This document shows positions 1-38,729 of a DNA stretch of 38,729 nucleotides, piece by piece; the first letter of the stretch is position 1, and every line of letters begins with the position of its first letter. A program made the position numbers and the translations under genes. The notes beneath the pieces are model-generated. The model was not told where the DNA came from. It saw only the letters and a list, made by a program, of their open reading frames with translations, and made no database searches. Source of the DNA: Actinomycetota bacterium (GTDB lineage Bacteria > Actinomycetota > Acidimicrobiia > Acidimicrobiales > Ilumatobacteraceae); contig SXPV01000034.1 of NCBI GenBank assembly GCA_005793215.1, forward strand, positions 1 through 38,729, in the 5' to 3' direction.

Positions 1-505
1 TCACTCGCTGGCGCATGCCGCCAGAGAACTCGTGCGGGTACGACTGCGCGCGTTCGGCCGGCCGTGGAATGCCGACGATCTCCAGCAACTCAACGGCACG
101 CTTGAGAGCTGCTTCCTTGGAGATGTCGGTATGAATGTGGAGTGCCTCGGCAATTTGTCTGCCGATCGTGTGCACCGGGTTGAGCGCCGACAGCGGATCT
201 TGGAACACCATTGCAATGTCCTTGCCGCGATACTTCGACATGTCGTTGTCGTTGAGTTCGAGGAGATTGACACCGTTGTAGGTGATAGAACCTGTAACCG
301 ATGCACTCTCGGCGAGCAGGCCGATCATCGACAACGACATCACCGTCTTGCCCGAACCCGACTCGCCCACGATGCCGAGCACTTCACCTGCACGTACGTC
401 GAGCGATACGTCGCGAACGGCACGAACGATGCCGGCTTCGCTCGGGAAGGTCACCGAGAGATTGCGGATCTCGATGAGGTTGAGTGGAGCGTTGACGGAA
501 GTCAT
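1..505 (-). CDS. oppD: Oligopeptide-type ABC transporter ATP-binding protein (OppD/DppD), C-terminus outside window
   Basis: This is the cytoplasmic ATPase of a peptide/nickel-type ABC importer. It is absent from the ORF track because it runs off the window edge, but the minus strand reads MTSVNAPLNLIEIRNLSVTF and on. Walker A is GESGSGKT, the Q-loop is VFQDPLSALNPV, and the visible part ends inside the signature FSGGMRQRV, so about 168 residues of an expected 320-340 are present. The ATG (505-503) follows directly after the TAG of the upstream permease gene (508-506), so translation is probably coupled. The DPLSALNP motif is typical of the OppD/DppD/OppF family. The missing part should carry Walker B and the C-terminal oligopeptide domain, and oppF may follow. 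The transported solute is not determinable. Confidence 0.93.
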   Translation of the reverse strand, partial: MTSVNAPLNLIEIRNLSVTFPSEAGIVRAVRDVSLDVRAGEVLGIVGESGSGKTVMSLSMIGLLAESASVTGSITYNGVNLLELNDNDMSKYRGKDIAMVFQDPLSALNPVHTIGRQIAEALHIHTDISKEAALKRAVELLEIVGIPRPAERAQSYPHEFSGGMRQRV

Positions 506-1432
506 CTAGATCTTCTTGCTCTTTGACGAACCCGGGTCGAACGCATCGCGCATACCGTCACCGATGAAGCTGACCGCTAGTACGGTCAGCACCAACGACG
601 CGCCAGCAAACATAAAGAGCCACGGATACGTGAGCGCGGCCCCGGTGCCCTCAGCAATGAGTGTTCCGAGCGATACATCGGGCGCTTGAACTCCGAAACC
701 TAGATAGGACAAGCCGGTCTCACCGAGAATTGCGCCACCCACGTTGAGCGTCGCGGCGATAATGATGATCGACGCCATGTTCGGCAACAAGTGACGAGCG
801 ATGATCTTGCGGGTCGGCACACCCATGTATCGAGCTGCACGAACGAAATCGCGCTCGCGCAAACTCATGGCAATACCGCGGACTACACGTGAGGTAATCA
901 TCCAGTCAAAAATGGTCAAGCCCACCACCAGTAACAGCCACGACTTGCCCTGGTAATAGCGCGACAAAATCACCAACACGAGGAGTGAAGGAATCACCAA
1001 GAGAAGGTCGACCACCCACATGATCGTGCGATCGGTTCTCCCGCCGACATAGCCCGCAACTGATCCGATGAATGCCGACAACGAGGTGGAGAAGACGGCG
1101 ACCAGAAGGCCGATGATCAAAGACTTCTGTAGTCCACGCATTGTCTGGGCAAAGACATCGACTCCGATTTGTGTGGTACCAAACCAGTGCTCGCGCGAGG
1201 GAGCAGCGAGGAGGTTGTCGAAATCATTCTCGTAATAGTTCCACTTGGCGAGGTACGGCCCCACGAAAGCCATGAGAAACATGAACACCACCACACACAA
1301 ACCAAACGCCGCCAACTTGTTGCGAAAGAAACGACGTCGAATCAGGGCACCGCGTGATAACCGATCGACGCTGAGCCCGTCGGCGCCTGCAAAACCTTTG
1401 TCGGAAGTTCGATCGAGAGATGTATCGGTCAT
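506..1432 (-). CDS. oppC: ABC transporter permease, OppC/DppC family
   Basis: Second membrane subunit of the importer. The ORF track extends it to 361 aa, but the likely start is the ATG at 1432 (MTDTSLDRTSDKGF), whose A overlaps the TGA of oppB (TGATG). This gives 308 aa, normal for OppC. A cytoplasmic N-terminus is followed by a first membrane segment (LAAFGLCVVVFMFLMAFVG), then the BPD_transp_1 core with about five more segments. The EAA loop that contacts the ATPase is RERDFVRAARYMGVPTRKII, followed by HLLPN. The C-terminus has the family motif GDGMRDAFDP. It lies between oppB and oppD in one tightly packed leftward operon. Confidence 0.93.
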   Translation of the reverse strand: MTDTSLDRTSDKGFAGADGLSVDRLSRGALIRRRFFRNKLAAFGLCVVVFMFLMAFVGPYLAKWNYYENDFDNLLAAPSREHWFGTTQIGVDVFAQTMRGLQKSLIIGLLVAVFSTSLSAFIGSVAGYVGGRTDRTIMWVVDLLLVIPSLLVLVILSRYYQGKSWLLLVVGLTIFDWMITSRVVRGIAMSLRERDFVRAARYMGVPTRKIIARHLLPNMASIIIIAATLNVGGAILGETGLSYLGFGVQAPDVSLGTLIAEGTGAALTYPWLFMFAGASLVLTVLAVSFIGDGMRDAFDPGSSKSKKI

Positions 1433-2463
1433 CAACGTGTCCTTACACGTGGGTCGAGTGCCACCAGCACCACGTCGGCGAGAAATCCCGAGAACAATAC
1501 GAGCACCGACGTAAAGGTCACGACTGCAGTAACCGAGTTGATATCGTTTTTCGCAACTGCGACAAGAAACCATTGACCCATACCGAACCATCCGTAAATG
1601 GTCTCGGTGAATGCAGCTCCGGCCACCAAGAGACCGAACCCGTAGGCAAAGAATGTTGCCATCGGGGAGATTGCAACTCGCAACCCGTGACGGAAGAGTG
1701 ACTGTCTCTTCGTAAGACCTTTTGCGCGAGCCGTTCGCAAGTGGTCACTCGACAGAACGTCCAACATGGAGTTGCGCTGATAGCGGGAGTAAAACGCAAT
1801 GCTGCCAAGCGCGATGGAGAGTGTCGGCAAAATCATGTGTTGCAAACGATTGAGAAAGAACTCAAAAGTGGTGCCGTCGAATCCCGCGGAGTATTCGCCC
1901 TGAGTAAAGAACACCGTGGTACCAACCGTGTCGTTGAACTTGATCCCGCTGAATTTCAACAAGATGGCCAGGAGAAACACCGGAGTGGATAGAAGGAAGT
2001 ACGCACCAAGCCCGAAACCTCTATCAAAGACTTTGTATTGCCGAACAGCACTCACCACCCCGACGAGCACACCCAATGTCGCCCCGATAATCGAGCCGAT
2101 AACCAGTAGCCGCAAACTCACCCAGATTCGACGACCGAACTCGTCGTTGATTCGATTGCCATCAAGATCCAAACCAAAGTCACCACGAATCACCCCGCTC
2201 GCCCATGTGCTGTATCTCTCCAGCAGTGGAGTTTCATCATTGACGTTGGAGCGGTCAAGCACCGCATCGATGGACTCTTTGGGTATCGGCGGATTCGCCG
2301 CCTCGTAGTTTCCTCTCGGAAAGAGAGCAGACGACGCCAGGAAATACCCAGCCGTGGAAGCAAAAATCACCATCACCAAGGTGTTCAATAACCGTTTGAA
2401 AATGTAGCCCAGCACCGATGGTCCCCTCTTGGTATTGCTGATGCCCGTTGGGTGGGCGTTCAC
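1432..2463 (-). CDS. oppB: ABC transporter permease, OppB/DppB family
   Basis: First permease of the importer, 343 aa, starting at GTG (2463). The N-terminal membrane segment (YIFKRLLNTLVMVIFASTAG) is typical of OppB. It is followed by a long external loop containing DRSNVNDETPLLERY, then the permease core with the EAA loop LRTARAKGLTKRQSLFRHGL and a C-terminal LALDPRVRTR (LDPR is the family ending). It overlaps oppC by one base. It is first in the leftward operon and divergent from the substrate-binding protein gene across a 204-bp gap. Confidence 0.93.
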   Translation of the reverse strand: MNAHPTGISNTKRGPSVLGYIFKRLLNTLVMVIFASTAGYFLASSALFPRGNYEAANPPIPKESIDAVLDRSNVNDETPLLERYSTWASGVIRGDFGLDLDGNRINDEFGRRIWVSLRLLVIGSIIGATLGVLVGVVSAVRQYKVFDRGFGLGAYFLLSTPVFLLAILLKFSGIKFNDTVGTTVFFTQGEYSAGFDGTTFEFFLNRLQHMILPTLSIALGSIAFYSRYQRNSMLDVLSSDHLRTARAKGLTKRQSLFRHGLRVAISPMATFFAYGFGLLVAGAAFTETIYGWFGMGQWFLVAVAKNDINSVTAVVTFTSVLVLFSGFLADVVLVALDPRVRTR

Positions 2464-2667
2464 ACGCTAGTCACTATCGGTCCCGTCTAGGCAAGGCTCG
2501 GAATTGCCGCTCGGCCCCTCACCGATTCGGGGTCGGAAAAGGGTGAAGCCGAGGTAGGCGATTGGGAAACGTCCGCCTAGCCTGAGGTTAAGAATCCGAA
2601 AAAAGCGAAGGGGATTACCCAAGTGAGCCCCTCGTTCGATACATCCAGATATCCGAGAGGGGAACAC
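2464..2667. promoter_or_regulatory. Divergent intergenic region between oppBCD and the binding-protein gene
   Basis: This 204-bp gap must hold the promoters of both divergent units. An imperfect inverted repeat is visible: AGGTAGGCG at about 2552-2560 against CGCCTAGCCT at 2574-2583, one bulged base, spacer 13. It could be an operator or an RNA hairpin. On the minus strand GATAGT lies 9 nt before the oppB GTG and could be its -10. The binding-protein gene has a good ribosome site, GAGAGGGG, just before its ATG. I see no confident -35 box on either strand. Confidence 0.4.
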
Positions 2668-4344
2668 ATGAAAGTAAGCACCGTAAGAAAGGCGATCGCC
2701 GTCGCATTTGCCATGGCGCTCGTCGCACCACTGAGCTTGGGTAACCAAGCCAGCGCGAGTGAAAGCTCTCGTCAAATCAACGAGAAGCCAGTCTCCGCAC
2801 TGAAGCAGGGTGGAACGTTCCGCTTCGTGCAGGTGGACATCTGCCCGAACTTCAACACCAGCGCGATTGAGGGCAACCTCCTCAACTGCTCACAGGTGAT
2901 GGGCACCATGTTGCCAGGCTTCATCTATTTCGATAAAGACGCCAAGATCCAGATTGACACCAACTACGCCACGAGCGTGAAGGCAAGTCGTGTGGGTGGC
3001 AAGCAGACCGTAACTTTCTCGCTCAACCCGAAGGCCACCTGGTCTGACGGCAAGAAGATCGGCCTCGCCGACTTCGTGGGTATGTGGAACGCTCTGAAGG
3101 GCGTCGACAAGTCATACAAGATCACGTCGTCGGTTGGCTACGAGAAAATCGAGTCGGTCAAGAAGGGTGCAACCGAGAACGACATCGTTGTGACGTTCAA
3201 AGAGACCTACGCCGACTGGCAACCGCTGTTCGGCGGTCTGAAGCCGGCATCACTCACCAAGGACGCCGCGACGTTCAATGATGCGTGGAAGAACGGCCCA
3301 ACCGTTTGGGCTGGTCCTTTCCGTCCGGCGACTGGCAAGGGTGCTTCGTCATTCCTTGACAAAGTCGGTCGTTTGATCACGGTCGAGCGCAATCCAAAGT
3401 GGTGGGGTGACAAGCCGGTACTCGACAAAGTCGTGTTCAAGGCACTGCCACAGGCTGCTCAGATTGCAGCGTTGCTCAACGGTGAAATCGACTACATGGA
3501 CATTGGCAACGACATCAACGCGTTGAAGCTGGCACGTGAGAACTCGAAGATCTCGGTGCGACTTGCCAAAGCCCCAACCCACGAGCACTTCACCTTCGGT
3601 CCTCCGACCGTCGTGACGAAGGAAGTTCCGGTTCGTCAGGCCATCATGCTGTCGGTCGACCGCGAAGCAATCGCCAAGGCGATTCAAGGCGTCGTTGATC
3701 CAAAGGTGAAGCCGAACAACAACCACGTGTTCCTCGATGGCACAGCGTGCAACCAGGACAACACGGGCAAACTTGGCAAGCGTGACGTCGCAGCAGCCCA
3801 GAAACTGCTGACCGATGCCGGCTGGGCAAAGGGTGCCGATGGCATCTACGCCAAGGGCGGCAACCGTCTGTCGGTGAAGCTCATCTACCCGAGCAACAAC
3901 GACAACCGTCGTGACACGGTGCTGTTGGCATCGGCTCAAGCGAAGGAAGCCGGCATCGAGCTGGTTCCAACCTTGATCCCGACTGCCGACTACTTCGGTA
4001 AGTACGTGTTGGTCTCCAACTTCGAGATGGCGCTCTTCGCATGGGTGGGAACGAACTTCCCAATCTCCTCGACGAGCAACGTCTTCCGCCAAGGCGCTGC
4101 GCAGAACTTCGGCAACATCGGCTCAGCCGAAATCGATGGTCTGTTCGCCCAGGCGAACAACACCCTCGACCCGAAGAAGCGCTGTGCGTTGGCCAACCAG
4201 GCCGATGCAAAGGCCTACGAGTTGGTGCACTCAATCACCTTGTTCCAACGCAACAACGTGGTGGGTGTTCCAAAGAACGTTGCCAACTTCGGTGCGTTCG
4301 GCTTCACGTCCCTTGACTGGACGAAGGTCGGATTTACGAAGTAA
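2668..4344 (+). CDS. Extracellular solute-binding protein, family 5 (OppA/DppA-like)
   Basis: Substrate-binding component for the divergent OppBCD importer. The ATG at 2668 is chosen over the longer ORF (2623) because it is preceded by GAGAGGGG and starts a signal peptide: MKVSTVRK, a hydrophobic stretch AIAVAFAMALVAPLSLG, then a likely Sec cleavage site ASA|SES. The mature protein has SBP_bac_5 landmarks: QGGTFRFV near the N-terminus, DGKKIGLADFVGMWNAL, ERNPKWWG, and AIMLSVDREAIAKAI. The length of 558 aa is normal. There is no lipobox cysteine, which is odd for a binding protein of a one-membrane bacterium (see findings). The gene is monocistronic and ends at a strong terminator. The ligand (peptide, opine, metal chelate or other) is unknown. 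Confidence 0.9.
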   Translation: MKVSTVRKAIAVAFAMALVAPLSLGNQASASESSRQINEKPVSALKQGGTFRFVQVDICPNFNTSAIEGNLLNCSQVMGTMLPGFIYFDKDAKIQIDTNYATSVKASRVGGKQTVTFSLNPKATWSDGKKIGLADFVGMWNALKGVDKSYKITSSVGYEKIESVKKGATENDIVVTFKETYADWQPLFGGLKPASLTKDAATFNDAWKNGPTVWAGPFRPATGKGASSFLDKVGRLITVERNPKWWGDKPVLDKVVFKALPQAAQIAALLNGEIDYMDIGNDINALKLARENSKISVRLAKAPTHEHFTFGPPTVVTKEVPVRQAIMLSVDREAIAKAIQGVVDPKVKPNNNHVFLDGTACNQDNTGKLGKRDVAAAQKLLTDAGWAKGADGIYAKGGNRLSVKLIYPSNNDNRRDTVLLASAQAKEAGIELVPTLIPTADYFGKYVLVSNFEMALFAWVGTNFPISSTSNVFRQGAAQNFGNIGSAEIDGLFAQANNTLDPKKRCALANQADAKAYELVHSITLFQRNNVVGVPKNVANFGAFGFTSLDWTKVGFTK

Positions 4345-4363
4345 TCAAGCAATTTCGCAATAG

Positions 4364-4402
4364 CGAGGGGCGGCCCGAAAGGGCCGCCCCTTTCGTTTTA
4401 TA
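4364..4402 (+). terminator. Intrinsic terminator of the binding-protein gene
   Basis: A perfect 10-bp GC stem, GGGGCGGCCC / GGGCCGCCCC (4367-4376, 4381-4390), closes a GAAA tetraloop and is followed by TTTCGTTTTAT. It starts 22 bases after the stop codon. The minus strand has no U-tract after the stem, so it serves the rightward gene. It insulates that gene from the convergent suf operon. Confidence 0.92.
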
Positions 4403-4473
4403 TCCGCCCCCCAGCTGGGCGAGCGCAACGCGCCATGAACGCCGGATGCGGCTTCTCGTGTGCTTCGAGTGTG

Positions 4474-5202
4474 TTACGCGGTGAAGGCGTCGTAGCCGTC
4501 GCGCTCGAGTTGGTCGGCCAGTTCCGGCCCACCGCTTGCAACGATTCGTCCCTTGGAGAGGATGTGCACGAAGTTGGGTTTCAGATCCGCAAAGATTCGG
4601 CTGTAGTGCGTGATCACCAACACACCCAACTTGCGCTCGTTGGTGAGGTCCTCCACGCGTCGCGCACAATCACGTAGAGCGTCGATGTCCAACCCCGAGT
4701 CGAGCTCGTCGAGCACGACGATGCGCGGGTCCAGCATGGCAAGCTGCAAGGTCTCGTTGCGCTTCTTCTCCCCACCCGAGAAATCGACGTTTACGGCGCG
4801 ATGGATGAGTGCTTCATCCAGCCCGATTCGGACGGCCTCTGCACCGATACGCGTGGCGAGTTGTGACTGGTTGCTCCCCCGCTCCGCGAGTGCCTCGTTG
4901 AGCAGTTCGTCGATTCCCACTCCGGGAATCTCGGTTGGGTACTGCATTACTAGGTGCAGTCCGGCAAGTGCCCGCTTCCATGTCGGCAGCGACACGACGT
5001 CGACATCGTCCAGGGTGATGGATCCTTGTGTGATGGCGTAACCGGGTTTGCCCATGATCGCCGCCGAGAGCGTCGACTTTCCGGCGCCGTTTGGCCCCAT
5101 CACCGCGTGCACCTCGCCCGAGCGAACGGTGAGGTTGATGCCATTCAAAATCTGTGTGTCGCCCGCCTTGGCGTGAAGATCACGAATGGACAGCACGGTC
5201 AC
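4474..5202 (-). CDS. sufC: Fe-S cluster assembly ATPase SufC
   Basis: ABC-type ATPase that drives the SufBCD scaffold, cytoplasmic. The ORF track adds about 65 spurious N-terminal residues. The real start is the GTG at 5202, which overlaps the TGA of the ferredoxin gene (GTGA) and gives 242 aa (VTVLSIRDLHAKAGD), close to the family length of about 250. Visible motifs are Walker A GPNGAGKST (about 36-44), signature FSGGEKKRNE (the EKKRNE ending is SufC-specific), and Walker B/D-loop VLDELDSGLDIDAL. It is the last gene of the leftward suf operon. No sufS or sufU follows in this window. Confidence 0.96.
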   Translation of the reverse strand: MTVLSIRDLHAKAGDTQILNGINLTVRSGEVHAVMGPNGAGKSTLSAAIMGKPGYAITQGSITLDDVDVVSLPTWKRALAGLHLVMQYPTEIPGVGIDELLNEALAERGSNQSQLATRIGAEAVRIGLDEALIHRAVNVDFSGGEKKRNETLQLAMLDPRIVVLDELDSGLDIDALRDCARRVEDLTNERKLGVLVITHYSRIFADLKPNFVHILSKGRIVASGGPELADQLERDGYDAFTA

Positions 5203-5564
5203 GGCTGCGCCCGCCTTACTCGGGGGGCGGACGATGCGGCGTTCAACGAGGGCTGATCGGAGATGTACACGTCGCTGCCACGAACTTCGACGACGAACAC
5301 AGGTACGGGCTGCGTAGCGGGAAGCGTGCTTGGCACGCCGGTTTCCAAACTGAATGCGCTGCCGTGGCGAATACACGACAACTGTTTGGTGTCGCAATCA
5401 ACGTCACCATCGGCGAGTGCCACATCGGCGTGACTGCAACGGTTGCCGATGGCATACACCTTGTCGTTGATTCGCACCACTGCCACAACATGTTTGCCAA
5501 CCTCGAACTTTGCGGCAGCACCGTTGGACAAGTCGTCGAGTGCGCAAATGCGGTGCATGGTCAT
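5199..5564 (-). CDS. Rieske-type [2Fe-2S] ferredoxin of the suf operon
   Basis: A 121-aa soluble Rieske protein. The cluster ligands are C43-S-H45 and C64-I-R-H67 (CSH...CIRHG), and the fold-typical HGSAFSLETG follows. It overlaps sufD upstream (ATGA) and sufC downstream (GTGA), so it is translationally coupled to both. A ferredoxin of this kind between sufD and sufC is a recurrent actinobacterial arrangement, usually annotated as a non-heme iron oxygenase ferredoxin subunit. No oxygenase is nearby, so I infer an electron-transfer or Fe-S role in Suf assembly. This is not proven by the sequence. Confidence 0.92.
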   Translation of the reverse strand: MTMHRICALDDLSNGAAAKFEVGKHVVAVVRINDKVYAIGNRCSHADVALADGDVDCDTKQLSCIRHGSAFSLETGVPSTLPATQPVPVFVVEVRGSDVYISDQPSLNAASSAPRVRRAQP

Positions 5565-6706
5565 GCCCGCGCTCCGGCGTTGCTTGTAGCACTGGTTGTA
5601 TCGCCCAGCAACTTGCGGCCTACCTTGTCGCGAAGCGCATCGGGTTGTGCGGCTGCCGGCAGACGATTGATCACATCAGCGAAGAAACCGAACACCACCA
5701 AGCGCTCGGCGATCTCCGGCCGTATGCCGCGGCTTTCCAAATAGAAGCGCTGCTCATCGTCGATGGGGCCAACGGTGCTGGCGTGACTGCACTTCACGTC
5801 GTTGGTTTCGATCTCCAGGTTGGGCACGCTTTCGGCCCACGAACCACTGGAGAGCGTGAGGTTGCGGTTGGTCTGGAACGCTTCCGACTTGTCCGCGTTG
5901 TCACGAATCTTGATGAGCCCCGTGTACACGCTCTTGGCGTGATCCTTTACCGCGCCCTTGAACAACAGATCGCTGTGTGTGCGTGGGGCTGCATGATCCT
6001 GCAATGTGCGGAAGTCGTGCATCTGCGTGCCGTCGGCGAAATACAACGCAACTTGTTTGGCTGATGCGCCTTGGCCAATCAATCGAACCCCGGCACGAAT
6101 ACGCGCATAGTCGCCGCCGAGGGCAATGGTGGAAGTTGAGATGGTCGAGTCACGCCCACCGAGTGCTCGCTGATAGCCGATGAGCCAGGTGTTTGCGCCC
6201 AACTCGTTGATTGCAACATAGGTAACGCGGGCGGATTGTGCGGCACGAATCTTCACCATCGGCACCACGAGTGAACGGCACTGGTCGTCGGATTGGAATC
6301 GCTCCACCACCGTGACTTCGCTGTTCTCTGCTGCGTCGATCTCCAACGACGGAAAGCACATGATTCCCGTGTCGTGCACGTGGTGAGTGATGAGAATCGG
6401 GTCCGCAATTACTTGACCACGAGTCGTGCCAATGCGCACCACGCCGCGATGCGTGGTTCCAACAGTGTCGGGCTGGCCGCCCGGGGCCGTGTGCTGTGCA
6501 TGCAACTGCTCGAATACGTCGGCCGGCTCCACCGTTACATCGCTCAACATCAACTGTGCGTCGCGAGAGACCACCGACTCGTCGCCCAACACCGTGGTGG
6601 TGCTGGCTCCGACTGAGTACGCGCCGAGATCAAGCTCGCCGATACGGCTGTAACGCCACAGTTCCTGCTCAGCGGTGGGCAGCACGAGATCGGCAAGTAC
6701 GGACAC
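5561..6706 (-). CDS. sufD: Fe-S cluster assembly protein SufD
   Basis: Scaffold partner of SufB and SufC, 381 aa, with a GTG start at 6706. The upstream gene ends in a run of AAG lysine codons (AAGAAGTAG), which may act as its purine-rich ribosome site 5 bases before the start. The beta-helix core is recognisable: SDLLFKGAVKDHAKSVYTG, then NLEIETNDVKCSHASTVGPID and QRFYLESRGI. The KCSHA..G segment is characteristic of SufB/SufD C-termini. It shares a 4-bp ATGA overlap with the ferredoxin gene. Confidence 0.95.
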   Translation of the reverse strand: MSVLADLVLPTAEQELWRYSRIGELDLGAYSVGASTTTVLGDESVVSRDAQLMLSDVTVEPADVFEQLHAQHTAPGGQPDTVGTTHRGVVRIGTTRGQVIADPILITHHVHDTGIMCFPSLEIDAAENSEVTVVERFQSDDQCRSLVVPMVKIRAAQSARVTYVAINELGANTWLIGYQRALGGRDSTISTSTIALGGDYARIRAGVRLIGQGASAKQVALYFADGTQMHDFRTLQDHAAPRTHSDLLFKGAVKDHAKSVYTGLIKIRDNADKSEAFQTNRNLTLSSGSWAESVPNLEIETNDVKCSHASTVGPIDDEQRFYLESRGIRPEIAERLVVFGFFADVINRLPAAAQPDALRDKVGRKLLGDTTSATSNAGARA

Positions 6707-6711
6707 TGCGC

Positions 6712-7050
6712 CTACTTCTTGCGCTTCTTGTTGCGCTTGAACTTCTTCGGTTTGCCACGCTCCAACTCACTCACTACGTCGGGTGCAATGGCGTTGATGA
6801 TCGACTCGGCCTCGCTCAGAATCGCTGCAGCACTGCCGTCGTCGAGGCTGGCTGGTGCCGCCGGAGCGGCACCCGTTACGAGCGTGCCGTGGGTCCAGCC
6901 CACATCCATTGCACGGCGGTCGAACTTGGGGCAATCGGCTGGACAACGCCAGGGTGCCTCGGGCGCAAGACCCAATTTGCAACCACGTACGGTGTCGCCG
7001 TTCTTGTAGGTGCGACTTTCAAAGTGGCGACAATCGGTGCGCATCGACAT
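6712..7050 (-). CDS. Small four-cysteine protein between sufB and sufD, unknown function
   Basis: The ORF track hides this gene at the end of a 412-aa antisense shadow. The plausible start is the ATG at 7050 (MSMRTDCRHFESRTY), giving 112 aa that fit the 43-base space after sufB. Residues 1-50 hold C7, C24, C36 and C40 (spacing x16, x11, x3) in DCRHFESRTY, GCKLGLAPEAPWRCPADCPKFD. That suggests a zinc or Fe-S site. The middle is Ala-rich. A helical stretch, AAILSEAESIINAIAPDVVSEL, precedes a very basic tail, KPKKFKRNKKRKK, that could bind nucleic acid. I do not recognise a named family. Position and spacing suggest a Suf-linked role, which is inference only. Confidence 0.75.
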   Translation of the reverse strand: MSMRTDCRHFESRTYKNGDTVRGCKLGLAPEAPWRCPADCPKFDRRAMDVGWTHGTLVTGAAPAAPASLDDGSAAAILSEAESIINAIAPDVVSELERGKPKKFKRNKKRKK

Positions 7051-7088
7051 GACGAGAGAAACGGTAGTTCGCAAAGGCTGCAGTGGGT

Positions 7089-8489
7089 TCAGCCCACCGA
7101 ACCTTCCATCTGCAACTCGATCAGACGGCTCCATTCCACTGCGTATTCCATCGGCAACGTGCGGGTGACGGGTTCGATGAAACCGTTCACCACCATGCCC
7201 ATGGCCTGCTCGGGTGTCAGCCCACGACTGGTGAGGTAGAACAACTGTTCGTCGGCGATCTTGGACACGGTGGCTTCGTGGCCGATTTGCGCATCGCGCT
7301 CGCCCACTTCCATGTACGGGAAGGTGCGGCTCTCTGAATCTTCGTCGAGGATCAGTGCATCGCACTGCACATGGCTCTTGCAGCCAGTTGCACCCTCTTC
7401 TACCCGCACCAAACCTCGATATGCGGTGATGCCGCCGTCTTTGCTGATCGACTTGGAAACGATCTTCGAGGTGGTCTCCGGAGCAGCATGCACCATCTTG
7501 GCGCCGGCATCTTGATGTTGACCGGCACCTGCATATGCAACCGACAACACTTCGCCCGTGGCCTTGGGGCCGACGAGATACACGCTTGGGTACTTCATGG
7601 TGAGTTTGGAGCCGATGTTGCCATCGATCCACTCCATGTGTCCCTCGGCCTCCACTCGCGCCCGCTTGGTAACGAGGTTGTACACGTTCGGTGACCAGTT
7701 CTGAATGGTGGTGTAGGTGACGTGCGCACTCGGCTTCACCACGATTTCCACCACGGCAGAGTGCAACGAGTCGTTGGTGTATACGGGAGCCGAGCAACCT
7801 TCGATGTAATGCACCTTGGAACCCTCGTCGGCGATGATCAGCGTGTGCTCGAATTGTCCGGCATTTTCGGAATTGATGCGGAAATACGCCTGCAACGGCA
7901 TTTCGCACTCCACTCCCGGCGGCACGTAGATGAACGAACCGCCCGACCACACCGCGGTGTTGAGCGCGGAGAACTTGTTGTCACCAGGTGTAATCACGGT
8001 GCCGAAGTACTGCTTCACCAAGTCGGGATACTCGCGGAGCGCGGTGTCCATGTCGCAGAACAGAATTCCCTGCTGTTCGAGATCATCACGATTGCGGTGG
8101 AACACCACTTCGCTCTCGTATTGCGCGGTAACGCCGGCGAGGTACTTGCGCTCGGCCTCGGGGATGCCGAGTTTTTCGTAGGTTGCCTTCATCTGCTCGG
8201 GGAGGTCGTCCCACTCGCTCACCTGTTCGGTCGCGGGCTTCAAGTAGTAATAGATGTCCTGGAAGTCGAGATCCGGCATGTTGACCGCGAACCACTCGGC
8301 CATGGGCTTTTTGTCGAAAGTGTTGAGGGAACGAAGGCGCATCTTGCGCATCCACTCCGGCTCGCCCTTCCACCACGAGATCTGCTCCACCACTCGGTCG
8401 TTGAGACCCTTCTCCGGGGTGAAGGCGTATTCGACGTCGTCGCTCCAACCCAGAGAGTATTTGGAGAGGTCGAGATCGAAGCTGGTCAT
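7089..8489 (-). CDS. sufB: Fe-S cluster assembly protein SufB
   Basis: Core scaffold on which the nascent Fe-S cluster is built, 466 aa, matching the family's usual 465-480. Landmarks are SWWKGEPEWMRKMRLRSL at the N-terminus, VWSGGSFIYVPPGVECEMPLQAYFR in the middle, YIEGCSAPVYT, and the C-terminal CDALILDEDSESRTFPYMEV and EATVSKIADEQLFYL. The ATG at 8489 is supported by AGGAGA 8 bases upstream. First gene of the operon. No sufR-like repressor gene is adjacent, unlike in many actinobacteria. Confidence 0.97.
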   Translation of the reverse strand: MTSFDLDLSKYSLGWSDDVEYAFTPEKGLNDRVVEQISWWKGEPEWMRKMRLRSLNTFDKKPMAEWFAVNMPDLDFQDIYYYLKPATEQVSEWDDLPEQMKATYEKLGIPEAERKYLAGVTAQYESEVVFHRNRDDLEQQGILFCDMDTALREYPDLVKQYFGTVITPGDNKFSALNTAVWSGGSFIYVPPGVECEMPLQAYFRINSENAGQFEHTLIIADEGSKVHYIEGCSAPVYTNDSLHSAVVEIVVKPSAHVTYTTIQNWSPNVYNLVTKRARVEAEGHMEWIDGNIGSKLTMKYPSVYLVGPKATGEVLSVAYAGAGQHQDAGAKMVHAAPETTSKIVSKSISKDGGITAYRGLVRVEEGATGCKSHVQCDALILDEDSESRTFPYMEVGERDAQIGHEATVSKIADEQLFYLTSRGLTPEQAMGMVVNGFIEPVTRTLPMEYAVEWSRLIELQMEGSVG

Positions 8490-8497
8490 GGGTAATT

Positions 8498-8515
8498 TCT
8501 CCTATGCAGATAGTA
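8498..8515 (-). promoter_or_regulatory. Putative -10 box and ribosome site of the suf operon
   Basis: On the minus strand an AT-rich stretch, ATAATTGTTACTAT, contains a TACTAT hexamer (8515-8510) followed by AGGAGA (8503-8498) and the sufB ATG. No convincing -35 is visible, and the exact transcription start is a guess. Confidence 0.4.
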
Positions 8516-8611
8516 ACAATTATTTGGTCCCGCCCCACCGCTGAAGGCTGTGTCGCACGGCGCAGCCCAGCGATGCAGTCGGGGTGAACAGGCGTAGCGT
8601 CGTTGCGTCGT

Positions 8612-9709
8612 ATGGAGCGCTTCGGACTGGTCGGTCTTCCCAACGCGGGGAAGTCGTCGCTCTACAACGCTCTCACTGGATCCAACGCGCTTGCCGCCCC
8701 GTACCCGTTCGCCACGAAAGATCCCAACATCGGTGTGGCCAAGGTGCTCGACCCTCGCCTAGATGCCCTGGCGAAGATGTCGGAAAGCAAAAAAGTGGTG
8801 AATGCCACCATCGAAGTGGTCGACATCGGCGGCTTGGTGGAAGGTGCGAGCAAAGGTGAAGGCCTCGGCAACAAGTTCCTCGCAAACATTCGCGAGGTCG
8901 ATGCAATCGTGTTCGTGCTTCGCGCCTTCGTGGACGACGACATTCCCGGACCGAGCGACCCACTCGAACACTTACGCGTGGTGGAGCTCGAGTTGGCACT
9001 GGCCGACCTGGAAAGTGTGGAGACCAAACTCGGCAAGATGAAAAAGGCTGCGCGCATGGACAGTTCCATCGCCGACGAGGTCGAGGCGTTGGAGCGCGCA
9101 CAAGTGTTGCTTGCCGAAGGTCGACCGTTGTATCGCGCCGGAATCTCCGAAGCAGACCGCACGCTGTTGGCACCGCACTTTTTGCTGACGGCGCGTCGCG
9201 TGCTTGCAGTGGTGAACGTCGCCGAAGACGCACTCGACACGATTCCGGCCCATGTTGCCAAGGTTGCAGCCGAATTGGCTCCCCCAGGTTCGGCCAGCGA
9301 ACACGAGGTGGAGGTGCTGGGCATGAGCGTGCAGATCGAAGCCGAAGCAGCCCAACTGGTTGGACAAGATCGCATCGACATGCTCGAGGCACTCGGCCTG
9401 GGTGAAGGTGCTCTGCCCCGCTTGGTGCGCTCGGCGTACCACCTGCTTGGCTTGCGCACGTTCTTCACCACCGGCGACAAGGAGTCGCGAGCATGGACCT
9501 TCCACGCCGGCGCAAAGGCTCCGGAGTGCGCCGGAAAAATCCATACGGACTTGCAGCGCGGCTTCATTCGCGCCGATGTGATTCACTGCGATGAACTGTT
9601 GTCGATTGGTTCTTGGTCGAAAGCACGCGATGTGGGCAAACTTCGCGTGGAAGGCAAGGACTACGAAGTTGCCGACGGCGACGTGATGGAGATCCGTTTC
9701 AACGTATGA
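8612..9709 (+). CDS. ychF: Redox-regulated ATPase YchF (Obg-family P-loop protein)
   Basis: Ribosome-associated P-loop NTPase of the OBG/HflX class that prefers ATP. The ATG at 8612 (MERFGLVGLPNAGKSS) is preferred over the TTG at 8603, giving 365 aa, the usual YchF length. The G1 motif is GLPNAGKSS, G2 is near PYPFATKDPNIGVA, and G3 is DIGGLVEGASKGEGLGNKFL. The C-terminal TGS-like domain includes TFFTTGDKESRAWTFHAGAK and ends GDVMEIRFNV. It is divergent from sufB. The next three genes downstream run the same way. Confidence 0.96.
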   Translation: MERFGLVGLPNAGKSSLYNALTGSNALAAPYPFATKDPNIGVAKVLDPRLDALAKMSESKKVVNATIEVVDIGGLVEGASKGEGLGNKFLANIREVDAIVFVLRAFVDDDIPGPSDPLEHLRVVELELALADLESVETKLGKMKKAARMDSSIADEVEALERAQVLLAEGRPLYRAGISEADRTLLAPHFLLTARRVLAVVNVAEDALDTIPAHVAKVAAELAPPGSASEHEVEVLGMSVQIEAEAAQLVGQDRIDMLEALGLGEGALPRLVRSAYHLLGLRTFFTTGDKESRAWTFHAGAKAPECAGKIHTDLQRGFIRADVIHCDELLSIGSWSKARDVGKLRVEGKDYEVADGDVMEIRFNV

Positions 9710-9745
9710 CCTCGACCAAAATTGACTACCTTGGTGGGTGGACTC

Positions 9746-10510
9746 ATGTTTTCGATAGATGACAAAGTGGCAGTTCGAATAGGCAAAAACGTCACCATCA
9801 GTGTTGACAAGTTCTCGATCGGTGATGGGGTCCTCATCAAGGACAATGTCGTAATCGAAGGACCCGAGGTAGCAATCGGCGACTATACGGTGATTGGCGA
9901 AAACACCGAACTTGTAGCCAAGAGTCCCTGCCACATCGGTATGAGTTCTTGGATTGGTCGAGACTGCATTATCGACGCAACCGGTCGATTGATAATCGGC
10001 AATGGGGTGGCAGTGGCTGCAGGCTGCCAGTTGTGGACCCATATGAAATTTGGCGACACGCTGCAAGGTTGTAGATGGGAATGGCAACGAGAGTTGAACA
10101 TCGGCGACGACGTTTACTTCGGCGGCAAATGTTTGGTTGGGCCAGTCACCGCTCAGAACCAAAGCCTTGCCCTCATGGGCTCCGTCGTGACGCACGACAT
10201 GAGACAGAATCGCGTCTACGCAGGCGTCCCAGCAATTGACATCACTGACAAGGTCGGCACCCACTACGAAGAGGTACCAATTGAACAAAAGTTCCATCTG
10301 CTCCAAACCAAACTCCGAGAATTCTCCGATCATTTCGATCCCGGTAAGCAAATCGAGATTGTCAAAGAGTGGCCCGAGTCAATGGATAACGAAGTGACCT
10401 ACTTCAATGTTGCAACTCGGGAGTACACCAAACGACTCTCCGAAGTCGAGGTCAAATTCATGCTGCACCTCTTGATGCCGATCAAGTTCTTCCCAGTAGC
10501 GACATCATGA
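9746..10510 (+). CDS. Left-handed beta-helix (hexapeptide-repeat) transferase-like protein
   Basis: Hexapeptide repeats run from about residue 8 to 150 (VRIGKNVTI, FSIGDGVLI, VAIGDYTVI, CHIGMSSWI, LIIGNGVAV), as in LbH acyltransferases. A His in LWTHM could be the catalytic residue, as in this superfamily, and YAGVPAIDIT resembles the closing coil motif. A C-terminal non-repeat region of about 90 aa is not recognised. The ATG at 9746 is chosen (254 aa). The track's TTG at 9722 is possible but lacks a clear ribosome site, whereas GGTGGGTGG lies before the ATG. The gene overlaps the next by ATGA. Base composition is clearly lower in GC than the flanking housekeeping genes. The acceptor substrate is unknown, probably a sugar or surface-polysaccharide precursor. 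Confidence 0.75.
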   Translation: MFSIDDKVAVRIGKNVTISVDKFSIGDGVLIKDNVVIEGPEVAIGDYTVIGENTELVAKSPCHIGMSSWIGRDCIIDATGRLIIGNGVAVAAGCQLWTHMKFGDTLQGCRWEWQRELNIGDDVYFGGKCLVGPVTAQNQSLALMGSVVTHDMRQNRVYAGVPAIDITDKVGTHYEEVPIEQKFHLLQTKLREFSDHFDPGKQIEIVKEWPESMDNEVTYFNVATREYTKRLSEVEVKFMLHLLMPIKFFPVATS

Positions 10511-11796
10511 TCGGTGAAAAAATTCTCTCATTTGCAAGAGAGCTCTATCCAATCAATCGCAGTCTCACTGGCAGCGGTGTTCGTGAAACTCTGAGTCGAA
10601 TCAAACTTCATTTACCAGACCTTCGCTTACTCGAGGCGCCCTCAGGTATTGGCGCCTCGGACTGGACGATTCCCGACGAGTGGGAAATCTCCGAGGCCTA
10701 TATAGAGGACTCAGACGGACAGCGAATCATCGACTTCTCAAATCACAATCTTCACGTTGTCGGCTACTCAGCTCCCATTGATGTCACCCTCTCGCTGGAT
10801 GAACTACAGCAGCATCTTCACTCAATTCCAGAAAAACCCAACGCCATACCGTACGTAACTAGCTACTACGCAGACCGTTGGGGCTTTTGCATGACACATC
10901 GTCAGCGTGAGGGTTTAAGGGACGGAAACTACCGAGCGGTGATACGTTCGCGAAAATTCAAGGGCGTAATGAATTACGCCGAACTTGTGATTCCTGGAGC
11001 ATCGAGGGAAGAGGTGCTGCTTTCAACCTACGTCTGCCACCCATCCATGGCCAACAACGAGACGTCAGGGCCTGCAGTACTGACATTTCTGGGCCGATGG
11101 CTTCTTGAACAACCTCGCCGACTTACTTATCGAATCGTCTTTGCACCTGAAACTATTGGTGCAATTCATTACATCAGCCAGAACTTAAACCATCTCAAGC
11201 AACGAGTTGTTGCGGGGTTCAACATTTCATGTGTAGGAGACGACAGAAACTACTCCTTCGTGTCGTCACGAAAGGGCGCAACGCTCGCTGACCGAGTCGC
11301 CGAGCATGTCCTTTCACAACTTTCATCATCGTATGTGCGGCACTCATTTTTGGAAAGACAAAGCGACGAAAGGCAATATGGAAGTGTTCTCGTTGATCTT
11401 CCATTTGTGGCACTTAGTCGAACCAAATATGGCTGCTACGACGAGTACCACACATCCTTGGATGACTTCAGTGTTGTTACCGCGACAGGCCTTGCAGGAG
11501 GCTTCAACATGGTGGCTCAGTGCATCACGGCGCTGGAACTTAATAGGACATTGGTTGCAACCACGCTCTGCGAGCCCCAACTCGGAAAACGTGGTCTCTA
11601 TCCAACACTTGGAGGAGGGAAGGTCTCCTCTTCGGTAGAGGCGCTGTTGAACGTTCTGGAGTATTGCGATGGAAGTGAGGATCTGCTGGCAGTCGCCGAA
11701 AGATGCAAACTTTCAATCACGGAAGCTGCGCAAGCTGCAAGCCTGCTGGAGAGCCACGAACTGCTTCGTGAGATCGCCACGCCCCTCCGAAAATGA
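10507..11796 (+). CDS. COG4310-type aminopeptidase-like protein (DUF2172/DUF4910)
   Basis: A 429-aa protein resembling the COG4310 family, predicted zinc-dependent M28-like hydrolases often found in surface-polysaccharide gene clusters. The family N-terminus is LYPINRSLTGSGVRETL. Candidate metal-site motifs are STYVCHPSMANNETSGP (about 176-192) and YDEYHTSLDDF (about 312-322). The last roughly 80 residues (SVEALLNVLEYCDGSEDLL...) look like a small winged-helix domain. It is translationally coupled to the transferase upstream and to DUF192 downstream through ATGA overlaps. No signal peptide is seen, so it is probably cytoplasmic. The true substrate of this family is not established to my knowledge. 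GC is low (24/60 in the line starting at 10501). Confidence 0.8.
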   Translation: MIGEKILSFARELYPINRSLTGSGVRETLSRIKLHLPDLRLLEAPSGIGASDWTIPDEWEISEAYIEDSDGQRIIDFSNHNLHVVGYSAPIDVTLSLDELQQHLHSIPEKPNAIPYVTSYYADRWGFCMTHRQREGLRDGNYRAVIRSRKFKGVMNYAELVIPGASREEVLLSTYVCHPSMANNETSGPAVLTFLGRWLLEQPRRLTYRIVFAPETIGAIHYISQNLNHLKQRVVAGFNISCVGDDRNYSFVSSRKGATLADRVAEHVLSQLSSSYVRHSFLERQSDERQYGSVLVDLPFVALSRTKYGCYDEYHTSLDDFSVVTATGLAGGFNMVAQCITALELNRTLVATTLCEPQLGKRGLYPTLGGGKVSSSVEALLNVLEYCDGSEDLLAVAERCKLSITEAAQAASLLESHELLREIATPLRK

Positions 11797-12197
11797 CCTC
11801 GACCAATGCGTGGCTGGTTGCACAGGGCCGCGTGTTGGCAAGTGCCACGGTTGCCGATACCCGCGCACAGCGGCGACGCGGGATGCTCGGGCAACAAGAC
11901 CCCGAATTCGCCATGGTGTTGCCCGACTGCAGGTGGGTGCACACCATTGGGATGAGATGCGCACTTGACATTGCGTATCTCGATGACGAATCTCGGGTAA
12001 TGAAGGTGCAGCGATTGAGCCCCATGCGATTGCCGCTACCCGTCTTGGCCGCGTGCAGCGTGGTGGAGGCTCGCGCAGGGTCGTTCGAACGTTGGGGTGT
12101 GCGCGTCGGCGACATCGTGGAAGTGCGGCGCGTCAGCGACGCACCGGCAACCTCTCGGCGCGCCAGCGACGCACCGGCAGAAAGTCGTCGCGCATGA
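11793..12197 (+). CDS. DUF192 family protein
   Basis: A 134-aa protein of the DUF192 family, with RRRGMLGQ, FAMVLPDCRWVHTIGMRCALDIAYLD and MRLPLPVLAACSVVEARAGSFERWGVRVGD. The family has no firmly known role. Here it lacks the signal peptide seen in many members. The last 20 or so residues (VSDAPATSRRASDAPAESRRA) are a two-copy 10-aa repeat outside the domain. The start overlaps the COG4310 stop and the stop overlaps the rsmI start (both ATGA), so translation is coupled on both sides. Its composition fits the high-GC backbone better than the preceding pair. Confidence 0.88.
   Translation: MTSTNAWLVAQGRVLASATVADTRAQRRRGMLGQQDPEFAMVLPDCRWVHTIGMRCALDIAYLDDESRVMKVQRLSPMRLPLPVLAACSVVEARAGSFERWGVRVGDIVEVRRVSDAPATSRRASDAPAESRRA
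12128..12179 (+). repeat. Two-copy 30-bp-period direct repeat in the DUF192 tail
   Basis: GCGCGTCAGCGACGCACCGG at 12128 recurs as GCGCGCCAGCGACGCACCGG at 12158. There is one difference over 22 bases, with a period of 30 that keeps the reading frame and adds 10 residues. Confidence 0.85.
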
Positions 12198-13024
12198 GCG
12201 GCAAGCTCGTCCTCGTTGCCACGCCCATCGGCAATCTCGCCGACATCACGTCGCGCGCCATCGACGCCCTGCGCGAAGCCGATGTCATCTGCTGCGAAGA
12301 CACGCGACACTCCGGCAAGCTGCTGCAGCGCATTGGGGTGAGCGACAAGCCGCTCCTCGTCGTGAACGAACACACGGAGTACGACTCGCGTGACAAGATC
12401 GTGGAGCTCGTCGTCAGCGGCAAGACGGTTGCGCTCATCACCGACGCAGGTAGCCCAGGGGTGAGCGACCCGGGTGAACGAATCGTTCGTGCGGTCATCG
12501 ACGCTGGCGGTGTGGTTTCGGCCACGCCCGGGCCGTCGGCGGCAATCATGGCGGTGACCATCAGCGGTCTGCCCGCCGGGAGGTTCGTGTTCGAGGGATT
12601 TCTGCCGCGATCCGGAGTGGAGCGAAAGGAACGTCTCGAGGCCGTCGCCAGCGAGATGCGCACCACCGTGCTGTACGAAGCACCACACCGACTGCACAAG
12701 ACACTCACCGACTTGGAAACCATGTGTGGCCCGCATCGTGTAGTGGCAATTGCCGCCGAACTCACCAAGATTCACGAAGAGGTGTGGCGTGGTACGTTGC
12801 ACGACGCCGTGAAGCGATACGCCGATGGCGAACCACGCGGCGAATTCGTGCTCGTGTTGGCGGGTGCCACACCAGTAGCACCGCCGACGGACGACGAACT
12901 GATCAGCGCATTACGCGCAGAAATTGCCAGCGGTGTGTCACGCAAGGATGCAGCGTCGAAAGTGTCGGCGCGCTTCGGGGTGTCGAAGCGTCACGTGTAT
13001 GAGTTGACGCTGACGCTCGGCTAG
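12194..13024 (+). CDS. rsmI: 16S rRNA (cytidine1402-2'-O)-methyltransferase RsmI
   Basis: Tetrapyrrole-methylase-fold enzyme that 2'-O-methylates C1402 of 16S rRNA with SAM. The ATG at 12194 (MSGKLVLVATPIGNL) is chosen over the longer track ORF, giving 276 aa. Motifs: VATPIGNLADITSRAIDAL, CCEDTRHSGKLL, ITDAGSPGVSDPGERIV, and TPGPSAAIMAVTISGLP with FEGFLPR. The C-terminal helical domain ends SVSKRHVYELTL-like (FGVSKRHVYELTLTLG). It overlaps DUF192 by four bases. The next gene is convergent. Confidence 0.96.
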   Translation: MSGKLVLVATPIGNLADITSRAIDALREADVICCEDTRHSGKLLQRIGVSDKPLLVVNEHTEYDSRDKIVELVVSGKTVALITDAGSPGVSDPGERIVRAVIDAGGVVSATPGPSAAIMAVTISGLPAGRFVFEGFLPRSGVERKERLEAVASEMRTTVLYEAPHRLHKTLTDLETMCGPHRVVAIAAELTKIHEEVWRGTLHDAVKRYADGEPRGEFVLVLAGATPVAPPTDDELISALRAEIASGVSRKDAASKVSARFGVSKRHVYELTLTLG

Positions 13025-13077
13025 CGCAGCGGCCGGACCAACAGGTATCAGCGCAGCGGCTGGACCAGCGGGAATCA
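13024..13077. repeat. Tandem 27-bp repeat between rsmI and the thioesterase gene
   Basis: Two adjacent 27-bp units, GCGCAGCGGCCGGACCAACA... (13024-13050) and GCGCAGCGGCTGGACCAGCG... (13051-13077), match at 23 of 27 positions. A third partial start, GCGCGGCAG, follows. The repeat fills the whole gap between the convergent genes and supplies the stop codon of the thioesterase gene. Confidence 0.85.
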
Positions 13078-13869
13078 GCGCGGCAGCAACGCGAGTTGTC
13101 GCGATTGCGCCACCAACTCCCCCGACGCATTCCAGATGGAGCCGTCCTCTTCGAACATGCCGTTGTGCAATTCGCGCGTGGTGAACTCGGCACACACCGG
13201 TGCACCATCGGGGATTCCACGCAGGTAAAACGACAACTGCACGGTGGGAACCCAGCCCGGCGCCCCCGACAGATTGAACATTGCTGGTGGCAATGCGTCG
13301 CAAAACAGCGTGAGCGAAAGGGCATCCACTGGACGCTCGTCACGAAACGCACACCATCCACGAACGTGTGCCTCGCCCTTGGGCTTGCCCGTGGCAAAAC
13401 CCGTGTCGTCGGGATGCAGCCGAACGTCCACATTGTTCATGAGCCCGGGCAATCCCGCACTCGTCGAGCCGCGCGGGACCGCCTTGTCGAAACCGGGCAT
13501 CTCTGGCATTACCAAAGTCGTCTGTTCGACTGCACCGGTTACCAAAGCGTCGCCACAGGTTCCGAGTGCGGTCACGATCACGCGATCACCATGACGCATG
13601 GTGGCAAGTGCCGTGGTGAACGCCTTTCCGGTTTTCATCACGGTGGTGTCGATGGTGACGTCGGCGTCATTCACCGGGCCCAAGTAGTGACATGACAGTG
13701 CGACTGGCAGCGGCCGACCCGTTGCCTCGCGCAACGCAGATGCCACCAGCGCCAACAGATATCCCCCGTTTGCGTTGCCGCCGATATCCCAACCGTCGTG
13801 CACTCGGGCAGCAAAGACGCCACCACCAATCGCTCGAACCTGCGTGGCGGTATCAAACCGAAAAGTCAC
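13075..13869 (-). CDS. Acyl-CoA thioesterase-like protein (TesB-like double hot-dog)
   Basis: A 264-aa protein if the GTG at 13869 is used. The track start at 13917 would run into metG. Two hot-dog halves can be inferred: the first has HDGWDIGGNANGGYLLALV and PVALSCHYLGPV, the second has VQLSFYLRGIPDGAPVC and EEDGSIWNASGELVAQSRQLALL. The NxNGGY and D/EDGxxWxxxGxLVAxSRQ patterns are those of the thioesterase-like family (PF13622/TesB-type), which hydrolyses acyl-CoA esters. The specific acyl chain is unknown. It is divergent from metG with overlapping putative -10 boxes. Confidence 0.85.
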   Translation of the reverse strand: MTFRFDTATQVRAIGGGVFAARVHDGWDIGGNANGGYLLALVASALREATGRPLPVALSCHYLGPVNDADVTIDTTVMKTGKAFTTALATMRHGDRVIVTALGTCGDALVTGAVEQTTLVMPEMPGFDKAVPRGSTSAGLPGLMNNVDVRLHPDDTGFATGKPKGEAHVRGWCAFRDERPVDALSLTLFCDALPPAMFNLSGAPGWVPTVQLSFYLRGIPDGAPVCAEFTTRELHNGMFEEDGSIWNASGELVAQSRQLALLPR

Positions 13870-13895
13870 GGGGTTGAGCGTAGGTTGGAGTGGTG
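13867..13895. promoter_or_regulatory. Divergent, overlapping leaderless promoters (thioesterase and metG)
   Basis: The plus strand reads TAGGTT (13881-13886), 6 nt, then GTG at 13893. The minus strand reads TACGCT (13882-13877), 7 nt, then GTG at 13869. The hexamers overlap by two bases. Both fit the TANNNT-N6/7-start pattern seen elsewhere in the window. No -35 elements are evident. Confidence 0.45.
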
Positions 13896-15401
13896 CCAAA
13901 CTTCTCGGCGACGACACCGATTTACTACGTAACGGCCAAGCCGCACCTCGGGCACGCCTACACCACCATCGTGACCGATGCCGTCTGCCGATGGCATCGC
14001 CTGTGCGGGGATGATGTTCATCTCCTCACCGGCACCGACGAACATGGCCTGAAGGTGCAGCAGTACGCCGACGCAGCGGGAAAAACTCCGAGCCAATTCG
14101 TCGACGAAATCGCCCCGCTGTATGCCGACACTTGGAAGCGTCTGGATGTTCGCTACGACGACTTCATTCGCACCACCGAAGAACGTCACAAGCGTGGCGT
14201 CAACAAACTGTTACAAGCGTGCTTCGATGCAGGCGACATCGAGCTCGACGTGTACCGCGGCCACTACTGCGTGGCGTGCGAGGCCTACTACACGGACGAA
14301 GAGCTGGTCGGCGGTAACTGCCCCATTCACACCACCACCAAGGCAGTGTACGTGGAGGAAGAGAACTACTTCTTCCGTCTGTCGCGTTTCGAGCAACGTT
14401 TGCTCGACTGGTACGACCAACACCCGGATGCAATCGTGCCCGGATTCCGACGCAATGAAGTGATCGGGTTCATCAAGGGCGGACTCAACGACTTTTCCGT
14501 CAGCCGCAAGACCCTGAAGTGGGGCATTCCCCTGCCGTGGGACGCGAACCACGTCGCCTACGTATGGTTCGACGCGTTGGCCAACTACATCACCGCGCAC
14601 GGCTACGGCACCGACGACAAGCAATTCGCCGAGCATTGGCCGGTGGACTGGCACTTCATCGGCAAGGACATCATCCGGTTTCACTGCGTGTATTGGCCCG
14701 CAATGTTGATGTCCGCCGGCATCGATCTGCCGAAGGGTTGGGCGGTTGGCGGATTCCTCTTGGTTGGTGGCGAGAAGATGTCAAAGACCACCGGCAACGT
14801 GGTGAGCCCACTGGATTTGGTGGATGAATTTGGCGTGGATGGATTCCGCTACTACGTCTTGGCCGACACGGTGTACGGCAATGACGGCGACTTCACCTAC
14901 GAAGGACTCGTCGCGCGGTACAACTCCGATCTTGCCAACAACCTCGGCAACCTCGCTGCACGCGTGGCAACCGTGGTGGAAAAGAAGTGTGGCGCTCGTG
15001 GCCCTGCCCCACGCAAAGACTCGCCACTTGCCGCAATCGCAGCCAACGTCGTACGCGACACCGATGCTGCATGGCGCGGTGCACAGCCGAGTCGTGCACT
15101 TGAAGCAACGTGGAACCTCATCCGCGCCACCAACGCGCATCTCGAACAACACGAGCCGTGGAAGATGGAACCCGGTGATGCGGTCGACGATGTGATGGGC
15201 GATGCACTCGAAGCACTGCGCATCGTGGTGATTCTCGCCAATCCGGCATTGCCCACGACGACGCAGGAAATCTGGCGACGAATCGGTTTGCCGGGACGAA
15301 TCGAAGACTGTCGCATCGGCACCGACACTGCTTGGGGCGCATACCCTGGCGGGCTCACCGTAGAAAAAGGCGAACCGCTCTTCCCACGCAAGAAGGGCTG
15401 A
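13893..15401 (+). CDS. metG: Methionyl-tRNA synthetase
   Basis: Class I aminoacyl-tRNA synthetase charging tRNA-Met, 502 aa, the short form without a C-terminal tRNA-binding extension. The HIGH motif is HLGH in TAKPHLGHAYTTIVTD, and KMSKS appears as EKMSKTTGN. The Zn/CP region is YCVACEAYYT...NCPIH, the single-knuckle type. The substrate-pocket stretch VAYVWFDALANYI is intact, as is the anticodon-domain segment HLEQHEPWKM. The start is GTG 13893 or 13890. I prefer 13893 from the spacing of a putative leaderless -10. tatD follows after 5 bases. Confidence 0.97.
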   Translation: MPNFSATTPIYYVTAKPHLGHAYTTIVTDAVCRWHRLCGDDVHLLTGTDEHGLKVQQYADAAGKTPSQFVDEIAPLYADTWKRLDVRYDDFIRTTEERHKRGVNKLLQACFDAGDIELDVYRGHYCVACEAYYTDEELVGGNCPIHTTTKAVYVEEENYFFRLSRFEQRLLDWYDQHPDAIVPGFRRNEVIGFIKGGLNDFSVSRKTLKWGIPLPWDANHVAYVWFDALANYITAHGYGTDDKQFAEHWPVDWHFIGKDIIRFHCVYWPAMLMSAGIDLPKGWAVGGFLLVGGEKMSKTTGNVVSPLDLVDEFGVDGFRYYVLADTVYGNDGDFTYEGLVARYNSDLANNLGNLAARVATVVEKKCGARGPAPRKDSPLAAIAANVVRDTDAAWRGAQPSRALEATWNLIRATNAHLEQHEPWKMEPGDAVDDVMGDALEALRIVVILANPALPTTTQEIWRRIGLPGRIEDCRIGTDTAWGAYPGGLTVEKGEPLFPRKKG

Positions 15402-15406
15402 GCACC

Positions 15407-16195
15407 GTGCCGAACTGGATCGACACGCACTGCCACGTGTACGACGAGCGCACGCCCGGTGGCAGCGATGCGTCCATCGCCAATGCACACGCACATGACG
15501 TCGACAAAGTCATCGTGATCGGCACCGACGCCAACACCACCGCGCAGGCACTTGCACTTGCTCAGCGACACGAAAACGTATGGGCAACCGTTGGTTTGCA
15601 TCCACACGAGGCGAAGTTCGGTGTCGACACGATCACACCGTTCGTTGACGGGCTCAGCTCGGCCCAACTCGACGAAAAGAAGATCGTTGCAATCGGAGAA
15701 TGCGGGCTGGACTTCTACTACGACCATTCCGATCGCACCGCGCAGCGCGAGGCATTCGCCCAGCAGATTGCCCTCGCCAAGCAGCATGACCTCACGCTCG
15801 TGATCCACACTCGAAACGCATGGCCCGACACGTTCGATGTGCTCGACACCGAAGGAATGCCCGAGCGCGTGGTGTTCCATTGCTTCACGGGTGACGAAGC
15901 CGAGGCGCGGGAGTCGGTGAAGCGCGGTGCTTGGTTGTCGTTTTCGGGAATCGTCACCTTCAACAAGGCCGACGACATTCGTCGTGCTGCAAAGTTTTGT
16001 CCGAGCGACAAGTTGCTCACCGAAACCGATGCGCCATGGTTGGCTCCGGTCCCACATCGCGGCAAGGAAAACGAACCGGCTCACGTTCGACTGATCGGTG
16101 AGTGCTTGGCGAGCGTGCGCGAAGCATCGATCAGCGACATTGCGCGTATCACCGTGGAAAATGCCCATAAGGCGTTCCCGCGACTCTCTCGCTAG
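15407..16195 (+). CDS. tatD: TatD-family metal-dependent hydrolase (DNase)
   Basis: Amidohydrolase-fold metal nuclease, 262 aa from the GTG at 15407 (MPNWIDTHCHVYDE). The longer track ORF starts inside metG. Metal ligands are visible as DTHCH, GECGLDFYY (Glu), HTRNAW (His), FHCFTG (His) and ETDAPWLAP (Asp). The length fits TatD/YcfH proteins. It lies in the conserved metG-tatD-x-rsmA order of actinobacteria and Firmicutes. The physiological role (DNA repair or RNA/DNA trimming) differs between studied members. Confidence 0.95.
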   Translation: MPNWIDTHCHVYDERTPGGSDASIANAHAHDVDKVIVIGTDANTTAQALALAQRHENVWATVGLHPHEAKFGVDTITPFVDGLSSAQLDEKKIVAIGECGLDFYYDHSDRTAQREAFAQQIALAKQHDLTLVIHTRNAWPDTFDVLDTEGMPERVVFHCFTGDEAEARESVKRGAWLSFSGIVTFNKADDIRRAAKFCPSDKLLTETDAPWLAPVPHRGKENEPAHVRLIGECLASVREASISDIARITVENAHKAFPRLSR

Positions 16196-16208
16196 CGTTT
16201 TATTCCCC

Positions 16209-16706
16209 ATGTTCCTCAGCGCACGTGATCGACGCCGAGTCACGCTCGTCGGGCTGCTCACGCTGGTGGTGGTGCCGGCGGTGTTGTTCTTCACCCGTGG
16301 CGAGCCGCAGGCGGACGTTGCCACGGTGGCAGCCGCTGGTGTCGACATCGAGGCTTCGTCGGCCACGAGCGATGCCCCAGCACCGGTGTTTCTTTCTGGT
16401 CCAGCAGGGGTTGCACCAACTGGAACCGCACCAATCGCCTACCCCAGCGGAGACAGCGCAAAGCTCACCGGCCAGGCCACCTTCAGCAGTTTCAATGGTG
16501 CACCAAACACGGTGTGCAACGCTCCGTTGGCCCCGTACGGGTCCACGCTCGTGGTGAAAAACCTCAATAACGGCCGCTCCATTGCCTGCTCCAACGTGAT
16601 GATGCCCTCCACCCCGGCCAACATCATGGTGGTGTTGCACACCCGCTTGTTCGTGGAGTTGTCCGATCTGGTGAACGCGCCGATCCCCGTGTCCATCACC
16701 TGGTGA
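16209..16706 (+). CDS. Membrane-anchored or secreted double-psi beta-barrel (RlpA-like) protein
   Basis: A 165-aa protein starting at ATG 16209. A basic N-terminus (RDRRR) and hydrophobic stretch VTLVGLLTLVVVPAVLFF indicate a membrane anchor or uncleaved signal. A Pro/Ala/Ser-rich linker follows, then a divergent DPBB domain: GQATFSSFNGAPNTVCNAPL, PYGSTLVVKNLNNGRSIAC. RlpA-like barrels carry LPFGTxLxVxNLxNGRS at this position. The catalytic Asp region typical of active 3D/RlpA barrels is not obvious. Its stop overlaps rsmA (GTGA). It occupies the slot where many actinobacteria have rpfB. A cell-wall role is inferred from domain and context only. Confidence 0.72.
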   Translation: MFLSARDRRRVTLVGLLTLVVVPAVLFFTRGEPQADVATVAAAGVDIEASSATSDAPAPVFLSGPAGVAPTGTAPIAYPSGDSAKLTGQATFSSFNGAPNTVCNAPLAPYGSTLVVKNLNNGRSIACSNVMMPSTPANIMVVLHTRLFVELSDLVNAPIPVSITW

Positions 16707-17539
16707 CACTCACTCGCTCGCAAACCTCGGAGTTGCTCGAGCGATACGGCCTCGCCCCTCGTCGGGCATTCGGGCAGAACTTCGTGGTGGAACCCGAGAC
16801 GGTTCGACGCATTGCTGCTCTCGCGCGAGTTGGCGCCAGCGATCACGTGGTGGAAATTGGTGCGGGTCTCGGTGCGCTCACCCTGGCTCTGGCCGAAACT
16901 GGTGCCGATGTTCTCGCAGTGGAAATCGACTCCGGAATCGTGCAGGTGTTGCGCGACAACGTGGCCAAGCTCCCCAACGTGCGCGTGGTGCACGACGATG
17001 CCATGCAACTCGACTGGAACGAACTGCTTGCAGCTGCACCAAAGTGGACGGTGGTCGCAAACTTGCCGTACAACGTCGCGACTCCTCTAGTAGCCGACTT
17101 GCTCGACGACGTGCCACAAGTGCAACGCTTGCTGGTGATGGTGCAAAAGGAAGTTGCCCAACGATTCGTGGCAAAACCCGGCAACGACGCATTCGGTGCG
17201 GTGAGCGTGAAGGTGAACTACTGGGCCACTGCCAACATCGTTGGCGAAGTGTCGTCGGCGGTATTTTTACCTCGGCCACGCGTGGCCTCGTCGTTGGTGG
17301 AGATCGTTCGTCGCGAAGCACCCGCGGTAGCCGCCCCGTTTGCCGACATGTTTGCATTAGTTCGCCAGGGTTTTGCCACGCGACGCAAGATGCTGCGACG
17401 CGCTCTTGATGGAGCCGTGATTGCGGGGGATTTCACAGCCAGCGGTGTCGACCCGCAGGCTCGCGCCGAGCAACTCTCGATGGATGATTGGTCGCGACTC
17501 ACGCTCGCCGTCATGGCACGCAAGCAGGCACGATCGTGA
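16703..17539 (+). CDS. rsmA: 16S rRNA dimethyladenosine transferase RsmA (KsgA)
   Basis: SAM-dependent enzyme that dimethylates A1518 and A1519 of 16S rRNA late in 30S assembly, 278 aa. The GTG at 16703 overlaps the upstream stop. Motifs: RRAFGQNFVVEPETVRRI at the N-terminus, motif I VVEIGAGLGALT, acidic ribose contact AVEID, catalytic motif IV NLPYN, and FLPRPRVASSLV. It is translationally coupled to ispE by a GTGA overlap. Confidence 0.97.
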   Translation: MTLTRSQTSELLERYGLAPRRAFGQNFVVEPETVRRIAALARVGASDHVVEIGAGLGALTLALAETGADVLAVEIDSGIVQVLRDNVAKLPNVRVVHDDAMQLDWNELLAAAPKWTVVANLPYNVATPLVADLLDDVPQVQRLLVMVQKEVAQRFVAKPGNDAFGAVSVKVNYWATANIVGEVSSAVFLPRPRVASSLVEIVRREAPAVAAPFADMFALVRQGFATRRKMLRRALDGAVIAGDFTASGVDPQARAEQLSMDDWSRLTLAVMARKQARS

Positions 17540-18357
17540 CCGACACGGACTCCAGATCCGATGGCGGCACACGGGACGCGGTGCTGGAAGCCCCGGCAAA
17601 ACTCACGCTGTCACTGCGCGTGGTTGGTGTACGCAACGACGGCTTCCATCTCATCGATGCCGAGATGGTCACGCTCGCCCTGCACGACATCGTGCAACTG
17701 AGCCCAGGACCAACGGCACTCAGTGTGAGTGGCCCATTCGCAGAGGGCGTACCAACCACACCCGACAACTTGGTGGCGCGTGCACTTCAGTTGACCAACC
17801 GCACTGCCGCGGTGCACATCGAAAAACGCATTCCCAACGGTGGGGGCTTGGGCGGCGGCTCGGCCGATGCTGCCGCAGTACTGCGCTGGGCGGGCTTCAC
17901 CGACCTGGTGGCAGCATCGCGACTCGGCGCCGACATTCCGTTTTGCATGGTGGGTGGCCGTGCACGCGTGCGTGGCATCGGCGAAATCATCGAACCACTC
18001 CCCCTGGCCCAACGGAGCGACGAGCCACTCGACATCACGTTGGTGGTGCCGCCACTGCACGTATCCACTCCGGCGGTGTATCGCGCATGGGACGAACTGA
18101 ACGATGGCAGGCAACGTGCCACACCTACAGCGGTGCACGACTCCGACGTGAACGAATCAACCTTCGGAGAAAACGACCTGCAGTCGGCAGCGCTGGTGGT
18201 GGAGCCGCAACTCGCACGTTGGCGTGATCGCATCCGCGAAGCTGCGGGTGTTTTGCCAACCTTGGCCGGTAGTGGCGCCACGTGGTTCTTGCGTGGTCAG
18301 CACCACATCGGCGATGCCCTACGCGACGCAACGGTGATCGTTACTCGCAGCCGCTAG
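17536..18357 (+). CDS. ispE: 4-diphosphocytidyl-2-C-methyl-D-erythritol kinase IspE
   Basis: GHMP kinase of the MEP (non-mevalonate) isoprenoid pathway, phosphorylating CDP-ME at the 2-OH. The GTG start at 17536 overlaps the rsmA stop, giving 273 aa. Motifs: APAKLTLSLRVVGVRNDGFH near the N-terminus, the GHMP ATP loop PNGGGLGGGSADAAAVLRW, GADIPFCMVGGRARVRG, and C-terminal TLAGSGATWFL. The length is near the lower end for IspE. The rsmA-ispE pair is a standard neighbourhood. Confidence 0.95.
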   Translation: MTDTDSRSDGGTRDAVLEAPAKLTLSLRVVGVRNDGFHLIDAEMVTLALHDIVQLSPGPTALSVSGPFAEGVPTTPDNLVARALQLTNRTAAVHIEKRIPNGGGLGGGSADAAAVLRWAGFTDLVAASRLGADIPFCMVGGRARVRGIGEIIEPLPLAQRSDEPLDITLVVPPLHVSTPAVYRAWDELNDGRQRATPTAVHDSDVNESTFGENDLQSAALVVEPQLARWRDRIREAAGVLPTLAGSGATWFLRGQHHIGDALRDATVIVTRSR

Positions 18358-18374
18358 CGCGACGAACGACGACG

Positions 18375-18470
18375 TTATTTGCTGTTGCGTTGGTGACGAG
18401 TGCGGCGAAGCATCTTCTTGTGCTTCTTCTTGCGCATTCGCTTACGGCGACGCTTGACGAGTGATCCCAT
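18375..18470 (-). CDS. Small ribosomal subunit protein bS22 (AURKAIP1/COX24-like), 31 aa
   Basis: This is too short for the ORF track. The minus strand from ATG 18470 reads MGSLVKRRRKRMRKKKHKKM then LRRTRHQRNSK and stops at 18375. It closely matches the pattern of the tiny basic actinobacterial protein MGSVxKKRRKRMxKKKHRKLLRRTR, annotated as AURKAIP1/COX24 domain protein and seen as bS22 in mycobacterial ribosome structures. It sits alone on the minus strand between ispE and tRNA-Gln. Confidence 0.9.
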   Translation of the reverse strand: MGSLVKRRRKRMRKKKHKKMLRRTRHQRNSK

Positions 18471-18521
18471 GCGAGCCACGACGCTACCCTGAAAGTGAGC
18501 ACATCTGTGCATCTGGTTCTC

Positions 18522-18595
18522 TCCGGGGTCGTTCAACGGCAGGACAGCGGGTTTTGGTCCCGCATATAGGGGTTCGAATCCTCTCCCCGGAACCA
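18522..18595 (+). tRNA. tRNA-Gln (anticodon UUG), CCA encoded
   Basis: Acceptor TCCGGGG pairs with CCCCGGA, followed by discriminator A and an encoded CCA. The anticodon stem is GCGGG/CCCGC around the loop TTTTGGT, giving anticodon TTG (Gln). The T arm is AGGGG-TTCGAAT-CCTCT. The 74-nt length is normal. It lies in the ispE-prs interval. The 5' leader bases TCTGGTT are complementary to the CCA-end region AACCAGA (see findings). Confidence 0.96.
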
Positions 18596-18688
18596 GATCG
18601 TCTCGTCAATGACGTGCAGACTGCGCCGTGACCCACGGCAACGGGTTGCGGACCTTGGGCGAATGGTGCGGCTGGCACCCTGCGTTCT

Positions 18689-18704
18689 ATGCTGGCTCAA
18701 AGTG
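18689..18704 (+). promoter_or_regulatory. Putative leaderless promoter of prs
   Basis: TATGCT (18689-18694) ends 7 nt before the GTG start at 18702. No Shine-Dalgarno sequence lies between, which fits transcription starting at the initiation codon. Confidence 0.45.
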
Positions 18705-19706
18705 AACAAATCGATCGACAAAGTCACCACCAAACGGATGGTGCTCTACACCGGTCGCGCTCACCCCGAACTTGCTCGCGAGGTGGCAAGTCACCTCAAC
18801 ATTTCGCTCGGCGAAGCCGATGTCATCGAGTTTGCAAATGGTGAGATTCGCCCTCGATTCGGCGAAAGCATCCGTGGTGGTGACGTGTTCATCATGCAGT
18901 CGCACTACGGACACAACGGGTACAGCATCAACGACGCCATCATGGAGCAGCTCATCATGATCGATGCGGCGTACCGCGCGTCGGCAAAGCGCGTCACCGC
19001 CGTGTGCCCGTTCTATGGTTACGCGCGGCAAGACCGCAAGGCTGCCGGTCGCGAACCAATCACCGCACGAGTCGTGGCCGACATGTTCAAGGCCGCGGGC
19101 TCCAAGCGAATGGTGTCGGTGGACTTGCACAGCGGACAGATTCAGGGCTTCTTCGAGGGCCCCGTCGACCACCTCACCGCCATGCCGGTGCTGGAGAAAT
19201 ATCTTCGCGAGAATGCGCGCGAAGGTGTGGTGATCGTTTCACCCGACACTGGTCGAGTGAAGGTCGCTGAACGATTCGCCCAGCACCTGGCCGACATGAG
19301 CGCCGACGTTGCATTCGTTTACAAGCGCCGTGAGAAGAACTCCATCAACGTGGCCAGCGCCAAGGAAGTCATCGGCGACGTGGAAGGGCGTCTCTGCGTG
19401 CTCACCGACGACATGATCGACACGGCCGGCACCATCACCTCGGCTGCAGAATTGCTCATGGCACGAGGCGCCAAGGAAGTGTGGGCCATGGCCACCCACG
19501 GCGTGTTGTCCGACCCGGCCATCGAGCGACTACAGAAGTCCCAGATCAGCCGAGTGGTGCTGACCAACACCATTCCACTGCCGAAGGAAAAGCGCATCGA
19601 TCGCATCGAGGTGCTGTCCGTCGCCAAGATCATCGCCGATGCGTTGGCCGCGGTGTTCGAAGAAACCAGCGTGAGCGAGCTCTTCGGCGGCGAAAACCTC
19701 GCCTGA
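18702..19706 (+). CDS. prs: Ribose-phosphate pyrophosphokinase (PRPP synthase)
   Basis: Makes PRPP from ribose-5-phosphate and ATP for nucleotide, His and Trp synthesis. The GTG at 18702 is chosen (334 aa). The track start at 18609 would begin just after the tRNA and has no family sequence there. Motifs: LYTGRAHPELAREVASHL, FANGEIRPRFGESIRG, ATP site FYGYARQDRKAAGREPITA, the SVDLHSGQIQGFF stretch, and PRPP loop LTDDMIDTAGTI. The N-terminus is about 10 residues longer than average. glmU, the usual upstream neighbour in actinobacteria, is absent here. Confidence 0.96.
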   Translation: MNKSIDKVTTKRMVLYTGRAHPELAREVASHLNISLGEADVIEFANGEIRPRFGESIRGGDVFIMQSHYGHNGYSINDAIMEQLIMIDAAYRASAKRVTAVCPFYGYARQDRKAAGREPITARVVADMFKAAGSKRMVSVDLHSGQIQGFFEGPVDHLTAMPVLEKYLRENAREGVVIVSPDTGRVKVAERFAQHLADMSADVAFVYKRREKNSINVASAKEVIGDVEGRLCVLTDDMIDTAGTITSAAELLMARGAKEVWAMATHGVLSDPAIERLQKSQISRVVLTNTIPLPKEKRIDRIEVLSVAKIIADALAAVFEETSVSELFGGENLA

Positions 19707-19747
19707 GCGGTGGCGCCACCTGGCACGCCGACGAAAACCTCGCCTGA
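19691..19747 (+). repeat. Duplicated prs 3' end
   Basis: CGAAAACCTCGCCTGA occurs at 19691-19706 (the last codons and stop of prs) and again at 19732-19747, a 16-bp perfect repeat with a 41-bp period. Between them is a perfect 12-bp palindrome, GGTGGCGCCACC (19709-19720). The second copy ends just upstream of the putative rplY promoter. Confidence 0.85.
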
Positions 19748-19768
19748 TGCGGGCGCAAAGTACGCCCA

Positions 19769-19783
19769 TAGACTGACCAAATG
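19769..19783 (+). promoter_or_regulatory. Putative leaderless promoter of rplY
   Basis: TAGACT (19769-19774) is followed by 6 nt and the ATG at 19781, with no ribosome-binding site. A -35 is not evident. Confidence 0.45.
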
Positions 19784-20494
19784 CCAACAGCCCTGAAGAC
19801 CAGCCTCGGACGCCCGCTCGGTAGCGCCGCCGCCCGCCGCTTGCTCGCCCAAGATCAAATTCCTGCCGTCGTCTACGGACACGGCATGACCCCAACACCC
19901 GTCACCGTCGACCGCAAGGAGTTGCGTGTTGCGTTGTCGGGTCCGGCGGGTCTCAACACCGTGCTCGAACTGCACGTTGGCAGCGACTCCTACCCCGCCA
20001 TCGTGAAGGAAGTGCAGCGCGACCCCGTGAAGCGCATCGTTCGTCACGTCGACTTCCAACAGATCAGCCTCACAGAAATCATCACCGTGCACGTGCCGTT
20101 GCACGTGAAGGGTGTTGCGAAGGCAGTGCTCGCCGAAGGTGGTCTCGTCGACCCGGTGGTCAACTCCATCGACGTGCGTGCAACTGCCGCCAACATTCCG
20201 AACGAGATCGTCGTCGACATCACCAACATGACCATGGACAGCGTCGTTCGACTTGGCGACTTGCTGATGCCAGAGGGCGTCACGGTCGTGGGCGATCCAG
20301 AGTTCGTCGTGGTCACCGTGGTTACCACCAAGGTGGAGGAAGTTGCACCAGTTGCCGCAGCAGCCGAAGGCGAAGCCGCTGCCGATGGCGCGACTCCTGC
20401 CGAAGGTGCTGCCGAGGGTGCCGCAGCCGCGGGCGATGCCGAAAAGCCAGCCGCAGGTGGCAAGCCTGCTGCAGGCGGCAAGCCCACCAAGTAA
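19781..20494 (+). CDS. rplY: Large ribosomal subunit protein bL25 (CTC/TL5 form)
   Basis: Binds 5S rRNA. The 237-aa length indicates the long general-stress CTC form with two domains: L25 (LKTSLGRPLGSAAARRLLAQ, IPAVVYGHG, DFQQISLTE) and a TL5-type beta domain (VPLHVKGVAKAVLAEGGLVD, NIPNEIVVDI, VVRLGDLLMPEGV). The last roughly 50 residues are Ala/Gly/Glu-rich and low complexity, ending in the repeat AAGGKPAAGGKPTK. The prs-rplY-pth-mfd order is conserved in actinobacteria and Firmicutes. Confidence 0.95.
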   Translation: MPTALKTSLGRPLGSAAARRLLAQDQIPAVVYGHGMTPTPVTVDRKELRVALSGPAGLNTVLELHVGSDSYPAIVKEVQRDPVKRIVRHVDFQQISLTEIITVHVPLHVKGVAKAVLAEGGLVDPVVNSIDVRATAANIPNEIVVDITNMTMDSVVRLGDLLMPEGVTVVGDPEFVVVTVVTTKVEEVAPVAAAAEGEAAADGATPAEGAAEGAAAAGDAEKPAAGGKPAAGGKPTK

Positions 20495-20515
20495 TTCGCG
20501 ATGCGGTAGTCCGCG

Positions 20516-21133
20516 ATGGCGCTGTTTGGTCGCTCCTCGCGACCGGAGCGACGTGGAACTCCGTTCTCTGCGCTCATCGTTGGCGTGGGAAACCCCGGAC
20601 GCGAATACGAGCGAAGTCGTCACAACGTTGGCTTCGAAGTGATCGACGAACTTGCGCGACGCACCTCCGCCTCGTTGAAGGCCGGCCGCGACAAGGCACT
20701 CGTTGCCGAAGTCCACGGCGAGTTCCTGCACTACGTGTTGGCCAAGCCGATGACCTACGTGAACAATTCCGGGCAAGCAGTCGGGCCACTCGCGCGCCGT
20801 TACGGCGTGACCGAGATCGAGCGCGTGGTGATCGTGCACGATGAACTCGACCTCCTGCCAGGAGTGGTGCGAGTGAAGGTCGGTGGTGGACTCGCGGGCC
20901 ACAATGGTTTGCGGTCGATCACGCAGCATCTCAAATCACAAGACTTCGTTCGCGTGCGCATTGGTGTAGGCAAACCACCGAGCAAAGAGCGCGGTGGCGA
21001 CCACGTTCTCGGGCGGATTCCCACCGCCGAGCGCGAACTTCTCGACATTTCCGTGCAGCGCGCTGCTGACGCGGTGGAAATCATCCTGAAGCACGGCGCG
21101 GATACCGCCATGCAGCAAACCAACGCCGAATAA
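20516..21133 (+). CDS. pth: Peptidyl-tRNA hydrolase
   Basis: Recycles peptidyl-tRNA released from stalled ribosomes, 205 aa. A short basic N-terminal extension (MALFGRSSRPERRG) precedes the domain. Motifs: VGVGNPGREYERSRHNVGFE with the catalytic His in RHNVG, KPMTYVNNSGQAV, VVIVHDELDLLPG, and GGGLAGHNGLRSI. It starts 21 bases after rplY and is followed by mfd after 10 bases, so co-transcription is likely. Confidence 0.96.
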   Translation: MALFGRSSRPERRGTPFSALIVGVGNPGREYERSRHNVGFEVIDELARRTSASLKAGRDKALVAEVHGEFLHYVLAKPMTYVNNSGQAVGPLARRYGVTEIERVVIVHDELDLLPGVVRVKVGGGLAGHNGLRSITQHLKSQDFVRVRIGVGKPPSKERGGDHVLGRIPTAERELLDISVQRAADAVEIILKHGADTAMQQTNAE

Positions 21134-21143
21134 TCGGCCTGTC

Positions 21144-24100
21144 ATGAACCACTCCGGCTCGTTGAGTGCGCTCGCCGAACTTGCAGCCAGCCACGGGCGA
21201 TCACTCGGCATTGGATTGCCCAATGGGTCGGTGGTGGCGTGGGCCGACCACGTTCGGCCGGTGCTGCTGGCCGCACTTGCTCGCACCCGCCCCAACGACA
21301 CACTCGTGGTGGCAGTGCCCACCGACTCCCAGGCACGCGTCGTGTTTGACGACCTGCAGGTGTACTCCGACGCACAAGTGACGTACTTCCCGGCGTGGGA
21401 GACGCTGCCGTTCGAACGTGTGAGCCCCGATATCGAAACGATGGGCCAGCGCATGCGGTTGCTTGCACAGTTGCGCGACTGTGCACCGCGCATCGTGGTG
21501 GCACCGATTCGTGCGCTGTTGCAGCGACTCAGTCCATCGTCGCTCACGTTCTCCCCCATTGTCTTGCGTCGGGGCGAAGCAGTCGACCTCGACAGCATCA
21601 CTCGAACGTTGGTGGAATGGGGCTACGTACGCGAGCAACTCGTGGAACATCGTGGTGAGTTTGCGCATCGCGGCGCGATCTTCGATGTGTTCAACTCCAC
21701 CGACGATGCACCGGTGCGCGTGGAGTTGTGGGGGGACGAGGTAGAGCGCGTTACCACCTTCTCCGTCAGCGACCAGCGCAGTACCGAAGAACTCGATGAG
21801 GTGGTGCTGTATCCGGCGCGCGAATTGGTGATCGACGATCACATCGTGAGGCGTGCAGAACAACTGGCATCGCGCGAACCATGGGGACGCGAACAGTGGG
21901 AGCGGATCGCACAACGCAGCGAGTTCGATGGCATGGAGAATTGGCTGGCGTGGTTGGTGGACGAAGAAACCACGCTGCTCGACGTACTGCCGGAGCGTGC
22001 CGGTCTTGTGGTGTGCGACCCCGCCTACTTGCGGTCGCGGGCCCGCGAATTGGAGAAGGAAGAACGTGCCGTGGCCGAAGCGTTGGCGTCGACCTGGTCG
22101 TTCGAGGTCGAGTCTGCGATGCCACGGCTACACATGGATGTCGACACCATGTTGTCGCGTACCACTGCACCGTTGGTGTTGTCGGTGACGTCACCAGGAC
22201 TTGGTGAACCCACCGAAGGCGCCGTTGATGTCATCGCCAGCCGATGGGGATCGCCAGCCAATACCACGGAGGCATTGGCGGCACGACTTCGAGATCAGTT
22301 GGAGCTCGATTATTGCATCGTGCTGGCGTACGACAGCGTGGAGTCGGCCACGCGGGTTCGCAATGAGTTGTCTACACATGGTGTACCAGCGGTGCTTGCA
22401 CCACACGAGTTCACCACTGGCGCCGTCACCGTCGTAGTACAGGCACTGCACGAGGGTTTCGTGCTGCCGACCGCGCAACTCATGGTTGCCACCGAAGCGG
22501 AGATCACCGGTCGCCGTGTCACTCGACGTCGCCGCACCGCGCGTCGTGGTGCCGCAACCATGTTCGAGGATTTGAAGGCCGGCGACCACATCGTCCACGA
22601 TGTGCACGGCATCGGTGTGTTCGAAGGAATGGCGCGCCGAAAACTCGACGGCGTCGAGCGCGACTTCCTCCAACTTCGCTACGCCGACGGAAACCTGTTC
22701 GTACTCAGTGATCAGATCGACTTCGTTCGTCAATACGTGGGTGGTGATGCACCACCGCTCAACCGCATGGGTGGTGCAGACTTCGCCCGCACCAAGCAGC
22801 GCGTACGCAACGAGTTGCGCGTCATCGCACAAGAGCTGGTGGTGCTCTATCAACGACGACTACACACCACCGGGCATTCGTTCGCTCCCGACACACCATG
22901 GCAGGCCGAGATGGAAGCGGCATTCCCCTTCGTGGAAACCCCCGACCAGATGGACGCCATCCTCGCCGTGAAGAGCGACATGGAGAACGCCAGCCCGATG
23001 GACCGGTTGGTGTGCGGCGATGTGGGTTTCGGAAAGACCGAGGTTGCTCTTCGTGCTGCCTTCAAGTGCGTGCAGGACGGCAAACAAGTTGCCGTGTTGG
23101 TGCCCACCACGTTGCTGGCTTCACAGCACATGGGCACCTTCAGCGAACGCTTCAAGCCCTACCCAATCAAGGTGGAAATGCTCTCACGCTTCGTCACGCC
23201 GGCCAAGGCCAAACGAATCGTGGCGGGTCTCGCTACGGGTGAGGTTGACGTGGTGATTGGAACCCACCGTCTGTTGCAGGAACACATCCGATTCAAGAAT
23301 CTCGGACTCCTCGTGGTGGACGAAGAGCAACGCTTCGGTGTGCAGCACAAGGAATCCATCAAGATGATGCGCACCAACGTGGACGTGCTCACGTTGTCGG
23401 CAACTCCCATCCCACGCACGCTGGAGATGAGTTTGGTCGGCATTCGCGACATGTCGCTGCTCAACACCCCGCCCGCCGATCGCCAGCCGATTCGTACCTA
23501 CGTGACGGCGTACGACAACCGCGTGGCAGCAGAAGCAATTCGGCGCGAGTTGCTACGCGAAGGCCAGGTGTTCTGGGTGCACAACCGCGTGGAATCCATT
23601 GAAGAACGCACCGAAGAACTGCGGCGCCTGGTGCCCGAGGCCCGGATCAACTTTGCACACGGTCAAATGGACGAGGCACTCCTCGAACGGACCGTCATCG
23701 ACTTTTGGGACGGCAAGTTCGACGTGCTGGTGTGCACCACCATCATCGAGAGCGGAATCGACATGCCCGCCGTCAACACCTTGGTGGTGGAAGATGCGCA
23801 TCGCCTCGGGCTCGGCCAGTTGCACCAATTGCGAGGCCGCGTCGGACGTGCGGGCCAACAGGCCTACGCATTCTTGTTTCATCCGCGCGATCAAGTTCTC
23901 ACGGAGATTGCATACGAACGGTTGAAGACCATCGGAGAATCCACCGACTTGGGAAGCGGCTACAAAATCGCGCGACGCGATCTGGAGTTGCGCGGTGCCG
24001 GAAGTTTGCTCGGCGAGCAACAGAGTGGTCGCATCACCGCGGTGGGTTACGACTTGTACTGCCAGATGGTGAGCGAAGCGGTCGCCGACATGAAGGGTGA

Positions 24101-24545
24101 GCCACCACAGACACCGCTGGAGTTGAAGATCGACATGGTGGTGGATGCGTTCCTTCCGCACGACTACGTGGATTCCGAAGAACTACGGCTCGACGCGTAC
24201 CGAAAACTTGCGCTCGTCACTCAAGAAGACGAACTCGACGTATTACGCGCGGAGTGGAGCGATCGCTTCGGACCGCTTCCCACCCAAGCCGAGGCACTCC
24301 TTCGCATCGGCAGCGTGCGCGTGGCATGTCACCGTGCCAAGCTCACCCGCGTGGTGGTGCAGGATGCCAGCGTTCGACTGTTCCCGGTGCGCTTCAGCAA
24401 GCTCGACGAGCGTCGCTGCGACACCATTGCTCCGCAGAGCAACTACGACCGCGACGCGCTGACCCTGCGAATGGACGTTCCACGCGACGAAGCCGCCGTG
24501 GAGTTTTTGTTGCGCGTACTGCCCCTCGTATTTGCCGACAACTAG
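21144..24545 (+). CDS. mfd: Transcription-repair coupling factor Mfd
   Basis: DNA translocase that removes stalled RNA polymerase and recruits UvrA, 1133 aa, near the usual 1150-1200. Domain order: UvrB-like damage-recognition modules (about 20-340; TYFPAWETLPFERVSPD), the RNAP-interacting CarD-like domain (about 474-540; GDHIVHDVHGIGVFEGM), then the RecG-like helicase with Walker A GDVGFGKTEVALRAAFK (about 625), DEEQ box VVDEEQRFGV (about 725), SATPIPRTLEMSL, and HQLRGRVGRAGQQAYAFL. The C-terminal TRCF domain is present (QTPLELKIDMVVDAFLPHDY). It is intact. Confidence 0.97.
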   Translation: MNHSGSLSALAELAASHGRSLGIGLPNGSVVAWADHVRPVLLAALARTRPNDTLVVAVPTDSQARVVFDDLQVYSDAQVTYFPAWETLPFERVSPDIETMGQRMRLLAQLRDCAPRIVVAPIRALLQRLSPSSLTFSPIVLRRGEAVDLDSITRTLVEWGYVREQLVEHRGEFAHRGAIFDVFNSTDDAPVRVELWGDEVERVTTFSVSDQRSTEELDEVVLYPARELVIDDHIVRRAEQLASREPWGREQWERIAQRSEFDGMENWLAWLVDEETTLLDVLPERAGLVVCDPAYLRSRARELEKEERAVAEALASTWSFEVESAMPRLHMDVDTMLSRTTAPLVLSVTSPGLGEPTEGAVDVIASRWGSPANTTEALAARLRDQLELDYCIVLAYDSVESATRVRNELSTHGVPAVLAPHEFTTGAVTVVVQALHEGFVLPTAQLMVATEAEITGRRVTRRRRTARRGAATMFEDLKAGDHIVHDVHGIGVFEGMARRKLDGVERDFLQLRYADGNLFVLSDQIDFVRQYVGGDAPPLNRMGGADFARTKQRVRNELRVIAQELVVLYQRRLHTTGHSFAPDTPWQAEMEAAFPFVETPDQMDAILAVKSDMENASPMDRLVCGDVGFGKTEVALRAAFKCVQDGKQVAVLVPTTLLASQHMGTFSERFKPYPIKVEMLSRFVTPAKAKRIVAGLATGEVDVVIGTHRLLQEHIRFKNLGLLVVDEEQRFGVQHKESIKMMRTNVDVLTLSATPIPRTLEMSLVGIRDMSLLNTPPADRQPIRTYVTAYDNRVAAEAIRRELLREGQVFWVHNRVESIEERTEELRRLVPEARINFAHGQMDEALLERTVIDFWDGKFDVLVCTTIIESGIDMPAVNTLVVEDAHRLGLGQLHQLRGRVGRAGQQAYAFLFHPRDQVLTEIAYERLKTIGESTDLGSGYKIARRDLELRGAGSLLGEQQSGRITAVGYDLYCQMVSEAVADMKGEPPQTPLELKIDMVVDAFLPHDYVDSEELRLDAYRKLALVTQEDELDVLRAEWSDRFGPLPTQAEALLRIGSVRVACHRAKLTRVVVQDASVRLFPVRFSKLDERRCDTIAPQSNYDRDALTLRMDVPRDEAAVEFLLRVLPLVFADN

Positions 24546-24557
24546 TGTGATGCGGTG
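24543..24557 (+). promoter_or_regulatory. Putative leaderless promoter overlapping the mfd stop codon
   Basis: TAGTGT (24543-24548) uses the mfd TAG stop as its first three bases. Six nucleotides later comes the GTG start of the lipoprotein gene (24555). Confidence 0.4.
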
Positions 24558-25448
24558 CCTCGCCGACTGATTTCATTGCTCATCGCCACCATTGTTGTTG
24601 CCGCGTGTGGAACCACCAACAGCGCCGCCACCATCAACGGCAGCGACATTCTCACTACCGACCTCGAGCAGACAATTACCGATTTCGTCACGATCGGCGA
24701 GGCAGCGAGCACGAACGGTGTCGTGGATGCCGAGACGGTCCGCAGTTTGTTGACCTCGCTCATTCGAGCCGAAGCAACCAATCAGGTGATCGCCGCCGCT
24801 GGCGAGGAAGTCACCGACGAGGATCTCGCTTCGGTCCGCGAGCAACTCGCAGAACAAGGCACGGAAGACCTGCCAGAAACGTTGCGCGAACTGATCGTGC
24901 AACTCAACGCTGCGCAGGCGGTACTCGGTCGTGTGAAGGCGCCCAGTCCGCAAGACATCGCAGAGCGCTACAACAGCAATCCGAAGTCACTCGGAATGCT
25001 GTGTGTGAGCCATCTCGTGGTCAACGACGAGTCCACTGCCAAGACCGCACGGGCGGAACTCGACGACAAACCCACCGACGCACAGTTCGCAGAGGTTGCC
25101 GGGAAGTATTCGATCGAACCCAATGCGAAGGAGTCAGGTGGCGCGCTCACCGGGCAAAGCGGCACCTGTATCAGCATCAATGAATGGCAGGCGGGTTTCG
25201 ACCCCGACTTCGTTGCCGGAGCACTTGCCGCTCGTACCGGCATACCCACGCAGCCCGTGAAGTCCAGCTTCGGTTGGCACGTCATCTTCATCCGTCCATT
25301 CACCGCAGTGTCAGAGAGCGTGTCGGCGAACATCACCTCGGCACCCGGTGAATACTTGCTGCTCGGCGCACTTGCCGATGCCGACATTTCCGTTGCCTCG
25401 CGATACGGACGTTGGGATCCGCTCGCGGGCACCGTCGTCGCCCCATAG
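24555..25448 (+). CDS. Parvulin-type (SurA/PrsA-like) peptidylprolyl isomerase lipoprotein
   Basis: A 297-aa exported lipoprotein. The N-terminus MPRRLISLLIATIVVAACG is a short signal with lipobox VAAC. The region at about 20-130 is a SurA_N-like helical chaperone segment (ATINGSDILTTDLEQTI). A rotamase domain lies at about 145-255: MLCVSHLVVNDESTAKTA, ADVAGKYS-like FAEVAGKYSIEP, SGGALTGQSG, and FGWHVIFIRPF. The order SurA_N then parvulin matches extracytoplasmic foldases. It lies between mfd and mazG, a frequent actinobacterial position. Catalytic activity of the rotamase domain is inferred, not assured. Confidence 0.88.
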   Translation: MPRRLISLLIATIVVAACGTTNSAATINGSDILTTDLEQTITDFVTIGEAASTNGVVDAETVRSLLTSLIRAEATNQVIAAAGEEVTDEDLASVREQLAEQGTEDLPETLRELIVQLNAAQAVLGRVKAPSPQDIAERYNSNPKSLGMLCVSHLVVNDESTAKTARAELDDKPTDAQFAEVAGKYSIEPNAKESGGALTGQSGTCISINEWQAGFDPDFVAGALAARTGIPTQPVKSSFGWHVIFIRPFTAVSESVSANITSAPGEYLLLGALADADISVASRYGRWDPLAGTVVAP

Positions 25449-25454
25449 CTTTTC

Positions 25455-26978
25455 GTGTCACGTCCGGTTGTCACCGTCGTTGGTCTCGGGCCAGGTCCGA
25501 TTGGGCTGGTGACGCAAGAAACGATCGATGCGATTGCTGCGTCAACGACCCGCTTCGTGCGCACTACTCGCCATCCAAGCGCCTCATTGGTTGATCAAGC
25601 CGTGTCGTTCGACGACGAATACGAACGCCACGACACCTTCGCCGAGGTGTACGCCGCAATCGCCGCGCGAGTTGCCGACGCCGCGTTGAGCAACGGCTCG
25701 GCGTTGTATGCGGTACCAGGTTCTCCCGGCGTGTTGGAGGATGGCGTGCGTCGACTGCTCGCCGACGCACGGCTCGACGTTCGTGTGCTGTCTGCCGTGA
25801 GCTTTCTCGACCTGGCATGGTTACGACTGGGCATCGATCCGGTCGATGTCGGAGTGCGAATGGTGGATGCCCACCGCTTCGCCGAGGCAGCCGCCAACAG
25901 CACCGGTCCGTTCTTGGTTGCCCAGTGCCATGCCGATTGGGTGTTGTCGCAGGTGAAACTTGCACACGAATCGGCTCGTGGCGACGAACGCGTGGTGGTG
26001 CTGCATCACCTCGGTCTTGCCGATGAACGCGTGATCGACACCACATGGGATGACCTCGATCGTCTTGAGCGCGCACATGAACTGACGGCTGATCACCTCA
26101 CGTCGTTGTACATCCCCCAACTTGCCGAGCCCGTGGCTGGCGAGATGGCGCGCTTGCACGCACTCGCCCGCACGCTTCGCGAGCAGTGCCCGTGGGACCG
26201 CGAGCAGACGCATGCGTCACTCGTGCGATATCTGATCGAAGAGACCTACGAGGTGGTCGATGCGCTGAATGCACTCGACGAAGACGATCCGTCCACGGAC
26301 GACGCACTCATCGAGGAGCTCGGCGACTTGTTGTATCAGATCGAATTCCACACCACCATCGCCGAGCAGCAAGGTCGCTTCAGCCTGGCCGACGTTGCGC
26401 GCACAACCCACGACAAGTTGGTGCGTCGACACCCTCACGTGTTTGGCGACGTGCAAGCCACCACCGCGGGCGACGTGGTGACCACCTGGGACGAAATCAA
26501 ACGCGCTGAACGTGCGGCCAAGAGTGCCGGAACCGCTCGGGACGGTGTCACTCCAGCCGGAACCGCTCGGGACGGTGACGCACCCGACTTTTTTGCCGGC
26601 GTGTCGCGCGCGGCCCCCTCGTTGTCGCTGGCTCAAAAATTGCAGAAGCGCGCAGCCGAAGTGGGATTTGACTGGCCAGACGTTCGTGGCGCCAGCGCAA
26701 AACTCGACGAAGAAATCGCCGAGCTTCGAGTAGCGGCAGAAACTGGCGACCCCGCGGTGGTGCGCATGGAACTTGGTGATGTGTTGTTCAGTGTGGTGAA
26801 TGTGGCGCGCAAACTGGGGTTGGACGCTGAAACTGCGTTACGTGGTGCCGCAGACAAGTTCGTGGCTCGTTTCACTCGCGTGCAACAACTCGCCTCGCAG
26901 CGCGGAGTTGATCTTGCTGAGTGCGATCTTGTGCAACTCGACTCGCTCTGGGACGAAGCCAAGCGTCAACTCAACTAG
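25455..26978 (+). CDS. mazG: Tetrapyrrole methylase-like / MazG nucleoside triphosphate pyrophosphohydrolase fusion
   Basis: A 507-aa YabN-like fusion. The N-terminal 210 residues have the SAM-dependent methylase fold (VTVVGLGPGPIGLVTQETI, YAVPGSPGVLEDGVRRLL). The rest holds two MazG-type NTP-PPase modules: LARTLREQCPWDREQTHASLVRYLIEETYEV with EELGDLLYQIEFH (about 240-300), and a second with LDEEIAELRVA and ELGDVLFSVVNVAR (about 415-460). MazG hydrolyses (d)NTPs to monophosphates. The linker between modules carries a two-copy 10-aa repeat (AGTARDGVTP/AGTARDGDAP). The GTG start is 6 bases after the lipoprotein stop. The function of the methylase part in such fusions is unclear. Confidence 0.92.
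   Translation: MSRPVVTVVGLGPGPIGLVTQETIDAIAASTTRFVRTTRHPSASLVDQAVSFDDEYERHDTFAEVYAAIAARVADAALSNGSALYAVPGSPGVLEDGVRRLLADARLDVRVLSAVSFLDLAWLRLGIDPVDVGVRMVDAHRFAEAAANSTGPFLVAQCHADWVLSQVKLAHESARGDERVVVLHHLGLADERVIDTTWDDLDRLERAHELTADHLTSLYIPQLAEPVAGEMARLHALARTLREQCPWDREQTHASLVRYLIEETYEVVDALNALDEDDPSTDDALIEELGDLLYQIEFHTTIAEQQGRFSLADVARTTHDKLVRRHPHVFGDVQATTAGDVVTTWDEIKRAERAAKSAGTARDGVTPAGTARDGDAPDFFAGVSRAAPSLSLAQKLQKRAAEVGFDWPDVRGASAKLDEEIAELRVAAETGDPAVVRMELGDVLFSVVNVARKLGLDAETALRGAADKFVARFTRVQQLASQRGVDLAECDLVQLDSLWDEAKRQLN
26526..26577 (+). repeat. Two-copy 30-bp-period repeat in the mazG linker
   Basis: GCCGGAACCGCTCGGGACGG with two more bases is identical at 26526-26547 and 26556-26577. The 30-bp period is in frame and lies in the linker between the two MazG modules. 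Confidence 0.9.
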
Positions 26979-28262
<1,284 letters not shown>

Positions 28263-28359
28263 GTTCCACACAGCGACCACCACGGGTCGTTCGGGCAAGG
28301 TTCGCCACGTCATGGTCGGAGTCCCCCGACATCCGCTATGTAGCCGTCACAATGGAGGG

Positions 28360-28785
28360 GTGAACTTTCCGCTGGTGGTCGCCAATCGGCTGCGCCCCTT
28401 CACCATGCCGATCATCGTCATCGGCGTGATCGCGTTGATCGTGACCTTCTTCGTCGTACCGGTACGCACCTGGACGAGTCAACGCGACCTCCTCGACTCG
28501 CGATCCACCCAATACGGCGTCTATGAAGAAGTCAACGACGCGCTACAGGACGAGGTGGATGCTCTGACTGCCCCCGAGGGCGTGCGTCAGGCGATTCGGT
28601 CGCAACTCGGATACCTTCTGCCCAATGAGCGTCGAATTCCGTTGTTGGCCCTGCCTGAGGCCCCGGTGACGCTGCCCGATCGCTGGCCGTACAACTTGGT
28701 GGTGGGCATCGTGAACCTGCGCGAAATGCAGAATGTGGGCGTGGAACGGGGCAACCTCGACACGTTCAACCCGCTTCAGCCGTAA
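28360..28785 (+). CDS. Septum formation initiator protein, FtsB/DivIC-like
   Basis: A 141-aa bitopic membrane protein starting at GTG 28360 with GGAGGG directly before it. A short cytoplasmic N-terminus precedes one membrane segment (MPIIVIGVIALIVTFFVVPV, about 16-35). A helical region follows (QRDLLDSRSTQYGVYEEVNDAL), then RQAIRSQLGYLLPNERRIPLL, the family pattern R..A..LGYV.PGE. The C-terminal 45 residues are unassigned. Its position after eno is where actinobacterial divIC/ftsB genes lie. The predicted role is in the divisome FtsQLB complex. Confidence 0.85.
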   Translation: MNFPLVVANRLRPFTMPIIVIGVIALIVTFFVVPVRTWTSQRDLLDSRSTQYGVYEEVNDALQDEVDALTAPEGVRQAIRSQLGYLLPNERRIPLLALPEAPVTLPDRWPYNLVVGIVNLREMQNVGVERGNLDTFNPLQP

Positions 28786-28850
28786 ACCACCGCACGGTTG
28801 AGGTCGGCGCGGCGCGCGGGCGGAGGGGACCACCTCGCGTCGGTCTGCAG

Positions 28851-28865
28851 TAACTTTGCGATATG
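28851..28865 (+). promoter_or_regulatory. Putative leaderless promoter of the CoxL-like/ABC exporter unit
   Basis: TAACTT (28851-28856) is followed by TGCGAT and then the ATG at 28863 (N6 spacing). No Shine-Dalgarno is visible. Confidence 0.45.
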
Positions 28866-31133
28866 GCTGGAAGCATTCTCGGCAACCGCGTGTTGCGCAA
28901 GGAAGACCCGAAGTTCCTCACCACTGGTGGCGTGTATGTGGACGACATGCAGAACGAGCCACTTCTCCAAGGTGCCGCCCATGTCACCTTCGTGCGATCC
29001 CAAGTGGCGCACGCACTCATCAACGGGATCGACATCAGCGCAGCACTCGAGGCACCTGGCGTCATTGCAATCTACACCGCGGAGTCGCTCAACCTGGCAC
29101 CCGAGGCGTCGTCGTTCAACCCGGGTGTAACACGAACCCTGCTGGCAAGTGGCCGCGTGCGCTACGTGGGCGAACCCGTGGCAGTGATCGTCACCGAAGA
29201 GGCCAACCAGGGTGAAGATGCCGCCGACTTGGTGGTTGTCGATTACGAACCGCTCGAAGTCTTGGTGGACCTCGAACGAGCAATGACGTCATCCACGCTC
29301 ATCTACCCGGACGCCGGAAGCAACGTCGTGGTCGACTCCACCGTCTGGGGAATGCCCGACGTCACCGGTGACGATTTCTTTGCCGACTGTGACGTGGTGG
29401 TGAAGGGTCGCTACGTCAATCAACGCGTGGCACCGTGCCCACTTGAAGTTCGTGGCTCGGCAGTCGCGTGGGTGGATGGTCGTTTGTACCAGTGGATCTC
29501 CACGCAACACGCTCAGGGTGTGCGTGACCAGATCAACAAGAGTGATGCGACCAGCAACGTGCGCGTGATGACACCCGACGTTGGCGGTGGATTCGGAGCA
29601 AAGATCTCGGCGTACCCGGAAGAAATCGTGCTCGGGCGTGTGGCTCAGGCCGTCGGTCGTCCATTGCGCTGGCGCGAAACGCGCAGCGAATCGATGTTGG
29701 CACTCGGCCATGGTCGTGCGCAGTTGCAATACATCTCCATCGGTGGCACGCGCGACGGCAGAGTACTCGCCTATCGCCTGGAAGCCATTCAAGACTCCGG
29801 CGCTTTCGTCGACGTTGGCGCGGTCCTGGCACCAGCCTGCACTCGCCCGATGAGCAGCGGTGTCTATGCGATCCCCAAGATCGAATGCCGTACCAAGTCG
29901 GTGGTCACCAACACCACGCCGATCGTTGCGTACCGCGGTGCGGGTCGGCCCGAGGCCACCGCTGCAATCGAACGTGCGATGGACATGTTCGCTGCCGAAA
30001 TCGGTATGGATCCCGCCGAAGTTCGTCGCAAGAACCTGATTCCGAAGTTCATGGAACCGCACACCACGGCGATTGGACAGGCGTACGACGTAGGTGATTA
30101 CGAAGTTGCGCTCGACAAGGTGCTTGATGCCGCCAACTACTCGGCACTGCGCAAGGAACAAGCCGAGCGGCGCCAGCGCGGCGACCGTCATCAACTCGGC
30201 ATTGGCGTGAGCGTGTACGTGGAGATCACCAGCGGTGGAACCAACCACGAGGATGCTCGCATCGAGGTGCTGCCCGACGGACGAGCCATCGTGTACACCG
30301 GCACTTCACCACACGGCCAAGGGCATGTCACCGCGTGGTCGATGATCGCGTCGGAGCACACTGGCATTCCGATGGACAAGATCGACGTCGTGTGGGGTGA
30401 CACCGACATCATTCCCGATGGTCTCGGCACGTACGGTTCACGCTCACTGCAACTGGGTGGTGCAGCCGTGCATCAAACGGCACAGAAGTTGGTGGAGCTT
30501 GCGCGCTCCGTTGCCGCCGCCGCACTCGAGGCAGCAGAAGCCGACGTGGTGCTCGACAAATCGCGTGGTGCCTTCCACGTTGCAGGAACACCTGCGGTGG
30601 CAGTGACCTGGGGCGAGCTCTCCGCACGACGAGCAAGCGAGGGTGGCTTGACCATTGCCGAACGTTTCACTTCCGGTGGAGCCACGTTTCCATTCGGCGC
30701 CCATGTCGCCGTGGTGGAAGTGGACGTCGAAACGGGCAAGGTCACGCACCTGAAGCAGGTGGCATGTGACGATGCCGGCACGGTGTTGAATCCGTTGTTG
30801 CTGGAAGGACAGATTCACGGCGGCATCGCACAAGGGTCGGCACAGGCGCTGCTCGAAGAATTCGTGTACGACGAGGACGGCAACCCGAAAACCGGAAACC
30901 TCGCCGAGTATGCATTCATCTCGGCGGTCGAGGCTCCGTCCATCGAGTTGGTGTCGATGGAAACACCAACGCCACGCAATCCTCTCGGAGCAAAGGGCGT
31001 TGGCGAATCCGGCACCATCGGCTCCACTCCTGCAGTGCAGTCAGCGGTGGTGGATGCGGTGAGCCATCTGGGCGTTCGTCACATCGACATGCCCACCACT
31101 CCCGAACGCGTGTGGCGAGCCATCAATCAGTAA
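28863..31133 (+). CDS. Molybdenum hydroxylase large subunit, form II CoxL / xanthine dehydrogenase family (lone copy)
   Basis: A 756-aa Moco-binding catalytic subunit. Domain 1 (about 1-115; GNRVLRKEDPKFLTTGGVYV, VRYVGEPVAVIV) is followed by the Moco domains: VGGGFGAKIS (about 240), active-site loop VAYRGAGRPEA (about 355), SPHGQGHVTAWSMI, and GVGESGTIGS with the catalytic Glu near residue 717. The AYRGAGR loop is the form II signature. True CO dehydrogenase (form I) has AYxCSFR. No small or medium subunit gene is directly attached. An ABC exporter follows after 10 bases. The substrate is unknown. It may borrow the S and M subunits encoded 2.6 kb downstream. Confidence 0.9.
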   Translation: MAGSILGNRVLRKEDPKFLTTGGVYVDDMQNEPLLQGAAHVTFVRSQVAHALINGIDISAALEAPGVIAIYTAESLNLAPEASSFNPGVTRTLLASGRVRYVGEPVAVIVTEEANQGEDAADLVVVDYEPLEVLVDLERAMTSSTLIYPDAGSNVVVDSTVWGMPDVTGDDFFADCDVVVKGRYVNQRVAPCPLEVRGSAVAWVDGRLYQWISTQHAQGVRDQINKSDATSNVRVMTPDVGGGFGAKISAYPEEIVLGRVAQAVGRPLRWRETRSESMLALGHGRAQLQYISIGGTRDGRVLAYRLEAIQDSGAFVDVGAVLAPACTRPMSSGVYAIPKIECRTKSVVTNTTPIVAYRGAGRPEATAAIERAMDMFAAEIGMDPAEVRRKNLIPKFMEPHTTAIGQAYDVGDYEVALDKVLDAANYSALRKEQAERRQRGDRHQLGIGVSVYVEITSGGTNHEDARIEVLPDGRAIVYTGTSPHGQGHVTAWSMIASEHTGIPMDKIDVVWGDTDIIPDGLGTYGSRSLQLGGAAVHQTAQKLVELARSVAAAALEAAEADVVLDKSRGAFHVAGTPAVAVTWGELSARRASEGGLTIAERFTSGGATFPFGAHVAVVEVDVETGKVTHLKQVACDDAGTVLNPLLLEGQIHGGIAQGSAQALLEEFVYDEDGNPKTGNLAEYAFISAVEAPSIELVSMETPTPRNPLGAKGVGESGTIGSTPAVQSAVVDAVSHLGVRHIDMPTTPERVWRAINQ

Positions 31134-31143
31134 GACTGTCGGG

Positions 31144-32103
31144 GTGAACAACGCCCCGATCATTGCAGAACAACTCGCCCGCCACTTCGGCGATGTAAAA
31201 GCCGTCGACGGCATCAACTTGACCGTCAACCAGGGTGAAATATTCGGATTTCTCGGTCCCAACGGCGCGGGCAAGAGCACAGCGGTGCGAATGCTCACCA
31301 CTTTGTTGCGCCCCACCAGTGGCACGGCACGCGTTGCCGGCTACGACGTGGTGAAGCAAGCCGACGAAGTGCGGCGCAACATCGGTGTGGCGTTGCAGGA
31401 CGCCGCAATCGACCCGTTGATGACCGGTTACGAACTTCTGGAACTGCAGGCGGTGCTCTACGGCATTGCAGCGACCAAGATGAAGCAGCGCGCCAACGAA
31501 TTACTGGAACGCGTCGGGCTTACCGCTGCGGCCGATCGTCGAGTGGCCACCTACTCGGGCGGTATGCGTCGTCGTCTCGATCTTGCACTCTCGCTGATTC
31601 ACCAACCAGCCGTGTTGTTCTTGGACGAACCCACCACGGGTCTCGACCCCATGAGCCGCCTCACGTTGTGGGAGGAAGTGCGTCGTCTCAACCGGGAAGG
31701 AACCACGGTGATGCTGACGACGCAATACTTGGAAGAGGCCGACCAATTGGCGGATCGCATCGCCATCATCGATCACGGCAAGATCGTGCGTGAAGGAAAG
31801 CCCAGCGAACTCAAGCGATCAGTCGGCGATCCGACGTTGCTCATCAACGTGTCGCGTGAACATTCCGACGCTGCCAGGTCAGTACTCGCACGATTCGGCG
31901 ACATGCGACCCACCGCAGAAGGGACACTCGGTGTGGGCTTACGTGGCGGTGCCGAGCGCGTGGCCGAGGTGGTGCGTGCACTCGACGAAGCCAAGCTCGT
32001 CGTGGAGCACCTGGAATTGAACCAGCCCAGCCTCGACGATGTGTTTGCCGAAGCCACGGGTTATCGCCTTGAAGGGGCCGATAATGCGCCGCAAGCCGGC
32101 TGA
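31144..32103 (+). CDS. ABC exporter ATP-binding protein, DrrA-like
   Basis: A 319-aa ATPase of the daunorubicin-resistance (DrrA/ABC-2) exporter family, starting at GTG 31144. Walker A is GPNGAGKSTAVRML, the Q-loop region is VALQDAAIDPLMTG, the signature is YSGGMRRRLDLALS, Walker B is VLFLDEPTTGLDP, and the H-loop is MLTTQYLEEADQLAD. The GLQDxxxDxLLTGxE-like start and a C-terminal extension after the nucleotide-binding domain are typical of DrrA. It starts 10 bases after the CoxL-like gene and overlaps the first permease gene by 20 bases. The exported compound is unknown. Confidence 0.93.
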   Translation: MNNAPIIAEQLARHFGDVKAVDGINLTVNQGEIFGFLGPNGAGKSTAVRMLTTLLRPTSGTARVAGYDVVKQADEVRRNIGVALQDAAIDPLMTGYELLELQAVLYGIAATKMKQRANELLERVGLTAAADRRVATYSGGMRRRLDLALSLIHQPAVLFLDEPTTGLDPMSRLTLWEEVRRLNREGTTVMLTTQYLEEADQLADRIAIIDHGKIVREGKPSELKRSVGDPTLLINVSREHSDAARSVLARFGDMRPTAEGTLGVGLRGGAERVAEVVRALDEAKLVVEHLELNQPSLDDVFAEATGYRLEGADNAPQAG

Positions 32104-32872
32104 CACGGTGCGGCAGTTCGTCGCACTCTCCCGCCGTTCCACGCTGGCGATCTTTCGTCAGCCTGCACTCGTCGGGCCATCGTTGATATTCCCGCTGTTC
32201 TTTGCTGCGCTCGGCTCCTCGTCATTCAGCCGAGCCATCAGCCTCCCTGGCTTCCCCAAGGTGGACTCGTATCTGCAATTCACGTTGGCCGGCACGGTGA
32301 CACAAGGTGTGCTGTTTGGTTCGGTTACCGGTGCTGCGGCCCTTGCCACCGACATCGAAGAGGGATTCTTTGATCGCCTGTTGGCGGCGCCAACATCGCG
32401 AACGTCGATCTTGTTCGGAAGATTGGCCGGCAGTTCGCTGTTCGGCGCATTGCAAGCACTCATCTTCCTACTGGCGCTGCTGCCCTTTGGCGTCACGGTG
32501 CAAGCAGGATTGCTCGGGTACGTGTCGATCGTGGTGGCGGGATTCATCACCGCGTTCGCCGTCGGTGCGCTCATGTCTGTGGTGGCCCTGAAAACCGGGT
32601 CGGCAGAGGCGGTACAAGGAACGTTTCCGGTGCTCTTCATCTTGTTGTTTCTCTCGAGCGCGTTCTTCCCTCGCGAAACCATGAGCGGCGCGTACCGACA
32701 CATCGCCGACTTCAACCCCATCTCCTACATGGTGGAAGGACAACGCTCACTCTCCATCGATGGGGTATCTCTCGTGGCGATAACCCAAACGTTGGTGATT
32801 CCTGCGGGCATCGCGGTGCTTACCACCATGTTGGCGTTGCGACAACTTTCGGTTCGACTGGCGGCACGATGA
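32084..32872 (+). CDS. ABC-2 type exporter permease (DrrB-like), first
   Basis: A 262-aa integral membrane protein. The ATG at 32084 (MRRKPADTVRQFV) has GAAGGGG upstream and is preferred over the track start at 32039. About six membrane segments are visible, including ALVGPSLIFPLFFAALGS, LLGYVSIVVAGFITAFAVGAL and FPVLFILLFLSSAFFP. The stretch GFFDRLLAAPTSRTSILFGR and ADFNPISYMVEGQRSL are family features of ABC-2 permeases of the DrrB type. It overlaps the next permease by ATGA. Confidence 0.9.
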   Translation: MRRKPADTVRQFVALSRRSTLAIFRQPALVGPSLIFPLFFAALGSSSFSRAISLPGFPKVDSYLQFTLAGTVTQGVLFGSVTGAAALATDIEEGFFDRLLAAPTSRTSILFGRLAGSSLFGALQALIFLLALLPFGVTVQAGLLGYVSIVVAGFITAFAVGALMSVVALKTGSAEAVQGTFPVLFILLFLSSAFFPRETMSGAYRHIADFNPISYMVEGQRSLSIDGVSLVAITQTLVIPAGIAVLTTMLALRQLSVRLAAR

Positions 32873-33648
32873 GCACCGGTCGGAGCGTCGGCATCCTGGC
32901 CGCGCGCAGTATTCGAAACATTCGGCGACTTCCGTCGGCATTCTTCCCCGCACTCGCGATGCCGATCTTCAACATGGTGGTGTTCGCCGGCACGTTCTTT
33001 GCGGTGACGAAGATCCCTGGGTTCCCCACCGATCGTTCCATCAACTGGTACATGCCATTGGGAATCATGATGGGTGCAGCATTCGCCGGCGTGGGTCTTG
33101 GTTTCACCACCATTCGCGACATCGAAACCGGTTTCTATGACCGCCTGCGAATGTCACCCACTTCTCGCATGTCGTTGGTGATCGGTCCGCTCATGGGCAC
33201 GCTCACCCGCGTGGTGATGATGACCACCGTGGTGATCGCCATCGGCATCGCACTCGGTGCGCGATTCTCTGGCGGAGTGCTTGGAGTGTTGTGTTTGTAC
33301 ATCGCTGCGCTCGGGCTGTCCACCATCGGTGCGGGTTGGGGGCTCGGCCTTGCATTCATCTTCAAGGACATGCGGGGTGCGGCAATCATGCAGTTGTCGA
33401 TCTTCCTCGTGATGTTCTTGTCGTCGGCACAAGTGCCGCTCAACGTGATGGACGGGTGGCTGCACACGGTGGCACGAGTCAACCCCGCCACCAACATCCT
33501 GCGCCTCGCGCGAGTGGGCCTGGTGAACGAATCCAACGTCGATCACCTGTCGTTCGGCGCCGTCTGGGGCGGTTTGCTCGCCATCCTGCTGATGGGCGGG
33601 TTGAGCCTCGGCTTTGCCCTGCGCCAGTTGCGCAAGCTCTCCAACTAG
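32869..33648 (+). CDS. ABC-2 type exporter permease (DrrB-like), second
   Basis: A 259-aa membrane protein, related in layout to the preceding one. It has an N-terminal basic segment, membrane segment [38 protein letters not shown] (matching the DRLLAAPTSR motif of its neighbour), [10 protein letters not shown], and C-terminal [17 protein letters not shown]. Two different permeases with one ATPase suggest a heterodimeric exporter membrane domain. The ATGA overlap with the first permease implies coupled translation. It is the last gene of the CoxL-like/exporter unit. Confidence 0.9.
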
Positions 33649-33673
33649 GCCGAGGCGGGCACCACCACCGGAT

Positions 33674-33730
33674 TTGCCCCCCGACCCCACTTGGGGCAAT
33701 ACTGCGCATACGGGGTTCAAGGGGTGAACC
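33674..33730. promoter_or_regulatory. Two inverted repeats upstream of coxS
   Basis: The first dyad is TTGCCCC (33674-33680) and GGGGCAA (33693-33699), 7-bp arms. The second is GGTTCA-AGGGG-TGAACC (33714-33730), perfect 6-bp arms with a 5-bp spacer. They lie in the 107-bp gap before coxS. The first could be a weak terminator of the exporter unit, though it has no U-run. The second has the size of a transcription-factor operator. No regulator gene is seen in the window. Confidence 0.5.
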
Positions 33731-33755
33731 TCGTCACACACGACGGAGGGACTGC

Positions 33756-34211
33756 ATGCAAGTGTCCATCACCATCAACGGCACGAAACAATCGCACGAT
33801 GTGGAGCCACGCACCTTGCTGGTGCACTACATCCGCGAGCACGCCAACCTGACGGGAACCAACATTGGCTGCGACACGTCCAGTTGCGGTGCCTGCACCC
33901 TGCATCTGGACGGCGAGGCCGTGAAGAGTTGCACGATCCTTGCCGCACAAGCCGACGGTGGATCGGTCACCACGATCGAAGGTCTCTCCAAGAACGGTGA
34001 GATGCATCCGATGCAAAAGGCATTCATGGAAAACCACGGACTGCAATGCGGTTACTGCACACCCGGCATGGTGATGGCTGCAATCGGATTGTTGAACGAA
34101 AACCCCAAACCCACCGAAGACGAGGTCCGCCTCGGCTTGGAAGGCAATCTGTGCCGGTGCACGGGGTATCACAACATCGTGAAGTCAGTTCTCGCAGCGG
34201 CAAAGAAGTAG
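33756..34211 (+). CDS. coxS: Molybdenum hydroxylase small [2Fe-2S] subunit, CoxS-like
   Basis: A 151-aa iron-sulfur subunit carrying two [2Fe-2S] clusters that pass electrons from Moco to FAD. The ATG at 33756 has GGAGGG upstream. The track ORF's long N-terminus is spurious. The plant-ferredoxin-type cluster ligands are [15 protein letters not shown] and SC. The all-helical cluster ligands are CGYCTPGM and [10 protein letters not shown]. All eight cysteines expected for the family are present. It is followed by coxL after 9 bases. Confidence 0.96.
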
Positions 34212-34220
34212 GAGGCAGAC

Positions 34221-36632
34221 ATGAGCATCACCGAAGAGCGCACCAACAACGTGATTGGTCAGCGCATGTTGCGCCGAGAAGACCCGGCGCTGTTGACCGG
34301 CGAAGCAAAGTTCGTGAACGACCTGGTGATTCCGGGCGCATTGCACCTCGCAGTTCTTCGCTCGCCCTATGCGCACGCGCGAATCGTCAGCATCGACGTG
34401 TCAGACGCGGCGTCCATGCCGGGCGTGGTTGCGGTGTACACCGGCAAGGATCTTCACTCCACATGGGCAGCACCGATGCCGTGTGCGTGGCCCGTAACGC
34501 CGGATATGAAGAACCCGGCGCACTATCCACTGGCCATCGACAAGGCGTGCTACGTGGGCGATGGTGTCGCTGCTGTGCTTGCCACGAGCGAAACGGCGTC
34601 ACGTGATGCACTCGATGCCATTGATGTGGTGTACGAGCCACTGCCTGCAGTCATCGATCTGGAAGATGCCCTCAGCGATCGTGTGATCATCCACGATGCC
34701 ATCGGCACCAACAAGTCCTACACATGGAACTTGAAGGTGGAGTCTGCCGAAGGTGCAGTCGATCAAGCATTCAAGAACGCGGCATACACGGTGAGCGAGC
34801 GTTACATTCAGCAACGACTCATTCCCATGGCCATGGAGCCGCGCGCAGTTGCCGCCGTACCGCAGCCATTCGGTGGTGATGTCACGCTGTATTCAGCCAC
34901 GCAAGTGCCGCACATTCTCAAGGTGATGACGGCCATCACGCTCGGCATTCCCGAGCACCAAATGCGTGTGGTGGCCCCGTCAGTCGGTGGCGGATTCGGA
35001 TCCAAGTTGGATGTGTACGCCGAAGAACTGTTGTGCGTTGCGTTGGCCCGTAAGCACGGGGCGCCAGTGCGATGGGTGGAGGAACGTTCGGAGAACACCC
35101 AGGCCACCATCCACGGTCGTGGACAAATTCAGAACATCGAATTGGCTGCCGACAAGGACGGCAAGCTCACGGCGGTGCGCGTTCGCCTGATTGGCGACAT
35201 GGGTGCCTACCTGCAGTTGGTCACTCCCGGCGTGCCGCTCCTTGGTGCATTCCTCTACGGCGGTGTGTACCACTTGCCGCAGGCCTACGACTTCTCCTGT
35301 ACGTCGGTGTTCACCACCATGACCCCCACCGACGCATACCGCGGGGCCGGTCGTCCCGAAGCCACGTATGCCATCGAGGTGGCGATGGATGCACTCGCGC
35401 GAACGATGGGTATCGACCCGTACGAACTGCGGAAGCGCAACTACATCCAAAAGGAACAGTTCTATGACGCAACCGGCAATCACGTCGGGTACACCGCGTT
35501 CCATGGACTCAACTACGACTCGGGCGATCACCTCGCTGCCGCCGAAAAGGCCATGCAACACGCCAACTACGCCGGAATTCGCAAGCAACAAAAAACCCAG
35601 AACGTCCCAGGCGCCCGCAAACGATTGGGCATCGGCATGACGTCGTACTTCGAAATGTGCGGGTTGGCGCCGTCACGTGTGCTCGCGTCGCTCAACTACG
35701 GTGCGGGCGGTTGGGAATCGGCCACAGTTCGCGTGCTGCCAACGTCGAAGGTGCAAGTGGTGACAGGAACCTCACCGCACGGACAGGGCCATGAAACGTC
35801 GTGGGCAATGATTGCAGCAGAGAAGTTGGGGGTTGCACCGGAGGATGTCGACGTGTTGCACAGCGACACCGCGATTGCTCCGCTGGGTCTCGACACGTAC
35901 GGCTCGCGTTCACTGGCGGTTGGTGGTGTCGCCATAGCTGGTGCATGCGACAAGGTGATCGACAAAGCGCGACTCATCGCCGCTCACCAGTTGGAGTGTG
36001 CCGCAGAGGACCTGCAATTCGACAAGGGAACGTTCAGCGTGAAGGGTTCTCCCGACAAGGCGGTACCAATTGCAGCGATTGCATTCGCTGCATTCACCGC
36101 ACACAACCTGCCCGATGGAGTGGAACCCAACCTCGAAGCCCAGTACACGCACGACCCGAAGAACTTTTCGTGGCCGTTCGGAACGCACATCTGCGTGGTG
36201 GAGATCGACACCGAAACCGGCAAGGTCGACGTGTTGAAGTACGTCGCGGTGGATGACTGCGGTAATCAGATCAATCCGTTAATCGTCGAGGGTCAGGTGC
36301 ACGGTGGTGTAGTGCAGGGCATGGCACAAGCGCTGTACGAAGAGGCGGTGTACGACAAGGACGGCAACTTGAAGACGTCGAATCTTGCGGAGTACCTGGT
36401 ACCTGCAGCATGCGACGTCCCACCGATTACCACCGACTTCACCGTCACGCCCTCCACCACGAATCAACTTGGCGTGAAAGGCATTGGCGAGGCCGGCACC
36501 ATCGGTGCAGCGTCGGCAGTGATGAATGCGGTAATCGATGCCCTGTCCGGGCTTGGCATCACCAAGTTGGACATGCCGGCATCACCCAACAACGTGTGGA
36601 AGGCAATTCAGTCCGTTCAAGGAGGCAAGTAA
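34221..36632 (+). CDS. coxL: Molybdenum hydroxylase large subunit, form II CoxL-like
   Basis: An 803-aa Moco subunit of the coxSLM set. The ATG at 34221 follows GGAGG. Motifs: IGQRMLRREDPALLTGEAKF at the N-terminus, VGDGVAAVLA, VGGGFGSKLDVY (about 255), active-site loop AYRGAGRPEATYAIE (about 372), SPHGQGHETSW, and GIGEAGTIGAA with the catalytic Glu near 756. AYRGAGR instead of AYxCSFR places it in form II, so a CO dehydrogenase label is not justified. Other aromatic or aldehyde substrates are possible. The stop overlaps coxM (TAATG). It is about 47 aa longer than the lone paralogue at 28863. Confidence 0.93.
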   Translation: MSITEERTNNVIGQRMLRREDPALLTGEAKFVNDLVIPGALHLAVLRSPYAHARIVSIDVSDAASMPGVVAVYTGKDLHSTWAAPMPCAWPVTPDMKNPAHYPLAIDKACYVGDGVAAVLATSETASRDALDAIDVVYEPLPAVIDLEDALSDRVIIHDAIGTNKSYTWNLKVESAEGAVDQAFKNAAYTVSERYIQQRLIPMAMEPRAVAAVPQPFGGDVTLYSATQVPHILKVMTAITLGIPEHQMRVVAPSVGGGFGSKLDVYAEELLCVALARKHGAPVRWVEERSENTQATIHGRGQIQNIELAADKDGKLTAVRVRLIGDMGAYLQLVTPGVPLLGAFLYGGVYHLPQAYDFSCTSVFTTMTPTDAYRGAGRPEATYAIEVAMDALARTMGIDPYELRKRNYIQKEQFYDATGNHVGYTAFHGLNYDSGDHLAAAEKAMQHANYAGIRKQQKTQNVPGARKRLGIGMTSYFEMCGLAPSRVLASLNYGAGGWESATVRVLPTSKVQVVTGTSPHGQGHETSWAMIAAEKLGVAPEDVDVLHSDTAIAPLGLDTYGSRSLAVGGVAIAGACDKVIDKARLIAAHQLECAAEDLQFDKGTFSVKGSPDKAVPIAAIAFAAFTAHNLPDGVEPNLEAQYTHDPKNFSWPFGTHICVVEIDTETGKVDVLKYVAVDDCGNQINPLIVEGQVHGGVVQGMAQALYEEAVYDKDGNLKTSNLAEYLVPAACDVPPITTDFTVTPSTTNQLGVKGIGEAGTIGAASAVMNAVIDALSGLGITKLDMPASPNNVWKAIQSVQGGK

Positions 36633-37456
36633 TGATTCCCGCAGCATTCGACTACAAGCGAGCAGGTTCCGCAGACGAGGCAATCGCGCTCATCGGACAA
36701 TACGGTGACGAAGCCAAGTTCTTGGCAGGTGGACACAGTCTCATCCCGTTGATGAAGTTGCGCCTCGCACAGCCCACGGTGCTGGTGGACATTGGTCGCG
36801 TGAAGGACTTGTCGTACGTGAAGGACGCAGGCGATCACATCGCCATTGGCGCTCTGACCCGTCACATGGATGTAGAGAAGTCACCCGTGCTCGCCCAGCA
36901 CGTGCCGCTGCTGGCACATGCGGCAAGCCATGTGGGCGATGCGCAGGTGCGACACCGTGGCACCATCGGCGGCTCCATCGCGCACGCCGACCCTGCCAGC
37001 GACTTGCCGGCAACCACCCTTGCCCTTGGTGCCACGTACGTGGTGCAGGGTCCGAAGGGCAAACGAGAGATCGCTGCAAAGGACTTCTACAAGGGTTTCT
37101 TGGAGAGCGCGTTGGCCGCCGACGAGATGCTTGTGGAAATCAAGGTGCCGAAGATGAACGGTGCTGGTTGGAGTTTCCAGAAGTTCAACCGACGCGCACA
37201 GGACTGGGCCATCGTCGGTGTGGCCGCATGGCGCAACAACGGCACCAGTGGTGTGGCATTGGTGAACATGGGTTCCACACCCGTTCTCGCGTCGGCAGTG
37301 AGTACCGCGTTGTCGAAAGGTGCCTCGGTGGCTGATGCCGCCGCACACGCCGCCGATGATGCCGAGCCGCAAGGCGACCTCAACGCAAGTGTGGAATACC
37401 GCACGCACTTGGCCAAGGTGCTGGTGCGCCGCGCGCTGGAAGAAGCATCGAAGTAG
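36632..37456 (+). CDS. coxM: Molybdenum hydroxylase FAD-binding medium subunit, CoxM-like
   Basis: A 274-aa flavoprotein subunit that hands electrons to the acceptor. The start at 36632 overlaps the coxL stop by one base and has GGAGG upstream. FAD-binding motifs are LAGGHSLIPLMKLRLAQP (about 32-49) and TIGGSIAHADPASDLP (about 110-125). The C-terminal CO_deh_flav_C domain includes WSFQKFNRRAQDWAIVGVAA. The length is somewhat short but complete. A convergent SDR gene follows after 30 bases. Confidence 0.95.
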   Translation: MIPAAFDYKRAGSADEAIALIGQYGDEAKFLAGGHSLIPLMKLRLAQPTVLVDIGRVKDLSYVKDAGDHIAIGALTRHMDVEKSPVLAQHVPLLAHAASHVGDAQVRHRGTIGGSIAHADPASDLPATTLALGATYVVQGPKGKREIAAKDFYKGFLESALAADEMLVEIKVPKMNGAGWSFQKFNRRAQDWAIVGVAAWRNNGTSGVALVNMGSTPVLASAVSTALSKGASVADAAAHAADDAEPQGDLNASVEYRTHLAKVLVRRALEEASK

Positions 37457-37486
37457 ACGCGTCGCACTGACCGCACTGCTTGCGTG

Positions 37487-38233
37487 CTACAGCAAGCCTG
37501 CGTAACTGCCGCCGTCCACCGGCACGTGCGCGCCGGTGATGAAACGCGCCGACTCGCTGCACAGGAATGCAACCACCCGACCGAAGTCAGCCGGGTCGCC
37601 CACGACACCGGCGGGAATTCCTAGTTGTTGGGCGTTGGGTGTTGAGCCGTACAACTGGGTGATGCGATCGGTTGCGTGGATTCCCGGCTGCACGGAGTTG
37701 ACCGTTACGCCGTCGCCGGCAACCTCGCGGGCCAGCGTTTTGAGGAATCCCGTTACACCAGCACGTGCCGTGTTGGACAACATCAAGTTGGCGATCGGTT
37801 GTCGAACCGACAGCGACGTGATGGCCACCACCCTGCCCCATTTGCGTTCGCGCATGGCCGGCACCGAGGCTTCGCACATGGCCACCACCGACAACAAACT
37901 TTGTTGCAGTGCCGGCAGGTAGTCGTCCACCGTGAGTGAGGCGAAGTTGCCGGGTTTTGGTCCGCCACCATTGGCGACCAGCACATCGATGTGGCCGAGT
38001 TGCTCGCGAGCCAATTCGACGAACATGGCTGCACCACCCGCGGTGGACACGTCACACTCGATACCCGACGCGTTGTCACCCAGGGCAGCCACTGCTGCAT
38101 TCACGCGATCGGCAGTGCGACCACAAATGACCACTCGCACACCGGCATCGACCAAAGCTCGTGCAGATGCAAACCCGAGCCCTGCAGTTGCCGCTGCCAC
38201 TGCCGCAGTACGACCACGAATACCAAGGTCCAT
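37487..38233 (-). CDS. Atypical short-chain dehydrogenase/reductase (BKR-like) family protein
   Basis: A 248-aa Rossmann-fold protein starting at ATG 38233 (MDLGIRGRTAAVAAATAG). The cofactor loop is AAATAGLGFASA instead of TGxxxGxG. VANGGGPKPGNF stands where NAG is usual. In the active-site region ITSLSVRQPIANLMLSNTAR the catalytic Tyr and Lys are not in their usual places. The C-terminus VPVDGGSYAGLL is the normal SDR ending. This matches the pattern of a BKR-like SDR subgroup known to lack a perfect catalytic tetrad. It is convergent with coxM and divergent from the CoxD-like gene. Activity and substrate are uncertain. Confidence 0.88.
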   Translation of the reverse strand: MDLGIRGRTAAVAAATAGLGFASARALVDAGVRVVICGRTADRVNAAVAALGDNASGIECDVSTAGGAAMFVELAREQLGHIDVLVANGGGPKPGNFASLTVDDYLPALQQSLLSVVAMCEASVPAMRERKWGRVVAITSLSVRQPIANLMLSNTARAGVTGFLKTLAREVAGDGVTVNSVQPGIHATDRITQLYGSTPNAQQLGIPAGVVGDPADFGRVVAFLCSESARFITGAHVPVDGGSYAGLL

Positions 38234-38285
38234 TGCGAACTCACCGTACCCGAGCGCCAACCAGAGCGCGAGTGGACGGCCTTCC

Positions 38286-38301
38286 TAGGCTCAAGGTCGT
38301 G
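38286..38301 (+). promoter_or_regulatory. Putative leaderless promoter of the CoxD-like gene
   Basis: TAGGCT (38286-38291) is followed by 7 nt and the GTG at 38299. There is no typical ribosome site between them. Confidence 0.4.
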
Positions 38302-38729
38302 GCGGCACCGCGCGCATCCCTTGGCTCCGTCCAACACGTTCGTGACGCACTGCAAGGTGCGGGATATCTCGCCGACGAGGGCCTCGCCACCGCCGTGTTC
38401 CTGGCACTTTCACTGAAACGCCCGCTCCTGCTCGAGGGCGAGGCTGGAGTCGGTAAGACGGAACTAGCAAAGGTGCTGGCGACGGTGCGCGGGAGTGAAC
38501 TGATTCGCCTGCAGTGTTACGAGGGCATCGACGCCAGCCAAGCGGTGTACGACTGGGACTACTCGCGTCAACTACTGCACCTTCGCGCTGCCGAGGCCAG
38601 CGGCGAAGCAGCAGGAAAAGCAACCGAGAAATTGGAGAACGAGTTGTACGACGAACGATTCCTCATTCGTCGCGCACTGTTGCGTGCCATCGAGCCACGC
38701 AACGGTGTGGCACCCGTGTTGCTGATCGA
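38299..38729 (+). CDS. MoxR/CoxD-like AAA+ ATPase, truncated by window end
   Basis: The ORF is open to the window end and so is missing from the track. The GTG at 38299 gives VAAPRASLGSVQHVRDALQG, then FLALSLKRPLLLEGEAGVGKTELAKVLATV with Walker A GEAGVGKT (about 50) and LIRLQCYEGIDASQAVYDWDYSRQLLHLR, a MoxR/CoxD pattern. About 143 residues are visible of an expected 280-300. CoxD-type ATPases help mature the Moco active site of CO dehydrogenase-like enzymes, and they often pair with a von Willebrand A-domain protein (CoxE) just downstream. That gene would lie outside this window. Its adjacency to coxSLM supports this assignment. Confidence 0.88.
   Translation, partial: MAAPRASLGSVQHVRDALQGAGYLADEGLATAVFLALSLKRPLLLEGEAGVGKTELAKVLATVRGSELIRLQCYEGIDASQAVYDWDYSRQLLHLRAAEASGEAAGKATEKLENELYDERFLIRRALLRAIEPRNGVAPVLLI

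Follow-up and report, generated by a model that had tools for sequence, protein, structure and literature searches.

A conserved, previously unnamed four-cysteine protein family encoded in the suf operon of Acidimicrobiales: a tentative client or sensor of the Suf machinery

INTRODUCTION

The WhiB-like (Wbl) proteins of actinobacteria are 80–140 aa long and combine four invariant cysteines with a positively charged C-terminus, mostly without a recognisable DNA-binding domain; a G[V/I]WGG motif follows the last cysteine (PMC6282962). A eukaryotic 60S assembly factor, the RNA-binding protein Mak16, has an N-terminal domain with a proven [4Fe-4S] cluster on the motif CX11-13CX9CX4CP, at a site that was modelled as metal-free or Zn-bound in earlier cryo-EM structures (PMC12646323). 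In Mycobacterium tuberculosis, the regulatory gene sufR heads the suf operon, sufRBDCSUT (PMC9045647). Here, we compare these systems with a small four-cysteine protein whose gene lies between sufB and sufD in the order Acidimicrobiales.

RESULTS

In the window (the whole 38,729-nt stretch of DNA that was analysed), a first-pass annotation had placed a 112-aa gene at 6712–7050 between sufB and sufD, without stating its strand, and had assigned it to the operon by its spacing. The coordinates are right and the strand is minus. The gene encodes an orphan protein, here called the four-Cys protein; it starts with ATG at 7050, stops at 6714–6712 and is the second gene of a suf operon that runs entirely on the minus strand in the order sufB, four-Cys gene, sufD, Rieske ferredoxin gene, sufC. 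Upstream, sufB (7089–8489; TIGR01980, E 9e-212) ends 38 nt before it, and downstream, sufD (5561–6706; TIGR01981, E 3e-69) begins with GTG after only 5 nt. The Rieske-type ferredoxin gene (5199–5564) overlaps the end of sufD by 4 nt, and its stop codon in turn shares a 4-nt overlap with the GTG start of sufC (4474–5202; TIGR01978, E 2e-82). A Rieske-type ferredoxin gene between sufD and sufC is kept in much of the class Acidimicrobiia.

The gene had also been described as hidden in a shadow ORF, and it does lie within longer mechanical ORFs on both strands: the ORF caller reports a single 412-aa GTG ORF on the minus strand (6712–7950), which crosses sufB out of frame, and the plus strand has an ORF of 247 aa there. 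This overlap is the one point in favour of a spurious or overpredicted ORF, a reading with practically no probability that the conservation data already refute. A homologue is present in 192 of 198 Acidimicrobiales genomes, about 174 of them apparently with the full-length gene (counted from E-values, E below 1e-20) and the remainder with matches to a short form only. All four cysteines are invariant in 110 of 110 order-level homologues, together with R13, A29, P30, A32, P33, W34, P37, R46 and D49, and the four-Cys motif occurs in every one of 203 profile matches in the fetched loci, with the exact x16-x11-x3 spacing in 201. Against its nearest relatives the gene has NG86 dN/dS ratios of about 0.03–0.07 (for example, dN 0.024 and dS 0.85 against the homologue at locus L031); judged by these ratios, it is under strong purifying selection. 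Of the conditions named with the first-pass annotation, cysteine invariance and codon-level conservation of the frame came out in favour of the gene. The 112-aa ORF is a genuine gene and belongs to a strongly conserved, previously unnamed family.

The cysteines fall at positions 7, 24, 36 and 40 and the tail is very basic, exactly as annotated. The four-Cys domain (C7–C40, C-x16-C-x11-CP-x2-C; 6931–7032, minus strand) carries a beta hairpin (residues 10–14 and 20–24) in an AlphaFold2 model computed with 103 relatives. An acidic amphipathic helix spans residues 73–99 (6754–6834, minus strand; pLDDT 92–98 in its core), and the Lys/Arg tail KPKKFKRNKKRKK forms residues 100–112 (6715–6753, minus strand). 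The mean pLDDT is 85, with a confident hairpin domain and helix and a low-confidence tail, and the pTM of only 0.42 leaves the arrangement of the domains undefined. The hairpin recurs, at lower confidence, in a model computed for a short form. Charge is conserved as well: in each of the 188 long homologues, residues 59–95 carry a net charge of -3 to -15 and the last 20 residues one of +3 to +14. The Cys motif is common to suf-linked, unlinked and short forms, and full-length members away from suf keep the same tail and helix.

We scored linkage to suf in loci drawn from about 50 families of Acidimicrobiales, 53 of which had enough flanking sequence. In 38 of the 53, sufB lies upstream and sufD downstream of the four-Cys gene on one strand; sufB alone is found in five, sufD alone in four and neither in six, of which two (L227 and L250) adjoin sufS-sufU or lie no more than about 5 kb from it. 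The gene is within a suf cluster in 49 of the 53 loci, and its annotation as a member of the operon holds across the order. In some loci, other genes are inserted between it and sufB or sufD and cluster membership is retained; it remains with sufB or sufD even where insertions split the operon or sufD has moved, and the linkage has persisted across about 50 families though the surrounding genes changed.

Two further arrangements were seen at suf loci of the order. At 10 loci, several of which carry Microthrix or marine labels, the four-Cys gene comes after sufB and no sufD was detected nearby; sufD may have been lost there, may be divergent or may lie at another site. In many Acidimicrobiales (10 loci recorded), a convergent sufS-sufU operon faces the sufB-D-C operon, and sufS often has another SufC-like gene next to it.

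The position between sufB and sufD is not constant across the class. In other orders of Acidimicrobiia, the full-length homologue is away from suf, near tRNA-Leu(tag), and sufB and sufD are adjacent to each other; in about a dozen of these loci it lies downstream of what we take, from sequence, to be a murI-rph-rdgB block. A short paralogue of 55–60 aa, consisting of the Cys domain only, is likewise unlinked to suf and occurs in many of the same genomes. The expectation that the gene always lies between sufB and sufD therefore fails, both for the full-length gene in other orders and for the short paralogues. At several of the 22 short-paralogue loci recorded, the upstream neighbour, on the other strand, is presumably a NUDIX-like gene, and the genes downstream are presumably LarE-like and NIL-domain genes (assigned by eye). 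Such neighbours hint at sulfur metabolism but vary in strand and lineage.

Several SufB-bearing families of the class have no four-Cys gene (genomes G242, G254 and G484). In one family without it (f64), the gene directly after sufB (locus L329, 11457–12116) is presumably a NucS-like endonuclease, as judged by eye. SufB is interrupted by an intein in other orders of the class, at L282 (genome G602), at L335 (genome G242) and also in G620 and G660, with the domains Intein_splicing, Hint and LAGLIDADG in the Pfam run, which covered G602 and G242 only.

A poorly resolved gene tree requires four changes in linkage to suf, a number that a single gain and a few losses could explain. Neither profile gave a match at E<=0.001 in about 365 genomes sampled from the other classes of the phylum, and the weak matches of a second out-of-class search (E 0.005–0.1) look like chance; viral contigs held no relative. 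As far as tested, the family is confined to the class Acidimicrobiia, as sampled within the phylum and, beyond it, in curated libraries.

With the window protein and 103 relatives as queries, HMMER searches of Pfam, NCBIfam and PHROGs yielded scattered chance matches only, profile searches of PDB sequences found no relative, and Foldseek found no significant structural neighbour in the PDB or BFVD. Neither sequence nor structure searches detected a DNA- or RNA-binding domain in the protein. Searches for RNA families in the suf operon returned none, and in the literature searched we found no paper that names Acidimicrobiia or Acidimicrobiales along with suf terms. With the short form, Foldseek returned chain CC of three pre-60S entries (E 3–5), one titled 'State Mak16'; these matches are noise-level. 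The weak alignment of DUF5787 (PF19100) across the four-Cys region (E 0.14) belongs to one of 103 members only and scores 12.3 bits against a Pfam gathering cut-off of 25 bits, far too low for membership; in the control genomes, the sole DUF5787 match was in the archaeon Haloferax volcanii.

The four-Cys protein is WhiB-like in layout, with four invariant cysteines, small size and a positive C-terminus, yet it is not a Wbl member by profile, motif or fold. The Wbl profile (PF02467) has no match at E<=1 in the 103 members, nor at E<=10 for the window protein. In place of G[V/I]WGG, the family has D-x-G-W-x-x-G (conserved D49, W52 and G55); its x16-x11-x3 spacing differs from that of Wbl proteins, and its predicted beta hairpin contrasts with the helical WhiB1 fold. 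The likeness to Mak16 comprises four widely spaced cysteines with a CP motif, central helices and a charged, disordered C-terminus. However, the spacing differs (CX11-13CX9CX4CP in Mak16, CX16CX11CPX2C here), the Mak16 fold is L28e-like and no sequence or significant structure match joins the two, so that Mak16 serves as an analogy only.

Small genes in or near suf operons also encode SufU, SufT and A-type carriers, but the four-Cys protein has no NifU_N, DUF59 or Fe-S_biosyn match. It is neither a SufU/IscU scaffold (NifU_N, PF01592, unmatched) nor an A-type Fe-S carrier (Fe-S_biosyn, PF01521, unmatched), and the genome has separate genes for both. Across the genomes searched, SufU is present in 53 of 59 and A-type carriers in 54 of 59. 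A replacement for either, and the carrier role put forward in the first-pass annotation, are therefore unlikely.

In the Acidimicrobiales loci inspected, no sufR-like gene stands in front of sufB. The gene found there varies and is presumably, by eye, YchF-like GTPase, peptidase-like, carbonic-anhydrase-like or others, identities that are approximate because neighbouring genes were called crudely, from GC-contrast ORFs. Some genomes encode SufR-like proteins at other sites, none of which exceeds the curated cut-off. In many Acidimicrobiales, a winged-helix gene with weak SufR similarity lies just upstream of an A-type Fe-S carrier (for example, G002 contig C1 at about 4,004,000, G003 contig C14 at about 90,000, and others). 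This gene is a candidate Fe-S regulator, of a more ordinary kind than the four-Cys protein.

DISCUSSION

We tentatively favour, at somewhat less than even probability, a mechanism in which the four-Cys protein is a Suf-supplied metal protein that acts on nucleic acid as a client or sensor of the Suf machine. Starting from the observed gene, its conservation, its architecture and its operon position, we infer a bound metal, contact with nucleic acid and dependence on Suf. The four invariant cysteines would hold one metal centre on the beta-hairpin domain, more likely a [4Fe-4S] cluster than Zn; the long acidic helix would provide a protein–protein surface, perhaps for a dimer or a partner; and the disordered Lys/Arg tail would touch nucleic acid. 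In Acidimicrobiales, the gene would be co-transcribed within the suf operon, so that the protein is made when clusters are made. Its action at DNA or RNA would then depend on the cluster, and it would not be a structural part of SufBC2D.

We prefer a client or sensor to a machine part because the same protein persists where it is not linked to suf and is missing from some SufB-bearing families. Because the Cys centre and the tail are kept in every context, also off suf, what the protein itself does is not specific to suf; its lasting linkage in one order points to a supply of the protein, or a need for it, that tracks cluster assembly. The linkage in 49 of 53 loci and the small number of linkage changes on the tree favour the client-or-sensor mechanism. 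By analogy, the spacing of the cysteines comes fairly close to that of the Mak16 motif, and a similar four-Cys layout in Mak16, once modelled as Zn-bound or metal-free, proved to be a [4Fe-4S] site. On the other side, a basic tail can equally bind acidic proteins or ribosomes, and the locus in other orders holds no hint of Fe-S, so that the place of the gene in suf may be an accident of long standing.

Two other mechanisms were weighed. The protein could be a small Zn-binding nucleic-acid or ribosome-associated protein with no functional tie to Fe-S, its suf position an old insertion passed on by vertical descent. Zn proteins that bind nucleic acid or ribosomes commonly combine a beta hairpin, four cysteines and a Lys-rich tail, the unlinked members share this architecture and the few changes on the tree allow simple inheritance. 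However, the linkage has outlasted neighbour turnover in about 50 families, including insertions on either side, the protein has no CxxC zinc knuckles and its x16-x11-x3 spacing is atypical for Zn ribbons; we consider this account rather unlikely. Alternatively, the protein could bind SufB or SufBC2D and tune cluster assembly or transfer in Acidimicrobiales, its tail attaching to an acidic surface while the Cys domain handles Fe, S or a nascent cluster. Its closely spaced position between two scaffold genes, and its staying with sufB or sufD despite insertions or relocation of sufD, would fit such an accessory, which the first-pass annotation had also suggested. Yet the family is unlinked in other orders that have tight sufB-sufD operons, its tail and helix are unaltered there, and SufU and the A-type carriers leave no gap to fill. 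Because the linkage is not universal and several SufB-bearing families have no such gene, the protein is not a core SufBCD part, and the accessory claim is weakened to one that we regard as unlikely.

There is room for a regulatory role in suf itself, and the cluster-sensing regulator suggested in the first-pass annotation is a possible function. In its most specific form, the protein would be an independently evolved, class-specific Fe-S sensor, WhiB- or SufR-like in action, whose four-Cys centre would sense cluster supply and whose basic tail would regulate suf or its mRNA from inside the operon; we judge this form very improbable.

The Suf pathway is regarded as a well-defined parts list, and here an operon gene found across an order is unnamed in every library that we searched. 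That order, Acidimicrobiales, includes abundant freshwater and marine lineages. If the four-Cys protein carries a cluster, its domain would be a new Fe-S-binding domain. If it is cluster-bound, the coupling of cluster supply to gene expression would become testable in these actinobacteria, whose inspected loci have no sufR-like gene before sufB.
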